Part shown: positions 1 through 64,000 of the stretch, piece after piece
Layout of the letters: each line of letters begins with the position of its first letter
Position numbering within the stretch: the first letter of the stretch is position 1
From: Pseudoalteromonas sp. R3
GTDB taxonomy: Bacteria; Pseudomonadota; Gammaproteobacteria; Enterobacterales; Alteromonadaceae
Reading direction: 5' to 3'
Assembly (NCBI RefSeq): GCF_004014715.1
Contig: NZ_CP034835.1
Span: forward strand, 930,001-994,000
DNA length: 64,000 bases
Position numbers and translations under genes: made by a program
The notes under the pieces: model-generated
The model's input: only the letters and a program-made list of their open reading frames with translations
Told to the model about the DNA's origin: nothing
Database searches by the model: none

Positions 1-99
1 CAGATTGTTGAAATACCTGGGGTTGGAACTAACCACACCTATATGGTGATAGAGCACATCAAAGAAGACAGAGGCGTGGAAGTGTTGAACTTTCAGTGA
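1..99 (+). CDS. C-terminal end of an unidentified protein (partial)
   Basis: An open frame enters from the left edge and ends at a TGA at 97-99, giving the last 32 residues (ending EVLNFQ). A GVGTNHTYMV stretch is visible but too short to assign to a family. It is on the same strand as the protease gene that follows after about 140 bases, and a small inverted repeat lies just after the stop, so the two may be separate transcripts. No function is claimed. Confidence 0.5.
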   Translation, partial: QIVEIPGVGTNHTYMVIEHIKEDRGVEVLNFQ

Positions 100-108
100 T
101 CACAAGAT

Positions 109-136
109 GGATTATCAGCTCATGGACAGATAATCC
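109..136 (+). terminator. stem-loop after the first gene
   Basis: Inverted repeat GGATTATC (109-116) and GATAATCC (129-136) with a 12-base loop, 10 bases after the stop codon. The bases downstream are only mildly T-rich, so this is a weak terminator candidate. Confidence 0.3.
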
Positions 137-241
137 GGGTTTCATATTTTGTAACAAGCTTTTGGCCGCAAGTTAGCTGTAATTAGGAACAGAGTTGTTA
201 TTATAAATGAGATAAAATAACAAAACTAATTTGTGAGGCTT

Positions 242-3200
242 ATGAAACTCAAGCATCTAGTTGCCGCTATAGCGGCTGTAGCTGCCCCATTGGCGGCTGC
301 ATATCAAACTCAGGACACGCGGCTACTGCGTTTCCCTGATATTCATCAGGACAAAGTCACTTTTGTATATGGCGGTGATATCTACATTGCGGATACCAAG
401 TCGGGTAACAGCACCCGCCTGACCGACCATGTTGGCTTTGAGACCTTCCCCAAATTTTCACCAGATGGAAAACGCATTGCGTTTGCGGCCGAGTACAATG
501 GCAGCCGACAGATTTATGTGATCGATGCCGATGGCTCTAATCTGAAGCAGCTTACTTACTACAATGATGTGGGCCCAATGCCGCCACGAGGTGGGTTTGA
601 TTACCGAGTGTTTGACTGGACACCGGATGGCAAGCATATTGTGTTTCGTGCCAACCGCACGCCCTGGGGTAAACGTATGGGTCGTCCTTACATGATCCCT
701 GCTGATGGTGGACTAGAGCAACCGCTGGCCATTCCAGAAAGTGGTGGTGGTATGCTGTCACCAGATGGTAAGCAGTTTGTCTATACGCCGATTGACCGCG
801 AGTTCAGAACCTGGAAGCGCAGCCGGGGCGGTCGTGCACAGGATGTCTGGGTGTATGATTTAGAAAACAACACCTCAAAACAGCTGACCGAACACAGAGC
901 AACTGATCAGCAGCCAACCTGGGTGAACGACAGCATATACTTCGTATCTGATCGTGACTATACCCTAAACCTGTATAAATACCGTGAAGGGAAAGCACCG
1001 GTTAAGATGACCAACCACAGTGAGTATGATGTACTGTGGCCATCTGCCGGGCCAGATGCCATCGTGTATGAAAATGGCGGCTATTTGTATCGCTTTGATG
1101 AAGCAACTAAAACCACAGAAAAGCTGACCATCAATGTGCCCGGGGTACGCAAGTACGCTATGCCTTACACAAAAAATGTCAGCAAGTTCATTGACTCAAT
1201 GGACGTTTCTCACGATGGTAAACGTGCCCTATTCACGGCGCGTGGTGAAGTATTCTCAGTCCCGGTTGAGCAGGGCCCGACGCGCAACTTGAGTATGACG
1301 GCTGAAGGCCGTGAAATTGCTGCGAGCTGGTCACCGAATGGCCGTTATATTGCGTATATGAGTGACGCAACGGGTGAGTATGAGATTTACCTGAAAGACC
1401 GCGCTAATAACAATGAAGTTAAGCAACTTACCAGCAACGGGTCCATCTGGCGTTTTGACCCTATCTGGTCGGCCGACAGCTCAAAGCTGCTATTTGCTGA
1501 TAAGAACCACACTATGTGGTGGCTGGATGTAAGCTCAGGTGAGCTGCATAAGATCGATACCGGCAAGTACGACGATGATGGCATCACCCAGTATACCTGG
1601 TCTCCAAACAGCGAAGATCTGATCTTTGTAAAGAACAATGCCAATCGCTTTGCTTCTTTGTGGCACTACAATACCCAAAGCAAAGTGCTGAGTCGTCTGA
1701 CTGATGATATGACCAATGAACAGAACCCGGCTTTCTCACCGGATGGTCAGTATCTGTATTTCACATCGGAGCGCGATTTTAACCTGACCTTCAGCGCTTA
1801 TGAGTTTGCTTATTTGTATAACAATGCAACACGCCTTTATGCCGTTGCAGTGAATGACAAGGTTTCATCTCTGACACAGTTTAACAGCGATGAAGCGGCA
1901 ATTGTCAGCGAAGAGAAAGACGATAAGAGCAAAGACAGTACAACTGAAAATCAGCTCCAGGTAGATGGCTTTATGTCACGGGTTGTAGCATTGCCTGCGA
2001 AAGCGGGTGACTATGGAGACTTAAATGGCGTCAAAGACGGCGTACTGGCGCTGTCTGAAGGCACATTGAAGCTGATCCCAAATAAACAAGATGGCAAAGT
2101 GCAAACGGTTGCCAAGGGCGTACAGGCCTATAAGGTGGCGGCAGGTGGTGAGCACCTGATTGTGCGTGCAGGCGGCAAATACAGTGTGATCAAGCCTAAA
2201 GCCAAGCAGGACCTGAAAGCAACGCAACTTGATCTGGGTAACATGATACTGAAGATTGACCCTAAAGTTGAATGGCAACAAATGTATGTCGAAGGCTGGC
2301 GAACGCTCAGAGACTGGTTCTATGATGAAAACCACCATGGTCAGGACTGGGATGCTATCCTGAAGCGCTATCAGCCGATGGCTGATGCCGTGGCACACCG
2401 CAATGATCTGGACTATGTACTGAGCGAAATTGCAGGTGAGATCAACGCGGGTCACATCTATGTTCAGTCAGGTGATGAGCCTAAAGCGAAACGCAAGAAG
2501 CATGGTCTGCTCGGCGCCCAGATCAGTGCCCACAGCTCAGGCTTTGTGCGCATCGAAAAAATCTATCAGGGTGAAAACTGGCATGAAGAGTTCCGCTCTC
2601 CATTGGGCGAGCCTGGCGTTAATGCCAGTAAGGGTGACTACATAGTGTCGGTTAATGGCCGTGCGGTAAACACCGTGAGCAACTTCTACGAACTGCTGGA
2701 AAATACTCAGGGTACTCAGGTTGAACTACGCCTCAACGACACCCCAAGCCTGGATGGCGCCTGGAAGGTAACGGTGAAGCCAAGCGCCAGTGAAGGTGGT
2801 TTGCGTTATCTGGAGTGGGTTCACTCTCGTATGGACTATGTGGACAAGCTATCGGGTGGTCGCATTGGCTACATTCACCTGCCAAATACGCTGTTTGAGG
2901 GTAACCGTGCGATGTTTAAGCACTTTATGCCACAAACAACCAAAGATGCTCTGATCATTGATGACCGTTACAATGGCGGTGGCTTCATTCCTGAACACAT
3001 GATCACCTGGCTGGCACGTAAGCCTCTGAACTACTGGAAGCGTCGTGGTGTTGAGCCGACGAAAACGCCTCAGTTTGCTCACGATGGTCCTAAGGCGATG
3101 TTGATCAATGGCTACTCTAGTTCTGGTGGTGATGCGCTACCTTATTACTTCCGTCAGGCAGGGCTTGGTAAGCTGATCGGTACGCGTACCTGGGGTGGTT

Positions 3201-3466
3201 TGATCGGTATTTCGGGTAATCCTCGTTTGGTTGACGGCGGTCAGGTGATTGCCGCGACTTTCCGTATTCTGGACAATGATGGCAACTGGATCATTGAAGA
3301 TGAAGGTGTCAGCCCGGATATCGAAGTGATTGATCGTCCTGAGCTGATCCACGCGGGTAAAGATCCATCAGTGGAGCGTGCTGTTGAGGAGTTGCTTAAA
3401 GAGATGAAAGCAAACCCGAAGAAGCAGCTCACGGTGCCACCAGCACCAACTGAGTTTGGTCGATAA
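242..3466 (+). CDS. secreted tricorn-like S41 family peptidase
   Basis: A 1074-residue exported peptidase related to the archaeal tricorn protease. The N-terminus (MKLKHL then an Ala-rich stretch to about residue 20) is a signal peptide. Residues about 25-640 carry repeated WD40-like/PD40 motifs (DGKRIAF, DGKHIVF, NGRYIAYMS, DGQYLYFTS) expected to form beta-propellers. Next come the tricorn core region with AGHIY (candidate catalytic His), a PDZ-like segment (about 770-860), and an S41 core with GYSSSGGD near residue 961 holding the expected nucleophilic Ser. ATG 242 is preferred over GTG 233 because GAGG at 234-237 is correctly spaced from it. The family degrades peptides; here probably in the periplasm. 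A strong terminator follows. Confidence 0.9.
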   Translation: MKLKHLVAAIAAVAAPLAAAYQTQDTRLLRFPDIHQDKVTFVYGGDIYIADTKSGNSTRLTDHVGFETFPKFSPDGKRIAFAAEYNGSRQIYVIDADGSNLKQLTYYNDVGPMPPRGGFDYRVFDWTPDGKHIVFRANRTPWGKRMGRPYMIPADGGLEQPLAIPESGGGMLSPDGKQFVYTPIDREFRTWKRSRGGRAQDVWVYDLENNTSKQLTEHRATDQQPTWVNDSIYFVSDRDYTLNLYKYREGKAPVKMTNHSEYDVLWPSAGPDAIVYENGGYLYRFDEATKTTEKLTINVPGVRKYAMPYTKNVSKFIDSMDVSHDGKRALFTARGEVFSVPVEQGPTRNLSMTAEGREIAASWSPNGRYIAYMSDATGEYEIYLKDRANNNEVKQLTSNGSIWRFDPIWSADSSKLLFADKNHTMWWLDVSSGELHKIDTGKYDDDGITQYTWSPNSEDLIFVKNNANRFASLWHYNTQSKVLSRLTDDMTNEQNPAFSPDGQYLYFTSERDFNLTFSAYEFAYLYNNATRLYAVAVNDKVSSLTQFNSDEAAIVSEEKDDKSKDSTTENQLQVDGFMSRVVALPAKAGDYGDLNGVKDGVLALSEGTLKLIPNKQDGKVQTVAKGVQAYKVAAGGEHLIVRAGGKYSVIKPKAKQDLKATQLDLGNMILKIDPKVEWQQMYVEGWRTLRDWFYDENHHGQDWDAILKRYQPMADAVAHRNDLDYVLSEIAGEINAGHIYVQSGDEPKAKRKKHGLLGAQISAHSSGFVRIEKIYQGENWHEEFRSPLGEPGVNASKGDYIVSVNGRAVNTVSNFYELLENTQGTQVELRLNDTPSLDGAWKVTVKPSASEGGLRYLEWVHSRMDYVDKLSGGRIGYIHLPNTLFEGNRAMFKHFMPQTTKDALIIDDRYNGGGFIPEHMITWLARKPLNYWKRRGVEPTKTPQFAHDGPKAMLINGYSSSGGDALPYYFRQAGLGKLIGTRTWGGLIGISGNPRLVDGGQVIAATFRILDNDGNWIIEDEGVSPDIEVIDRPELIHAGKDPSVERAVEELLKEMKANPKKQLTVPPAPTEFGR

Positions 3467-3510
3467 TCAGTGCTAAGTAAGTATTTGATACAAAGCTTAT
3501 CAACAATATA

Positions 3511-3535
3511 AAGGGGTGCTTGGCACCCCTTTTTT
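3511..3535 (+). terminator. intrinsic terminator after the tricorn-like gene
   Basis: A 9-bp stem AAGGGGTGC / GCACCCCTT (3511-3519, 3523-3531) with a 3-base loop, followed by a T-run. It separates the protease from the SDR gene. Confidence 0.85.
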
Positions 3536-3552
3536 CAGGAAAAATAATAACA

Positions 3553-4299
3553 ATGAAAAAAGTAGTATTAATAACAGGCGCAAGTCGGGGGATCGGTGCC
3601 GCAACGGCTAACTTGCTGGCGGAGCAGGGCTATCTGGTCGCAGTTAACTATAAATCGAATCGTGCGGCAGCCGAGCAGGTGGTTGCTCAGATCCATGCAC
3701 AAGGTGGCATAGCACACCACTTTGCTGCTGATATTAGCGAAGAAGCACAGGTGGTTCAGTTGTGCGACGACATCAAAACACAGCTTGGGCCGATTTCACA
3801 CCTGGTCAATAATGCCGGAGTACTGGACACCCAAATGCGCGTGGAGGATATGACCGCAGAGCGTATCAATCAGATGTTGTGTACTAACGTGACACCGTAT
3901 TTTATCTGTGCCAGAGAAGTGCTTAAACAGATCCGTGCCCATCACCAGATGGACAGGTGCGCCATAGTGAATGTCTCATCGGCAGCTTCTTATTTGGGTG
4001 GTGCCAATGAATACGTAGATTACGCCGCAGCAAAAGGCGCCATTGATAGCTTTACGCGAGGTTTGTCTCTGGAGCTGGCAGCAGAAGGGATCCGGGTTAA
4101 TTGCGTTCGCCCGGGCTGCATCTACACCGATATTCATGCCGATGGCGGTGAGCCCGGCAGAGTCGACAGGCTGGCATCACTCCTGCCACTGCAAAGAGGT
4201 GGCAGGCCCGAAGAGGTGGCCAGCGCCATCGCCTGGTTGCTCAGTGAACAGGCAAGCTATGCGACTGGTACTTTTATAGATTTGGCTGGTGGGAAGTAG
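3553..4299 (+). CDS. SDR family NAD(P)-dependent oxidoreductase
   Basis: A 248-residue classical short-chain dehydrogenase/reductase. The cofactor motif TGASRGIG is at residues 8-15, NNAG near 87, and the catalytic Ser (NVSSAASY) and YAAAK pair near 140-160. The C-terminal PGCIYTD and GTFIDLAGG segments are typical of glucose/ribitol-dehydrogenase-like members. The substrate cannot be told from sequence. The ATG at 3553 gives the usual SDR N-terminus (MKKVVLITGASRG); an in-frame upstream TTG lies inside the preceding terminator and is rejected. AGGA at 3537-3540 is rather far upstream. It stands as a single gene between two hairpins. Confidence 0.88.
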   Translation: MKKVVLITGASRGIGAATANLLAEQGYLVAVNYKSNRAAAEQVVAQIHAQGGIAHHFAADISEEAQVVQLCDDIKTQLGPISHLVNNAGVLDTQMRVEDMTAERINQMLCTNVTPYFICAREVLKQIRAHHQMDRCAIVNVSSAASYLGGANEYVDYAAAKGAIDSFTRGLSLELAAEGIRVNCVRPGCIYTDIHADGGEPGRVDRLASLLPLQRGGRPEEVASAIAWLLSEQASYATGTFIDLAGGK

Positions 4300-4316
4300 G
4301 GCGACTCATCAACCTG

Positions 4317-4340
4317 AGAGGGAGCACATAAGCTCCCTCT
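4317..4340 (+). terminator. hairpin between convergent genes
   Basis: Perfect 9-bp stem AGAGGGAGC / GCTCCCTCT with a 6-base loop, 17 bases after the SDR stop and 18 bases from the 3' end of the opposing gene. There is no clean T-run on either side. Its place between convergent genes suggests transcription termination or 3'-end protection. Confidence 0.6.
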
Positions 4341-4357
4341 ATTGCATTGCAACCTTT

Positions 4358-6316
4358 TTATTTTACGTAGTAGTACAACGTATTTTGCTCTGCGCCACTG
4401 TAAGTTCCATGGCTATAAGGCCATACATCGAACTTAACGCTGTGTTGGTATAACGACGCGCCAGCGCGCAGGTAGCCATCGCCTCGACTGGTAGATTTTA
4501 TACTCAAAGCAATAAATGAGTAATCTAATCCTGACATACTGCACCCAGTATTTTCGTTATGCCATAAAACGGCAATATCGTAAGGTACCTGAGGCTCAGT
4601 TAAGTCATTATTTTGTTTCACAGAAATACAGTTAGCGTTTACGAGTTTGCTTTTGCTTATTTGTGAAACCTTGCTGTGCTCATCAACAAACATCATACCC
4701 GTTGTCATGTTGTTGCGAATGGCCTGCCATTGATCATTTGCAAGTACACCGACCGTGTTTAAGGTAACAGGTGAGGTATGTACGATACTTTCAAGTCCAT
4801 CGGTATGATGCGCAACTAACGCCCAGCCACCGCCATTTTGTGTCATTTCACAGTATGCACTAAACGGTGCAATGCCATTGTCGCCATCAGGGTCAATGTC
4901 GTAGAAACCAGAGCTGGCAGTTGGGTTTTGCTGCTTAATGGTGGCACAGGTAATGCCATTCGCTGGATTTGGCTCTTCAGTTAGTACTTCAGGAGCGCCA
5001 TTGCCAACAAAACCGCCATAATATTCTAATTCTGAAATCACACGATAGTTATGCCCGTGCGTAGAGTGGATCTTTAACCTGACAAATTTCCCGATTGCCG
5101 GCTGTGTAAGCTCTACGGTTTGATCATAACTTCTGGTTAGGGTAAATGACTCATGATCAATAAAGTTGGTATTATCATCAGACACCTGTAACGTGATGTC
5201 TTTAACACCCATACCAAGGTCAGCGGCACTGTTATGCACCATAAGTCTAAATGACGTAATGTAAGCTTGTTTCTCAAAGGCAACCTGAAGCCAGTGTTCC
5301 TGAACCACAGTACTTAGCCAAATACCTCGTTTAATCTTTCCTTCAGTGGCGTCATTATTTACCAGTGTTGAATTGTTATAGCCGTCGAATGCACCAGAGG
5401 CACTATCCGCATAGTAGCTTTGGCTAGTCGTGTAAGATGATTCGGTTAAGCCATTTGAACCGATTAAAGCGATATTCCCGTATTGACCTGTTTTATCACC
5501 AGGCTCAATTGTGAATGTGCTGGAGGTTTCTAAGCGAAGCGACATGGTATCTTTACCGTAGTGGGTGATGTCTTGCGCAAAGAGTTGGTTTTTCAAATTT
5601 AGAATATTCACCACTTCCAATACATGGTTTGTCTCGGAGTCTTTAGATTGCTCTTCTTGTATAAAAAGCTTGCCGTTCAGGGTTTGAAAACCGGTTTGAT
5701 TGGTTGCTTGATGCGTTAGGTTATAAGCCAGGTTTTCATTCGTAAACCCATTATTAGTCTCTTTATAGATAGCAAGATAACCAATGGTTTCATCTGTGTG
5801 TGCACTACCAAGCTCCTGTACTTCTAAGTCTGCACCAAAAGTCAGTTTGGAAACGCTAGAAGCACGCAATGTATATGCATCACTGCGGTTTTGAGTTTGG
5901 CCACTCAGTAGTACACTAGGTGCATGCGCAAAGCTTTCTTTAAAAAATAGCTGAGTATTGCCACTTTTAAGGTTAAATTTTCCGGCTTCCCAGATGCTGC
6001 CATCTTCAAGCTGGTGGCGGCCATTTTCAACAATTAAAAATGACACACGTTCTTCTTCGTGCACGCCATCAAGATATGGCCACTCTTTAAATTGAACATC
6101 AAAACTGGTTGAGGTCACATTCGAAATGGAAATAACGCCCGGTTCACTGTCATTGAGTGTTGGCACCGATGAAATAATAACGGGATCAGTGTAACCATTA
6201 AATGTAATGGTTTGTTTTTCACTGCTAACTGCAACATCTTCAATTAATGTCAATGCGTGCGCTCTGTTTACTATGATGGTAAAGAGTATTGCAACTACTC
6301 CAAGTATTGCCCTCAT
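4358..6316 (-). CDS. secreted F5/8 type C (discoidin) and fibrinogen-like domain protein
   Basis: A 652-residue exported protein. Residues 1-22 are a signal peptide (hydrophobic ILGVVAILFTIIV, ending near AHA). The N-terminal half contains an EWPYLDG...EEERVSFLIVENGRH block of the kind seen in repeat modules of large marine secreted proteins. Residues about 295-445 resemble an F5/8 type C carbohydrate-binding domain (WLQVAF, FRLMVHNS, KFVRLKIHS). The C-terminus (about 460-652) begins with CATIKQQNPTASSGFYDI and has YCEMTQNGGGWAL, the hallmark of fibrinogen-related domains. It probably binds glycans at or outside the cell surface. It converges with the SDR gene and opens an AT-richer stretch, which hints at acquisition by transfer. 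No catalytic site is seen. Confidence 0.8.
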   Translation of the reverse strand: MRAILGVVAILFTIIVNRAHALTLIEDVAVSSEKQTITFNGYTDPVIISSVPTLNDSEPGVISISNVTSTSFDVQFKEWPYLDGVHEEERVSFLIVENGRHQLEDGSIWEAGKFNLKSGNTQLFFKESFAHAPSVLLSGQTQNRSDAYTLRASSVSKLTFGADLEVQELGSAHTDETIGYLAIYKETNNGFTNENLAYNLTHQATNQTGFQTLNGKLFIQEEQSKDSETNHVLEVVNILNLKNQLFAQDITHYGKDTMSLRLETSSTFTIEPGDKTGQYGNIALIGSNGLTESSYTTSQSYYADSASGAFDGYNNSTLVNNDATEGKIKRGIWLSTVVQEHWLQVAFEKQAYITSFRLMVHNSAADLGMGVKDITLQVSDDNTNFIDHESFTLTRSYDQTVELTQPAIGKFVRLKIHSTHGHNYRVISELEYYGGFVGNGAPEVLTEEPNPANGITCATIKQQNPTASSGFYDIDPDGDNGIAPFSAYCEMTQNGGGWALVAHHTDGLESIVHTSPVTLNTVGVLANDQWQAIRNNMTTGMMFVDEHSKVSQISKSKLVNANCISVKQNNDLTEPQVPYDIAVLWHNENTGCSMSGLDYSFIALSIKSTSRGDGYLRAGASLYQHSVKFDVWPYSHGTYSGAEQNTLYYYVK

Positions 6317-6665
6317 GCAGGCTCCTTTTTATAAATAAAAATAAAATTAAATCAGTGGGTTAATTGAAAGTCAACAACCTTTTAATTTTACTCCCTGCAA
6401 GTGCACTGGTTGCAATGGGCTTATTTTGACAATCATCAATCGCTTGGCATCGGTTACGCTTGACCGTTGGCATAATCAAATATCATTAATTTATTGAGCC
6501 GGTCTAAGGGCAGATGGCGCATTATCTACGTCAGTTTGAAATAACGGCTAGAAGGCCTGAGCTAGAAGACTAATTTAGATGGGTACCACACTAAATTCCA
6601 TGTATATTAAGTGCTATCCCACCAAGCCACTTAGCTAGACACTACTTGGACGTTTATATATTTCT
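6317..6665. other. intergenic region between divergent genes
   Basis: About 350 AT-rich bases between the divergent lectin-like gene and the hypothetical gene at 6666. They must hold both promoters, but I cannot pick a convincing -35/-10 pair. I see no ORF with a ribosome binding site, tRNA or strong hairpin. Confidence 0.5.
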
Positions 6666-7253
6666 ATGAAAAATGGTTATGTAATGTTGGAAAAAAGCGC
6701 CTTTCTTATGATAGCAATGATTGCATTTCAGAGCTTTTCTTGTCAGGACGAATTAGATACATTGGCACATATTCGCTTTCATTATGTGAGCGAGGATACG
6801 TTCCCTTATCAGCAGCTTGGGGTCGAGACGGTCAGAGCCAAGCTGTTTGGCCTGGAAGTCTTAATGGCGAAGGGGGAGCTTCAGGAATCAGAAGAGATCT
6901 CGGTTGCTGAGGAAGTTTATAAATCTAATATCTATGCACATCCTAAGTATGAGCTGAGCTATACTGTGAGCCCGGCCCCTTTTTCCAGTAAAGAGAAGGG
7001 GAGCTTTGAAGTTTTACTGGCAAGCATATCAGAAATTTATAAACTGCCCTTTTGCAGTGATGAGTTTAGCAATAAGCGGATGGAGATCGTCTCCTTGATT
7101 GGTAAGCCTGAGCCGCCGAATATACTGAATGTATACATAGATAGAAATAACAAGCATATTTTGTCGGTTAATGAAGATTCTTGGCTGAGTATTTATCCAT
7201 CTATTATTCAGGAGCGACTGGTCATCGGTTCAGGAAGCCCACCTGAGGACTAG
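6666..7253 (+). CDS. hypothetical exported protein
   Basis: A 195-residue protein of no family I recognise. The N-terminus has a charged start followed by SAFLMIAMIAFQSFSC, which resembles a signal peptide. The Cys at its end could be a lipid attachment site, but SFSC is a poor lipobox. The rest is soluble, rich in Glu, Ser and Ile, with no catalytic motif. It is the first of three small exported or membrane hypotheticals on the same strand in the AT-rich 4.4-8.6 kb stretch. A terminator follows. An alternative ATG (MLEKSAF) eight codons in would give a more typical signal peptide. Confidence 0.6.
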   Translation: MKNGYVMLEKSAFLMIAMIAFQSFSCQDELDTLAHIRFHYVSEDTFPYQQLGVETVRAKLFGLEVLMAKGELQESEEISVAEEVYKSNIYAHPKYELSYTVSPAPFSSKEKGSFEVLLASISEIYKLPFCSDEFSNKRMEIVSLIGKPEPPNILNVYIDRNNKHILSVNEDSWLSIYPSIIQERLVIGSGSPPED

Positions 7254-7302
7254 GCACACGAGTAACGGTATTCACTGCTTATTTAGTTTACTGAGCTAAC
7301 TT

Positions 7303-7332
7303 AAAAATGCTCCGCTAGTTGGCGCATTTTTT
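7303..7332 (+). terminator. intrinsic terminator
   Basis: AAAAATGC-CC pairs with GG-GCATTTTT with one mismatch and a 7-base loop; the stem runs into six Ts. It is 50 bases after the hypothetical gene at 6666. Confidence 0.65.
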
Positions 7333-7437
7333 ATAACAGAATGACTCCTAAAATAACAAATTTTGGCAATGTCTATGCCCGACCAGTCAGTGATCTGGAC
7401 TTTGTTGCCAAACAACTACAACTTCAGGAGCGAAAAG

Positions 7438-7911
7438 ATGTCCAATTTAGTAAAATTAAGTTTTTGTATTGCATGCTTTGTAGCATCATTTTCGGCATTG
7501 TCTGAATCCACTCAGGTGTCACTACTTAAAGTTATTGTTGACCCTGAACGTTACGATGGAAAGGTCATTAAGGTTACAGGGTTACTGTTGAGATCACAGC
7601 GCAGGAACCCCGTATATCTGTATTATGGCGAGGATGCGGCGAGAAGTGGTCGGCAATTGGAAACCATTTTGCTTTACAACTTGACGGATAGGGATAACGC
7701 TATATTGGAAGATGGCAGGCACTATGAGGTGGAAGGGGAGTTTGATGTTGGTTGTCGCTCCAGGCTGGAACCTGGTGCTAAGTTTATTATTGAATACTTG
7801 GGCTGCATAGACCCTGTATTAAGTATTCGTAACAGTACAAATGGTACCTATCGTTATAAAAGGGAGGTGTCTTTATTTCCCCCGTTACCACCACCATTTA
7901 AAAAGGACTAA
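7438..7911 (+). CDS. hypothetical exported protein, possible OB-fold
   Basis: A 157-residue predicted exported protein. The start at 7438 is supported by AGGAG at 7426-7430. An upstream in-frame start would add 25 residues that precede this ribosome binding site. Residues 1-23 (MSNLVKLSFCIACFVASFSA) form a signal peptide. The VDPERYDGKVIKVTGLL segment, followed by beta-rich sequence and a YEVEGEFDV strand, resembles small secreted OB-fold-like domains. This is a pattern judgement only. Two Cys (GCRSR, LGCID) could form a disulphide. The C-terminus is Pro-rich. It may be co-transcribed with the membrane protein that follows. Confidence 0.65.
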   Translation: MSNLVKLSFCIACFVASFSALSESTQVSLLKVIVDPERYDGKVIKVTGLLLRSQRRNPVYLYYGEDAARSGRQLETILLYNLTDRDNAILEDGRHYEVEGEFDVGCRSRLEPGAKFIIEYLGCIDPVLSIRNSTNGTYRYKREVSLFPPLPPPFKKD

Positions 7912-7913
7912 AA

Positions 7914-7964
7914 ATGAAACTATTTTTATTACACCAAATCGTGCATGGAGAGTCGGTGAACTAG
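7914..7964 (+). CDS. possible 16-codon leader ORF
   Basis: A short ORF (MKLFLLHQIVHGESVN) starts three bases after the stop of the preceding gene, with AAGGA correctly spaced upstream. It ends eight bases before the next gene, which itself begins MKLF but lacks a clear ribosome binding site. It could allow reinitiation at 7972 or be a decayed start of that gene. Evidence is thin. Confidence 0.25.
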   Translation: MKLFLLHQIVHGESVN

Positions 7965-7971
7965 CCCAGTG

Positions 7972-8373
7972 ATGAAATTATTTAAAGTGAAAGCATGTAC
8001 TTGGTTTTGTTTGGGATTGTTTATTCTGCCGATGCTGGGTTTTTCGTTGTGGTTCAATTATTGGCAAGGAGAGGCACGTCACCACAAGCTCATCACCGGG
8101 CTGTGTCAATTAATAAATGTCGCTGATGCGTTGAAGCAAGACCCTGATAAACTGGAGTTGATAAACAAACCCAACTGGCAAAGTGTCATATATCACCGTA
8201 TTAAGCACGACGAGTGTGATGAGAAGATCGTGCTTATAAATGGACGTATGGTCGATGTGTTTGGGAACAGCTATGTTCTTTCCAAAGAAGGAGAAAAGTT
8301 GATTGTTGCGTCTGACCTGAAAGTAGAAAGAAGCAAGGTGCTGGCGGAAAACTTTATTGTTACGCTCAATTGA
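7972..8373 (+). CDS. hypothetical membrane-anchored protein
   Basis: A 133-residue protein (134 if the GTG at 7969 is used). Residues 10-30 (WFCLGLFILPMLGFSLWF) form one transmembrane helix or uncleaved signal anchor. The remaining roughly 100 residues would lie outside the inner membrane and contain two Cys (GLCQL, DECDE) and mixed charged sequence. No family is recognised. No good ribosome binding site precedes it, so translation may be coupled to the upstream short ORF. It is the last of the hypotheticals before the repeat element at 8479. Confidence 0.55.
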   Translation: MKLFKVKACTWFCLGLFILPMLGFSLWFNYWQGEARHHKLITGLCQLINVADALKQDPDKLELINKPNWQSVIYHRIKHDECDEKIVLINGRMVDVFGNSYVLSKEGEKLIVASDLKVERSKVLAENFIVTLN

Positions 8374-8471
8374 TCAAGCCGTTGCTGTGGAAAACAGTCA
8401 AAACTTGCTATGAAATAAGAGAGCTGCATCCGGACTAAAACTTCTATATCTTCATAGTACATTACTCTTTA

Positions 8472-8597
8472 TTAAGTTATACCAATTTGTTTAATTAAGT
8501 GTTCTATTTTGAGGCGAGAAAATAGGGTCGATAACAAGGCAAAAATTTTGCTATTTAGTTGTTCTAAATGAGAAATTTTTAACGCCGTTAGCGTCAT
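8472..8597 (-). CDS. 41-codon small ORF inside the repeat element
   Basis: Read on the minus strand, the repeat at 8479-8640 contains AAGGAG (8603-8608), a 5-base spacer and ATG (8595-8597). The frame then runs 41 codons, begins MTLTALKISHLEQLNSKIF and ends GIT at TAA (8472-8474). The peptide is Leu/Ile/Lys-rich with regularly spaced hydrophobic residues, as expected of an amphipathic helix. It would sit 42 bases downstream of the GNAT stop on the same transcript. The deleted copy at 55481 keeps the last codons with a synonymous AAA to AAG change but has lost the start. It could be a real small peptide or an accident of repeat sequence. Confidence 0.4.
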   Translation of the reverse strand: MTLTALKISHLEQLNSKIFALLSTLFSRLKIEHLIKQIGIT

Positions 8598-8640
8598 ATT
8601 TGCTCCTTCAAATAGCACAGGTATTAAGTGAAATTGGTAT
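8479..8640 (-). repeat. TAATACC repeat element, long form (162 bp)
   Basis: A MITE-like element with near-terminal inverted repeats (ATACCAATTT at one end, AAATTGGTAT at the other). On the minus strand it starts at the stop codon of the GNAT gene: the TAA uses the element's first base. Related shorter copies lie at 55481-55550 and 47966-48016, also beginning at same-strand stop codons. It carries a ribosome binding site and a small ORF. Confidence 0.8.
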
Positions 8641-9164
8641 TAGCCTGGGGAAGCCAGCTTAAAATAATAGCTGGTGGCATACAGGACGCCTTGTTGATCA
8701 CTCACAAAATGGGGGATCTCTCCGCTTTTGGTAAAGCCAACGGCCTGATAAAACAGCTCTGACTTATCACCACTTTGTGTATCTAACACTAAGAGCTTGA
8801 TACCCAGCTGACTGGCATAAACTTCGAGATGCTGCATCAGTGTTTGGGCGATACCCTGACGTTGATAATCGGGATGTACAAGTAATTTTTCGACTTCACC
8901 CCGATGCCGGCCATTTTGTTTTTGACAAGGGACCAGTTGTACCGAGGCAACCAACTGCTGATTGATGTAAGCGCCTAGTAAGAGGCGTTTTTTCTCCGTG
9001 AGCTCAGTGTTGACCTGAGTCCAGTAATCGGTCGCGTCAGCGTCACAAAGAGGGTGATAGAACCCCAGGGATGCACCCTGAGCGACACAAGCTTGTAATT
9101 GACATGAAAGTGCTTGCTGATGCGCCATGGTGAGCTGTGCCAGAGGTTCAATTATGAGTCGCAT
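8640..9164 (-). CDS. GNAT family N-acetyltransferase
   Basis: A 174-residue GNAT acetyltransferase. The VEKLLVHPDYQRQGIAQTLMQHLE segment is the acetyl-CoA binding signature (R/Q-x-x-G-x-A), followed by LLVLDTQSG and FYQAVGFTKSGEIP, the usual last strands. The acceptor substrate is unknown. The start at 9164 is chosen because AAGGA sits five bases upstream on the minus strand; ATG 9170 is an alternative. It overlaps the end of the HTH gene by 17 bases, so the two are translationally coupled. Its stop codon is formed at the junction with the repeat element that begins here. Confidence 0.85.
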   Translation of the reverse strand: MRLIIEPLAQLTMAHQQALSCQLQACVAQGASLGFYHPLCDADATDYWTQVNTELTEKKRLLLGAYINQQLVASVQLVPCQKQNGRHRGEVEKLLVHPDYQRQGIAQTLMQHLEVYASQLGIKLLVLDTQSGDKSELFYQAVGFTKSGEIPHFVSDQQGVLYATSYYFKLASPG

Positions 9165-9414
9165 AGCCATCCTTTTGCATACAAGCCAGTTCTTCACGGA
9201 TCTGACGAAGCTGAGACTCCAGTTGTTGCTTTTGAAGTAACAGCTGCGAATAGCGAGGCTGAGTGCGGGGCTGTTTACCCCGAAGTGCCCTGTAAAGCGT
9301 GCGCTGGGATAAGGCAAACTGTGCGGCTGCTTCATGAATGGTCAGCTGCTGGCTTTGCACCATATGCACCGCACGCAGTACACTGGGGTGCGTGGCAGAG
9401 AGTTTAGCAGCCAT
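9148..9414 (-). CDS. small helix-turn-helix protein
   Basis: An 88-residue protein. The segment VQSQQLTIHEAAAQFALSQRTLYRALRGK (split as TIHEAAAQFALS and RTLYRAL) is a resolvase-type helix-turn-helix. It is followed by a Gln/Glu-rich helix (LLLQKQQLESQLRQIREEL) likely to be a coiled coil for dimerisation. The start at 9414 has GAGGAAA about eight bases upstream. It overlaps the downstream GNAT gene, and the pair looks like a small regulatory operon in which the HTH protein may control the acetyltransferase. This role is inferred from position only. Confidence 0.7.
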   Translation of the reverse strand: MAAKLSATHPSVLRAVHMVQSQQLTIHEAAAQFALSQRTLYRALRGKQPRTQPRYSQLLLQKQQLESQLRQIREELACMQKDGYATHN

Positions 9415-9719
9415 ATTAGCTTTCCTCACTGTTAAACTGTTGGTCCCGCAGTGGCCATACACTGCAGTCTATTCGCCAGATCAGACTTAAGGTGTCGATA
9501 AATGTATAGAGCATATTTTCATTCCTGCCGAGTTCATTATTATTGAATAAGGAAGAACTATGCCAAAAATATAATGCTAATACTTTCAGTGGTTTAATAA
9601 AAATGAAGGCATAATGAAAGTGATAGTGCACTTTACTAAAGCAAAAAGCTCACAAACATGGTGCAGTATCTGAGAGGGGCTTCAGTGTGTAAAGGTTAGT
9701 CGGAAACCTCTTTGCTCAA
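9415..9719. other. intergenic region
   Basis: About 300 bases between the HTH gene and the lnt 3' end. It should hold the HTH/GNAT promoter. An ORF of 71 codons crosses it on the minus strand but has no family resemblance and runs into the HTH start, so I do not call it. Confidence 0.5.
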
Positions 9720-9749
9720 AGCGTGACTACTTTTATAAATAGTCACGCT
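9720..9749 (-). terminator. hairpin spanning the lnt stop codon
   Basis: Perfect 10-bp inverted repeat AGCGTGACTA (9720-9729) and TAGTCACGCT (9740-9749). On the minus strand the last lnt codons form the 5' arm and the TAA stop lies in the 10-base loop. No strong T-run follows, so it may be a weak terminator or an mRNA 3' end protector. Confidence 0.55.
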
Positions 9750-11313
9750 CAACCCGGTATCTAACTCTGATTAATCCCTTTTCGAGCATGACCAGCGTGG
9801 TCAAAAGCAGCAACAATACCCAAATCCACGTATTGCCATGCTGACTATACCAGCTATTCCCGCTCATCAGTTTTACGTCCAGTAACATCGTTTCCTCAAC
9901 AAACTGAGGGAGCGTATGCTGAGTCTGGCTGAGTGGATCATAAATCCCACTGATCCCATTGTTGGTCACTCGGATCAGAGGACGTTGTAGCTCCAGCGCA
10001 CGCATGCGGGCTATTTGCATATGCTGATGCGGGCCGTGCGAATCACCAAACCAGGCGTCGTTGCTCACGGTAAAGAGCATATCCGACTCGCTGGTGTAAT
10101 TGTTTCTCACCAGTTCGCTGAAGGCAATTTCGTAGCAGATAGCAGGTAAAATATGCAATCCGTTGGCTATCAGGTTCGGCTGCTGCGCTTCGCCTCGCGA
10201 GAAGGACGACATCGCCAGGTTGAACAGCGGCGCAATGGGTCGCAACCAGGTTTCAAAGGGAACAAACTCTCCGATCGGCAATAGCTGGTGTTTCTGATAG
10301 CGGTTGGGATGCAAATAGCGATAATGACCTTGCTCATCCTCTGCTTGCTGTTTACCAACCACAATCAAAGTGTTATAGACATTGCGGGTATCAAATTGAT
10401 AATCCGGGATGCCGGTAATGAGTGCGCTTTGATTAAACGCGGCGGCTTTATCCAGATTATGCAAAAAGTCGAAGGCTAAGTCTTCCAGCTCAGGAATCGC
10501 AGCCTCCGGCCAGACAACTAAGTCGGCCTGCTGCCACAATGGGCGGGTCATATCCTGGTATTTTGACATGGTCGGCCAGAACTGCTCCGGCTCCCAGCGC
10601 AGGCTTTGCTGAATATTGCCCTGAACCAGCAAGGTTCGGGTTTGCTCGCCGTTATAGTGCACCGGGTTATCCACTATGCGTGTAAACAGGATGAGTGCCA
10701 GCACAGGCAGCAGGGCAATCATGGTCAGCTGATAGCGCCTTTGCCAGAGCAGGTAATACAGCAGCGCGCCAAGTAACACGCACACCAGGGTCAGGCCAAA
10801 CTCGCCAATCCAGGGGGCAAGCATGTTAAGCGGTGCGTCGGTCTGGCTATAACCAAAGCTAAGCCACGGAAATCCCGTCAGTAAGGTGCCACGCAGATAT
10901 TCAAATATCGCAAAGCCACTTAACAATAGCGCAATACGTTGCCAGGGTTTATTCGAAAAACGTGTCGCCAGTGCAAATGCCAGTGCAGGGTAAATAGCCA
11001 GATAGGCACAGAGTAAGCCCATCAGTAGCAGCGAGGCCGGTAAGGGTAAACCCCCGAACTGAGCGATGGAAACATGTACCCAGCTTATTCCGGCTGCAAA
11101 CCAGCCAAAACCAAATAAAAAGCCATATTTCGCGGCGTGTCGGGTAGTGGGCTGATCTGTGACATAACACCCAACTGCGAGCGCCAAAAAAGTCAGGGGC
11201 CAGAGCCCAAAAGGGGCATAACTAAAGGTCAGTGAGGCACCGCTAAGCAGTGCCAGCCACGCAAACTTGTCTTTCAGTAAGGTGGTGAGTTTATTCGAAA
11301 ACGTCTTCAACAT
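9733..11313 (-). CDS. lnt: apolipoprotein N-acyltransferase
   Basis: A 526-residue inner-membrane enzyme that adds the third acyl chain to lipoproteins, the last step of their maturation. Residues 1-210 contain several hydrophobic helices (GASLTFSYAPFGLWPL, LLALLLSGFAIFEYLRG). The periplasmic nitrilase-like domain follows with the catalytic Glu in WPEAAIPE, Lys in YQKHQLLPIGEFVPFE and Cys in PAICYEI, and a final helix (WIWVLLLLLTTLVML). Length matches the family (about 510). It is the last gene of the miaB-ybeZ-ybeY-corC-lnt run and overlaps corC by 23 bases, indicating coupled translation. Confidence 0.96.
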   Translation of the reverse strand: MLKTFSNKLTTLLKDKFAWLALLSGASLTFSYAPFGLWPLTFLALAVGCYVTDQPTTRHAAKYGFLFGFGWFAAGISWVHVSIAQFGGLPLPASLLLMGLLCAYLAIYPALAFALATRFSNKPWQRIALLLSGFAIFEYLRGTLLTGFPWLSFGYSQTDAPLNMLAPWIGEFGLTLVCVLLGALLYYLLWQRRYQLTMIALLPVLALILFTRIVDNPVHYNGEQTRTLLVQGNIQQSLRWEPEQFWPTMSKYQDMTRPLWQQADLVVWPEAAIPELEDLAFDFLHNLDKAAAFNQSALITGIPDYQFDTRNVYNTLIVVGKQQAEDEQGHYRYLHPNRYQKHQLLPIGEFVPFETWLRPIAPLFNLAMSSFSRGEAQQPNLIANGLHILPAICYEIAFSELVRNNYTSESDMLFTVSNDAWFGDSHGPHQHMQIARMRALELQRPLIRVTNNGISGIYDPLSQTQHTLPQFVEETMLLDVKLMSGNSWYSQHGNTWIWVLLLLLTTLVMLEKGLIRVRYRVERDYL

Positions 11314-12169
11314 GTTCAGCTTTTGGCATGGTCACCTGTAACTGCAAAATACGGCGATTGTCCGAGTTGGTAACCTTGAACTGCAAAGGTGCAATATCAA
11401 TGGTTTCACCCCGGCTTGGCATATGGCCAAAAGCATGCAGGATGATCCCGCCTATGGTGTCAGCTTCTTGCGTGTCATATTCCGTTTTAAAGAAGTCGTT
11501 GAATTCATCCAGTGGGGTCAAAGCCTGAACGTTGAACACGTGTTTAGAAAGCTGGCGAATGGCCTGCTGTTCGTCTTCGTTGTCGTGCTCATCTTCAATT
11601 TCACCTACTATGGTTTCCAGAATATCTTCGATGGTCACCAGGCCCGAAACGCCGCCGTACTCATCGATGACAATGGCCATGTGATAGCGTTTTTGACGAA
11701 ACTCATTGAGCAGAGCATCAACACGTTTGCTTTCTGGCACCACAACGGCAGGTCGCAAGTATTCACGGATGGTTGGCAGTTCACTGTCGCGCTGAACAAT
11801 CAGCGGTAGCAGATCTTTGGCCAGTAAAATGCCTTCGACATGATCTTTGTCTTCGCAAATGACCGGGAAGCGCGAATGGCTCGATTCAACCATAGCGGGT
11901 AACTGCGACTCCAGGTCCTGATCAATATCCAGCGTCACCATCTGTGAACGTGGGATCATGATGTCTCGGACTTTCAGTTCAGAGACACTGAGTACACCTT
12001 CCATCATATCTTTGGTTTCAGGGTCGATCAGGGCTCGTTCCTGCGCGTCGGCAATTACTTCTACCAACTCTTCTTTATTTTGGGGTTCCCCTTGCAGCAT
12101 CTGAGTGATGCGTCCCAGCCAGGTCTTGCTCGAAGAACCCTGACTACTTTGCGAGTTTTCGTCGCTCAT
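11291..12169 (-). CDS. corC: CorC/YbeX family CBS-domain protein
   Basis: A 292-residue cytosolic protein of the HlyC/CorC family, linked in enterics to magnesium/cobalt efflux and to ribosome metabolism. Two CBS motifs follow a short N-terminal region: VRDIMIPRSQMVTLDID...SRFPVICEDKDHVEGILLAKD and the second ending RYHMAIVIDEYGGVSGLVTIEDILETIVGEI. The C-terminus (about 200-285) is the CorC_HlyC transporter-associated domain (DEFNDFFKTEYDTQEADTIGG, RGETIDI). It lies 22 bases after ybeY and overlaps lnt, the same order as in E. coli. Confidence 0.93.
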   Translation of the reverse strand: MSDENSQSSQGSSSKTWLGRITQMLQGEPQNKEELVEVIADAQERALIDPETKDMMEGVLSVSELKVRDIMIPRSQMVTLDIDQDLESQLPAMVESSHSRFPVICEDKDHVEGILLAKDLLPLIVQRDSELPTIREYLRPAVVVPESKRVDALLNEFRQKRYHMAIVIDEYGGVSGLVTIEDILETIVGEIEDEHDNEDEQQAIRQLSKHVFNVQALTPLDEFNDFFKTEYDTQEADTIGGIILHAFGHMPSRGETIDIAPLQFKVTNSDNRRILQLQVTMPKAEHVEDVFE

Positions 12170-12191
12170 TGCGGTGTGTTACTCCAGTCGG

Positions 12192-12650
12192 TTAAACGTC
12201 ATCTCGATATGGGTCAGCAATGCCCAGATCGGCTAAGAATTCTTTTTCAAGACTTTCCATTTCATCGGCGTCCTGTTCATTTATATGGTCAAAGCCCAAC
12301 AAATGCAAGCACCCGTGTACCACCATGTGGGCAAAATGATCATGGAAAGTTTTTTCCTGTTCTTCGGCCTCACGAAAAACCACCTGAGGACAAATAATTA
12401 GGTCGCCAACTAAAGGCAACTCAATTCCAGGCGGCGCTTCAAAAGGAAAAGACAACACGTTGGTCGGCTTGTCTTTGCCACGGTACTGGCTGTTCAGTTC
12501 CTGGCTTTCTGCTTCGTCCGCAATTCGTATGGTGACCTCGGCCTCTTCCTTATACGCAAGGAGTGCTTTTTCGGCCCACAACTGAAATTGTTCAGCAGAG
12601 GGCAGGTTGGCGAAGTCACTGGCAATCTGTAGATCTACCTCAAGCGACAT
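12192..12650 (-). CDS. ybeY: endoribonuclease / rRNA maturation factor YbeY
   Basis: A 152-residue zinc-dependent RNase needed for 16S rRNA 3'-end maturation and ribosome quality control. The metal site [11 protein letters not shown] (family H-G-x-L-H-L-x-G-Y/F-D-H) is intact near residue 115. The family's TNVLSFPFE and GDLIICP motifs are also present. Its ATG overlaps the ybeZ stop by one base (TAATG). The protein acts with YbeZ, encoded just upstream. Confidence 0.96.
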
Positions 12651-13732
12651 TATGAGCGCTCCTCATCGTTAGCGTTTGGCTGTGTATCAGCCGGCGCGGT
12701 ATTGGCCTGTGCCTGTAATCTTGCCTGCTGTTTGTTAAACTTTTCCTTTCGCTCGGCTTCTTCTTTTTTCTCGTAGGCCTCAACAATGCGTGCCACCACA
12801 GGGTGACGCACTACATCATGAGACTTGAAGAAGTTAAATGAAATCTCGTCTACTTCACCCAACACATCAATGGCATGGCGCAGACCAGAACGCGCACCAC
12901 GTGGTAAATCCACCTGAGTGATGTCACCGGTGATCACCGCTTTAGAATTAAAGCCAATCCGGGTCAGGAACATTTTCATCTGCTCTGTGGTGGTGTTCTG
13001 GCTTTCATCCAGAATAATAAAGGCGTCGTTCAGCGTTCGCCCACGCATGTAGGCCAGTGGTGCAACCTCTATCACGTTCTTTTCGATCAAACGCTCAACC
13101 TTTTCAAAGCCCAACATTTCGAACAGGGCGTCGTACAGCGGGCGCAAATAAGGGTCTATCTTTTGCGTCAGGTCACCGGGCAAGAAACCGAGTTTTTCGC
13201 CGGCTTCAACGGCCGGACGAGTCAGCAGAATACGACGAATTTCCTGACGCTCAAGGGCATCTACCGCTGCCGCTACCGCCAGGTAGGTTTTACCTGTACC
13301 CGCTGGGCCAATACCAAAGCAGATGTCATGGGTCAGAATATTGGCCACATACTGGCTCTGGTTGGGGTTACGAGGCTTAACCACACCACGACGTGTTTTG
13401 ATAAACACTTCTTTTTCCCACACATCTGGGGCTTCCTGCTCCAGGCAGTTCGCTTCGGTGATAGCCAGGTGGACCTGATCCGGTTCAATATCCGCAAATT
13501 TACCGCGCACAGGCTGGGTTTCGACATACAGAGATTTCAAGATGTCGACTGCGGCTTTTGCCACAACCGGCTGGCCGGTGACTTTAAACCAGTTATCTCT
13601 GTGGGTAATTTCTATGCCCAGACGACGTTCTATTTGCTTCAGGTTGTCATCAAAAGGCCCGCATAAAGAAGATAGGCGGTGATTGTCGGAGGGTTCCAGA
13701 TAAAATTCGATATTCTTGACTTGGTTACTCAA
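12650..13732 (-). CDS. ybeZ: PhoH-like ATPase YbeZ
   Basis: A 360-residue PhoH-family ATPase/NTPase, partner of YbeY. Residues about 20-90 form an N-terminal KH-like RNA-binding segment. The Walker [13 protein letters not shown] is near residue 142 and the Walker B-like [13 protein letters not shown] near 240, with [11 protein letters not shown] after it. The C-terminus is a charged, Lys/Glu/Gln-rich tail ([15 protein letters not shown]). It follows miaB after 53 bases that contain a hairpin, and its stop overlaps the ybeY start. Confidence 0.94.
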
Positions 13733-13751
13733 AACAACTTCCTAATAACAA

Positions 13752-13773
13752 GACGCCAGCATCAGCTGGCGTC
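13752..13773 (-). terminator. hairpin between miaB and ybeZ
   Basis: Perfect 9-bp stem GACGCCAGC / GCTGGCGTC with an ATCA loop. On the minus strand only a weak T-rich stretch (TTGTTATT) follows. It probably attenuates or stabilises rather than fully terminates, since ybeZ follows closely. Confidence 0.5.
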
Positions 13774-13785
13774 GAAATTCCAAGA

Positions 13786-15219
13786 CTAAGGCGTAAAGGT
13801 CGCTACACCCAGTTCGTTGGCTTCAGGTTCTGCCGGGGCACGATTTAAGATATCAGATGGTGCCACATCACGGCGTAAGTCCATCTCTGCTTCGGTCCTT
13901 AACAGCTCACCACGTAGCGAGTTTGGCAGCGCCTCTGTAATACGTACATCAACAAACTGACCGATCACTGAGTGAGGACCTTCAAAGTTCACCACTCGGT
14001 TGTTCTCGGTACGGCCACGCAATTCCATCGGGTTCTTTTTCGACGGACCTTCGACCAGAATACGCTGCTCAGTGCCATGCATTTTGCGGCTGATATCCTG
14101 CGCCATTTGATTAATACGGTTTTGTAGCAAGTACAAACGCTCTTTCTTTTCCTGCTCGGTGACATCGTCAGGCAAGTCAGACGCTGGCGTGCCCGGACGC
14201 GCTGAATAGATAAAGCTGAAGCTCATATCAAAGCCAATGTCGTTGATAAGATTCATGGTTGCTTCGAAGTCAGCTTTGCTTTCGCCCGGGAAGCCAATGA
14301 TAAAGTCAGAACTCATGCTCAGGTTCGGACGGATCTTGCGCAGCTTGCGGATAGTCGACTTGTACTCAAGCGCCGTATGGCCACGCTTCATCAGGTTCAG
14401 AATGCGGTCTGAACCACTTTGAACCGGTAAGTGCAGGTGATCAACCAGCTCTGGTACGTCTGCGTATGCGTCGATGATGTCCGGTGTGAACTCAACCGGG
14501 TGCGAGGTGGTGTAACGAATACGGTCGATGCCATCAATGGCCGCCACAAAGCGCAGCAGATCAGAGAAATAGCAAATTTCGCCATCGTGCATTTCGCCGC
14601 GATAGGCGTTTACGTTCTGACCCAACAGGTTCACTTCACGCACACCTTGCTCTGCCAGTTGGGCAACTTCAAGTAAAACATCATCAAGTGGACGGCTTAC
14701 TTCTTCACCACGAGTATAAGGTACAACGCAGAAAGTACAGTATTTAGAGCAGCCTTCCATAATAGAGACAAAGGCACTCGGACCTTCTGCTTTTGGCTCT
14801 GGCAGGCGGTCAAACTTCTCGATTTCCGGGAATGAAATATCGACTACAGAGCCTTGCTTGCTCTGCACTTGTTTGATCATCTCAGGCAGACGGTGCAAAG
14901 TTTGCGGGCCAAATACGATATCAACAAAAGGCGCACGTTGACGAATGGTGTCGCCTTCCTGAGATGCTACACAGCCACCGACGCCAATCACCAGATCCGG
15001 GTTGTCGTCTTTGAGTAGCTTCCAGCGACCCAGTTGGTGGAATACTTTTTCCTGTGCTTTTTCACGAATTGAACAGGTATTGAGTAGGATCACATCCGCT
15101 TGCTCAGCTTCTTCTGTTAGCTGATAGCCGTTGGTGGAGTCAAGCAGATCCGCCATTTTCTGGGAGTCATACTCGTTCATCTGACAGCCCCAGGTTTTGA
15201 TATGCAACTTTTTACTCAT
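13786..15219 (-). CDS. miaB: tRNA-2-methylthio-N6-dimethylallyladenosine synthase MiaB
   Basis: A 477-residue radical-SAM methylthiotransferase that converts i6A37 to ms2i6A37 in tRNAs reading UNN codons. The N-terminal UPF0004 domain has its cluster Cys in [22 protein letters not shown] and GVGGCVAS. The radical SAM motif is [18 protein letters not shown] near residue 155. The TRAM domain lies at about 380-445. The length fits the family (474 in E. coli). It heads the ybeZ-ybeY-corC-lnt run and is divergent from the ubiquinone hydroxylase gene, as in E. coli. Confidence 0.97.
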
Positions 15220-15545
15220 TGAAATAATGCCTCGTTTTCAACTCGGTGAATAGCACGGTGTGCGACGCTAAAACAACTAATATCACTAAGCCGACCCGCT
15301 CATCACCTGTGCCAGTACAGAGCATAACCTGTATCTTTGCCAGGATCTTGCGTGAAATTAGTTTAAAGGACGCGTATTTTATATGACCTAATGACACTAG
15401 CCAAGTATAGTTTTTAACTTTAGAAACCAAGATCAAGGCATCTTGTATTTGCTCGGCTACACTATGCAGGGCTGTGAACCTTTCAGAGCGAATTGGGTTA
15501 CAATAGCAGGATATGACTTAGCAAGCAGAACTAAGGAAAAAGGGT
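15220..15545. other. divergent intergenic region miaB / ubiF
   Basis: About 325 bases that must contain promoters for both directions. A TACAAT near 15500 could be a -10 for the plus-strand gene, but no good -35 accompanies it. No RNA gene or repeat was seen. Confidence 0.4.
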
Positions 15546-16709
15546 ATGAAAAACAAAGTGCTGATAGTAGGCGGTGGCATGGTGGGCGCAGCAGCGGCCG
15601 TTAAGCTCGCGCAGCAAGGCCTGACAGTCATTGTGCTCGAAACGCATCCATTGGATGCCATGCAGGCTCTAACGGACGAGACCATAGATATTAGGGTTTC
15701 AGCCATTAATCGCTTCTCAGAAGCTTTGCTGGATGAACTCCAGGCAATGCCGTTGCTTCGCAATGCCAGACTGGCACCGTATCAGCAGCTCGAAGCGTAT
15801 GAGCAGGAAAATAACAGCCTGCTATTTGATTGCGAGGAGCTGGCTGCAACGCATTTAGGCCACATTGTTGAAAACCGTCTTATTCAGGCCAGTTTATGGG
15901 CACAGTTCGAACGCCTTGGCATTCAGGTCGAACAGGTTTCTGGTACGCCGCAGGCAATCAAGCAAAATACTGATTCGGTTGAGTTGATTTACCCGGAGCA
16001 AAGTTATCAGGCCGATTTACTCTTGGCTGCTGACGGCGGACGCTCTGTAGTACGCAAACTGGCCGGCATTGGGGTGACCGGTTGGCAATATCAGCAGCAT
16101 TGTATGGGTGTGCTGATCAAACTGGATGCGCCGCAGCAGGTAAAAACCTGGCAGCAGTTTAAGTCGTCCGGGCCGATTGCCTTTTTGCCCATGCAATACC
16201 CGTATGCCAATCTTATTTGGTATCACCATGGCAATGAGCTGGCGCAGATGAAGACGTTATCTAATACACAGTTAAAGCAGGAGATACAAAATCACTTCTT
16301 CGATTTACCCGGTGAATTTGAGGTGTTACAAAGCGCGGTATTTCCGCTGGCCAGACAACATGCCAATCAATACCATCAGGGGCGTGTCGTCCTGATTGGC
16401 GACTCAGCACATACCATTAACCCGCTGGCAGGGCAGGGCGTTAATTTAGGGTTCAAAGATGTGGCTGCGTTGGCAAACGCACTTGAAGGCGCTGAGGACA
16501 TTGGTAACGCCACCTTGCTGCGTCGCTATGAGCAGAGCCGTCGTAACGATAATCTGATGATGATGAGCATGATGGACGCCTGCTACTTTGGCTTCTCTAA
16601 CGAAATTGCACCATTAAAGCATTTACGCAACCTGGTGTTAAAAGTGGCTAATCATGCTGGTCCAATTAAACGTGAAGTATTGAAACATGCTATGGGTGGC
16701 GTCGTTTAG
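15546..16709 (+). CDS. ubiF: FAD-dependent ubiquinone biosynthesis hydroxylase (UbiF/UbiH/VisC family)
   Basis: A 387-residue flavoprotein monooxygenase. The N-terminal FAD motif is VLIVGGGMVGAAAAVKLA (residues 5-22). The ADGGRSVVRK motif is near 160, and the second FAD motif GDSAHTINPLAGQGVNLGFKD near 279 is diagnostic of the UbiH/UbiF/VisC group. These enzymes hydroxylate the ring of ubiquinone precursors. The divergent position beside miaB matches E. coli ubiF, so C6 hydroxylation (3-demethoxyubiquinol hydroxylase) is the best guess, but sequence alone does not separate the paralogues. An AAGGAA/AGGG stretch precedes the ATG. A large tRNA operon lies downstream on the other strand. Confidence 0.85.
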   Translation: MKNKVLIVGGGMVGAAAAVKLAQQGLTVIVLETHPLDAMQALTDETIDIRVSAINRFSEALLDELQAMPLLRNARLAPYQQLEAYEQENNSLLFDCEELAATHLGHIVENRLIQASLWAQFERLGIQVEQVSGTPQAIKQNTDSVELIYPEQSYQADLLLAADGGRSVVRKLAGIGVTGWQYQQHCMGVLIKLDAPQQVKTWQQFKSSGPIAFLPMQYPYANLIWYHHGNELAQMKTLSNTQLKQEIQNHFFDLPGEFEVLQSAVFPLARQHANQYHQGRVVLIGDSAHTINPLAGQGVNLGFKDVAALANALEGAEDIGNATLLRRYEQSRRNDNLMMMSMMDACYFGFSNEIAPLKHLRNLVLKVANHAGPIKREVLKHAMGGVV

Positions 16710-16825
16710 ACGTCATTCATGATATGTGATGACAACAAGGTTAATTAAATCGGATTAATAGAACAGTAAGAAAAATTAAGAGAATAGAGAATTATGACTA
16801 TAAGGGAGAAGATTTAATAACTAAA

Positions 16826-16910
<85 letters not shown>

Positions 16911-16932
16911 ATCGTATATTTAGTTCATCAAT

Positions 16933-16974
16933 GGAAAAGAAACCTGAATCTGTTAGAAAACAGCCAATTCTGCA
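16933..16974 (-). pseudogene. highly decayed tRNA-Leu 5'-half remnant
   Basis: Keeps recognisable GAATTGG (D-arm) and GATTCAGGTTTC (anticodon region, CAG type), separated by a short hairpin CTGTT-TTCT-AACAG. The 3' half is missing. It lies 22 bases 5' of the intact tRNA-Leu at 16826-16910. Confidence 0.6.
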
Positions 16975-17024
16975 TTGAGTATTTAATTCTTTAAAAGAAG
17001 AAAAGTTTCAAGATAAGAGTTAGA

Positions 17025-17109
17025 TGGTGCGGAAAGAGAGACTTGAACTCTCACAACCGAAGTTACAGAAACCTGAATCCTGCGCGTCTACCAATTCCGC
17101 CACTTCCGC
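17025..17109 (-). tRNA. tRNA-Leu (CAG)
   Basis: 85 bases with CCA; anticodon loop TTCAGGT (anticodon CAG). It differs from the neighbouring tRNA-Leu(UAG) at only seven positions, and the stem changes are compensated or wobble pairs, so it should fold. Confidence 0.9.
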
Positions 17110-17131
17110 ATTAACTATCTATCTTTACAAT

Positions 17132-17188
17132 GAAAAGAAACCTGAATCCTGCGTCTTATTCGACAACACCCAATTCCGCTACTTCCGC
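17132..17188 (-). pseudogene. tRNA-Leu(CAG)-derived 5'-half remnant
   Basis: In transcript direction it starts GCGGAAGTAGCGGAATTGG, then has an altered D-loop insert and GCAGGATTCAGGTTTC, after which homology stops. The 3' half and CCA are absent. It lies 22 bases 5' of tRNA-Leu(CAG). Confidence 0.75.
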
Positions 17189-17225
17189 ATCGTATATCTA
17201 ACTAAATTTTCATCTCGTGATGAGA

Positions 17226-17300
17226 TGGCTGGAGTACCAGGATTTGAACCTGGGAATGGCGGGATCAAAACCCGCTGCCTTACCGCTTGGCGATACTCCA
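17226..17300 (-). tRNA. tRNA-Gln (UUG)
   Basis: 75 bases with CCA. Acceptor TGGAGTA/TACTCCA, anticodon stem GCGGG/CCCGC around TTTTGAT (anticodon TTG), T-arm CCAGG-TTCAAAT-CCTGG. Confidence 0.95.
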
Positions 17301-17417
17301 GCAATAATTCAAATCTTGAATCCAGATAAATCAAAGAGATAATATCCTTCTTCTTAACGCTTGATATTACAGAAATAAAAAGCGTAATCAAGAGTTTTAG
17401 TTCTAACTTGAAGAACA

Positions 17418-17502
<85 letters not shown>

Positions 17503-17514
17503 ATGTTTTTTCGC

Positions 17515-17578
17515 TTTGATATTGGAACCTAAATCCAGCGTCTAATTCAAGACATCTGGCCAATTCCGCTACTTCCGC
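17515..17578 (-). pseudogene. tRNA-Leu(UAG) 5'-half remnant
   Basis: In transcript direction it begins GCGGAAGTAGCGGAATTGG, has an insert in the D-loop that folds as a hairpin (CCAG...GTCT-TGAATT-AGAC...CTGG), keeps GGATTTAGGTTCC and then loses homology. It lies 12 bases 5' of the intact tRNA-Leu at 17418-17502. Confidence 0.8.
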
Positions 17579-17605
17579 ATCAAATTGTATCTCTCAAAGA
17601 AGAGA

Positions 17606-17680
17606 TGGCTGGAGTACCAGGATTTGAACCTGGGAATGGCGGGATCAAAACCCGCTGCCTTACCGCTTGGCGATACTCCA
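17606..17680 (-). tRNA. tRNA-Gln (UUG)
   Basis: Identical in sequence to the tRNA-Gln at 17226-17300; CCA encoded. Confidence 0.95.
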
Positions 17681-17722
17681 ACAAAGTTATTCAAAGTTGT
17701 TTCAGTTCAAACTTTAAGAACA

Positions 17723-17807
<85 letters not shown>

Positions 17808-17826
17808 ATTTTTATCTCATAAGAGA

Positions 17827-17901
17827 TGGCTGGAGTACCAGGATTTGAACCTGGGAATGGCGGGATCAAAACCCGCTGCCTTACCGCTTGGCGATACTCC
17901 A
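17827..17901 (-). tRNA. tRNA-Gln (UUG)
   Basis: Identical copy of tRNA-Gln(UUG), 19 bases 5' of the preceding tRNA-Leu in the operon. Confidence 0.95.
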
Positions 17902-17937
17902 ACGAAAAGTTGATTATTTTAGTTCTTATCGAGAACA

Positions 17938-18022
<85 letters not shown>

Positions 18023-18026
18023 AACG

Positions 18027-18103
18027 TGGTGGCTATGCCCTGATTTGAACAGGGGACCCCATCATTATGAGTGATGTGCTCTAACCAGCTGAGCTACATA
18101 GCC
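18027..18103 (-). tRNA. tRNA-Met (CAU), elongator type
   Basis: 77 bases with CCA. Acceptor GGCTATG/CATAGCC, anticodon stem CATCA/TGATG around CTCATAA (anticodon CAT). It resembles E. coli elongator tRNA-Met and not the initiator. Confidence 0.93.
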
Positions 18104-18105
18104 AT

Positions 18106-18180
18106 TGGCTGGAGTACCAGGATTTGAACCTGGGAATGGCGGGATCAAAACCCGCTGCCTTACCGCTTGGCGATACTCCA
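18106..18180 (-). tRNA. tRNA-Gln (UUG)
   Basis: Identical copy of tRNA-Gln(UUG), two bases 5' of tRNA-Met. Confidence 0.95.
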
Positions 18181-18219
18181 ACGAAACTAAATCTGTTTTA
18201 GTTCTGACTTAAAAGAACA

Positions 18220-18304
<85 letters not shown>

Positions 18305-18316
18305 ACATCTTTTGCT

Positions 18317-18379
18317 TCTATATTGGAACATAAATCCAGCGTCTATTTCTAGACATCTGGCCAATTCCGCCACTTCCGC
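18317..18379 (-). pseudogene. tRNA-Leu(UAG) 5'-half remnant
   Basis: Transcript direction: GCGGAAGTGGCGGAATTGG is intact, followed by a D-loop insert that folds as CCAG...GTCTA-GAAA-TAGAC...CTGG, then GGATTTATGTTCC and loss of homology. It lies 12 bases 5' of tRNA-Leu 18220-18304, the same arrangement as the remnant at 17515. Confidence 0.8.
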
Positions 18380-18418
18380 GTTTTGCTAGCTCGATGAGTT
18401 TTGGTAGTAATTAAAGCA

Positions 18419-18495
18419 TGGTGGCTATGCCCTGATTTGAACAGGGGACCCCATCATTATGAGTGATGTGCTCTAACCAGCTGAGCTACATAGCC
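18419..18495 (-). tRNA. tRNA-Met (CAU), elongator type
   Basis: Identical copy of the tRNA-Met at 18027-18103; first gene of the operon after the promoter. Confidence 0.93.
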
Positions 18496-18532
18496 ATCTC
18501 TTTAATTTCTCATCATCGCTGATGCGGGGCGT

Positions 18533-18561
18533 ATTATGCGTATATGCCCGTATGTCGTCAA
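18533..18561 (-). promoter_or_regulatory. promoter of the Met-Leu-Gln tRNA operon
   Basis: On the minus strand: -35 TTGACG (18556-18561), 17-base spacer, -10 CATAAT (18533-18538), followed by a GC-rich discriminator (ACGCCCCGC). The discriminator is typical of stringently controlled stable-RNA promoters. Confidence 0.85.
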
Positions 18562-18677
18562 CACCTTTTTTGCAAAAAAATACCTAACACAGTTTGTTTG
18601 CAGATAAATTAAGCGAAGCGGGCTGTTTTTAGCGCAATTCAGCCAATAATTCTTCATACAGTGTAAGAGAAAGACAA

Positions 18678-18701
18678 AAAAAGCGCCATCAGGCGCTTTT
18701 T
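18678..18701 (-). terminator. intrinsic terminator after ychF
   Basis: 10-bp stem AAAAAGCGCC / GGCGCTTTTT with an ATCA loop, flanked by A- and T-runs on both sides. It lies 40 bases past the ychF stop and can work in both directions. Confidence 0.85.
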
Positions 18702-18740
18702 GTTAGACCAATAAACTTGGTCAATATTGAATGCAGTTAC

Positions 18741-19832
18741 TTAGACATTGAACAAGAAGTTCATCACATCGCCGTCTTTTACAATGTAATCTTTACCTTC
18801 CTGGCGCATTTTACCTGCGTCTTTAGCACCGCTTTCACCTTGGTATTCAATGTAGTCATTAAAACCAATGGTTTGTGCACGAATAAAGCCACGCTCAAAG
18901 TCGGTGTGGATCTTACCCGCTGCCTGTGGCGCAGTGGCACCAACAGGAATAGTCCATGCGCGTACTTCTTTAACACCTGCTGTAAAGTAGGTTTGTAGCT
19001 TCAGTAGCTCGTAACCGCCACGGATCACCAGGTTAAGCCCTGGCTCTTCCAGACCAAGGTCAGCCATGAACTCTAGCTTGTCTTCTTCTTCAAGTTCAGA
19101 CAGTTCAGATTCAATTGCAGCACAGACCGGGATCACAACCGCTTCTTCAGCTGCGGCAATCTCACGTACCTGGTCTAAGAATGGATTATTTTCGAAACCA
19201 TCCTCAGTCACGTTTGCGATGTACATGGTCGGCTTAATCGTTAAGAAGTTAAGCGGCTTAATCGCAGCTAACTCTTCTTTTGTCAGCTCTAATGAGCGCA
19301 GTGTTAACCCTTCATCCAGGTGTGCTTTGACCTTTTCCAGTACTTCGTTTTGGAATTTAGCGTCTTTATCGCCACCTTTGGCTTTTTTAGCATTACGTTG
19401 TGCTGCGCGGTCGGCCGCTTCCATATCTGCTAAAACCAGCTCAGTGTTGATAACATCAATATCGTCTGCCGGGTTTACCTGACCAGATACGTGGACGATG
19501 TTTTCATCTTCAAAGCAGCGAACAACATGACCAATGGCATCTGTTTCGCGAATGTTTGCTAAGAACTGGTTACCCAGACCTTCACCTTTAGATGCGCCCT
19601 TTACCAGGCCTGCGATATCAACAAACTCCATCGTGGTTGCGATGGTTTTTTGTGGATTAACGATCGCAGCCAATTGGTCCAGACGCGGATCCGGAACGGC
19701 AACTACGCCGGTGTTTGGCTCGATAGTACAAAAAGGGAAGTTCGCGGCTTCGATGCCCGCTTTGGTTAATGCATTGAATAGGGTTGACTTACCTACGTTA
19801 GGCAGGCCAACAATGCCACATTTAAAACCCAT
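18741..19832 (-). CDS. ychF: redox-regulated ATPase/GTPase YchF
   Basis: A 363-residue Obg-family P-loop protein that prefers ATP and binds ribosomes. G1 [12 protein letters not shown] is at residues 8-19. G3 is in [19 protein letters not shown]. The [14 protein letters not shown] segment occupies the altered G4 region of YchF. A coiled-coil insert (about 130-190) and a C-terminal TGS domain (about 280-363, [25 protein letters not shown]) complete the fold. Length equals the E. coli protein. It is followed by its own terminator; pth is about 60 bases upstream, as in many gammaproteobacteria. Confidence 0.97.
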
Positions 19833-19890
19833 AGTTTAAAACCTTTAGTTTGCCATCAATCACAGCTGTAACGGGACTGGAGAGTCGGTG

Positions 19891-20475
19891 TTACGGCTTA
19901 AAAGAATGTAGTCTATTTTGTGCTTTTAACACACCGTCTTTGGCCAGAATTTCCATACAACGCACGGCTTCATCTACCACAGCATCGATTTTTTCCTGAT
20001 CTGCCTGAGGGGCTTTGCCCAGCACCCAGCCTGTTACTTTGTCTCTGTGTCCAGGGTGGCCAATACCAATACGCAGGCGCATAAACTCTTTGTTATTGCC
20101 CAGCTTGGCGATAATGTCTTTGAGACCATTGTGCCCACCGTGACCGCCGCCTTTTTTGAGTTTGGCGACACCAGGTTCCATATCCATCTCATCATGTGCA
20201 ACCAGGATCTGCTCTGGCGGGATCTTATAGAAGTTTGCCAGGCTACCTACGGCTTTACCGCTTAGGTTCATAAAGGTGGTTGGGATCAGTAGCTTAAATT
20301 CCTGATTGTTCAGAATAAGCTTGCCACTAAGGCCATGGTGTTTTGAGTCAGTTTTGAGGGGGACGTTGTAGCGCTTGGCCAGTTCTTCGATAAACCAGGC
20401 ACCGGCATTGTGACGGGTGTTTGCGTATTCGGGGCCTGGATTAGCCAGGCCCACTAGCATTTGAATAGTATTCAA
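19891..20475 (-). CDS. pth: peptidyl-tRNA hydrolase
   Basis: A 194-residue enzyme that releases peptides from prematurely dropped peptidyl-tRNA. The N-terminal [21 protein letters not shown] contains the catalytic His (near residue 22). FMNLSG, AHDEMD and [13 protein letters not shown] are the conserved substrate-binding motifs. The length equals the E. coli protein (194). It lies 19 bases after the L25 gene, in the order prs, rplY, pth, ychF on one strand. Confidence 0.97.
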
Positions 20476-20494
20476 GGTGCTAACACCTTAAAAA

Positions 20495-21103
20495 TTATTC
20501 AGCAGCTTCTTCAGCTGTTTCTTCAGTAGCGCCGCCTTTAGGTGCGTTTACAGTTACAACCGCTTGGTCGTGGTCTGCACCTTTAGCTAGCTCAACAGAA
20601 ACTACACCAGCTGGAAGAGTGATGTCTGAAAGGTGTACCGTTGCGCCAACTTCGATAGCTGCTACGTCAACTTCTACGAACTCAGGAAGCTGAGCTGGCA
20701 GACACGTGATTTCGATTTCAGTTACGTGGTGAGCAATAGTGTTGCCGCCTTTAGTTGCTGCTTCTTCGTTGATGAAGTGTACAGGCACTTTAGTGTGAAG
20801 CTTTTGAGAAGCGTCAACGCGTTGGAAGTCAAGGTGAGTTACCTTAGGCTTGTACGGGTGACGTTGGATGTCTTTCAGGATAGCTTCAACAGACTCACCA
20901 CCGATGTTCAGAGTCAGGATGTGCGTGTAGAAACCTTCGTCTTCTTGCATCTGGATAACTTTGTTGTGGTCCAAAGTAAGCGAAACAGCGTCTTTGCCTG
21001 CACCGTAAAGGATAGCAGGAACTTTATCAGCGCGACGTAGGCGGCGGCTCGCACCAGTACCCAGAGTTTCGCGTACTTCAGCGTTTAATACGTATTGTGA
21101 CAT
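20495..21103 (-). CDS. rplY: 50S ribosomal protein L25 / general stress protein Ctc
   Basis: A 202-residue L25 of the long CTC type. It binds 5S rRNA through its N-terminal domain (residues about 5-90, [27 protein letters not shown]) and has an added C-terminal beta domain (about 95-185), which E. coli L25 (94 residues) lacks. The tail is acidic and Ala/Glu-rich. The start at 21103 is supported by GGAG six bases upstream on the minus strand; a TTG four codons earlier is less likely. Confidence 0.95.
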
Positions 21104-21259
21104 GAGTGTCTCCAATTATTTTAGTTAATACTTCGAAGGGCTCGCGACCAAGCACTTCGGTAAATCACTGCACTCGCCGTGGTTGTATCCAAAGCAAGCC
21201 CAGTAAAAAGGCGCGCTAATATACCACTAACCAGCAGCCTTGCAAACCTTTGGATATAA

Positions 21260-21283
21260 AAAAAGCACCCTAAGGTGCTTTTT
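21260..21283 (-). terminator. intrinsic terminator after prs
   Basis: 10-bp stem AAAAAGCACC / GGTGCTTTTT with a 4-base loop, 20 bases after the prs stop; on the minus strand a run of Ts follows. It separates prs from rplY. Confidence 0.85.
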
Positions 21284-21302
21284 CTTTGCCAGTGAACACG
21301 GA

Positions 21303-22250
21303 TTAGTGTTCAAACATCGCAGAGATAGACTCTTCGTTGCTGATGCGGCGGATGGTTTCAGCCAGCATATCAGCCAGCGTCAGTACTTTGATCTTATCAA
21401 CAGACTTCAGCTCGTCCGACAGCGTAATTGAGTCAGTGACAATCACTTCGTCAATCACTGAATTGCGCAGGTTCTCTGCGGCATTGCCAGACAGAACCGG
21501 GTGCGTAGCATAAGCAAACACGCGCTTAGCACCGTGCTCTTTCAGTGCAGCAGCGGCTTTACACAGCGTACCACCTGTATCAATCATATCGTCGACGATG
21601 ATACAGTCGCGGCCTTCCACATCACCAATGATGTGCATGACCTGAGAAACGTTAGCCTGTGGGCGACGTTTGTCGATGATAGCCAGGTCTTTGTCATCTA
21701 GGAGTTTGGCGATTGCACGTGCACGTACTACACCCCCAATATCTGGCGACACGACCACAACATCGTCAAAGTCGCGCTCTTTCATGTCTTCAAGCAGCAC
21801 CGGGCTACCAAACACATTGTCTACAGGTACATCGAAGAAGCCCTGGATCTGCTCAGCGTGCAGGTCTACGGTCAGAACGCGGTCAACACCAACGCTTGAT
21901 AAGAAGTCCGCAACAACTTTTGCAGTGATTGGCACACGCGCAGAACGTACACGACGATCCTGACGGGCATAGCCGAAGTATGGAATAACGGCGGTAATAC
22001 GACCTGCAGAAGCACGACGTAAAGCATCCACCATCACAATGAGTTCCATCAGGTTGTCATTGGTTGGTGCACAAGTGGATTGGACGATGAATACATCGGA
22101 ACCACGAACATTTTCATTGATTTGAACGCTGATCTCGCCGTCGCTAAAACGGCCTACAACGGCATCACCTAATTCGATAAACAAACGTTTTGCAACTTTT
22201 TGAGCTAGCTCAGGTGTTGCGTTACCAGCGAAGAGCTTCATGTCGGGCAC
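21303..22250 (-). CDS. prs: ribose-phosphate pyrophosphokinase
   Basis: A 315-residue class I PRPP synthetase making PRPP from ribose 5-phosphate and ATP for nucleotide, His and Trp synthesis. The pyrophosphate-binding region ([16 protein letters not shown]), the metal-binding [13 protein letters not shown] and the PRPP signature [14 protein letters not shown] are all intact. The length equals the E. coli enzyme. It follows ispE on the same strand after about 80 bases and ends at a strong terminator. Confidence 0.97.
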
Positions 22251-22328
22251 GGTAGGGTTCCTCAGGCACTGTAATATATATTTTGCAATGACGGCGTCTG
22301 TGACAGTGTCAAAACAGGCTAACTTAAA

Positions 22329-23186
22329 CTATTTTACTTCATCTTCACGCCATGCAGCCAGTTGCCGGTGGGCAATTGACTCGCTTGCGCTTTGTGTAAC
22401 AAAGCCTGTCCAGTGAGACGGGAGTTGTTCGAGTACACGCTGTGCCGCCTGTGCTGAATCAAATTCTGCAAAGCAGCATCCTCCGGTTCCCGTCATTCTG
22501 GACGGCGCATATTTTAGCAACCAGCTCAGGGTTTTTTCAACCTCGGGGTAGAGCTTTTTGACTAATGCCTGACAGTCGTTGTGTGTCTGCTCGATGGTCC
22601 AGCCCTCAGATAATTTCGGGGTATTTCGCGGCAGCTCTGGGTGTGTGAACACTTCAACAGTGCCAACATGGACATTGGGAAAGACCACCAGATAGTGTTT
22701 TGTTGCCAGAGTATAGGGGCTCAGCTCCTCCCCAACCCCTTGCGCCAACGACGTTTTTCCGCGTACAAAGACAGGCACATCCGCACCGAGAGATAATCCG
22801 ATATCCGCAAGCTGGTCGATTGACAATTCACATTGCCATAATGTGTTTAATGCAAGCAACGTGGTTGCAGCATCGGATGAGCCACCCCCTACGCCGCCAC
22901 CCATAGGAAGCTTTTTAACTAGCTGAACATGGACACCAAGTGGTGATTGTTTATAGGGCCGGAGCGCTTCTGCAGCACGGTAAATCAAATTGTCTTGCAA
23001 CGGAATGCCGGCGACATCGCCCTCGATCTCCAGCACATCTTGCTCGATAAGCGAAAAAGTCAGCTCATCGCCGTATTCCAGCATAGTAAACAGGGTTTCG
23101 AGTTCATGGTAGCCATCAGCACGACGTCCATTGATGTGCAAAAACAGGTTCAGTTTGGCCGGGGCCGTTAATGTCAGTGTCTTCAT
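22329..23186 (-). CDS. ispE: 4-diphosphocytidyl-2-C-methyl-D-erythritol kinase
   Basis: A 285-residue GHMP kinase of the MEP isoprenoid pathway. The start TAPAKLNLFLHINGRRADGYH carries the conserved Lys and Asn. The ATP-binding loop PMGGGVGGGSSDAATTL is near residue 92, and GADVPVF and the C-terminal MTGTGGCCFAEF motif are present. Its ATG overlaps the lolB stop by four bases. The lolB-ispE-prs order is that of E. coli. Confidence 0.97.
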   Translation of the reverse strand: MKTLTLTAPAKLNLFLHINGRRADGYHELETLFTMLEYGDELTFSLIEQDVLEIEGDVAGIPLQDNLIYRAAEALRPYKQSPLGVHVQLVKKLPMGGGVGGGSSDAATTLLALNTLWQCELSIDQLADIGLSLGADVPVFVRGKTSLAQGVGEELSPYTLATKHYLVVFPNVHVGTVEVFTHPELPRNTPKLSEGWTIEQTHNDCQALVKKLYPEVEKTLSWLLKYAPSRMTGTGGCCFAEFDSAQAAQRVLEQLPSHWTGFVTQSASESIAHRQLAAWREDEVK

Positions 23187-23791
23187 AAGGTCTCAAAATG
23201 CCAGTTGCTGATACGGATCTTAATGGTGATGTCTTTGTGCGTCAGCGTTAGCCGGGTTGGCAGTGTCAGTCCGTTAACGCGTTGATAGGTTTGGTAAGCA
23301 ACCTGCCAGCGCAGACCTTGTTCGTCTTGCCAGGTGGCCTGAGTTAATTGTTGTTTATCATTATACTGATTGCCAGGGGCGTCTATGTTACCCGTTAACC
23401 ATTGCGGGGCTTGTGACACAGGGAGTTGCCAGCCGCTCAGACGGTACACTAAATCGCTGCTGTCTGCACTGGTGTAAGTGTTATCTTCGAGCGTCAGCTC
23501 ACTGTGCTGGTCAAACTCTTCTAATTTTAATACCTGAGTACCAATAAAGGTATTCAACGTCAGGGTTTGTTTTTGTGCCCGGTATTGCCAATTAAAGTTT
23601 GCAGACTGGCGCTCCTCGGGAGAGATAAAGGCCAGCTTACCGGTTGCTCGCCAATTGTTATAACTTTCGGGACGATTCTGCTGTAAATGCTCGTCAGGCG
23701 CGGTAATTCGCTGTGCACACCCGCCCAGAAACAATAAAAACATGAGCAAAATCAAATGAAACTGTTTCAAACTAAGTTCCTTACTTTCCAT
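23183..23791 (-). CDS. lolB: outer-membrane lipoprotein receptor LolB
   Basis: A 202-residue lipoprotein that receives lipoproteins from LolA and inserts them in the outer membrane. The signal sequence (LKQFHLILLMFLLFLGGC) ends in a lipobox LGGC. The mature part has the WRATGKLAFISPEERQSANFNWQY pattern of LolB and the WLTGN and LPTRLTL motifs. The ATG at 23791 lacks a ribosome binding site; a TTG at 23770 has AAGGAA six bases upstream and gives a tighter signal peptide, so it may be the true start. It is divergent from hemA with only about 60 bases between. Confidence 0.92.
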   Translation of the reverse strand: MESKELSLKQFHLILLMFLLFLGGCAQRITAPDEHLQQNRPESYNNWRATGKLAFISPEERQSANFNWQYRAQKQTLTLNTFIGTQVLKLEEFDQHSELTLEDNTYTSADSSDLVYRLSGWQLPVSQAPQWLTGNIDAPGNQYNDKQQLTQATWQDEQGLRWQVAYQTYQRVNGLTLPTRLTLTHKDITIKIRISNWHFETL

Positions 23792-23853
23792 ATTCGATTG
23801 ATTTTTGGTAAAATTAGCGGCTTTAAAGCAGGGCTTGAGCAACACTGGCAGTT

Positions 23854-25110
23854 ATGACCATCATCGCACTTGGGATCAATCACAAAACCGCGTCCGTCGA
23901 ATTGAGGGAAAAAGTCGCCTTTTCTCCGCAACAGCTATCGGATGCGCTACAGCAACTATCACAGTTGCCGCAGTTTAATGAGTCTGTGATTGTTTCTACC
24001 TGCAATCGGACCGAAATCTATTGTAGCCTTGGCGACTCGAATTCCCAAGCGCTTCTGGGCTGGCTGGCGGATTTTCACCAGATAGAAGAGCAAGAGCTGG
24101 CCGAAAACGTCTATGTGCACCACAATCAGGATGCCGTCAATCACCTGATGCGAGTGGCCTGTGGTTTAGATTCTTTGGTGTTGGGTGAACCTCAGATACT
24201 GGGTCAGATTAAGCAAGCGTATAACAGTGCGAAAGCGCATAACGGCATTCAACCGGTGTTTGAGCGCTTGTTTCAGAAAACGTTTTCTGTGGCTAAGCAA
24301 GTGCGTACCGAGACTGAAATTGGTGCAAGCGCCGTCTCTGTGGCCTATGCAGCGGTAAACCTGGCCAAGCATATTTATGGGCAGCTGGAAAAAACCAACG
24401 TATTACTGATTGGTGCCGGTGAAACCATTGAGCTGGTTGCCAAACACCTGTCGCAACACAACCCCAAAGCAATTACCGTTGCCAACCGCACCATTGAGCG
24501 GGCTCAATCTCTGGCGGATGAAATTAACGCGCATGTCATTTCTTTAGCTCAGTTACCAGAGCAATTACACCAGGCGGATATCGTGATTAGTTCAACAGCC
24601 AGTACCTTGCCAATCATAGGTAAAGGGGTCGTTGAGCAGGCTCTTAAAAAACGCAAACATAAGCCGATGCTGTTTGTCGATATTGCTGTGCCACGCGATA
24701 TCGAAAGCCAGGTAAATGACTTAGACGCTGCCTACCTTTATACGGTAGACGACCTGCAGGCAATCGTGAATGAAAACATGGCTTCGCGCGAACAAGCAGC
24801 ACGTGAAGCACAGCACATCATTGATGACAAAACCCATGAGTTTGCACAGTGGCAGCGTTCACTGACATCGGTGGATGTGATCCGGGAATATCGAGAATCT
24901 GCCCAGACGATTAAATTAGAGCTCGTGGAAAAGGCGTTAAATCAGCTACAATCGGGTAAGAATTCAGAAAAGGTCTTGTTAGAACTGGCAAATAAACTCA
25001 CTAATCGACTTACTCACGCACCGACCCGAGCGATTCAGTCGGCAGCTAAAGAGGGCGACGTTGAGCGTATTGCAGTATTAAAACAAGCATTAGGTATTGA
25101 GCAGGAATAA
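23854..25110 (+). CDS. hemA: glutamyl-tRNA reductase
   Basis: A 418-residue NADPH-dependent enzyme that reduces glutamyl-tRNA to glutamate-1-semialdehyde, the first committed step of tetrapyrrole synthesis. The start GINHKTASVELREKVAF and the catalytic Cys in VSTCNRTEIYC (near residue 50) are conserved. The NADPH loop LLIGAGETIELVAKHL is near 185, and a C-terminal dimerisation helix ends the protein. It heads hemA-prfA-prmC, with seven bases before prfA. The window also holds seven tRNA-Glu genes, the substrate RNA. Confidence 0.97.
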   Translation: MTIIALGINHKTASVELREKVAFSPQQLSDALQQLSQLPQFNESVIVSTCNRTEIYCSLGDSNSQALLGWLADFHQIEEQELAENVYVHHNQDAVNHLMRVACGLDSLVLGEPQILGQIKQAYNSAKAHNGIQPVFERLFQKTFSVAKQVRTETEIGASAVSVAYAAVNLAKHIYGQLEKTNVLLIGAGETIELVAKHLSQHNPKAITVANRTIERAQSLADEINAHVISLAQLPEQLHQADIVISSTASTLPIIGKGVVEQALKKRKHKPMLFVDIAVPRDIESQVNDLDAAYLYTVDDLQAIVNENMASREQAAREAQHIIDDKTHEFAQWQRSLTSVDVIREYRESAQTIKLELVEKALNQLQSGKNSEKVLLELANKLTNRLTHAPTRAIQSAAKEGDVERIAVLKQALGIEQE

Positions 25111-25117
25111 GAGTTAA

Positions 25118-26203
25118 ATGAAAGAGTCCGTTTATCGTAAATTGGAAACTTTGGTAGAGCGCCACGAAGAAGTGGAAGCCATGCTGGGGGATCCGGAAGT
25201 CATTGGCGATCAGAACCGTTTTCGCGCATTGTCAAAAGAGTACTCAGAGCTTGAGGATGTGGTGAAGGCGTTTACTGCTTATCAGCAGGCGCAGGAAAAC
25301 GTAGCAGCAGCCGAAGAAATGCTGAAGGATTCTGATCCGGATATGCGTGAAATGGCTCAGGAAGAATATAAAGAAGCAAAAGAACAAATTTCAGAACTGG
25401 AAGAGCAGCTCCAGATCCTGATGCTGCCAAAAGATCCTAAAGACGACAACAACGTATTTTTGGAAGTCCGTGCCGGTACGGGTGGTGACGAAGCGGCTAT
25501 CTTTGCAGGTGACTTGTTCCGTATGTACAGCCGCTATGCCGAAACTCAGAAGTGGCAGGTTGAGGTTGTTAGTGCCAATGAAGGCGAACATGGTGGTTAC
25601 AAAGAGATCATTGCTAACATCAAAGGCGATGGTGTATATGGTAAGCTGAAGTTTGAGTCAGGCGCACACCGTGTACAACGTGTACCAGAGACTGAGTCTC
25701 AGGGCCGTGTCCATACTTCAGCGTGTACAGTGGCTGTGATGGCGGAGATCCCGGAAGCGGAAGCCATTGAAATTAACCCAGCAGATCTGAAAGTCGACAC
25801 CTTCCGTGCCTCGGGCGCCGGTGGTCAGCACGTTAACAAAACTGACTCTGCTATCCGTATTACCCATATTCCAACCGGCGTTGTGGTTGAATGTCAGGAT
25901 GAACGTTCACAGCATAAAAACCGTGCTAAGGCTTTGTCAGTATTGGGTGCGCGCCTGCAGCAGGCGGAAGACGAAAAACGTCAGGCTGCCGAGGCAAGTG
26001 AGCGTCGTAACCTGGTCGGTAGCGGTGACCGCTCTGAGCGGATACGGACTTACAACTATCCGCAGGGTCGTATTACGGATCACCGTATTAACCTCACGCT
26101 TTATCGTCTGAATGAAGTTGTAGCAGGTGATCTGGGCGCTGTTATCGACCCGTTAGTGTTGGAGTATCAGGCTGATCTGTTAGCTGCCATGGGCGACGAT
26201 TAA
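25118..26203 (+). CDS. prfA: peptide chain release factor 1
   Basis: A 361-residue RF1 that reads UAA and UAG. The tripeptide anticodon region is [10 protein letters not shown] (P-x-T form, where E. coli has PAT). The GGQ catalytic loop is [13 protein letters not shown] near residue 230. The family's [12 protein letters not shown] and [14 protein letters not shown] segments are intact. The last base of its stop codon (26203) is the first base of prmC, whose product methylates the GGQ Gln of this protein. Confidence 0.97.
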
Positions 26204-27050
26204 TGACGCAACATTTAACCCTTGCTCAGGCGATTGCCTGGGCGAGCGGGCAACTTCAGAGCAGCTCAGAGTCGGCGAAACTCGATGCCGAAGTGCTGCT
26301 TTTGCATATCCTTCAAAAAAACCGTAGTTATTTATTTGCCTGGCCCGAAGCAGAATTAAACGCCGATCAACAGCAGCGTTTTGCAACCCTGATCGCGCGT
26401 CGAGAAGCCGGAGAGCCGGTCGCTCATCTAACGGGAGAGCGGGAGTTCTGGAGCCTGCCTTTATACGTCAATAACAGTACTCTGATCCCACGCCCGGACA
26501 CCGAAACCCTGGTTGAACAGGCGCTGGCATTGGCTTTGCCGACACAGGCCAGAGTACTTGATCTGGGCACCGGGACGGGCGCCATTGTGCTGGCGTTGGC
26601 ATCGGAGCAACCTGGTTGGCAACTAATCGGTGTTGACTTCTCAAGCGATGCTGTGGCGCTGGCAGAGAAAAACCGCCAGCGTCTGGGTTTTGAGCATGTG
26701 CAAATCCGCCAGAGTGACTGGTTTTCAGCGTTGACAGATCAGTGTTTTGATCTGATTGTTAGCAACCCGCCTTATATTTGTGAAACAGATAAACACCTGA
26801 GTCAGGGGATGTGCGTTTTGAGCCTTTATCCGCTTTGGTGGCACCGGATCAAGGTTATGCCGATATTCGTCATATTATTGAGCAAGCGCAGGCGCATCTT
26901 ACGTCTGATGGGTATCTGATGTTTGAGCATGGCTATCAACAAGCTGCTGGTGTTCAGCAGATTTTTGCACAAATGAACTATCGCAATATACTTACAATAA
27001 AAGATATGGCAGGCTGTGATAGGGTAACGATGGCGCAAAAGCCGCAATAA
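26203..27050 (+). CDS. prmC: release factor glutamine methyltransferase PrmC, frameshifted in this sequence
   Basis: Methylates the GGQ Gln of RF1 and RF2. The first frame carries the N-terminal helical domain, the SAM-binding VLDLGTGTGAIVLALA and the catalytic SNPPYI, then leaves the family at about residue 204. The family sequence resumes one base out of frame (VRFEPLSALVAPDQGYADIRH) and runs to 27050. The joint is the run GGGG at 26805-26808; five Gs would restore one 282-residue frame with the expected Q-G-D-V-R-F-E-P motif (E. coli: 277). The gene is normally essential for good growth, so a base missed in sequencing is the likelier reading. Confidence 0.9.
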
Positions 27051-27195
27051 TCGTTATTTCTTGAGCAAAGCTACAATAAAAGTAGCGATGCCGTATAAGC
27101 GAGCAACAAGCCGGTTATCCTCAACCGGTTTCATGTCCGTCAGCACGCGCAATACTGGCGAGATACGAGTACAAAAGAGTGTTAAGGACTCTCCA

Positions 27196-28737
27196 ATGGA
27201 TGATTTTTTGTTTTCAGACGATCCGGGTGAAGTAGAAGTACAGGAAAAAAGTGGCACCTGGAAGGTGATCATTGTTGATGATGAACCCGAGGTGCATGCG
27301 GTAACCAAACTCGCGCTAAGTGACTTTGAGTTTCAGAAAAAGCGCCTTGAATTTCTCAGTGCCTATTCTGGCGAGGAAGCAAAAAAGGTGGTTATGGACC
27401 ACCCTGATGCAGCGATTGTGCTACTTGATGTTGTGATGGAAACGGATGACGCAGGGTTGAGAGTTGCGCAATATATTCGCGAGACGGCTAAAAATAACAA
27501 CATTCGCATTATATTGCGTACCGGACAGCCAGGTCAGGCCCCGGAGCGTCAGGTCATCGTCAATTACGATATTAATGACTATAAATCCAAAACTGAGTTG
27601 ACGGCACAAAAGCTGTTTACTGTAGTGATGTCGAGCTTGCGTTCCTACCGTGACATTCTGTCTATTGATCAGTCTCGTCAGGGGCTGGAAAAAATCATCA
27701 CTGCATCACGAAATATTTTTGCTTCGCATTCCATCGACCAGTTTATCGAAGGGGTGATCCAGCAGCTGACTTCTTTGTTAGGGACTGTTGATGAAGCCAT
27801 TTATGCAACGTCTTTGGTTGCCAGCAATGACCCCTCCAATAGCAGTGACAAACTGGTGGTGTTTACAGGTCGTGGCGAGTTTGCCAGAAGTGAAGGTAAG
27901 CCGATTGAAGACGTGCTGGACCCAGAACAAATGGATGCCTGTCGTCAGGCATTGCAAGACCGTGGCATAGTTTATAAGGACAATTATCTGTTTGCGTATT
28001 GTTCGAGTGAATATAACCATGCGTCTATGCTGTTTGTCTCAGGTATCCCTGAATTTTTGACCGACACGCAAAAGCACTTGATCAAAATATTCTCGCAAAA
28101 CGTACAACTGGCCTATGAAAATGTTCAGCTTCAGGCAGAGATAGAAGACACTCAGCAGGAGTTGGTATATCGATTAAGCGAAGCGCTTGAGCAGCGCTCT
28201 ACGGAATCGGGCAATCATGTTAAGCGCGTTGCAAACATCTGTTATGTGCTGGCCAAGCACTACGGTCTCAGCTATCGCGAAGCCGAGCTGGTACGTCTTG
28301 CCTCACCCTTACACGACGTTGGTAATGTAGGCATTCCCGACGCGATTTTGAACAAGCCACATAAGTTGGAGCCCGAAGAATGGGATGTAATGAAGTCTCA
28401 TACTCAAAAGGGTTACCAGATTCTGCGCGACTCACGCCGTGAGATAGTTAATGCCGGCGCTATGATCGCTCGCGATCACCATGAACGGTGGGACGGTAGC
28501 GGATATCCGAGTGGTAAAAAAGGTGAAGAGATCCATATCTTCGGACGTATTGCGGCGATTGCAGATGTCTACGACTCCATGCGTCACGAGCGTTGCTATC
28601 GCCCGGCGTACAGCCTGGACGAAGTGGTGGCCGAAATAAACAGTCAAAAGGGTAAGCACTTTGACCCTAAGCTGGTTGATGTGTTCAATACTGTAATTGA
28701 CGAGCTGGAACAGATCCTGGCTCGGTTAGAAGATTGA
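27196..28737 (+). CDS. response regulator with DUF3369 and HD-GYP output
   Basis: A 513-residue signalling protein. The receiver domain (about 20-150) has the acidic pair in IIVDDEPE, phosphoacceptor Asp in IVLLDVVMETDD and the late Lys in DYKSKTEL. A DUF3369 sensory segment follows (about 160-335). The HD-GYP c-di-GMP phosphodiesterase domain (about 345-500) has LHDVGNVGIPD and DHHERWDGSGYPSG. The Lys after HDxG in many HD-GYP domains is Asn here. The start at 27196 has AAGGA eight bases upstream; a longer frame is unlikely. It sits between prmC and sirB2, a place where E. coli has no gene. Confidence 0.9.
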   Translation: MDDFLFSDDPGEVEVQEKSGTWKVIIVDDEPEVHAVTKLALSDFEFQKKRLEFLSAYSGEEAKKVVMDHPDAAIVLLDVVMETDDAGLRVAQYIRETAKNNNIRIILRTGQPGQAPERQVIVNYDINDYKSKTELTAQKLFTVVMSSLRSYRDILSIDQSRQGLEKIITASRNIFASHSIDQFIEGVIQQLTSLLGTVDEAIYATSLVASNDPSNSSDKLVVFTGRGEFARSEGKPIEDVLDPEQMDACRQALQDRGIVYKDNYLFAYCSSEYNHASMLFVSGIPEFLTDTQKHLIKIFSQNVQLAYENVQLQAEIEDTQQELVYRLSEALEQRSTESGNHVKRVANICYVLAKHYGLSYREAELVRLASPLHDVGNVGIPDAILNKPHKLEPEEWDVMKSHTQKGYQILRDSRREIVNAGAMIARDHHERWDGSGYPSGKKGEEIHIFGRIAAIADVYDSMRHERCYRPAYSLDEVVAEINSQKGKHFDPKLVDVFNTVIDELEQILARLED

Positions 28738-28767
28738 TTTTATAGCTGATTTAAATAAGGGGCAATT

Positions 28768-29142
28768 TTGGACTACATGGCACTTAAACACACGCATGTG
28801 ATGTTTGCAGTTTTAAGTATTATTTTGTTTTATACCCGCGCCGTTTCGCGTTTGGCCAGTGGCAAGCTGGCTGCCAATAAAGGGGTGTTTATCGCCAGTC
28901 ATAGTGTCGATACTTTACTGTTGATCAGCGCTGTTTCACTGGCTGTGATGGCCAGTCTGAACCCTGCGCAGCAACCCTGGTTGATGGAAAAAATCGTTTT
29001 GGTGATTGCGTATATTGTGTTGGGCTTTGTGGTTGCAAAGTCAACAACAAAAGCAAAGCAAGTAGGAGCTCTGGTACTTGCGACTCTGACCCTGCTGGCC
29101 GTTGGCTACCTTGCCAGCGCTAAAAACGCGCTCATATTGTAA
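28768..29142 (+). CDS. SirB2 family inner-membrane protein
   Basis: A 124-residue (TTG start) or 121-residue (ATG 28777) protein with four predicted transmembrane helices (HVMFAVLSIILFYTRAV, TLLLISAVSLAVMA, EKIVLVIAYIVLGFVVA, ALVLATLTLLAVGYL). It belongs to the SirB2/YchQ family of unknown biochemical role. The TTG at 28768 has GGGG five bases upstream, whereas the ATG is 14 bases away, so the TTG start is favoured. The neighbourhood prfA-prmC-sirB2-sirB1-kdsA is that of E. coli ychQ. Confidence 0.88.
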   Translation: MDYMALKHTHVMFAVLSIILFYTRAVSRLASGKLAANKGVFIASHSVDTLLLISAVSLAVMASLNPAQQPWLMEKIVLVIAYIVLGFVVAKSTTKAKQVGALVLATLTLLAVGYLASAKNALIL

Positions 29143-29286
29143 TATTTGCGCCGGGCAGCCCGCTGTCCGGCCACCCGCCCAAAGCTCTGTCTATTTTCCT
29201 CAAAATAAAAATCCCCTTGGGAATGTGATGAAAAATGTTACACTAGCCCATTATAATTTTAGACAGTAGAAAACAGTTCGTTATTT

Positions 29287-30090
29287 ATGACTGATATCTG
29301 GTTCGATGAACACGACGCAAGTTCGGAGCATTTCTCTACCCCGGCCTTGTTACGTTGTATCTGGGCTGAGCCACACTGGGATGCTCAGGCCGATACCTCC
29401 CACACGCTATGTTTACTGGCAGAGCTTGAGCAGGCCGTTGACGACATTTGCCATAAAAATGCCGACAAACACACGTGCGTGGATGCGCTGCTCGATACGT
29501 TTTATACCCAATGGTTATTTAGTGGCACGGACCAAAAAGTGCCAGAACATTTACTAAACAATGTTTGTTACGCTTTAAAGATGCACAGTGGCACCAGCAT
29601 GGCGTTGGCGCTTATTCTGGTACATTTGCTGGAGCGAGCTAACCTTACAGCAAGCCTGGCGATTAATCAGGGCGATGTGCAGGTACACATTGCTCTGAGC
29701 GACGAAGAAGGCTATATAATAGACCCCAGCTCAGGCCACCAAGCCTGGTATGTGATCCCTGAAAATGGTGATGACAAAGAGCAGGAGCCTCTGGAGCTGG
29801 TGTTTGGAGAGGAAGCCTTCAAGCTTTATCTTGCTCAGCAAAAATGGTCGTTTATTGCAGCTGAGAAATTTGGTCATGCACTGAGCTGTGTCGAGATGTT
29901 GATGGAATTACTGGGTGATGACCCTTATGAGCGTCGTGATAGGGGCTATCTGCTTAATCAACTCAATTGTCCAAAAATGGCAAAAGATGATCTGCAATTT
30001 TTTGTTGATGAATGCCCAGACGACCCAACCATTGAACTCATTCAAAATCAAATCGCTGAGCTGGCCGACCATAATAATATCCTCCATTAG
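29287..30090 (+). CDS. SirB1 family protein (transglutaminase-like and TPR)
   Basis: A 267-residue cytosolic protein related to E. coli YchA/SirB1. The middle part matches the transglutaminase-like fold of the family, with HSGTSMALALILVHLLER in place of the usual C-containing helix, and IIDPSSGH. The C-terminus (LLNQLNCPKMAKDDLQFFVDECPDDP) forms TPR-like helices. The function in this family is not established. It follows sirB2 after about 145 bases that include a GC-rich hairpin. Confidence 0.85.
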   Translation: MTDIWFDEHDASSEHFSTPALLRCIWAEPHWDAQADTSHTLCLLAELEQAVDDICHKNADKHTCVDALLDTFYTQWLFSGTDQKVPEHLLNNVCYALKMHSGTSMALALILVHLLERANLTASLAINQGDVQVHIALSDEEGYIIDPSSGHQAWYVIPENGDDKEQEPLELVFGEEAFKLYLAQQKWSFIAAEKFGHALSCVEMLMELLGDDPYERRDRGYLLNQLNCPKMAKDDLQFFVDECPDDPTIELIQNQIAELADHNNILH

Positions 30091-30187
30091 GTGAGGTCAG
30101 TGCGCACTGCACAGGAGGGAGTTATGCCTGTCATCGGTGCTAACTTCCTGAGCGGTTTTTGTATAATCAAGGAAACAGAGAGATCCT

Positions 30188-31437
30188 ATGCAAGAGAGTA
30201 GTGTACTCATTACCAATAATGCCGTTGTGCTTGGCCTGTTAGCAATTATCCTGGGGTTTGTGTTTTATACCTCTAATCTGAAAACGGGATTCTGGGCCAA
30301 GTTTTATCGCTATGTGCCCGCCCTGTTGATGTGCTATTTCCTGCCATCTTTGCTAAACACCTTTGGGATTGTCGATGGCAGCGGTAACGATGTTTATACG
30401 GTTGCTAAGTACTTTTTATTGCCAGCTTGTCTGGTGTTGCTGACGTTGAGCATCGATCTTAAGTCCATCATGGGGCTGGGTAAACGCGCCATCATTATGT
30501 TTCTGACTGGTACGGTCGGCGTGGTGCTTGGCGGGCCGATAGCGCTACTGATCACGGCCACTTTTATGCCTGAACTACTCGGTGTCGCCGGGCCTGAAGC
30601 GGTATGGCGCGGTATGGCTGCACTGGCCGGTAGCTGGATTGGCGGCGGTGCCAATATGGTGGCGATGAAAGAAATCTATGGTGCCGGCGGAGAGATCTTT
30701 ACCATTATGGTCACAGTCGACATAGTGGTCGCCAACTTGTGGATGGCTGGTTTGCTATTTTTGGCCGCCAGGCATAAAGACATTGATGCGCGAACCGGCG
30801 CAGATACGGCCTCGATTGAGCGCCTGATTGACAAAGTGCAGGCCTTTGAAGCGGAGCATGCAAGACGGCCTGAATTAAAAGACTTAATGCTACTGGTCGC
30901 CTTTGCTTTTGGCGCAACCGGGTTGGCGCATTTCGCCGCCGATTTGCTGGTGCCTTACTTCGCCAGTAATTTCCCAGAGCTGAAGAAGTTTTCCCTGCAT
31001 TCTAAACTGTTTTGGATCATCGTTCTGGTCACCACCATTGGCCTCGCTCTGTCATTTACAAAAGCGCGCAACTTTGAGGCTGTGGGCGCCTCCAAAGTGG
31101 GCAGTAGTTTCTTATATATCCTGGTAGCAACCATAGGCTTGCACATGGACATCACCAAAATTGTTGAAGCCCTAAATACGTGGTAATTGGCCTGATCTGG
31201 ATGGCGGTGCATGTGGGGTTATTATTTTTGGTGGCTAAACTCATTAAAGCGCCGGTGTTTTACGTGGCGGTTGGCAGTAAAGCCAACATAGGTGGTGCGG
31301 CATCAGCGCCTGTGGTTGCGTCGGCATTCCACCCGGCGCTGGCACCTGTAGGTGTGCTGTTAGCCGTATTGGGCTATGCGTTGGGCACCTACGCAGCCTG
31401 GTTGTGCGGACAAATTTTACGTGTAATTGGCAGTTAG
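30188..31437 (+). CDS. DUF819 family membrane protein, frameshifted in this sequence
   Basis: A multi-pass membrane protein of the DUF819 family, thought to be transporters. Hydrophobic helices run throughout (VLGLLAIILGFVFYT, IIMFLTGTVGVVLGGPIALLIT), with the conserved SWIGGGANMVAMKEIYG and, after the break, ANIGGAASAPVVASAFHP. The first frame stops at 31184-31186 just after LNTW; the remainder is open one base out of frame. One extra G in the run at about 31182-31183 would join both into 416 residues. It is inserted between sirB1 and kdsA relative to E. coli. The substrate is unknown. Confidence 0.85.
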
Positions 31438-31450
31438 TGCCGCCAGTTAG

Positions 31451-32326
<876 letters not shown>

Positions 32327-32338
32327 GCATAGACTTGT

Positions 32339-32363
32339 TGGCGGAGGATACTCCGCCATTTTT
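32339..32363 (+). terminator. intrinsic terminator after kdsA
   Basis: 8-bp stem TGGCGGAG / CTCCGCCA with GATA loop followed by TTTTT, 12 bases past the kdsA stop. Confidence 0.9.
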
Positions 32364-32388
32364 ATAAGCCTGGTTTGGAATTCCCGCC

Positions 32389-33282
32389 ATGTCACGACGA
32401 TTACCTCCATTAAACGCACTGAAAGCTTTTGAGGCCGCAGCCCGGCACCTGAGTTTTACCAAAGCTGCCGAAGAACTGTTTGTGACCCAGGCAGCCATCA
32501 GCCACCAGATCAAGATTCTGGAAGAGCACCTCGGGGTTAAACTTTTCTTACGTAAAAACAGGTCTCTGCTGTTGACCGAAGAAGGGCAGGGCTATTTCCT
32601 GGATATCAAAGAGCTGTTTTCTCAGTTGATCGATGCCACAGAAAAACTGTTGGCACGGGGTGCAAAAGGATCTCTTACAGTGAGTCTGACGCCCAGTTTT
32701 GCGATTCAGTGGCTGGTGCCCAGGCTCAGCCTGTTTAATGAACTACATCCGGACATTGATGTGCGAATAAAAGCACAGGATCTGGATGAAAACTCATTAA
32801 CCGATGACGTGGACGTGGCCATTTATTATGGCCGGGGCAACTGGAGCGGCGTGCAAACCCATAAGCTGCACACCGAATACCTGGTGCCCATGTGTAGCCC
32901 TTTGCTGCTCAATGGCCCTAAGCCGCTGGATCAGCCCAGCGACCTCGCGAATCACACTCTGCTTCACGATACCACCCGACGCGCCTGGAAAGCCTGGCTG
33001 AAAACCGCCGGGGTGCGCAATGTGCCGGCTAACACCGGACCAATTTTCAGTCACTCGTCTATGGTGACTCAGGCAGCGGTGCATGGCCAGGGGATCGCGC
33101 TGGGCAATAGCGTGTTGGCCAAACCCGACCTGGATGCCGGCCGTTTGATCATTCCATTTAGCCACCACCTGGAAAGTAAAAATGCTTACTATCTGGTGTG
33201 TCGTGAATCTCAGGCTGAATTAGGTAAAATAGTGTCCTTCAAAAACTGGATGCTGGAAATGGTAGAGCAGGAACAACAATGA
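32389..33282 (+). CDS. gcvA: LysR-type transcriptional regulator GcvA
   Basis: A 297-residue LysR-family regulator. The start MSRRLPPLNALKAFEAAARH, followed by LSFTKAAEELFVTQAAISHQIKILE, is the winged HTH in the form typical of GcvA, the regulator of the glycine cleavage system. The LysR substrate-binding domain spans about 90-295. Assignment is backed by synteny: E. coli has gcvA-ygdD-rlmM, and here only the hydrolase gene is added. The stop overlaps the next start by four bases (ATGA). The gcvTHP target is not in the window. Confidence 0.88.
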   Translation: MSRRLPPLNALKAFEAAARHLSFTKAAEELFVTQAAISHQIKILEEHLGVKLFLRKNRSLLLTEEGQGYFLDIKELFSQLIDATEKLLARGAKGSLTVSLTPSFAIQWLVPRLSLFNELHPDIDVRIKAQDLDENSLTDDVDVAIYYGRGNWSGVQTHKLHTEYLVPMCSPLLLNGPKPLDQPSDLANHTLLHDTTRRAWKAWLKTAGVRNVPANTGPIFSHSSMVTQAAVHGQGIALGNSVLAKPDLDAGRLIIPFSHHLESKNAYYLVCRESQAELGKIVSFKNWMLEMVEQEQQ

Positions 33283-33941
33283 CGCAGAGCGATGTAAAGA
33301 TTGATATCGAGTGGCATCAGGCTGACGCACCTCAGGCGCAGCTGATCCTGGCCCATGGCGCAGGAGCGGGCCGTGACAGCGACTTTATGCAGGACATGGC
33401 AAACCGCCTGAGTGCTTTAGGAGTCACCGTCGGGTTGTTTGATTTTGGCTATATGCAGATGGCAAAGGCGCTGGATAAACGTCGCCCGCCGGAGCGAGCA
33501 CCTAAATTGCTGGCCCATTATCGCGATGTGCTGAGCGCGCAGCTCGACGGCTTACCTGTGTTTATCGGTGGTAAGTCTATGGGCGGGCGGATGGCATCTA
33601 TGCTGGTCTGTGAAGATGATATTCAGGTACAGGGCGTGTTTGCGCTGGGTTATCCGTTCCACCCACCGGGCAAGCCCGAGAAACTGCGTACCGAGCACTT
33701 TGCCGATATCCCTTGCCCGTTTGTGGTGCTGCAAGGAGAGCGTGATACGTTTGGTAATCAAGCCGAGGTCACGGCTTTAGCTGCACAAGCTGAAGAGCAG
33801 AGCTGGCCAGAGCTGGTATGGCTTAAAGATGGCGACCATTCATTGAAGCCGCGCAAAGCCAGCGGCCTGACAGAAGCGCAAAACCGCCAGCTGGCCGCTG
33901 AGGCCATTGCTGCTAAAATTGCGGAGATACTCAATGGCTAA
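33279..33941 (+). CDS. alpha/beta hydrolase of the KANL3/Tex30-like family
   Basis: A 220-residue hydrolase-fold protein. LAHGAGAGRDSDFMQDMANRL after the first strand, the nucleophile elbow GGKSMGGRMAS near residue 100, ALGYPFHPPGKPE, LQGERDTFG and DGDHSLKP (catalytic His) are the diagnostic motifs. The substrate is not known. It is translationally coupled to gcvA (4-base overlap) and overlaps the DUF423 gene by eight bases. Confidence 0.88.
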   Translation: MTQSDVKIDIEWHQADAPQAQLILAHGAGAGRDSDFMQDMANRLSALGVTVGLFDFGYMQMAKALDKRRPPERAPKLLAHYRDVLSAQLDGLPVFIGGKSMGGRMASMLVCEDDIQVQGVFALGYPFHPPGKPEKLRTEHFADIPCPFVVLQGERDTFGNQAEVTALAAQAEEQSWPELVWLKDGDHSLKPRKASGLTEAQNRQLAAEAIAAKIAEILNG

Positions 33942-34302
33942 GCTATTCTTACTGCTGGGCGGGGCATTTTGTATGCTGTCGGTCATGCTGGGGGCCTTTG
34001 CCGCTCATGGCCTGAAAAGCCGTTTGAGCGACTATGCCATTGGCATATTTAAAACCGGCGCTGAATATCAGATGACCCACGGTCTGGCCTTGCTGGCCGT
34101 GGCCTTGCTCCTGAAATGGGGCGTGAAAGTTCAGCTCTCGGGCTATTTATTTGCGACCGGGATTGTCCTGTTCAGTGGCAGCCTGTATTTGCTGGCGCTG
34201 ACCGGTGCTAAGTGGTTGGGACCAATTACGCCACTGGGCGGACTGTGTTTTATTCTTGGCTGGGCCTGGCTGCTGTTTCAGGTTGCCCGCCAGCCCTTTT
34301 AA
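33934..34302 (+). CDS. DUF423 family membrane protein (YgdD-like)
   Basis: A 122-residue inner-membrane protein with four hydrophobic segments. The family signature MLSVMLGAFAAHGLKSRL is near the N-terminus, with YQMTHGLALLAVALLL, FSGSLYLLALTGAKWLGPITPLGG and a final helix after it. It overlaps the hydrolase gene by eight bases, and rlmM follows after 23 bases, the E. coli gcvA-ygdD-rlmM order. The function in the family is unknown. Confidence 0.92.
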   Translation: MAKLFLLLGGAFCMLSVMLGAFAAHGLKSRLSDYAIGIFKTGAEYQMTHGLALLAVALLLKWGVKVQLSGYLFATGIVLFSGSLYLLALTGAKWLGPITPLGGLCFILGWAWLLFQVARQPF

Positions 34303-34325
34303 TTGATTAGAGACTTTTTATCACT

Positions 34326-35410
34326 ATGTCTAGTGTGGTTATTTATTGCCGAAGCGGCTTCGAAAGCGATGCGGCGGCTGAAATTACGCATCACGCCGCG
34401 TTACATCATGTCGCCGGTTACGTAAAAGCTAAGCCCAATACGGGCTATGTGACCTTTGAGTGCTTTGACCCGGCTCAGAGTGAGCAGCTACTCAAGCAGG
34501 TTGATTTTTCCAGCCTGGTGTTTGCCCGCCAGTGGTTTGTGGGTGTGCTGTTAAGCAAAATGCCCGTTGAAGACCGCGTATCTGAGATCAAACAGGTGGT
34601 TGGTGATTTCCCTTTGTGTGGCGATCTGCGGGTAGAAACCCGGATACCAATGAAGGCAAAGAGCTGTCGAAGTTCTGTAAGAAATTTTCGACGCCACTTG
34701 CCAAAGCGCTTGAAAAGCAAAATAAGCTGACCCGCGACCACAAAGCCCATAAGCCAGTGCTGCATGTGCTGTTTCTGGCAAACGACACCGCCTATGTCGG
34801 TTACTCATTCAGCAATAACAACTCGCCGTTCTTTATGGGGATCCCCAGGCTGAAGATGCCAGCCGATGCACCGAGCCGCTCAACGCTTAAGCTGGATGAA
34901 GCTTTCAATGTCTTTGTTGGTAAAGAGAACGAGCCTGAGCGGGTTCGCTCTGGCATGCGCGGCGTGGATCTGGGTGCCTGTCCGGGTGGCTGGACCTATC
35001 AGCTGGTACGCCGTGGGTTGTTTGTAGCGGCAATCGACAATGGCCCGATGAACGACGATTTAATGGAAACCGGGCAGGTGAAACACTTCCGTGAAGATGG
35101 CTTTAAATACCGCCCCGAAAAGCGCAACATTGACTGGCTGGTGTGTGATATGGTCGAAAAACCAACCCGCGTCAGCGAATTGATGGTCGACTGGATAGTG
35201 AACGGTTTTGTCCGCGAGCTGATCTTCAATCTCAAACTGCCCATGAAAAAGCGCTTTGATACGGTTTATGAGTGTTTAACGCTGATCCACGACGAGCTGA
35301 AAAAGTACGGCGTAGGCTATGAGCTACAGGCCAAACATCTTTATCACGACCGCGAAGAAGTAACCGTGCACATTCAGGTACTGAAAGTGCCGCAAAACCT
35401 CTACAGCTAA
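34326..35410 (+). CDS. rlmM: 23S rRNA 2'-O-ribose C2498 methyltransferase RlmM, frameshifted in this sequence
   Basis: SAM-dependent methyltransferase of 23S rRNA C2498. The N-terminal THUMP-like part ([19 protein letters not shown]) is in the first frame up to LRVET; the rest ([16 protein letters not shown] onward, with [15 protein letters not shown] as the SAM loop and LVCDMVEKP) is one base out of frame. Adding one C to the CCC run at about 34639-34641 gives a single 361-residue frame with the expected V-E-T-P-D-T-N-E-G-K joint (E. coli: 366). A missed base in sequencing is likely. A hairpin follows the stop. Confidence 0.92.
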
Positions 35411-35419
35411 GCCCTATTT

Positions 35420-35447
35420 AGGCGGTGCCCTTGCAGGGTTGCCGCCT
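35420..35447 (+). terminator. hairpin terminator after rlmM
   Basis: AGGCGG and CCC pair with GGG and CCGCCT around a TTGCA loop (small internal mismatch), followed by T-rich sequence. It lies nine bases after the rlmM stop. Confidence 0.65.
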
Positions 35448-35543
35448 TCATTTTACTTGTTTTATTTCCCGCAATATTTTCTTACGCTCTTGTTTTTGCA
35501 CTTTGCTGTTATTTAAATAAAATCAGCAGCAAAGGAGTAACTG

Positions 35544-36326
35544 ATGACAAGACTACTGCAGCACACTGTGTCTCCTCAGCTAAAGGCAACGCTGAGCTAT
35601 TATGCGCCAGGCAGCATGATGCCTGCACATCGACATGATCATGCACAGTTATCCGTGCTGCTCAGTGGCGGCTTGCGTGAGCAAACTGAGCAGTCGGCTT
35701 TCGATATAGCAACGCCGGGATTATGTTTTAAGCCGCAGCATATTTTGCACAGCGATCAATACGGTGCTCAGGGTACGCTGATCTTCTCGTTTTCCTTGTC
35801 ACCTGAGCTGCTTACCCGGTTTGATAAATTAACTTCACCTCGATATCAGTGGCAGTCTCGGCTGACTGCAGGCCCCCGGACAGGGCAGGCATCTTATTTA
35901 CAGGCGTTGTATCATGGTCAGTTAGATACGTTGCATGACCTGTTCTGGGACACACTGAGTGAATGTGGTATCCCTCAACATACCGTCAGAGAGCGGCAGC
36001 GACCCGACTGGCTGGTGCGAGCTAAAAAGTTGCTGGAAGAGGCCGAACAGCCAGTGTCACTTAGCGAATTGGCAACACAGCAAGGGATCCATCCGGTGTA
36101 TTTTTCCCGTGCATTTAAACAATACTTTCATATTTCTGCCAGTGCATATCAACAACAGCTGCAGTTGAGTAAAGCACTGCGCTCGATGACTCAAGGCCTG
36201 CCCTTGAGTGATAGCGCATTTCATGCCGGTTTTTCCGATCAGAGTCATATGAGCAGAGCTATGACGAGCAGGTTAGGTCTGTCACCCGGGAAACTTCAAA
36301 AGTTGTTTCATAGCAAAACAGGTTAA
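35544..36326 (+). CDS. AraC family transcriptional regulator with cupin sensor
   Basis: A 260-residue regulator. The N-terminal cupin-like domain contains MMPAHRHDHAQLSVLLSGG, with two metal-type His. The C-terminal AraC DNA-binding domain (about 155-258) has PVSLSELATQQGIHPVYFSRAFKQ and LSDSAFHAGFSDQSHMSRAM as the two HTH units. The SD AAAGGAG is about eight bases upstream. It lies 69 bases before the serine hydrolase gene on the same strand, which may be its target. Confidence 0.88.
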   Translation: MTRLLQHTVSPQLKATLSYYAPGSMMPAHRHDHAQLSVLLSGGLREQTEQSAFDIATPGLCFKPQHILHSDQYGAQGTLIFSFSLSPELLTRFDKLTSPRYQWQSRLTAGPRTGQASYLQALYHGQLDTLHDLFWDTLSECGIPQHTVRERQRPDWLVRAKKLLEEAEQPVSLSELATQQGIHPVYFSRAFKQYFHISASAYQQQLQLSKALRSMTQGLPLSDSAFHAGFSDQSHMSRAMTSRLGLSPGKLQKLFHSKTG

Positions 36327-36395
36327 ATCTGTTCAATACAGTGCTAAATCAGCAAGCTAGGATATGCACAAAATAATAACCATCCGGAAATCATT

Positions 36396-37904
36396 ATGAA
36401 ATTACACGCACTACTCACTTTAGCTTGTGCACTGACGCTGAATCCCCTCTCTGCATTGGCAGCCACACCGCAACAGGCTGCAGATTATATTGCCGATTAT
36501 ATCGAGCGTACACCGGAGCTTGGCCCAGGATTTGGTATGGTGGTGGTTAATCAGGATAAGGTGTTGCTCAATAAAGTATGGGGGAAGCGCAGGGCTGGTA
36601 CCAATTTGCCTGTCACGCCACAGACACCGCTTTACATTGCTTCTCAGACAAAAGCCTATATGGGGCTGGTTGCCGCTCACCTGCATCATCAAAAGGTGCT
36701 TGATCTGTACGCACCTCTTAGTCAGTTTTGGCCTGCCAGCAGTTTTCCCGAAGGAGTTGATGCCAAACAGTGGCGTTTAATTGATTTGCTCTCTCACCAG
36801 GTACCTGTCAGTGCGGATTTTGTAACTGAAATGGAGGCCTATATGACGGAAGTGGCGGTCGATGACTATCCATGGCTTATCAAGCGGTATGGTAAAAAAC
36901 GCGATGAAGGATTCGAGTATGACAACCTTGGGTATAATATTTACGGGGCAATCTTACAACAGGTAACTGGTCGCAGCTGGCAGGACTGGCTTGCAAAGGT
37001 ACTGTTTAAGCCATTTAACATGCCGCACAGTTCAGCGCGTACATCAGACTTTGCGGCTAACGAGGTTGCCTGGAACCATATCTGGCAGGGAAGTGAAGCG
37101 GGGTGGAAAGCGGTTCCGCCAAAAACCGATGCAATGATGCACTCTGCAGGTGGTATAGTCACCTCTACCTCAGACATAGCACATTGGTTGCAACTGAATT
37201 TGTCCGCGGGTAAGGGCAATATTTCTGCCGCGGATCTGGCACTGTCACATCAGCAGGCGGTAGCGCTTGACCCGCAAGCGCGCAATGTTTACCGGATCCC
37301 CTGTCATGGTTATTCACTTGGATGGAATATCTGCACCTTTAAAGGTTACTCTGTGCTGATCCATGGTGGTGGCTATACCGGCTCACGTTCTTTGATGGCC
37401 ATTGTGCCAGAGCTAAAAATAGGACTGGCGACTTTTTCGAACTCAGACAATATGACGGGCCGTTATACCATTCAGACGATTAAGCAGTATTTGTTGTATT
37501 TGCTGGATGCACCTGAATATAAAACCGCTGAGCGGGAAAATCTGAGCACTTATCAGGACAAAGTCGCCAAACTGCTTAATCGACGTCAACAACGCCTGAA
37601 TGATGCCGAGCAAGCTGAACACTGGCAGCAGTGGCGTTATACGCCTTCAAAAAAAGAGCTAGCAAACTATGCCGGACACTATCGCGGTGACAATGCTTAC
37701 CTCGATCTGACTTTGACAGTAAAGGGTGACCATCTGAGCGGACAGAGTTTTGACTATCATTTTATGCTCAAACCGGCTACTCAAGCTCGGTTTGCACTCT
37801 ATGATGTGCCGTTTGCTCAGCCTCAGCCTGTCGAATTTATACTGAATGAAGAAGGGAAGCCTGTCAGCCTGGAGTGGGCAGGTCGGGTTTATCAGCGTCT
37901 GTAG
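36396..37904 (+). CDS. exported serine hydrolase, class C beta-lactamase-like
   Basis: A 502-residue periplasmic or secreted hydrolase. The signal peptide MKLHALLTLACALTLNPLSALA ends near residue 22. The beta-lactamase/penicillin-binding-like domain carries the SxxK motif in IASQTKAYMGL (nucleophilic Ser near 89), the Y-x-N type motif in YDNLGYNIYG, and HGGGYTGSR as the KTG equivalent. A C-terminal lipocalin-like extra domain (about 420-502, ELANYAGHYRGDNAYLDLTL) follows. Members include esterases, peptidases and beta-lactamases, so antibiotic resistance should not be assumed. Confidence 0.88.
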   Translation: MKLHALLTLACALTLNPLSALAATPQQAADYIADYIERTPELGPGFGMVVVNQDKVLLNKVWGKRRAGTNLPVTPQTPLYIASQTKAYMGLVAAHLHHQKVLDLYAPLSQFWPASSFPEGVDAKQWRLIDLLSHQVPVSADFVTEMEAYMTEVAVDDYPWLIKRYGKKRDEGFEYDNLGYNIYGAILQQVTGRSWQDWLAKVLFKPFNMPHSSARTSDFAANEVAWNHIWQGSEAGWKAVPPKTDAMMHSAGGIVTSTSDIAHWLQLNLSAGKGNISAADLALSHQQAVALDPQARNVYRIPCHGYSLGWNICTFKGYSVLIHGGGYTGSRSLMAIVPELKIGLATFSNSDNMTGRYTIQTIKQYLLYLLDAPEYKTAERENLSTYQDKVAKLLNRRQQRLNDAEQAEHWQQWRYTPSKKELANYAGHYRGDNAYLDLTLTVKGDHLSGQSFDYHFMLKPATQARFALYDVPFAQPQPVEFILNEEGKPVSLEWAGRVYQRL

Positions 37905-38002
37905 GTAGAGTGGATGTGTTGTGGTTCACTTCCACAGTAGTTGACCCAGGTGTGTAATATGTTAAAACTGACCTTTCGATGACATTACACAAGGACGGCA
38001 CA

Positions 38003-38515
38003 GTGGCACAACACGGCACACTCTATTATTTATGCGGCAAGATGGGGGCTGGCAAATCCACCTTGTCGCGTCAGCTGGCTCAGGAGCATCAGGCGGTGGT
38101 GTTGTCGGAGGATGACTGGCTGGCGGCGCATTACCCGGGCCAAATTCAAACCTTCGATGATTACATCGATAAGTCCCGGCTAATCAAACCTTTTATTAAA
38201 GCGCATGTGCAAAGCCTGTTGCAGCTGGGGCTGAATGTGGTGATGGATTTTCCGGCTAACACCCGACGGCAACGCACCTGGTTTGTTGAGCTGAGCGAAG
38301 CGGTACAGGCCAAACATCAACTTTACTATCTGGATGTCAGTGATGAGCAATGTCTCGCCCAGCTGGCCAAGCGCCGGGTTGAACAGCCGGTGCGAGCCCA
38401 CTTTGATACCGAAGCGGTGTTTTATCAGGTTAGCCAGTATTTTGAACCACCTGAGGAAAGTGAAAACCTGACCTTAGTACAAGTAACGGACGTCAGCGGC
38501 TCAGACGTCCAGTGA
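38003..38515 (+). CDS. P-loop AAA/zeta-like kinase
   Basis: A 170-residue ATP-binding protein (178 from ATG 37979). Walker [16 protein letters not shown] is near the N-terminus, followed by [15 protein letters not shown] and [17 protein letters not shown], the layout of small nucleotide or antibiotic kinases and zeta-toxin-like proteins. No antitoxin gene lies next to it, so a toxin role is not supported. GTG 38003 is favoured because AAGGA lies upstream at a proper distance, whereas ATG 37979 has none. The last 15 bases overlap the 3' end of the opposing sensor kinase gene. Confidence 0.75.
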
Positions 38516-41500
38516 GGATGCCAGCTGTTGCTCAAGTGCAGTCAAAGTTTCTTCTGCGCCATCAAAATCAAAATCCTCAATCTGGTTAAAGAGTTGCTCA
38601 GCGAGGGGCTGCTGGGGTGTGCCGCTTAGCGCCTCCAGTAATGTATCAGCCCGGTCGCTGGCATCCATATCCGAATCACTGATCAGTGCTTTGAGTTCAG
38701 CCAGTAAAGCCGTTATATCAATGTGCTGATGTGCGTTTTCTGAATGACCTGCCTCGCTGGGAGGGTCTATGTCCTGCGACTTACCCAGTGCCAGCGTCAT
38801 TGCATCAATCAGTGCAGTCAGGCAGGGGAGTAGCTCATCCATTATGGCTTGTATCGGTGCATTGTTGGCACAGGCGGTTTCTAACTCAGCGGCCAGCTGT
38901 GCCACCTGAACAGCCCCGATATTACCAGCGCTGCCTTTGAGTGTATGGGCGCACCGCATCGGGCCCTGTGGATCTGTGTCCGTGTGTGACTGGGCTTCGA
39001 CAAAGGCTTGTTCAAATTGCGCCTGTTTATCACAAAATCGTCCCAGCAGCTTTTTGTACAGGGCTGAGTCGCCTTCGCTGATGGCGAGTCCCGTCTGGGT
39101 ATCCAGCCCGGCTATCGCAGCTAAGTCCTTCGATGCATCCGTGGATGCTGGCAATGTCTGTTCGCTGGTGGCTGGTATATCCGCAGGTCGAGTCGGGGTT
39201 ATCCAGCGGGTTAGGGTGGCAAACATTTTGCGTGGGTTCAGGGGTTTTTCAATGATGTCGTTCATGCCACATTCCAGCGCCTTTTGGCGATTATCCAGCA
39301 TCACACTGGCGGTCATGGCTATGACCGGCAGGTCCTGCCATCCGGGTTGCTGGCGGATAGCTTCAGTTGCACTGTAGCCGTCCATCACTGGCATCTGGCA
39401 GTCCATGAGCACACCATCGTAGTCACGCTGGTGCAGCATCTCCAGTGCCTGTTGGCCGTGCTCAGCTACATCAACCTCAATGCCATTTTTTTCTAATAAG
39501 GCAATGGCCAGCTCCTGATTAAGGTCGTTATCTTCAACCAACAGTAGGTGTGCGCCCGCGACAGCGTTGGGGTGTTCGTCGGCACTCGTATCGTGTTGCT
39601 CGCAGGTACTAGGATCGCCAAACAGGCTAAGCAGGCAGGCGGCAAGTGGCTTGGGGAAAACCGGCTTTGACAAGGTATAGCTGACCTCGCTTTGTGCCAT
39701 TTCTCCACCGTGATTCAGCAGTATGACGGGGAGTTTTGCGCGCACTGAGTCGGGTAAGATATCCAGGCTACGACTGTCCGCCAGAATGAATTGCGCGTGC
39801 GTCAAAGCAGGCGCTTCATTGTCTAAGGTGTCCCGGCTGATGGCCTCTGCGCTGATCCCAAAAACATGCAGGTAGCGTTTTAGTGTGCTTGCAGCGTACT
39901 GATTATCATCGAGGATCACCGCGTGTTGCACGGACAACTCAGGTAAACGGGTATCGCAGTTATCACATAGCCGCACCACAATATCAAAAGCAAAGGTACT
40001 GCCTTCACCGGCAATACTCTGGCAGCTGATCTGACCGCCCATCAGCTCCACCAGCTTTTTACAAATCGCCAGTCCCAGGCCTGTTCCTCCGTATTTACGT
40101 GTCGTTGAAGTATCCGCCTGGCTAAAAGATTTAAAGAGTTTCTGCTGTTGTTCATCGGTCATGCCAATACCGGTGTCTATAACCGCAAATGCCAGTGTGA
40201 GGGTATCTTTATCGCCTGCCTGTGGTGACACATCGATGATCACATCACCGCCCTTATCGGTGAACTTAATCGCATTACTGCCTAAGTTTAATAATATCTG
40301 TGAGATCCGCAGCGGGTCGCCTACCAGACGTGCCGGGATCCCAGGATCCAGCATCACACAAAGCTCAATGTCCTTTTCCCGGGCCTTGATAGCCAGCAGA
40401 TCTATGCTTTGCGTCAGGGTTTCTTCCAGATCAAACTCAATGGCTTCAATATCGAGCCGTCCCGCTTCAATTTTAGAAAAATCGAGAATGTCATTGATGA
40501 TCCCAAGGAGCGACTCGGCACTGCGATTGATTTTCTCGACATAATTACGTTGCTGACGATCCAAAGTGGTTTGCAGGGCCAGATAGCTCATACCTATGAT
40601 GGCGTTCATAGGAGTACGGATCTCATGGGACATATTCGATAAAAAGTCGGACTTGGCCTGAGTGGCGCTTTCCGCTTTATCCTTGGCTTTTTGCAGCGCC
40701 ACTTGCAGCGCTTTGGCGTCGCTGATATCCATATTAATACCAAACACTTCCTTGCCACCGGGACCATGTTTGGCGACCACACTGCGACCAATACTAAGGA
40801 TCCACTTCCAGCTGCCATCGGCACATTTCATACGCATTTCATGACGAAAGGTATCGCTTTCACCACGCGCATGGGCCAATAGTGCGTCTTCGGTGGCACT
40901 GAGGTCGTCCGGGTGAATGAGCTGGTGCCAGCGTGCAATGCTAGGGCCGTACAGCTGCTCCAGCTCATCGTACTGGTAGCCCAGCATTTCTGACCAGACA
41001 TCGTTAGTGATCAGTTGTCCACTACTGATATCCCATTCCCAGGTGCCGGCATTGGCACCTGACATTGCCAGCTCCAGCCGCTGTTCAGCTTCTTTGAGTT
41101 CGCCATAGGATAAGGAGTTGGCCAGAGCCACAGCGAGGTGATTGGCAACGACACGTAATATCGCGCGCTGTGCCCGGGTGAGCGCGTGCTGATGGTTAAA
41201 TTGTAGGGTAAACACGCCCAGCACTTCGCCATCGACTATCAGCGGAGCACAAAATACAGTTTGTGTGGCAGTGCCATGAAGATTGTCAGCGGCATCTAAC
41301 GCCAGTTTGTGCCAGTCTTGCGGGCTGGCAGCATAAACCTGAGTGGCCTCTTTGACACAGTACACATCGGCGCCCCGGCTGGTGCTCAGTTTGCTGATCA
41401 ACGCTGCAAACGGCTCGTCATCTTGTACGGCGTAGATGTAATCTATGTACTGCTGCTCGCGATGATAAATGCCCACCGCACAAAACTCACAGGGCAGAGT

Positions 41501-44065
41501 TTGCTTGAGGTGTTGATAAATGGTTTCGCAAATGACTTTCATGTCGTAGGTTGCCGCCACTTCTTTACCCACTTCGCCTAATACCACCAGATCCTGAGTG
41601 CGTTGTGCGACTTTCTGTTCCAGTTTTAGGCTGGCAAGGCGCAGTCTGCGCTCCCTGATATGCACTATGGTCACTATCGAGATGATGAGCACAGCAGGCA
41701 GCAGCACTTTAAACCACAGGGTTTCATACCAGGCAGGCAAAGAGATGATAGGTAAGCCAATAGGCGTATCATTCCAGACACCATGATTATTGCTCCCCAC
41801 AACCTGCAGCACATATTCGCCAGGCTCAAGTGAGCGGTAACTGGCGCGGGGTGTATCTGTGATTGTGCTCCACTGTGCATCGTGCCCCAGCAACTTATAG
41901 CGATAGCGGTTATCTTCTGTGGCATGGTAATCTAGTGCGGCAAAGTAGACGGTCAGGTTTCTGTCTCTATGTGTAAACTCAATACCGCTATCGAGTTTGT
42001 TAATTCGCTCCCCATCGCGCTCAGCATGGGTAAAAACCAGTGGCGGCGGGGAAATATTGACGTAGACCGTGAGCGGGTTAAACCCAGTGATACCATCTAT
42101 GCTACCAAACAGGATCTGTTCATTATAGGTGACAAACGAGCGCGCCAGAAAGTGGTTGTTGCCCAGTCCGTCATGGGTTGTAAACTGATGAAAGATCCCA
42201 CTGAGTGGATCAAGCTGAAAGACGCCGCCAGAGGTTGCCAGCCACAGTAATCCCAGTTCATCGGCGACAATGGATTTCACCGCAAAATTGGCTTGAGATG
42301 TGGTGTTACTAAAACGCTTAAACTGCCCACCATCCAGTGTATAACGAGTTATTCCATTATTGCTGGCAAACCACAGGTTACGGCCGCTCTGAATACCCTG
42401 ATTGATATGGCGGCCATCCAGACTGGTGGGGGTGTTATCGGGCAGGTAGTGCTGTATTTGTGTTAAGTCCGGGCTCAGGCGAAACAGGCCATCCCCATCG
42501 CTGCCTATCCAGACTTGACTGTCACTGTCGAACAGCACAAAAGTCGGATCCGTATTGGGCAGGAAGTATTGTACTTCGCCGCTTGGTGGGTGCCAGCGTG
42601 TGACTCTGCGCTCACCAGCTATGATCAGCCACACCCACCCCTGAGCATCAAAGTTGATATAATCGACGGGTGAGCCCTCTCGCACTCCGGCTGGCATAAA
42701 GGGAGTTAAAGTACGATCTAGCTCATCGACTTTAAACAGACCAAAATTGGTGCCTGCATACAGCTGACCTTCGGTATCCCGGTTGAGGTGATGTACTCTG
42801 AGGCGATAGTCGCCCGTTAGCTCCTCGGGTGACGCGAACGGGGTAAATTGCCCGTGACCATCAAAATGTACTAAGCCACGACCGGTACCAAGCCATACAC
42901 CGCCTTCAATGGCCTTTGCCATACTCAGTACCTGATTAAATAGCCCAGAAAGCTGTTGGTCTGCCAAAAAGTGATGCCAGGCTTTAAAAGCAGGCGGGTG
43001 GGGGAATACTTTAATAACACCTGAGTAGCGCGTAGCCGCCCACATCAGCCCGGTCTGATCAATTAATACCTGGCGAACATCGCGGTTTTGCAGTAAAGCC
43101 AGTTTGCCGTCCTGTGCTGTGGGTATAAATTTCTCTTGCAATGGAGAAAAGTGGTAGATACCGGCAAAGGTCGACAGCAGAATATCGCCCTGGTGGTGTA
43201 ACAGGCTGGATACACTGGGCAGGCTGTGATCATGGAGCTGATAGGTATGAAAACGTTCAGCATCCGGGTCAAAGCGTCCAAAGCTGGTGCGGGTGGCTAC
43301 CCAGAGTCGGCCATCGGCAGCAACGGAGACTTGTCGGACTTCCGGATGATCCAGCGACTGCGGGGCAACCTTAAATGCGCTGAACTGGCCACTTTGGCGG
43401 TCAAGTCGGTAAAGTCCGTCTGAGGTAGCACACCAGATAGCACCATCCTGCGCTTCGGTAATACTCCACACTCGGTCGTTGCCCAGGCTCGTTGGGTTGT
43501 CCGGGTCGTGGACAAAACGCTCGAAGCCGCTGCCATCTGATTTGAGACGATTGAGTCCACCGCCATTGGTGCCAACCCAAAGACTGCCATCCTCACTTTC
43601 GAACAGGGCTTGTACTTTGTCTGCTCCCAGAGACTGTGGATTGTTGGGGTCATGGCGAAAATGCTGAAACCCTTGCTGTGCACCTAAAAACAGGTTCAGG
43701 CCACCGCCCCAGGTACCGGCCCACAAACGGCCACGGCTATCAAACAGTAACACACTGACACTGTCGGCTGACAGCGAGCTGGGGTCGTTTGGGTCATGTC
43801 TAAAGTTACTGAACTGATAGCCATCGTAGCGCTTAATGCCATCGGCGCTGCCAAACCACATAAACCCTTGCTGATCTTTGCTCACGGCGTAGATCTGGGG
43901 CGTGTTCAAGCCGTTATAGGTGGCGATATTTTCAATCTTGAGGGTGGTAGCCAGTACTTTTTGTGCGAATAAAGCACATAAGATCCATTTCACCGCTAAA
44001 CTAACAGTGAATGCTAAACCCCAGCGCGTTGGTCGGGTTGTGCTTGAGACAGAGGTGACGGGCAT
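38501..44065 (-). CDS. giant hybrid sensor histidine kinase (propeller, GAF, PAS, HK, two REC, HPt)
   Basis: A 1854-residue hybrid kinase. A signal/anchor segment (about 15-40) is followed by a periplasmic two-component regulator propeller (repeated [33 protein letters not shown]; about 45-700) and a Y_Y_Y domain ([11 protein letters not shown], near 760). One transmembrane helix is near 780-803. Inside the cell are GAF (about 840-985), PAS (about 990-1125), HisKA with phospho-acceptor His1147 in SHEIRTP, HATPase (about 1225-1365), a degenerate receiver, a full receiver with Asp1555 ([11 protein letters not shown]), and HPt with His1707 (AHTLKGSAG). This resembles sugar-sensing one-protein phosphorelays. 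ATG 44065 is preferred because it begins just before the signal segment. It is divergent from a multi-receiver gene. Confidence 0.93.
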
Positions 44066-44221
44066 AGTGTTTGGCCTGCTGGCTGGTCCATTGAATCGCT
44101 GTACAAATGTTAGACAGATATTAGAAACCTGTGCACAATAATAGCAAATAAATTTTCTGACCTTGCAACACCTTAACTGTGCCAAGCCTCATGCTGAGGC
44201 AATGAGCTTTAGGAGAGAACA

Positions 44222-45751
44222 ATGGATAATGGCAGTGCAGTAACCACTATGACTATTCTGGTTGTTGAGGCGCACGAAACCATTCGTTCTATGGTGGCTA
44301 ATATTGTGACTGGCCTTGGGCGGGTCAATGTATTGCAAAGCCCCAATGGTGCCGATGCACTTGATAAGCTGCAGTATCAGGATATCCACCTCATAATTGC
44401 CGACTGGATGTTGCCTAAGTTGGCAGGTATCGACTTGTTAAAAGAAGTCAGAAAAAACCCGCGTACTGCTGCGATTCCTTTTGTCATGACTGCTACCTCC
44501 ATTCAACAATCTCAGGTGTTGCAGGCCATAAAATGTGGCGTGTCTGAATATGTGGTCAAACCCTTTTCCAGCAAAATCATGTTGGAGCGATTGCGTCGGG
44601 CTCTGAATAAACCGGTCAGGCCCTACCATGGAGAAATGAGCGAAGAAGAAACCGTTGTAGAGCAACCCATTCAGGTGCTGGTGGTCGATGATGTGGCAGA
44701 CAATATTAAAATTATCGGTGATGTGCTGCGTAAAGAATACAAAGTCAAAGCGGCGTTGAGCGGCGCAAAGGCATTGCAGATCTGCGCAGCAGAGCCACAA
44801 CCGGACCTGGTTTTACTGGATATTATGATGCCGGGTATGGATGGGCTGGAGGTCTGCCGTCGTCTTAAAGACGATCCTCACACCCAGCATATTACGGTGA
44901 TTTTTTTAACCGCGCTGGAGCAAACGGAGCATGTGGTACGGGGGCTTGAACTGGGAGCGGTCGACTATATTACCAAGCCTGCGAACCCGTCGGTGGTTAA
45001 ATCCCGGGTGCGAGCGCATTGTCGTAATATAGAATCGAATCGTCTGATGCGTGCACAGATAGACGCCATGCTGGATAATGCAAGATTGCGGGATGAGTTT
45101 GACAGCCTGACGCAGACTAATCTTGCCAAACCGGTATCGGATATTCGCAGTTCAACGGCGATGTTGGCAAGGCACATCAAAGACCCGGAGCGTGCCAGAC
45201 GTTACCTGAGCTTTATTCAGCATAGCTGTTTACGGCTTCAGCATGCTATGGACAGCATGTCAGCGTTGGCAAAAATTGAAGCCAATGAGTATCGCCTCAA
45301 TCCGGTCACTCACCCTTTGCACAAAGTCATAGAAGCAGTACTGGAAGACTTAGCCCCGCTGGTTGAAGCCTCAAAAATCCAGCTCCGCACTGTGGTATCT
45401 AAAGATCTATTGTTTTTTGGTGAACCGGCTTTGTGTTACACCTTATTCCATAATCTTATCAGCAATGCGCTGGAAGCGGTTAAGACCAAGCCCCTGGTGA
45501 CCATCAGTGCACAGCCTGCGGAGCAACAGCTGACGGTGATCATTCAAAATCCCGATCCGGTGCCGGACGGTGTCAGAACGCGTTTTTTCGATAAGTTTGT
45601 GACTTTTGGTAAGCCTGACAGAGCAGGTGTGGGTACTTACACCGCCAAATTGCTCGTCGAAGCGCAGCAGGGCCAGATAGATTTTAACACCGATGAGCAA
45701 AGAGGCACTGAGGTGACGGTCAGTTTGCCCTTAGGAGAAAAAGCAAACTAG
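44222..45751 (+). CDS. dual-receiver protein with histidine-kinase-like C-terminus
   Basis: A 509-residue signalling protein. Receiver 1 (about 10-128) has Asp in LIIADWMLPKLAG but its acidic pair is altered (VVEAHE). Receiver 2 (about 150-268) is complete (LVVDDVADN, LVLLDIMMPGMDGLE, late Lys in DYITKPANP). The C-terminus has a kinase dimerisation-like helix in which the S-H-E-L-R-T-P position reads QTNLAKP, so the phosphoacceptor His is missing. The HATPase-like region keeps an N-box (HNLISNALEAV) and a GVGTYTAKLL loop. An AGGAG stretch precedes the ATG. The start lies about 155 bases from the divergent giant kinase start; the pair may form one pathway. Confidence 0.88.
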   Translation: MDNGSAVTTMTILVVEAHETIRSMVANIVTGLGRVNVLQSPNGADALDKLQYQDIHLIIADWMLPKLAGIDLLKEVRKNPRTAAIPFVMTATSIQQSQVLQAIKCGVSEYVVKPFSSKIMLERLRRALNKPVRPYHGEMSEEETVVEQPIQVLVVDDVADNIKIIGDVLRKEYKVKAALSGAKALQICAAEPQPDLVLLDIMMPGMDGLEVCRRLKDDPHTQHITVIFLTALEQTEHVVRGLELGAVDYITKPANPSVVKSRVRAHCRNIESNRLMRAQIDAMLDNARLRDEFDSLTQTNLAKPVSDIRSSTAMLARHIKDPERARRYLSFIQHSCLRLQHAMDSMSALAKIEANEYRLNPVTHPLHKVIEAVLEDLAPLVEASKIQLRTVVSKDLLFFGEPALCYTLFHNLISNALEAVKTKPLVTISAQPAEQQLTVIIQNPDPVPDGVRTRFFDKFVTFGKPDRAGVGTYTAKLLVEAQQGQIDFNTDEQRGTEVTVSLPLGEKAN

Positions 45752-45785
45752 CCTCCTGGGTAGCACTTATGCTCAGGAGGCTAGT
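45747..45785 (-). terminator. bidirectional terminator between convergent genes
   Basis: Perfect 12-bp stem ACTAGCCTCCTG / CAGGAGGCTAGT with a 15-base loop. The plus-strand gene's TAG stop lies inside the left arm. On the minus strand (past cysZ) the stem is followed by TTGCTTTTT, so it fits cysZ best. Confidence 0.8.
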
Positions 45786-45793
45786 ATTAGCGG

Positions 45794-46522
45794 TTAGTTA
45801 CGAAATTGGGGGCGGTAATTCTCGACCCACAATTTGGTTGCGCCACATACCGCTGCCGGCATCACAATCAAATTAACAATCGGAATGCTGGTTAACACCA
45901 TGACCGCAAACCCAAAACCATAAGACAGCCCCTGGTGTGCTTTTAAAGTGTCTTTCATCTCTTTAAAAGAGACTTTGTGATTGTCGAAGGGGTAGTCGTT
46001 GTACTGTACGTTGTACATCCAGCATGAAAACAACACCCAGAGTATCTGACCAATGAAGGGGAGCATCCACAGCAGGATAAAAAAGCCTATGGCACGCGGC
46101 AGGTAGTAAACCAGTTTGCTCCATTCGCGGCCCAGCATACGTGGCACATCTTTAACTAAATCGGCGAAACCATCATCATTAATTTTTTGCCCGGTCAGAT
46201 GTAGCTCGACTTTTTCGGACAGCAAGCCATTGAATGGCGCAGCAATAAAGTTGGTGATAACGGTAAACACCATGCTGTAACTGAATAAAATCACTAACAC
46301 AGCAATGGGCCACATTAACCACTCCAGCCAGCTTAGCCAGTCAGGCAGTAGTTCATTCAGATAGGCAAAGCCTTGTGTCAGCCAGTCATATAGGAAAAAC
46401 AACGAGCCGCCAAATAGCAACACATTGATAAGCAAAGGAATAAATACAAAGCGTTTAAGTCCTTTTTGGCTCAGTAAGGAAAAGCCCGCGACAAAATACT
46501 CCATACCTTTGGTCAGTTGCAT
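45794..46522 (-). CDS. cysZ: sulfate transporter CysZ
   Basis: A 242-residue inner-membrane sulfate permease. The start GMEYFVAGFSLLSQKGLKRFVFIPLLINVLLF and the C-terminal SYGFGFAVMVLTSIPIVNLIVMPAAVCGATKLW, both cut from long hydrophobic segments, are hallmarks. PFIGQILWVLFSCWMYNVQY and YPFDNHKVSFKE are also conserved. The length is close to E. coli CysZ (253). Its nearness to zipA and ligA echoes the E. coli cysZ-zipA-ligA order, with several genes inserted. It ends at a strong hairpin. Confidence 0.95.
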   Translation of the reverse strand: MQLTKGMEYFVAGFSLLSQKGLKRFVFIPLLINVLLFGGSLFFLYDWLTQGFAYLNELLPDWLSWLEWLMWPIAVLVILFSYSMVFTVITNFIAAPFNGLLSEKVELHLTGQKINDDGFADLVKDVPRMLGREWSKLVYYLPRAIGFFILLWMLPFIGQILWVLFSCWMYNVQYNDYPFDNHKVSFKEMKDTLKAHQGLSYGFGFAVMVLTSIPIVNLIVMPAAVCGATKLWVENYRPQFRN

Positions 46523-46775
46523 TGAAATACCTCTGTATTTAAAGTTCTATGCCCATTATAAGGTCAGGTCGATAAAAAAGGGCAGTCTGTTCAGTAACAA
46601 ATTGTGCATGCCTGTCATCTTATTGTGTTTGCGAAGGTTTCTCGTTAACTAAGCAAAGCGGAACGAGTGTACTTTGGTGTAAGGAAAAATAAATTTACAG
46701 ATTATTGCGCTTTGCTGGTTGAAACCGCACCTGCTTGCCTATACATTCAAGTTATCGTACTCGGGGAGTTTGCCC

Positions 46776-47051
46776 ATGCAATCGCATTTTTGGTTATTAG
46801 CATTGTGTCTGATGGTGTCACTGACAGTGAACGCCGCTGGCAACAGTGCGTCAGTCAAAACTGCGCAGCTGGTAGAGCTTTTATCTGACCCTGACGAAGA
46901 TAAACTAGACTGCGATTCAGACACTCCTGTACCTGGCTCTGCCAACCTGGAAAATGTGCAACCTGCTCGCGACTTCCCGGATACCGTCAGCTTATATCAC
47001 CCGTTTACTTGCTATCATCAGGGGATTAGAGCCCCACCTGTTTCAGCCTAA
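46776..47051 (+). CDS. small exported acidic protein
   Basis: A 91-residue predicted secreted protein with no recognised family. GGGGAG lies about eight bases before the ATG at 46776, and residues 1-21 (HFWLLALCLMVSLTVNAA) form a clear signal peptide with an Ala-x-Ala-like cleavage site. The mature part is short, with an acidic patch (SDPDEDKLDCDSDTPVP) and two Cys (DCDSD, TCYHQG). It stands alone between cysZ and the CBS gene. A periplasmic or extracellular role is inferred only from the signal peptide. Confidence 0.55.
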   Translation: MQSHFWLLALCLMVSLTVNAAGNSASVKTAQLVELLSDPDEDKLDCDSDTPVPGSANLENVQPARDFPDTVSLYHPFTCYHQGIRAPPVSA

Positions 47052-47277
47052 ATCACTCATTTCTTATTTGAACTTTGCACGCCTGATGGGCTGTGCCGTG
47101 ATGTGCTTAAAGTCAGTGCTGCTATTTCCTATGGCTCGCGACTGGCAATGACCTTTGTGTGAAAACACCTAGCCAAATTACAGCGTATAAACTCAGCGTA
47201 TTATCGCCGGAGTTGACTTGCCTTTGGTTGAACAGGTGTTAAATCGCATTGGTATATTCCCGAAACAGAGGTGAATA

Positions 47278-47880
47278 ATGAATACGTTTAACAGACTTAA
47301 TACGCTTGATGTGACTGCTGATGTTCCTGTTCAGGTTAACCCTTTACTGGGTGGAGCCGAAGAGAATGGGCTTGATCGCCTGTCGGTATCGGCACAAAAG
47401 TATATGCACAATCTGGATGGCCAGAGTGCAGTGTATCTGGACCCGGATACCAGTGTTGATGAAGCCACGCTGGTGCTGAACAAAACCCATGTGGCCTCCA
47501 TGTTTGTGGCTCACGATGGCGTAGTGCTGGGGATCATTTCCCAGGCCCGACTGGGCAGTCGGCATATTTTAAAAGAGGCTCAGTTGCGTGGCTGCAAGCG
47601 CAGTGAGCTTGTTGCCAGCGACGTTATGCTACCGCTTAAAACACTCAAGCAAATAAGTCTGACCGATTTGCGTACAGCGCGCTCTGGTGATGTACTGGTG
47701 ACCATGGAAGCGCATGGCCTTGATTACTTGCTGGTAACAGCGCCTGAAACTGGCCAGATTTGTGGCTACTTTGATTTGGTGGAGTTGATAAAGGTAGGTG
47801 GTCGTTCAGTTAATCAGCTGCGCCCGGCGGAACACTTTAACGACATTGTGGTGTCTGTGCTGCATCACAGCGAGTTGTAA
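47278..47880 (+). CDS. CBS-domain protein
   Basis: A 200-residue cytosolic protein with a pair of CBS-like motifs: VYLDPDTSVDEATLVLNKTHVASMFVAHDGVVLGIIS (about 58-95) and VASDVMLPLKTLKQISLTDLRTARSGDVLVTMEAHGLDYLLVT...GYFDLVEL (about 118-170), given here in pieces. CBS pairs bind adenosyl ligands and regulate partner proteins; no partner is fused here. A GAGGTG stretch precedes the ATG. A strong terminator follows, so it is probably transcribed alone. Confidence 0.8.
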   Translation: MNTFNRLNTLDVTADVPVQVNPLLGGAEENGLDRLSVSAQKYMHNLDGQSAVYLDPDTSVDEATLVLNKTHVASMFVAHDGVVLGIISQARLGSRHILKEAQLRGCKRSELVASDVMLPLKTLKQISLTDLRTARSGDVLVTMEAHGLDYLLVTAPETGQICGYFDLVELIKVGGRSVNQLRPAEHFNDIVVSVLHHSEL

Positions 47881-47941
47881 GACCAATCAACCCAGCATAG
47901 TCCAACCGATTTATTTCCTAAAGTTAATGTAAATTAACGCC

Positions 47942-47965
47942 AAGGCACCTGAGGGTGCCTTTTTT
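47942..47965 (+). terminator. intrinsic terminator after the CBS gene
   Basis: 8-bp stem AAGGCACC / GGTGCCTT with a TGAG loop and a run of Ts to 47965. The repeat element at 47966 begins at once after it. Confidence 0.9.
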
Positions 47966-48016
47966 ATACCAATCAGTTCTTTCAAATTGAACAATGTATT
48001 AAGTGAAGCGGGTATT
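47966..48016 (-). repeat. TAATACC repeat element, short form (about 51 bp)
   Basis: On the minus strand it begins at the stop codon of the small membrane protein gene (GAG-TAA-TACC), continues TTCACTTAATAC and TTGTTCAATTTGAA, and ends ATTGGTAT. It shares both ends and the TTCAATTTGAA block with the copy at 55481-55550, and the start with the long copy at 8479-8640. Confidence 0.7.
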
Positions 48017-48311
48017 ACTCTGGAAATTTAACGCCGTGGCGTTTGGCATACCAGTAGCACAACGGCAGTTCAATCAGGGTAAAGGAAATCACGGTAAACC
48101 AGGTCCAGTTCACCTCAAATAAGACCAAAGAAAAAGATAACCCAGAGTCATAGTAGACTGAGCCGACAATAGCCAGTGAAACGACGGTTGCTATCAAATC
48201 CTGAATCGAGACCTTTTTTAAATCATTACCAGCGTAACGTGGGTAAATGACAAAATAGGCCAGACATAAAATAATAAGGTTGAGCAGGATGACCTGGAGT
48301 TCAATGGACAT
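48015..48311 (-). CDS. small membrane protein of unknown function
   Basis: A 98-residue protein with three predicted transmembrane helices (VILLNLIILCLAYFVIYP, LIATVVSLAIVGSVYY, WFTVISFTLIELPLCYWYA). The cytosolic end is YAKRHGVKFPE. I do not recognise the family. It is divergent from the RNA methyltransferase gene and ends at the TAA that also opens the repeat element. Confidence 0.7.
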   Translation of the reverse strand: MSIELQVILLNLIILCLAYFVIYPRYAGNDLKKVSIQDLIATVVSLAIVGSVYYDSGLSFSLVLFEVNWTWFTVISFTLIELPLCYWYAKRHGVKFPE

Positions 48312-48445
48312 AAATACAACTTATAGGTATGAAGACGTCCCTATTTTAAGGCGCGCAGTGGCGCTTTGGCAAGCAAGCAGATGGATGAGTCTGCCTTTTC
48401 TGTGTTATTGCGGTTATACTTCGCGGGTAAACCAATGAGGTAGGT

Positions 48446-49177
48446 ATGCTGTCGAAAAATCAACAAAAGCTGCTCCGCGCCCTGGCGCAAAAAAAATATC
48501 GTAAACAACATGGCCTGTACCTGGTGCAGGGGGCTAAAAATGTTCAGGAACTTCTGAATGCGGGTAAACCGGTTAAACAGATCTTTGCCAGCGCCGATTT
48601 TATTGCTGCCAACCGGGCCTTGTTGGAGCCTCATGAGCTGGTGTTGTGCGATGAGGCTGAGTTGAGTAAGGTCAGCACCCTGGTCAGTAACAATGCGGCT
48701 ATTGCCATTGCTGAGACAGAACCACAGGCAGAGCTGAACACAAGCGGGCTGGTTCTGGCACTGGATGACGTATCCGATCCTGGCAACCTGGGTACCATTA
48801 TTCGTGTTGCGGATTGGTACGGTTTGCGCCAGATAGTCCTCAGCGAGCACAGTGCCGACCACCTTAATCCCAAAGTGATCAGCGCAACCATGGGTTCTTT
48901 TGCGCGGGTTGATGTAATAAGAACAGACCTATGTACCTTGTTAAGTACTTACGATGGCCCGGTTTATGGGGCTTTTCTGGAAGGTCAAAGCGTGCATGCG
49001 ACGTCATTTGCAACGCGAGGTATTTTGGTGATGGGCAGCGAATCGCATGGTATCAGCGCTGCCGTGGCAGAGCATATTAACCAGCCCATTACTATTCCGG
49101 CTTTTGGCGGCGCGGAGTCGCTTAATGTAGCGATGGCCACGGGGATCATCCTTGATAACATGAAACGCCATGGTTAA
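48446..49177 (+). CDS. TrmH/SpoU family RNA 2'-O-methyltransferase
   Basis: A 243-residue SPOUT methyltransferase. The N-terminal L7Ae-like substrate-binding domain is at about 15-90 (YLVQGAKNVQELLNAGKPVKQI). The knotted SPOUT core has the family motifs DDVSDPGNLGTIIRVADWYG (motif 1), LVMGSESHGIS (motif 2) and PAFGGAESLNVAMATGIIL (motif 3). The substrate is probably rRNA, but the exact site cannot be inferred. It sits about 50 bases before smc on the same strand. Confidence 0.9.
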   Translation: MLSKNQQKLLRALAQKKYRKQHGLYLVQGAKNVQELLNAGKPVKQIFASADFIAANRALLEPHELVLCDEAELSKVSTLVSNNAAIAIAETEPQAELNTSGLVLALDDVSDPGNLGTIIRVADWYGLRQIVLSEHSADHLNPKVISATMGSFARVDVIRTDLCTLLSTYDGPVYGAFLEGQSVHATSFATRGILVMGSESHGISAAVAEHINQPITIPAFGGAESLNVAMATGIILDNMKRHG

Positions 49178-49225
49178 GGTAGACTGACCTTGAACTATTG
49201 CGTTTGTCATTAAGCTGTTATCTCT

Positions 49226-52200
49226 ATGCGCCTGAGCAGCATTAAACTGGCCGGTTTTAAATCCTTTGTAGAGCCGACTAAAATTCCCTTCCCGGAGCCA
49301 ATGACCTGTGTTGTTGGTCCCAACGGATGCGGCAAGTCCAACGTGATTGATGCTGTGCGCTGGGTGCTGGGTGAAAGCTCCGCCAAAAACCTCCGTGGCG
49401 ATGCCATGACGGACGTGATCTTCAATGGCTCGACCCACCGTAAACCCGTCTCTCAGGCTTCCGTTGAGCTGCTGTTCGATAACACCGAGGGGCGTTTGCC
49501 CGGCTCTATGGCAGACCGCACTCAGGTTGCAATTAAGCGTCTGGTGACTCGCGATGGTCAGTCGCTGTATTTTCTCAATGGCAGTAAATGCCGCAAACGT
49601 GACATCACCGATATTTTTCTTGGCACCGGCCTGGGCCCACGCAGTTATGCCATCATAGAGCAGGGGATGATCTCGCGCCTGATAGAGAGCAAACCGCAAG
49701 AATTACGCATTTTTTTGGAAGAAGCTGCTGGGGTTTCCAAGTATAAAGAGCGTCGCCGGGAAACTCAGACGCGGATCAAAAGCACCAGAGAGAATCTGGA
49801 GCGTCTGCTGGATATGCGTCAGGAGCTGCAAAATCAGCTCGACAGATTGGCCAAACAGGCTGAAGCTGCACGTCAGTACCGTGACCTTAAGGCCGAGGAA
49901 CGCACCCTTAAAGGCCAGCTGGCAGTGCTAAAATGGCAGGAATTGCATGCCAGGCAGCAGGAAAAAACCAGCCAGATAGCTAAGTTAAACGACAAACTGA
50001 CTTTTTTAGAGCAAGCCCACGGCGGACATGACGATGTGCTGGCAACCTTTGAGCAACAGGTTACCCACTTCAGTGATGCGCAGACAGAATTACAGCAGCA
50101 ACTTCATAACACACAAACCCAGTTAACGCGCATTGAACAGCAAAAGATCCACTTGAGCGAAAAACGCCGCGAACTGGCAGATAAACAAACTCAGTTGAGC
50201 GAAGAAATTGCGCAGGCTCAGGCGCTTCATGAACAACAACAGCAACATTGCGCAGAGCTTGCTGAGCAATGTGAAGTGCATCAGGAAGCAACACAGATCA
50301 GTGCTGAAAAGCTGGCAGAAACCGAGTTGCTCATTGAAGAGAAAATGCAGCAGTTACATGCACATGAAGCAAGCACTCAAACGACACAACAGGCGCTGGA
50401 AAAAGCACGTCAGCATACTCAGCAGTGCCAGCTGGCGCTGCAACGCCTGACTCAACAACAACACCACCTGACGCAGCAACAGGCACAACTGACGCAGCAA
50501 CAAGCACAGCACAGTGCGCAAAACCCGGCTGAGGCGCTCGCTGAGCAACAAACGGTCCATCAGGAGCTGGTCCACGCAATGGCCCTCTCGCAACAAGAAA
50601 ACCAGCGCCTGGGCGCAGAACTACAACGTCTGAGCGAGGCAAAAGCGGCATTACAGCAAAAGCTTCAGGCGCAACAAGTCAGGCTTGGGCAGGCGCAGGC
50701 CCAAGTTCAGGCGCTGGAAAAACTCACCTATGCTCAGCAAGGAGACAGTCAGGACGCGCCAGGAGAACCATTGCTCAGTGTGCTGAGAGTAGAGCCGGGT
50801 CTTGAAGCCATCGTAGAGCGTGCCATGTTCGGGCTTGGGTCTTTGCGGATCACTGAACAAGACTATGCCAGCCGTATCTGGGGGGCGCCGGAGGGCGAAA
50901 AAACGCCGGGCAGTGTGGCAACGCTTGTGCAGTCAGAAATTTACCCGGACTTTCTCAACCAGATTGCATGGCTGGGGCAGGCTCGTCATTTTAACGTCTG
51001 TGGTACTTTCTTTGCCGCTATCGACGATGAAGGCACCTTATATGGTGGCAACTGGCAGGCGCAGGAGGAAGATGGTCAGTCCGGAAGTTTGCTTGCGCAC
51101 TACAGCGAACTGCGCGTTCATAAGGCCGCGTTACCGGAAATCGAAGCGCAGTTGAGTGAGCTGGAAGCGTCACTGACGCCTTTAGAATCTGCTGTGACAA
51201 AGTGCTCACAACAGCTCGAAGCAAACAAGCAAGCAGTCCATGAGGCGGCTAAACAGGTGGCCAGTAGCCAGACTCGGGTGGATATGTTACTCGCTCAGCA
51301 AGCCAGCTGGCAGCAGCAAAGCAGTCAGCTTCAGAGTAGTCAGGGCGAGTTGGATGAGCAGGGCGAATTGCTGGTGGCGCAGCATGAAGAGAGTGAGCAG
51401 GCCCTGTGGCAGGCACAAGAAGCGCAAGAGCAGCTGCAACTGCAAATGCTCCAGGCGGGCGAGGCACTTGAAGTACTCAAACGGGCACATCAGCAACAGC
51501 AACAGCAACAACGCGATATTCAGCAGCAGTACCATCAGGCCAAAATGAAACTCCAGCAGGCGCAAAGTGATGCGCAACTGGGTCAGACTAAACTTAGCCA
51601 CCTGGTGCAAAGTCTGGAGCAGGGCAGTGAGAACTTGGCTCAGGTACAACAACAATTACATAGCTGTGAGGAGCCAGGTGTTGAACTTGAGCAACAGCAA
51701 ACAGAGCTGCTGATCCGTCATACTGAACTGGAGCAGGCAGTAAAGGAAACGGCAGCAAAACTGAGTGAAGCAAAACAGCAACTCGCCGATAAACAGCTGG
51801 CGCTCAAGGATGCCCAGGCACAAAGCGCGCAGCTTAAAGAGCAACGCCAGCAGTTAGCACTGCAGGAGCAAAGCCTGATGGTGAAGGCGCAGGCCGCACT
51901 TGAACCTTTAGTTGAGCTACGTCAGACACTTAAAGACGTATTAGCGCAGTTACCGGAAGATGCGCAGGCGAGCAGTCATCAGGGCAAGCTAACTCGTATT
52001 GCGCAACAGTTAAGTTTACTGGGAGCGGTCAACCTTGCGGCGATTGAAGAATTTGATGAGGCGCAGCAGCGCAAGCGTTACCTTGACGAGCAGCTGGATG
52101 ACCTCAGCGCGGCACTGGAAACGCTCGAAGGTGCCATTCGTAAGATTGACCGCGAAACACGCAGCCGCTTCAAAAGCACCTTTGATCAGGTTAATCAGGA

Positions 52201-52633
52201 CCTGGCGGAGCTGTTTCCTAAAGTGTTTGGCGGCGGTAGTGCCTATCTGGAACTCACCAGCGATGACCTGTTAGAAAGCGGTGTAACCATCATGGCAAGA
52301 CCGCCGGGTAAGAAAAACTCGACAATTCATCTGTTAAGTGGTGGAGAAAAAGCCCTGACCGCATTATCATTGGTATTTTCAATATTTAGGCTAAATCCGG
52401 CTCCTTTTTGTATGCTGGATGAAGTAGATGCACCGCTGGACGATGCGAACGTTGGGCGCTTCTGCCGATTGGTCGAAGAAATGTCGCAAACGGTGCAATT
52501 TATTTACATCAGCCACAACAAGGTCGCGATGGAAATGGCGGGCCGGCTGACGGGGGTAACCATGGCGGAACCCGGGGTTTCACGTATGGTTGCCGTAGAC
52601 ATAGAACAAGCAGTGCAAATGGCGCATGCATAA
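49226..52633 (+). CDS. smc: chromosome segregation protein SMC
   Basis: A 1135-residue SMC ATPase that organises the chromosome with ScpA/ScpB. Walker A GPNGCGKSN is near residue 31. Two long Gln-rich coiled coils (about 170-500 and 640-970) flank the hinge (about 515-630). The signature LLSGGEKALTALSL and Walker B FCMLDEVDAPLDD close the C-terminal head. The coiled coils are unusually rich in Gln runs (for example HQQQQQQQRD). No clear ribosome binding site precedes the ATG. zipA starts 17 bases later. Carrying SMC rather than MukB separates this genome from enterics. Confidence 0.97.
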   Translation: MRLSSIKLAGFKSFVEPTKIPFPEPMTCVVGPNGCGKSNVIDAVRWVLGESSAKNLRGDAMTDVIFNGSTHRKPVSQASVELLFDNTEGRLPGSMADRTQVAIKRLVTRDGQSLYFLNGSKCRKRDITDIFLGTGLGPRSYAIIEQGMISRLIESKPQELRIFLEEAAGVSKYKERRRETQTRIKSTRENLERLLDMRQELQNQLDRLAKQAEAARQYRDLKAEERTLKGQLAVLKWQELHARQQEKTSQIAKLNDKLTFLEQAHGGHDDVLATFEQQVTHFSDAQTELQQQLHNTQTQLTRIEQQKIHLSEKRRELADKQTQLSEEIAQAQALHEQQQQHCAELAEQCEVHQEATQISAEKLAETELLIEEKMQQLHAHEASTQTTQQALEKARQHTQQCQLALQRLTQQQHHLTQQQAQLTQQQAQHSAQNPAEALAEQQTVHQELVHAMALSQQENQRLGAELQRLSEAKAALQQKLQAQQVRLGQAQAQVQALEKLTYAQQGDSQDAPGEPLLSVLRVEPGLEAIVERAMFGLGSLRITEQDYASRIWGAPEGEKTPGSVATLVQSEIYPDFLNQIAWLGQARHFNVCGTFFAAIDDEGTLYGGNWQAQEEDGQSGSLLAHYSELRVHKAALPEIEAQLSELEASLTPLESAVTKCSQQLEANKQAVHEAAKQVASSQTRVDMLLAQQASWQQQSSQLQSSQGELDEQGELLVAQHEESEQALWQAQEAQEQLQLQMLQAGEALEVLKRAHQQQQQQQRDIQQQYHQAKMKLQQAQSDAQLGQTKLSHLVQSLEQGSENLAQVQQQLHSCEEPGVELEQQQTELLIRHTELEQAVKETAAKLSEAKQQLADKQLALKDAQAQSAQLKEQRQQLALQEQSLMVKAQAALEPLVELRQTLKDVLAQLPEDAQASSHQGKLTRIAQQLSLLGAVNLAAIEEFDEAQQRKRYLDEQLDDLSAALETLEGAIRKIDRETRSRFKSTFDQVNQDLAELFPKVFGGGSAYLELTSDDLLESGVTIMARPPGKKNSTIHLLSGGEKALTALSLVFSIFRLNPAPFCMLDEVDAPLDDANVGRFCRLVEEMSQTVQFIYISHNKVAMEMAGRLTGVTMAEPGVSRMVAVDIEQAVQMAHA

Positions 52634-52649
52634 TAAGTAAAGGTGAGCA

Positions 52650-53378
52650 ATGGCCACAGAATTAAGATGGGCATTAATCGTGATCAGTGCGCTGATCATT
52701 GGTGGATTATTGATACATGGCTTATGGTCGGTGAGAAAAAAAGAGAACCAGGACACCGATAACCCCGCAGCCAACAAAAAAACCGCAGCCGCACCTCAGC
52801 CGCAGCGCGAGGAAGAGCCCCAGCTGGATGAAATGAGTTTTTCTGCCGTCGATGAAGACAAAGAGTCTGCGGTAGACCAAAGCCAGAGCGAGGTTGTAGA
52901 AACACCTTCAGATTCTGCTGAGCAACAGGAAGAGGCACAGCAGGAGGCTGATTCACAGGAAACAGTGCCGCAGGACTTTATTATTCTCCATATCGAGATG
53001 CCAGAAGGCCTGACAATGGCGGGCTCTAAGCTGCTGCCTTGTGTGTTGAGCCTCGGTTTTAAGTACTCAGATGAAGGCTTTTTCAATCGCCATGTAGAGT
53101 CATCCGGCAATGGTCCGGTCTTGTTCCGGTTAGTGAATATGTATAACCCGGGCACGTTCGATATCGATAATATGGAACAGTTCAGCACCGGAGGTGTCAG
53201 CCTGTTTATGACGTTGCCGTGTGAAGGTGACAGCATGGCGGCGTTCAATATGCTGCACAGCGCCGCGAAAAAGCTGGCCGATGAATTTGGTGCCAGTGTG
53301 CTGGACAGCAGTCGTGAGCCACTCACAGTGAATACCACCCGTGCCTATGTTGAAAAGGTGCGCGAATATACCGTTTAA
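52650..53378 (+). CDS. zipA: cell division protein ZipA
   Basis: A 242-residue bitopic membrane protein that tethers FtsZ to the membrane. An N-terminal transmembrane helix (LRWALIVISALIIGGLLIHGLW, in part) with a short periplasmic end is followed by a Pro/Gln/Glu-rich linker (about 30-105) and the C-terminal FtsZ-binding domain (about 108-240, FIILHIEMPEG and FDIDNMEQFSTGGVSLFM). An AGGTGAG stretch precedes the ATG. It lies 17 bases after smc and is followed by a strong terminator before ligA. Confidence 0.95.
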   Translation: MATELRWALIVISALIIGGLLIHGLWSVRKKENQDTDNPAANKKTAAAPQPQREEEPQLDEMSFSAVDEDKESAVDQSQSEVVETPSDSAEQQEEAQQEADSQETVPQDFIILHIEMPEGLTMAGSKLLPCVLSLGFKYSDEGFFNRHVESSGNGPVLFRLVNMYNPGTFDIDNMEQFSTGGVSLFMTLPCEGDSMAAFNMLHSAAKKLADEFGASVLDSSREPLTVNTTRAYVEKVREYTV

Positions 53379-53412
53379 GCGTTAATACTGCCTGCGGGCA
53401 TAGACGCGACAG

Positions 53413-53441
53413 AGCCACGGACTTAGGTCCGTGGCTTTTTG
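53413..53441 (+). terminator. intrinsic terminator between zipA and ligA
   Basis: 10-bp perfect stem AGCCACGGAC / GTCCGTGGCT with a TTAG loop and TTTTTG. It ends only about 19 bases before the ligA ATG, so ligA expression needs readthrough or a promoter inside or upstream of the hairpin. Confidence 0.9.
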
Positions 53442-53450
53442 TGTTATTAA

Positions 53451-55480
<2,030 letters not shown>

Positions 55481-55481
<1 letters not shown>

Positions 55482-55550
55482 TACCAATTTCACTTAATAC
55501 TTGTTCAATTTGAAGGAACAAATAGGGCACTTAATTAAGCAAATTGGTAT
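55481..55550 (+). repeat. TAATACC repeat element, deleted form (70 bp)
   Basis: Starts with the last base of the ligA TAA stop (TAATACCAATTTCACTTAAT), and ends AAATTGGTAT. Compared with the 162-bp copy (read on its minus strand) it has the same ends and TTTGAAGGA block but lacks the central part, including the ATG of the small ORF. The remaining codons CAC TTA ATT AAG CAA ATT GGT are kept in frame. Confidence 0.8.
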
Positions 55551-55597
55551 AAACAACAGGCGGGCTGATTAGCCCGTCATCAAATGAGAGAAGTGGT

Positions 55598-56083
55598 ATG
55601 AGCAAGTTACAGGCTGGGTACGGGCCCGAGTACTGGGATAAATACGGGGTATATCGCACGCCTGTTGGATTTAATCTGACCTTGCTGGTGCTGCTCAGGC
55701 CGTTGTTTTTGTGGCTGGTGTCAGCCCTGACCTGGCGTCCGGACCTAGACCTCATGTCATTATTTTTTCATTCGAAGCAGCATTTTTTTGTAGCAGTCAT
55801 GATAGCTAGCCTGGCCTTGATCCCGACCGTGCTGTTTTCTTTGCGCAGGCCAACCAGCTCACCTAAATTAGCCCGCTACTGGCGTCATATGCGCTGGCCA
55901 CTGCTGATCGCTGCCTGCTTAGATTTGGTGTGGCTGGGGATGCAAATTGTCCAGGCACACTATCAATTCTCTTTTTATCTGGCTATTCAGGCGGTACTCG
56001 TCTCCTGGGTAATTTTGTATTTACTCAAAAGCCGATACTTAACGTGTTTTTTTGGGGATTGGCCTGAACCTGAAAATAATTGA
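55598..56083 (+). CDS. DUF2919 family membrane protein
   Basis: A 161-residue inner-membrane protein of the DUF2919/YfeZ family. The YWDKYGVYRTPVGFNLTLLVLLRPLFLWL start is typical. Four hydrophobic segments follow (LLVLLRPLFLWLVSAL, FFVAVMIASLALIPTVLF, WPLLIAACLDLVWLGM, YLAIQAVLVSWVILYLL). No function is established for the family. The gene follows the ligA repeat and hairpin on the same strand. Confidence 0.87.
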   Translation: MSKLQAGYGPEYWDKYGVYRTPVGFNLTLLVLLRPLFLWLVSALTWRPDLDLMSLFFHSKQHFFVAVMIASLALIPTVLFSLRRPTSSPKLARYWRHMRWPLLIAACLDLVWLGMQIVQAHYQFSFYLAIQAVLVSWVILYLLKSRYLTCFFGDWPEPENN

Positions 56084-56254
56084 CTTGACGCTGACGGGCT
56101 GACAACTAAACATTAGGGCGAATGTGGCTTTCATACTGGCGTAAAAATATAACGTTAATCTGATCCTGATTAGCTCATGACACTCTATAACAATAAGACA
56201 AATCTTAAGTGTTTGCCAATATGGAGTAACTCTACATCAACCGGAGAACGAGAC

Positions 56255-56710
56255 ATGTTGACTTGGCGAGATATTCTGCAATTCGCAGATAATGGCAACC
56301 CACAGCCCCCCAGGCGGGTTGAAAAAAGCCTGATGCAGTGGCAAGCCATATTAGAACCTTCTGTATTTCATATCACCCGAAACCGCGGGACTGAGCGTCC
56401 ATTCAGTTCACAAAGCTGTAGCGTTTTTTCCCCAGGCAAATATCACTGTGCTTGCTGTGATCAGCTCCTGTTCGATGCGGATGAGAAGTTTGACAGTGGT
56501 TCTGGCTGGCCTTCTTTCACTCAGCCACACAGTGCAGATTCGGTAGCTTACCGACTTGACAGAACGCACGGTATGGACAGAGTAGAGATAGTCTGTAATG
56601 TGTGTGATGCCCATCTCGGGCATGTGTTTCCAGACGGCCCTAAACCGAGTGGATTACGCTATTGTGTGAATGCGTTGTCGCTGAAAAAGCAGGAAGAGGG
56701 CACACATTAA
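56255..56710 (+). CDS. msrB: peptide-methionine (R)-S-oxide reductase MsrB
   Basis: A 151-residue enzyme that repairs methionine-R-sulfoxide. Zinc-binding CxxC pairs are in YHCACCDQ and VCNVCDAHLGHV. SGSGWPSFTQP is the substrate-binding motif, and the catalytic Cys is in LRYCVNALSL near residue 140. The start at 56255 has GGAG upstream; the frame is open further up without family similarity. It converges with the receiver-TPR gene, 28 bases away. Confidence 0.94.
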   Translation: MLTWRDILQFADNGNPQPPRRVEKSLMQWQAILEPSVFHITRNRGTERPFSSQSCSVFSPGKYHCACCDQLLFDADEKFDSGSGWPSFTQPHSADSVAYRLDRTHGMDRVEIVCNVCDAHLGHVFPDGPKPSGLRYCVNALSLKKQEEGTH

Positions 56711-56738
56711 TAGCTGTTACTTAGCTGCCTCTGTTCCG

Positions 56739-58373
56739 TCAGGGTCTGAAATCCAGATTCATTTCTTCTAGTTGAGCCTGTAGTTTGTCAAATCGCTCTT
56801 GCTGTTCAGGCTCAAGCTGAGCTGCGCTCAGTGTTTTGTAGCACTTCGCCGCTAGGTTTGAGTTAAATGTAGCGGCTTTCTTTCCTGTTGCATCTGCAAG
56901 GCATTGCAGCAGATTCAGTGCAATACTGGCGTTTTTAGGCATCACCCTAAATGCCTGCGTAAAGGCTTCCAGTGCGACGTCAAGTTGTCCTTTCTGGAAT
57001 TGTTTTACGGCATGATTATTGAGCTCTTTAGGGCCCATTGTGATATGACGACGTTCATCTTGCTGTTGCTGAAGCAGGTGCATAAAAGTGGGGTCGTCTT
57101 GCTGTTGATGACGCTCGCAGTGTGTGATTATCTGGCCAAACAGTGCCTCTGCTTTGTGCTGAAACCCCAGTTCATGGAACGCCTTAGCTTTGTCCAACGC
57201 TGCATCAACAGAGCGGATCTGAGGTTCATCCTCCAACTGCTCCATCAGTTGTCGTGCTTTGGTATGTTCATCTTTGAGGTAATGTAATCGAGCATTGAGC
57301 ACGTCAATCTGAGTCTGGTTATTGGCATTGGGAAACTGCTTTTTTAGATCGCTCAGGTATTGCTGGGTCTGCCTGGTCAGGCGGGTGATCTGATCGTGTT
57401 GATCTGTGCTGAGTGCGAAATCAATCCCGGCACGGGCGGCATTCAAATAAACTTCAGGGCTATCGTGCATCGAAAAACGAGCAAAATTGGCTATTTCTTT
57501 TTGTGCGTTGTAACTGCACTCATAATCATGGTTGATGCGTGCGACTGTACTGAGTGACTTTTGCCTTTCAATATTGCGTGGCGCAATCTGTGAGGCCTGT
57601 ACTAGCGACGCTTGTGCCTCCTCAAATTGGTTAAGCTTAAGCTCCAGACGAGACAATAAATCCAAAGCAGCCAGGCGAGTCTCGCTTTTTTCGATCAGGG
57701 ATTTCAGCATTTTCTGCGCCAGCATGTCTTCGTTATTTGCAATTAAGGTTTCCACAAGGCCGAGCTTAGCCCAGGTAAACTTTTGTAGCTCGAGCATGGA
57801 GCGGTAGAACTGCTTGGCTTCGCTATATTGTTTAAGCTTTAACAGTATTTCACCTTTGAGTTTAAGCAATATCGGGCTGTAAGCGTGCTCACCGCTTTCA
57901 AGCTCTGAGTTAATAAGTTTAAGTGCCTTAGAGTAGTTTTCGTCGTCAATCAGATTGTAGAGCGTTTTAAGGCTACGTTTACGCTTTAAAACACGCTCGA
58001 TGCGTGCTTTGAGCTCTTTAATACTGAAAGGCTTTACCAGGAAGTCATCAGGTTGCAATTCAACAATACTGTGCACCAGTTCAGGGCTGGTTTCGGCTGA
58101 GGTAAAAATAAACCCGGTACTTTGGCGTATCAGGCGCTTTTTAAGTAGCTCTTCGTAAAGCTGATAACCATTTTGACGCTTGCTCAGGTCAAACGAGCAG
58201 ATGATCAAATCGAATTTATGATGGATACAGCTTTCCTTTGCCAGTTGGGCATTTTCGGCAAACTGAACGTTTTTATAAGCCAACTGGTCCAGCGACTGTT
58301 TAATGTAGCTCAGCGCCAGTTGCTGTTCTTCCACGATCAAAATTTTTGCATTTACAAAGGGTTGAACAGACAT
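56739..58373 (-). CDS. receiver-domain protein with TPR repeats, pseudo-receiver
   Basis: A 544-residue protein. The receiver-like domain spans about 9-125, with ILIVEEQQ at the acidic pair, KPFS as the late Lys and DLIICSFDLSKRQNG where the phosphoacceptor should be. Aligning to D-L-x-L-L-D puts Ser60 in place of Asp, with Asp62 nearby, so normal phosphorylation is doubtful. Residues about 135-520 form TPR-like helical repeats (YSKALKLINSELESGEH, YSEAKQFYRSMLELQ, GQLDVALEAFTQAFRVMP). Such proteins act as scaffolds in signalling; the partner is unknown. It converges with msrB and precedes the tRNA-Val array, whose transcription runs towards it. Confidence 0.85.
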   Translation of the reverse strand: MSVQPFVNAKILIVEEQQLALSYIKQSLDQLAYKNVQFAENAQLAKESCIHHKFDLIICSFDLSKRQNGYQLYEELLKKRLIRQSTGFIFTSAETSPELVHSIVELQPDDFLVKPFSIKELKARIERVLKRKRSLKTLYNLIDDENYSKALKLINSELESGEHAYSPILLKLKGEILLKLKQYSEAKQFYRSMLELQKFTWAKLGLVETLIANNEDMLAQKMLKSLIEKSETRLAALDLLSRLELKLNQFEEAQASLVQASQIAPRNIERQKSLSTVARINHDYECSYNAQKEIANFARFSMHDSPEVYLNAARAGIDFALSTDQHDQITRLTRQTQQYLSDLKKQFPNANNQTQIDVLNARLHYLKDEHTKARQLMEQLEDEPQIRSVDAALDKAKAFHELGFQHKAEALFGQIITHCERHQQQDDPTFMHLLQQQQDERRHITMGPKELNNHAVKQFQKGQLDVALEAFTQAFRVMPKNASIALNLLQCLADATGKKAATFNSNLAAKCYKTLSAAQLEPEQQERFDKLQAQLEEMNLDFRP

Positions 58374-58448
58374 AGAGTAAAGGGCAAGGAATAAACTCGG
58401 AATGCTTTTAGTCTAGTCGTTTATCTTTTCTTTTGAAACATAAGGATT

Positions 58449-58489
58449 AAAAAGCTTGGTAAGAATACAGAGAAAGTAGGGGACCAGGC
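58449..58489 (-). terminator. possible terminator of the tRNA-Val operon
   Basis: On the minus strand, GCCTGGT (58483-58489) can pair with ACCAAGC (58454-58460, one mismatch) around a 22-base loop, then TTTTT (58449-58453). It lies just past the last partial 132-bp repeat. Weak by stem length. Confidence 0.35.
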
Positions 58490-58500
58490 ATTGTTTTGGG

Positions 58501-59108
58501 TGAGCGCGATGCCGCATCGACCAAAACACGGATGATAGAGCGAAAAATAAAAAAGTGTGAGTGATTGTGGTCTTTTTTAAGTGATGGTGGGTTGTACTGG
58601 ACTTACACCAGTGGCCCTCGCCTTGGTAAGAATGAGCGCGATGCCGCATCGATCAAAACACGGATGATAGAGCGAAAAATAAAAAAGTGTGAGTGATTGT
58701 GGTCTTTTTTAAGTGATGGTGGGTTGTACTGGACTTACACCTGTGGCCCTCGCCTTGGTAAGAATGAGCGCGATGCCGCATCGATCAAAACACGGATGAT
58801 AGAGCGAAAAATAAAAAAGTGTGAGTGATTGTGGTCTTTTTTAAGTGATGGTGGGTTGTACTGGACTTACACCAGTGACCCTCGCCTTGGTAAGAGTGAG
58901 CGCGATGCCGCATCGACCAAACCACGGATGATAGAGCGAAAAATAAAAAAGTGTGAGTGATTGTGGTCTTTTTTAAGTGATGGTGGGTTGTACTGGACTT
59001 GAACCAGTGACCCTCGCCTTGGTAAGAATGAGCGCGATGCCGCATCGATCAAAACACGAATGATAGAGCGAAAAATAAAAAAGTGTGAGTGATTGTGGTC
59101 TTTTTTAA
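58501..59108 (-). repeat. 132-bp tandem repeat carrying tRNA-Val 3' halves
   Basis: Four full units (58581-58712, 58713-58844, 58845-58976, 58977-59108) and a partial unit (58501-58580) with a constant 132-base period. In transcript direction each unit holds a hairpin block (GATGCGGCATC then GCGCTCATTCTTACC), then tRNA-Val sequence from the anticodon to the CCA end, then a spacer with an A-run and a T-run. The tRNA-like parts are at 58585-58656, 58717-58788, 58849-58920 and 58981-59052. The unit next to the intact tRNA-Val (58977) keeps a perfect T-arm; the others carry ACTTACACC changes that break it, so decay increases away from the intact gene. Confidence 0.9.
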
Positions 59109-59112
59109 GTGA

Positions 59113-59188
59113 TGGTGGGTTGTACTGGACTTGAACCAGTGACCCTCGCCTTGTAAGGGCGATGCTCTCCCAACTGAGCTAACAACCC
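59113..59188 (-). tRNA. tRNA-Val (UAC)
   Basis: 76 bases with CCA. Acceptor GGGTTGT/ACAACCC, anticodon stem TCGCC/GGCGA around CTTACAA (anticodon TAC), T-arm ACTGG-TTCAAGT-CCAGT. Last intact gene of the array, directly upstream of the tandem repeat. Confidence 0.95.
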
Positions 59189-59222
59189 ATGCATAAATGC
59201 AGGAAAAATACTCTAAAAGAAA

Positions 59223-59298
59223 TGGTGGGTTGTACTGGACTTGAACCAGTGACCCTCGCCTTGTAAGGGCGATGCTCTCCCAACTGAGCTAACAACCC
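59223..59298 (-). tRNA. tRNA-Val (UAC)
   Basis: Identical copy of tRNA-Val(UAC). The 34-base spacer to the next gene has no decayed copy. Confidence 0.95.
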
Positions 59299-59328
59299 AG
59301 AGTATTTTTTGGCAATTAGTTTTTAAGA

Positions 59329-59400
59329 TGGTGGGTTGTACTGACTTTAATTCAGAAACCTTGCCTTGGTAGGAATGAGCGCGATGCTGCATCGACCAAG
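59329..59400 (-). pseudogene. decayed tRNA-Val copy
   Basis: Keeps the CCA end, acceptor 3' strand ACAACCC and part of the T-arm and anticodon region. The 5' half is replaced by the CTTGGTCGATGCAGCATCG block followed by GCGCTCATTCCTACC. It lies 13 bases 3' of the tRNA-Val at 59414. Confidence 0.85.
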
Positions 59401-59413
59401 TCCACCAAATTAA

Positions 59414-59489
59414 TGGTGGGTTGTACTGGACTTGAACCAGTGACCCTCGCCTTGTAAGGGCGATGCTCTCCCAACTGAGCTAACAACCC
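59414..59489 (-). tRNA. tRNA-Val (UAC)
   Basis: Identical copy of tRNA-Val(UAC) with encoded CCA. Confidence 0.95.
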
Positions 59490-59513
59490 ATCTTAAAATT
59501 TTGTCTCTAGTTA

Positions 59514-59585
59514 TGGTGGGTTGTACTGACCTGAATCAGCTCCCTCGCCTTGGTAAGAATGAGCGCGATGCTGCATCGACCAAGT
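59514..59585 (-). pseudogene. decayed tRNA-Val copy
   Basis: Same layout as the copy at 59329, with a shortened T-arm (GCTGATTCAGGTCAG) that no longer fits tRNA, and the conserved ACTTGGTCGATGCAGCATCG block. Lies 12 bases 3' of tRNA-Val 59598. Confidence 0.85.
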
Positions 59586-59597
59586 TCACCAAATTAA

Positions 59598-59673
59598 TGG
59601 TGGGTTGTACTGGACTTGAACCAGTGACCCTCGCCTTGTAAGGGCGATGCTCTCCCAACTGAGCTAACAACCC
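59598..59673 (-). tRNA. tRNA-Val (UAC)
   Basis: Identical copy of tRNA-Val(UAC) with encoded CCA. Confidence 0.95.
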
Positions 59674-59737
59674 ATAACTATTCTGACTTTTGCGTATTGA
59701 GCCATAATCTTTTGTTCTATTATAGACAATCAAATTA

Positions 59738-59810
59738 TGGTGGGTTGTACTGACTTTAATTCAGTAACCCTTGCCTTGGTAAGAATGAGCGCGATGCTGC
59801 ATCGACCAAG
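59738..59810 (-). pseudogene. decayed tRNA-Val copy
   Basis: Same layout as the copy at 59329; the T-arm is altered (ACTGAATTAAAGTCAGT) and the 5' block is unchanged. Lies 12 bases 3' of tRNA-Val 59823. Confidence 0.85.
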
Positions 59811-59822
59811 TTCACCAAATTA

Positions 59823-59898
59823 TGGTGGGTTGTACTGGACTTGAACCAGTGACCCTCGCCTTGTAAGGGCGATGCTCTCCCAACTGAGCTAACAACCC
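59823..59898 (-). tRNA. tRNA-Val (UAC)
   Basis: Identical copy of tRNA-Val(UAC) with encoded CCA. Confidence 0.95.
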
Positions 59899-59920
59899 AA
59901 TACGCTGTTTCAAATGTGAA

Positions 59921-59980
59921 TGTCTATACTGACCTTCCCCCAAATCTTGGTGAAAACTAAAACGATGCTACATCGACCAA
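59921..59980 (-). pseudogene. most decayed tRNA-Val copy
   Basis: Only CTTGGTCGATGTAGCATCG and short pieces (CCAAGAT, GTCAGTATAGACA) remain recognisable; the CCA end is lost. The hairpin block outlasts the tRNA part. Lies about 13 bases 3' of tRNA-Val 59994. Confidence 0.65.
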
Positions 59981-59993
59981 GTCACCAAAATTA

Positions 59994-60069
59994 TGGTGGG
60001 TTGTACTGGACTTGAACCAGTGACCCTCGCCTTGTAAGGGCGATGCTCTCCCAACTGAGCTAACAACCC
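59994..60069 (-). tRNA. tRNA-Val (UAC)
   Basis: Identical copy of tRNA-Val(UAC); first gene of the operon after the promoter. Confidence 0.95.
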
Positions 60070-60113
60070 ATATTTGAAACCAACTACACATTGCCGTGTC
60101 GTTGTGGGGCGCT

Positions 60114-60141
60114 ATTATATGTTTCCTTTCAAAGGAGTCAA
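60114..60141 (-). promoter_or_regulatory. promoter of the tRNA-Val operon
   Basis: On the minus strand: -35 TTGACT (60136-60141), 16-base spacer, perfect -10 TATAAT (60114-60119), then a GC-rich discriminator (AGCGCCCC) as in stringently controlled stable-RNA promoters. Confidence 0.88.
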
Positions 60142-60632
60142 CACAAAATCCTGATTTTTTATCTGTATGCTTCTTTTGTGTTCAGGTGTTCGTTTTTTAG
60201 GTATTTCTCTTCATTATATGCCTAAGCAATACATGTATTGCAAAATGCAATGATAGCTGAATGCAATAGGGCAGGGGGTGAGCAAGTAAGTACATGTGTA
60301 TAAGAGTTGTATGAACAATAGACTTTTTAAATTAGGGCGGCTTTATGGGTATATAAAGACATTTATGTCAAAGTGGTATTTCTGATTTGAGTAACGGTTG
60401 ATCGTTGAATGATTACAGAGCGTCTGTCAGGCCTTATTGTCTGCGTTGATTGATAACATGCTTAGAGGCATTGATATATTGACGAATTAAACGATTGCTA
60501 GTCTCATTGTGAATAATTGGTTTTTAATTAAGCAAAAACAGATACTTCTATTGATTGGCCAGGTGAATTCGCTTATATTCTGTCCTCTTGGGGTGTTTTT
60601 GCAGCAGTTAGAAAAAACTTGCAGAAAAGGTG
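60142..60632. other. intergenic region between divergent tRNA promoters
   Basis: About 490 AT-rich bases with no convincing gene; a 61-codon minus-strand ORF at its right end runs over the tRNA-Ala promoter and is rejected. A perfect 16-base palindrome GCAATACATGTATTGC (60226-60241) overlaps a second inverted repeat ATTGCA-AAA-TGCAAT (60237-60251). They may be protein-binding sites. Confidence 0.45.
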
Positions 60633-60661
60633 TTGACTTTGTTTTCTGTGATGCATAGAAT
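60633..60661 (+). promoter_or_regulatory. promoter of the tRNA-Ala/Glu operon
   Basis: -35 TTGACT (60633-60638), 17-base spacer, -10 TAGAAT (60656-60661), then discriminator GCGCCCCGC, near-identical to that of the Met-Leu-Gln operon. Confidence 0.88.
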
Positions 60662-60710
60662 GCGCCCCGCACTCAGCGATGTGGCGTTACAGTTTCATTG
60701 CTGTTGGTGA

Positions 60711-60786
<76 letters not shown>

Positions 60787-60857
60787 AATTCAGTGCGTAA
60801 ATGTCCTAGTGATATAATATTTGGAACTGGCTTCGAATGCTGCTTCTAAATGATTGT

Positions 60858-60933
60858 GTCCCCTTCGTCTAGAGGCCTAGGACACCGCCCTTTCACGGCG
60901 GTAACAGGGGTTCGAATCCCCTAGGGGACGCCA
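60858..60933 (+). tRNA. tRNA-Glu (UUC)
   Basis: 76 bases with CCA. Acceptor GTCCCCT/AGGGGAC, anticodon stem CCGCC/GGCGG around CTTTCAC (anticodon TTC), T-arm AGGGG-TTCGAAT-CCCCT. Confidence 0.96.
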
Positions 60934-61002
60934 CTTACTTTTTAGTAAGTACCAACTCGTATGGTAAGAGTATAAACAACCAGTCCTAGTGACACATTCA
61001 GT

Positions 61003-61078
61003 GTCCCCTTCGTCTAGAGGCCTAGGACACCGCCCTTTCACGGCGGTAACAGGGGTTCGAATCCCCTAGGGGACGCCA
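61003..61078 (+). tRNA. tRNA-Glu (UUC)
   Basis: Identical copy, 145 bases downstream of the first. The spacer holds CTTAC-TTTTTA-GTAAG and ACTC...GAGT hairpins. Confidence 0.96.
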
Positions 61079-61148
61079 CTTACTTTTTAGTAAGTACCAA
61101 ACTCGTATGGTAAGAGTCTAAATAGCCAGTCCTAGTGACACATTCAGT

Positions 61149-61224
61149 GTCCCCTTCGTCTAGAGGCCTAGGACACCGCCCTTTCACGGCGGTAACAGGG
61201 GTTCGAATCCCCTAGGGGACGCCA
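61149..61224 (+). tRNA. tRNA-Glu (UUC)
   Basis: Identical copy of tRNA-Glu(UUC), in a 146-base period with the previous one. Confidence 0.96.
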
Positions 61225-61293
61225 CTTACTTTCAGTAAGTACGAAACTCGTATGGTAAGAGTCTAAATAGCCAGTCCTAGTGACACATTCAGT

Positions 61294-61369
61294 GTCCCCT
61301 TCGTCTAGAGGCCTAGGACACCGCCCTTTCACGGCGGTAACAGGGGTTCGAATCCCCTAGGGGACGCCA
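61294..61369 (+). tRNA. tRNA-Glu (UUC)
   Basis: Identical copy of tRNA-Glu(UUC), in a 145-base period. Confidence 0.96.
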
Positions 61370-61430
61370 CTTACTTTTTAGTAAGTACCAACTCGTATGG
61401 TAAGAGTATAAATAGCCAGTCCTAGTGACA

Positions 61431-61522
61431 AAAGATTTTGTTAAAGGAAGTTCGGTCTCGCTGGCTCGACTTTCACGCTAACAAAAAATTATTGAAGCGG
61501 TGCTTCAATAAGCAAATTTTTT
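61431..61522 (+). other. structured insert in tRNA-Glu spacer, copy 1
   Basis: About 92 bases found in only two of the spacers. TTTTGTTA and TAACAAAA flank a structured core. A perfect 10-bp hairpin TTATTGAAGC-GGT-GCTTCAATAA (61489-61511) follows, then five bases and TTTTTT directly before the next tRNA. This looks like an internal, weak intrinsic terminator or small RNA end. Confidence 0.6.
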
Positions 61523-61598
61523 GTCCCCTTCGTCTAGAGGCCTAGGACACCGCCCTTTCACGGCGGTAACAGGGGTTCGAATCCCCTAGGGGACGCCA
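61523..61598 (+). tRNA. tRNA-Glu (UUC)
   Basis: Identical copy of tRNA-Glu(UUC), 229 bases after the previous one because of the insert. Confidence 0.96.
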
Positions 61599-61659
61599 CT
61601 TACTTTTAGTAAGTACCAAACTCGTATGGTAAGAGTCTAAATAGCCAGTCCTAGTGACA

Positions 61660-61751
61660 AAAGATTTTGTTAAAGGAAGTTCGGTCTCGCTGGCTCGACT
61701 TTCACGCTAACAAAAAATTATTGAAGCGGTGCTTCAATAAGCAAATTTTTT
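61660..61751 (+). other. structured insert in tRNA-Glu spacer, copy 2
   Basis: Apparently identical to the insert at 61431-61522, offset by 229 bases, with the same terminator-like hairpin at 61718-61740 and the T-run touching the next tRNA. The whole 229-base unit seems to have been duplicated or homogenised. Confidence 0.6.
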
Positions 61752-61827
61752 GTCCCCTTCGTCTAGAGGCCTAGGACACCGCCCTTTCACGGCGGTAACA
61801 GGGGTTCGAATCCCCTAGGGGACGCCA
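61752..61827 (+). tRNA. tRNA-Glu (UUC)
   Basis: Identical copy of tRNA-Glu(UUC), second one placed after a structured insert. Confidence 0.96.
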
Positions 61828-61896
61828 CTTACTTTCAGTAAGTACGAAACTCGTATGGTAAGAGTATAAATAGCCAGTCCTAGTGACACATTCAGT

Positions 61897-61972
61897 GTCC
61901 CCTTCGTCTAGAGGCCTAGGACACCGCCCTTTCACGGCGGTAACAGGGGTTCGAATCCCCTAGGGGACGCCA
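61897..61972 (+). tRNA. tRNA-Glu (UUC)
   Basis: Identical copy and last gene of the array. No clear terminator follows within the next 100 bases. Confidence 0.96.
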
Positions 61973-62171
61973 CTCTTCTTAGTAATACTATTCCCTCAGT
62001 AACACTCCTTTTTTCTCCGATTATCTCTATCAATCTTAAATATCAACATTTAAATGAATTTTTTCATATATTTCATTTACTTAAATTGTTTGATTTAAAA
62101 CAAAGTTAGGGCTTTATTAACAAGCTCACCTACGAAAAATGGGTTAGTATCGCGTTTTTTAGGTGAGTATC

Positions 62172-63752
62172 ATGGCCAAAAGATGTACCGATTATACGGA
62201 TAAGGAAAATGATTATCCGGTCTCTTATAACCTGCTGTCTACCACAGATACCAAAGGGCGGATCACATATGCGAACCAAAGCTTTTGTGACGTTGCTGGC
62301 TTTGAACTGGACGAACTTGAAGGTCAACCACACAATCTGGTACGTCACCCAACCATGCCCAGGGCAGCCTTCAAAGATCTCTGGCAGTTTATAGGCTCCG
62401 GCAAGCCCTGGATGGGCATAGTAAAAAACCGTTGTAAAAATGGTGATCATTACTGGGTAAATGCTTATGTGACGCCTATCAAAGATCAGCATGGTCAAAC
62501 CGCCGAGTATCAGTCGGTCAGAACCAAGCCAGATCGGGATGTGGTAAAACGGGCTGAAAGTATCTATCAGCAGCTCGATAAAGGCGTTGCGTCTGCCAAA
62601 CTGACACGTTCTTCTATGTCTTTGTCCGCGCAGATGATGTTGATCTTAGTTGTGTCTTATATCTTAAGTATGGTTTTTACCAGCTTACCGGCACCGTGGA
62701 ACTATGTCCTGGAAACATTACTGTTAATTGGTGTGCTCGCGCTGACTTATCAAAGGTTGTCTCCGGTGCGTCGTTTGAGTGAAAAAGCCAAACAGGTCTA
62801 CGATAACCCTCTAATGCAAAAAATTTACCTGGATAAAGTTAATGATGTCGCGGCGATTGAACTGGCACTGCTGGCACGGGGATCTGAATTACGTGCGGTC
62901 CTTGGCAGGGTTCAGGATGCCAGCCAGCTGGTTGACCAACATGCGCAGGAAACGGTGTCGGAATGTCACAGCAATACAGAGCTGTTACAGGAGCAGCAGA
63001 GCCAGACAGGCTCTTTGGCTACGGCTATGAACGAAATGACGACCGCTATTTCTGACATTGCCGGCAATACCAGTGATGCAGCGAATCGCTCAGAAGGTGC
63101 ACTGCGATCGGTACTGGATTCTAACTCTGTGGTGCAGGCCAGCATGCAAATCAACCACACTTTATGCGAAGAATTGAGTCGTACTCAACATGATATTGCC
63201 CAATTGAATGAGCAAACGGTGCAGATCGGCGGAGTTGTTGACGTAATACGAGATATTTCTGAGCAAACTAATTTGCTGGCTCTGAATGCTGCGATAGAAG
63301 CGGCAAGAGCTGGTGAGCAGGGCAGAGGGTTCGCTGTGGTGGCAGATGAAGTCAGAGCGCTTGCACAACGCACTCAGGAATCGACCAGAGAGATAGATGA
63401 TATTGTTGCAGGGCTAAAGCAACGTGCCGAGCGCGCGGTAGAGGCCATTCAAAATGGGGTTGAAAAGTCTAATGAATGTGTAGCACAAGCGGAACAAACC
63501 AAAGAGAACCTGGCATCGATAGAGCATATGGTGAAAGATATTTCTGCTTTGAATTACGAAATCGCCACTGCAACTGATCAAATGTCGGGTGCAAGCAACG
63601 AGATAAATGACAAGGCGGTCAATATCTCGCAACTGGCCAATGCGTCTATGCAAAGTGCAGACAACACCACAGCAGCAATGCGGAACACAGAGCAAGCGCT
63701 GGCAGATCAGGCTGCTCTGGTTGATCAATTCCTGCTCAGGCTTAGCCATTAA
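62172..63752 (+). CDS. Aer-like PAS domain methyl-accepting chemotaxis protein
   Basis: A 526-residue chemoreceptor. The N-terminal PAS domain (about 15-125) has the Aer-type run [20 protein letters not shown] and [18 protein letters not shown], which suggests a cytoplasmic redox or oxygen sensor with bound flavin. Two hydrophobic segments (about 155-200) form a membrane hairpin with hardly any periplasmic loop. The C-terminal MCP signalling domain (about 240-526) contains the conserved hairpin tip, roughly [20 protein letters not shown] and [22 protein letters not shown] 62172 is preferred to GTG 62163 because AGGTGA lies just before it. Confidence 0.92.
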
Positions 63753-63879
63753 AGAAAAATATTAAAAAGATGTGAATAGAAAATTCCTTGCTGGTATGAT
63801 TTCGCTTGGGTAATTTATGTGGCAAAATCGCCGCTTTTAACCTGGATATGCACATAAAAATCACACAAAGGGATGATGA

Positions 63880-64000
63880 ATGAGCAATTTACAGAAAACT
63901 TTAAAAATAGGTGCCACTGCGCTTGTTATGACTCTGGCCAATACGCAAGTGAGCGTCGCAGGGGTTGATGGCGGTTATTTCTCTGGCAAAAAGCAAGACT
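63880..64000 (+). CDS. N-terminal part of an exported protein (partial)
   Basis: The frame opens with ATG at 63880, preceded by AAGGGATG, and is still open at the window edge (40 residues seen). A signal peptide is plausible (LKIGATALVMTLANTQVSVA), followed by GVDGGYFSGKKQD. Too short to assign to a family. Confidence 0.6.
   Translation, partial: MSNLQKTLKIGATALVMTLANTQVSVAGVDGGYFSGKKQD

Follow-up and report, generated by a model that had tools for sequence, protein, structure and literature searches.

A tRNA-Val operon and its tandem tail

The window, by which we mean the whole stretch of 64,000 nucleotides analysed, comes from a Pseudoalteromonas genome of 5.82 Mb in two contigs. Its minus strand carries six identical tRNA-Val(TAC) genes, each called by ARAGORN and scoring 71.8 bits against the Rfam tRNA model, upstream of a tandem array and a co-directional protein-coding gene (Table 1). 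The stretch with the putative promoter also lies upstream of the first tRNA-Val gene in the related loci L063-L067.

Table 1. Features of the tRNA-Val locus, in window positions and in the order of the operon
Feature	Position	Strand	Remarks
Sigma-70-like promoter of the tRNA-Val operon (putative)	60114-60141	-	TTGACT-16-TATAAT; 11/12 consensus matches; assigned by consensus match only
tRNA-Val(TAC), six genes	59994-60069, 59823-59898, 59598-59673, 59414-59489, 59223-59298, 59113-59188	-	ARAGORN, Rfam
Decayed inter-tRNA element	59902-59989	-	hairpin kept, T arm lost
Inter-tRNA element	59737-59820	-	short 5' block with hairpin, then degenerate tRNA-Val 3' half
Inter-tRNA element	59513-59594	-	spacer empty in L063 and L064
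Inter-tRNA element	59328-59410	-	
Tail unit 1	58981-59112	-	C>G bubble 59044-59148, maximum 25.6%
Tail unit 2	58849-58980	-	T loop TGTAAG; C>G bubble 58912-59026, maximum 26.9%
Tail unit 3	58717-58848	-	C>G bubble 58774-58886, maximum 24.4%
Tail unit 4	58585-58716	-	C>G bubble 58642-58762, maximum 24.4%
Partial unit 5 and tail end	58446-58584	-	linker and hairpin block, to 58501; last letters ACCAAGCTTTTTAATCC
Downstream gene, co-directional	56739-58373	-	544 aa; response-regulator receiver domain (Pfam PF00072) and TPR repeats (TPR families)

Tandem Repeats Finder (TRF) reported a repeat at 58501-59157 with a period of 132, 5.0 copies and 97% matches. Read in the sense of the operon, the minus strand, the array at 58501-59112 resolves into four full 132-bp units and one partial unit, as a preliminary description of this DNA had stated. 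A unit starts directly after the CCA of the preceding tRNA or unit (TCACTTAAAAAAGACCACAATCACTCACAC...); every unit has a block with a CGATGC/GCATCG hairpin, and the full units then continue into a tRNA-Val 3' half ending in CCA. In unit 1, a C-rich linker and the 5' arm of the hairpin occupy 59112-59041, and the tRNA-Val-derived part occupies 59040-58981, in which the T arm is intact and the tRNA sequence runs without change from GGCGAGGGTC to CCA. The T loop of units 2-4 reads GGTGTAAG (ACTTACACC on the plus strand), so the earlier statement that the tRNA-adjacent unit has a perfect T arm and the distal units share T-loop changes was also confirmed. That each full unit holds tRNA-Val sequence from anticodon to CCA held as well, but the tRNA-derived extent proved longer than claimed: the hairpin block, previously called unrelated to the tRNA, appears to be partly derived from tRNA-Val, with GCATCGC(GCTCATT)CTTACCAAGGCGAGGG of the unit aligning by eye, apart from a short insertion, with GCATCGCCCTTACAAGGCGAGGG of the gene. 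The 5' arm of this hairpin, CGATGC, matches GCATCG of the tRNA in reverse complement (by eye), a pattern such as a fold-back copying error would make. With the 5' acceptor and D regions missing, the units are tRNA pseudogenes, and ARAGORN calls no tRNA there.

The array lies within the limits first given for it, 58501-59112, but the feature as a whole does not, since the same block also occurs between the tRNA genes. Shorter elements of the unit type occupy three of the five inter-tRNA-Val spaces, and a decayed one lies in a fourth. Between the third and fourth genes, L063 and L064 have nothing but a spacer of 24 and 34 nt, respectively; at that place the window and L065-L067 have an 84-85-nt element ending in CCA, followed by much the same spacer sequence, and CCA is thus the boundary between presence and absence. 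A hairpin joining the CCA end to the following spacer (CACCA...TGGTG, stem of at least 6) occurred at a frequency of 0.318 among 176 distinct gaps from the window and its relatives (0.013 in shuffled sequence) and would hide the CCA end in the precursor; in tails, the frequency was 0.031 of 65, against 0.003 when shuffled. Repetitive tRNA clusters with pseudogene-like spacers are known from Photobacterium, and there too tRNA-derived remnants lie between the genes of a repetitive tRNA operon.

Remnants were also seen in neighbouring arrays of the window. The tRNA-Leu/Gln/Met array at 16911-18376 (minus strand) contains four pseudo-tRNA-Leu 5' halves just before real tRNA-Leu genes (by eye), with a fold-back hairpin at the position of the D arm, for example GTCTA-GAAA-TAGAC, a mirror image of the Val 3' halves. 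In the tRNA-Glu array, two spacers (61433-61520 and 61662-61750, plus strand) are enlarged by about 80 bp of additional sequence, in which pieces resembling tRNA-Glu and a TTGAAGCGGTGCTTCAA hairpin can be made out; related-looking blocks are present in L125 and L127 (all by eye).

Variation among relatives and state of the tRNA-derived parts

Relatives were retrieved through the downstream gene, taking the best 80 of 107 loci. Among the 81 loci tabulated (the window and these 80), tRNA-Val preceded the response-regulator/TPR gene on the same strand in 69; the 12 without tRNA-Val on the gene's strand before the gene were dropped. The genomes are related to one another, so that counts over the 69 are not independent, and 7 of the 69 tails exceed 900 nt and may contain other sequence. 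Locus L102 (P. sp. H105) has no tRNA-Val on the gene's strand before the gene despite a long flank, and its neighbouring array (L026, L054) seems to run the opposite way.

The closest loci among the best 80 of 107 belong to the Pseudoalteromonas rubra group, with downstream proteins 97-99% identical. The comparison of unit number between strains that the preliminary description had proposed revealed differences at this same locus: L063-L067 have one, six, one, two and one full tail units, plus a remnant (by eye). Both unit number and inter-tRNA elements differ among close strains, with the junctions at CCA. The preliminary description had said that its reading would be refuted if close relatives lost the repeat and did not conserve the hairpin block. 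The outcome bears this out in part: unit number is variable in the P. rubra group, though a unit with the block survives in each of the five strains, and no tail element was found in P. luteoviolacea H33-S, HI1 and others. In L064:1797-2753, two unit subtypes alternate with spacings of 129 and 132, as if dimers had been duplicated.

To score tails uniformly, we used a strict 3'-half pattern (at most 6 edits), which recovered all four window units and gave no match in shuffled spacers and tails (58,957 nt) or in shuffled tails alone (31,993 nt); a looser 9-edit pattern gave 45 matches in 31,993 nt of shuffled tails. By the strict pattern, at least one tail element is present in 40 of the 69 loci and at least two in 23. 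The 29 genomes without one include P. luteoviolacea H33-S, HI1, NCIMB 1942 and DSM 6061, P. aurantia 208, two P. phenolica and P1-9, and some pattern-negative genomes hold more decayed elements by eye (P. flavipulchra, HM-SA03, P. fuliginea, T1lg48 and Rheinheimera EpRS3). Unit length and linker differ between clades, and units in relatives are spaced 84-197 nt apart (larger spacings that skip units or N left out), and frequently this distance is not divisible by 3. By BLAST of their first 60 nt, 39 element-bearing tails fell into 26 groups, with even the P. rubra group split; linkers seem to diverge too fast for separate origin and divergence to be told apart.

Outside the group, 3'-end copies were rare. 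Seven loci from other families of the order (L036-L042) yielded them in L038 only, and a class-wide tRNA-Val search (187 genomes, 30 loci including the window) found copies in one of the 29 other loci, L151, where they adjoin tRNA-Asp/Ile; by these scans, therefore, such copies are not a general feature.

In the window, L066, P. caenipelagi, P. distincta and one P. shioyasakiensis, the T arm is perfect in the first unit and imperfect in the last, as crossing-over or conversion with the adjacent tRNA would leave it. Decay of the T arm away from the last tRNA did not hold as a rule: an unbiased scan (6 edits) of 23 genomes placed the first unit nearer to the tRNA sequence than the last in 8 genomes and farther in 4, with 11 ties (sign test 0.39), so that the general gradient expected from such recombination is not significant.

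Stem pairing was then compared with shuffled sequence over 127 distinct elements (of 158). The T stem paired at 0.836 against 0.837, the anticodon stem at 0.849 against 0.853, and compensatory changes were at chance in both (3 against a mean of 1.9, and 1 against 2.7); a looser set of 161 distinct elements gave the same pairing outcome. Covariation in these stems accordingly lends no support to a structured RNA. An RNase P substrate with a tRNA-like 5' acceptor strand was rejected for unit 1, the unit examined, in which the best 7-mer paired at 5/7 with wobble, a value reached in 32.5% of shuffles. Single-sequence folds were modest (z -1.4 to -3.2). Given this pairing at the shuffled level, the lack of an acceptor strand beyond chance in unit 1 and the modest folds, the tRNA-derived part looks like decaying sequence. 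The CGATGC/GCATCG hairpin core, for its part, recurs in several clades. In an alignment of 25 sequences picked by eye from a noisy motif listing, the same hairpin is surrounded by the stem CTTGGT/ACCAAG in the rubra clade and by GTTAAGGA/TCCTTAAC in T1lg/G011. A stem kept with different letters in two clades may hint at a structured RNA; because the clades pair in shifted registers, these stems cannot be counted as paired columns. Pairing of AAAAAAG with CTTTTTT in the linker is weak (-2.3 kcal/mol) and by eye is not kept in L063-L067.

Two further candidates were discarded. A mobile or dispersed element was rejected because a 228-nt unit query gave 12 matches in its own genome, all at the tRNA-Val locus. 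A period of 132 = 3 x 44 leaves minus-strand reading frames open (e.g. 58785-59045), but a repeat protein was rejected because the spacing in relatives is often not a multiple of 3.

Base composition and candidate termination signals in tRNA tails

A passage of PMC9160355 describes rut sites as C-rich, G-poor, unstructured C>G bubbles, and the genome encodes a Rho RNA-binding domain. We scored such bubbles in 78-nt windows. Five large C>G bubbles appear in the tail, each unit accounting for one; their maximal C-minus-G is 24-27% and their areas are 1441-3451, compared with an area of at most 615 in the tRNA part of the operon. The fifth, at partial unit 5 (58339-58630), overlaps the beginning of the downstream gene. 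When the whole 64 kb was scored on both strands, 2932 bubbles were counted, of which only 15 reach 24%. These comprise the five tail units and the tail of the adjacent tRNA-Glu array; of the other nine, seven lie wholly or mostly antisense to ORFs (at least 150 aa), one lies in sense inside an ORF and one is partly intergenic. The bubble that ends the tRNA-Glu array (61885-62071, plus strand) is the sole plus-strand bubble of at least 24%.

The bias extends to the relatives. In the first 60 nt past the last tRNA-Val, mean C/(C+G) is 0.73, with values above 0.5 in 64 of 68 tails. The corresponding value is 0.58 in the Ala-Val intergenic control, which itself exceeds 0.5 in 45/45 and is surpassed by the tail in 39/45, and 0.54 after the stop of the downstream gene, surpassed by the tail in 59/68; after the last tRNA-Glu it is 0.64, exceeding 0.5 in 14/19. 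Tail linkers also have a higher C/(C+G) than inter-tRNA gaps in 48 of 51 genomes, a comparison in which removal of elements is incomplete, a difficulty that the first-60-nt comparison avoids; this difference argues against a mutational bias of the transcribed strand. Moreover, 53 of the 69 tails had sufficient length and no N, and in every one of these the longest C>G bubble was larger in sense than in antisense. An excess of C over G also prevails in most tails that lack tRNA halves, and G-free microsatellites were seen in some tails (e.g. P. gelatinilytica, L132). Base composition is thus what is conserved in the tails. This is our strongest result; it also fits a general requirement for an open 3' tail, and composition alone, fitting Rho loading and an open substrate for RNase E or exonucleases alike, cannot separate the two.

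Intrinsic terminators were sought as G+C-rich hairpins followed by a T run. With the last 60 nt before the gene left out, none of the 69 Val tails contains such a site, and none was found in the window between 60200 and 58301, the minus-strand tail included. Repeats of similar make in two other places do carry them. The 141-bp repeat of L038, from another family of the order, runs to 5.6 copies; a tRNA-Val 3' half forms part of its unit, and the array contains six tandem GGCCTGCA...TGCAGGCC-T5 hairpins. In L144, a tRNA-Ser pair of the window's own genome is followed by three CCGCC/GGCGG-type hairpins with T7 tails, each then followed by a copy of the tRNA-Ser 3' end, the first clear and the other two decayed (by eye). 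These two sets, like the scan of the 69 tails, rest on a purpose-written rule; another terminator scan lists neither set, presumably since it looks for the longest stem and so counts the T run as part of an A-T stem. L144:1501-1634 (G000:C2:90092-90225, minus strand) is also the genome's only match to the Rfam RtT model, a marginal one at 45.3 bits against a cut-off of 45, and the clear tRNA-Ser copy sits inside it.

Possible role and origin of the repeats

The preliminary description had likened the array to the E. coli tyrT operon, and direct reading of E. coli K-12 upheld the parallel. There, 178-bp units follow tyrV, each ending in a copy of the tRNA-Tyr 3' end; in both operons the tandem units come straight after the last tRNA, in the same orientation, with a tRNA 3' end and CCA, and in E. 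coli, too, the CCA is followed at once by a linker rich in C and poor in G (19 C and 7 G in the first 60 nt). The first 16 nt, TCACTTTCAAAAGTCC against TCACTTAAAAAAGACC, agree at 13/16 (shuffled-linker P 5e-5, but this is the best of 68 tails, whose mean is 4.6). Termination at tyrT is Rho-dependent. The E. coli operon differs in that it concerns tRNA-Tyr, has longer units with a shorter tRNA piece (about 19-21 nt), contains a G+C-rich middle block that brings the whole unit to just 0.54-0.56 C/(C+G), and is annotated with the rttR RNA and the tpr ORF. A passage of PMC4986893 reports a function for the rttR RNA. The Rfam RtT RNA (RF00391) is likewise an RNA from tRNA operons with a tRNA 3' end; the window gives no match at the gathering score (45 bits), and membership of that family was rejected.

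We tentatively favour the reading that the repeats are tandem transcription-termination cassettes, of the Rho type at this locus, with the tRNA half as a recombination handle, and rate it slightly below an even chance. Transcription would run on from the last tRNA through the tail, and each 132-nt unit would offer one C-rich, G-poor, weakly folded stretch on the nascent RNA as a rut-like loading site for Rho, closed by the copy of the tRNA-Val 3' half. Several units in a row would benefit the cell by providing fail-safe termination ahead of the co-directional response-regulator gene. In the main, the tRNA 3' halves would be handles for recombination and what it leaves behind: through crossing-over or gene conversion between units and tRNA ends, units would be added or removed and, in the window and a few other genomes, refreshed.

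Several observations count for this reading: one bubble per unit, the sense-strand bias and the lack of intrinsic-like sites in the 69 tails point to the Rho type, and the intrinsic hairpins of the L038 and L144 repeats, together with the variation in unit number at CCA junctions, fit a cassette. The bubbles resemble Rho-dependent terminators in the composition given in PMC9160355; they differ in that there is one bubble per unit with a tRNA half between, and the termination itself is putative, read from sequence. Other observations weigh against it. L063 has only a single full unit, so a long array is no requirement; the Ala-Val control is itself consistently C>G; and C>G bubbles predict termination poorly, rut properties, as a passage of PMC9160355 puts it, not setting the strength of strong terminators and predicting it for weaker ones only.

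Neutral recombination debris is a real alternative, though we lean against it. On this account, the tRNA copies of the array decay into functionless remnants that unequal crossing-over multiplies or deletes; the C>G bias belongs to the 3' trailer, and the tRNA halves ride along. Stem pairing at the shuffled level, the gain and loss of units and inter-tRNA elements between close strains at the CCA end, the scatter of the element-bearing tails over many linker groups and the absence of a strict-pattern element from 29 of the 69 genomes all agree with it. It does not readily accommodate tail linkers that are consistently C>G when the inter-tRNA spacers of the same array are not, nor the well-formed terminator hairpins in the L038 and L144 repeats.

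The tail could instead be a processing substrate: RNase E would cut in the open linker and exonucleases would trim it, so that the tail serves 3' maturation of the last tRNA and not termination. The A/U-rich, weakly folded linkers and the rarity in tails of the CCA-anchored hairpin typical of the inter-tRNA spacers are consistent with this role, but it leaves both the depletion of G with C retained and the intrinsic terminators of the L038 and L144 units unexplained, and we regard it as improbable. Hardly more credible, and marginally less so, is that CCA-ended tRNA fragments, decoys or a small RNA of the rtT kind arise from the units, the reading of the preliminary description, which invoked RNase P: the units are probably co-transcribed, tyrT releases an RNA from a similar place and the hairpin core recurs in several clades, but it fared poorly against the T and anticodon stems without covariation, a unit 1 without a 5' acceptor strand beyond chance, unit lengths and linkers that vary between clades, unit numbers that vary between strains, the genomes lacking any strict-pattern element and the lack of an RtT match.

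Changes in tRNA copy number by tandem duplication have been described for P. fluorescens SBW25; in the passages of PMC7661048 concerned, large duplications create whole tRNA genes, whereas the small units of the Val tails hold just a half. Our search of open-licence papers returned, among the matches listed, no paper on these Pseudoalteromonas repeats. Repeats of tRNA ends behind a tRNA operon are already known from E. coli tyrT; new within the literature searched are their recurrence in Pseudoalteromonas tRNA-Val operons, the single bubble per unit, the exchange of rut-like for intrinsic signals between operons and lineages, and the negative covariation result.

A broader proposal extends the termination-cassette reading. 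The tRNA operons of these gammaproteobacteria might build self-renewing multi-terminator tails, in which a tRNA 3' end and the termination signal that follows it, rut-like or intrinsic, form one cassette and the tRNA half provides constant homology for gain and loss; a single evolutionary process, adjusting readthrough from very strong operons, would then have given rise separately to the tails of E. coli tyrT, the Pseudoalteromonas Val operons, L038 and the tRNA-Ser pair. We consider this unlikely. The close strains of the P. rubra group, which differ in unit number at the same locus and before the same downstream gene, are natural variants in which these ideas can be tested. To the old question of what purpose tRNA-end repeats behind tRNA operons serve, the present findings suggest an answer: the linker may do the work, with the tRNA piece as its handle.
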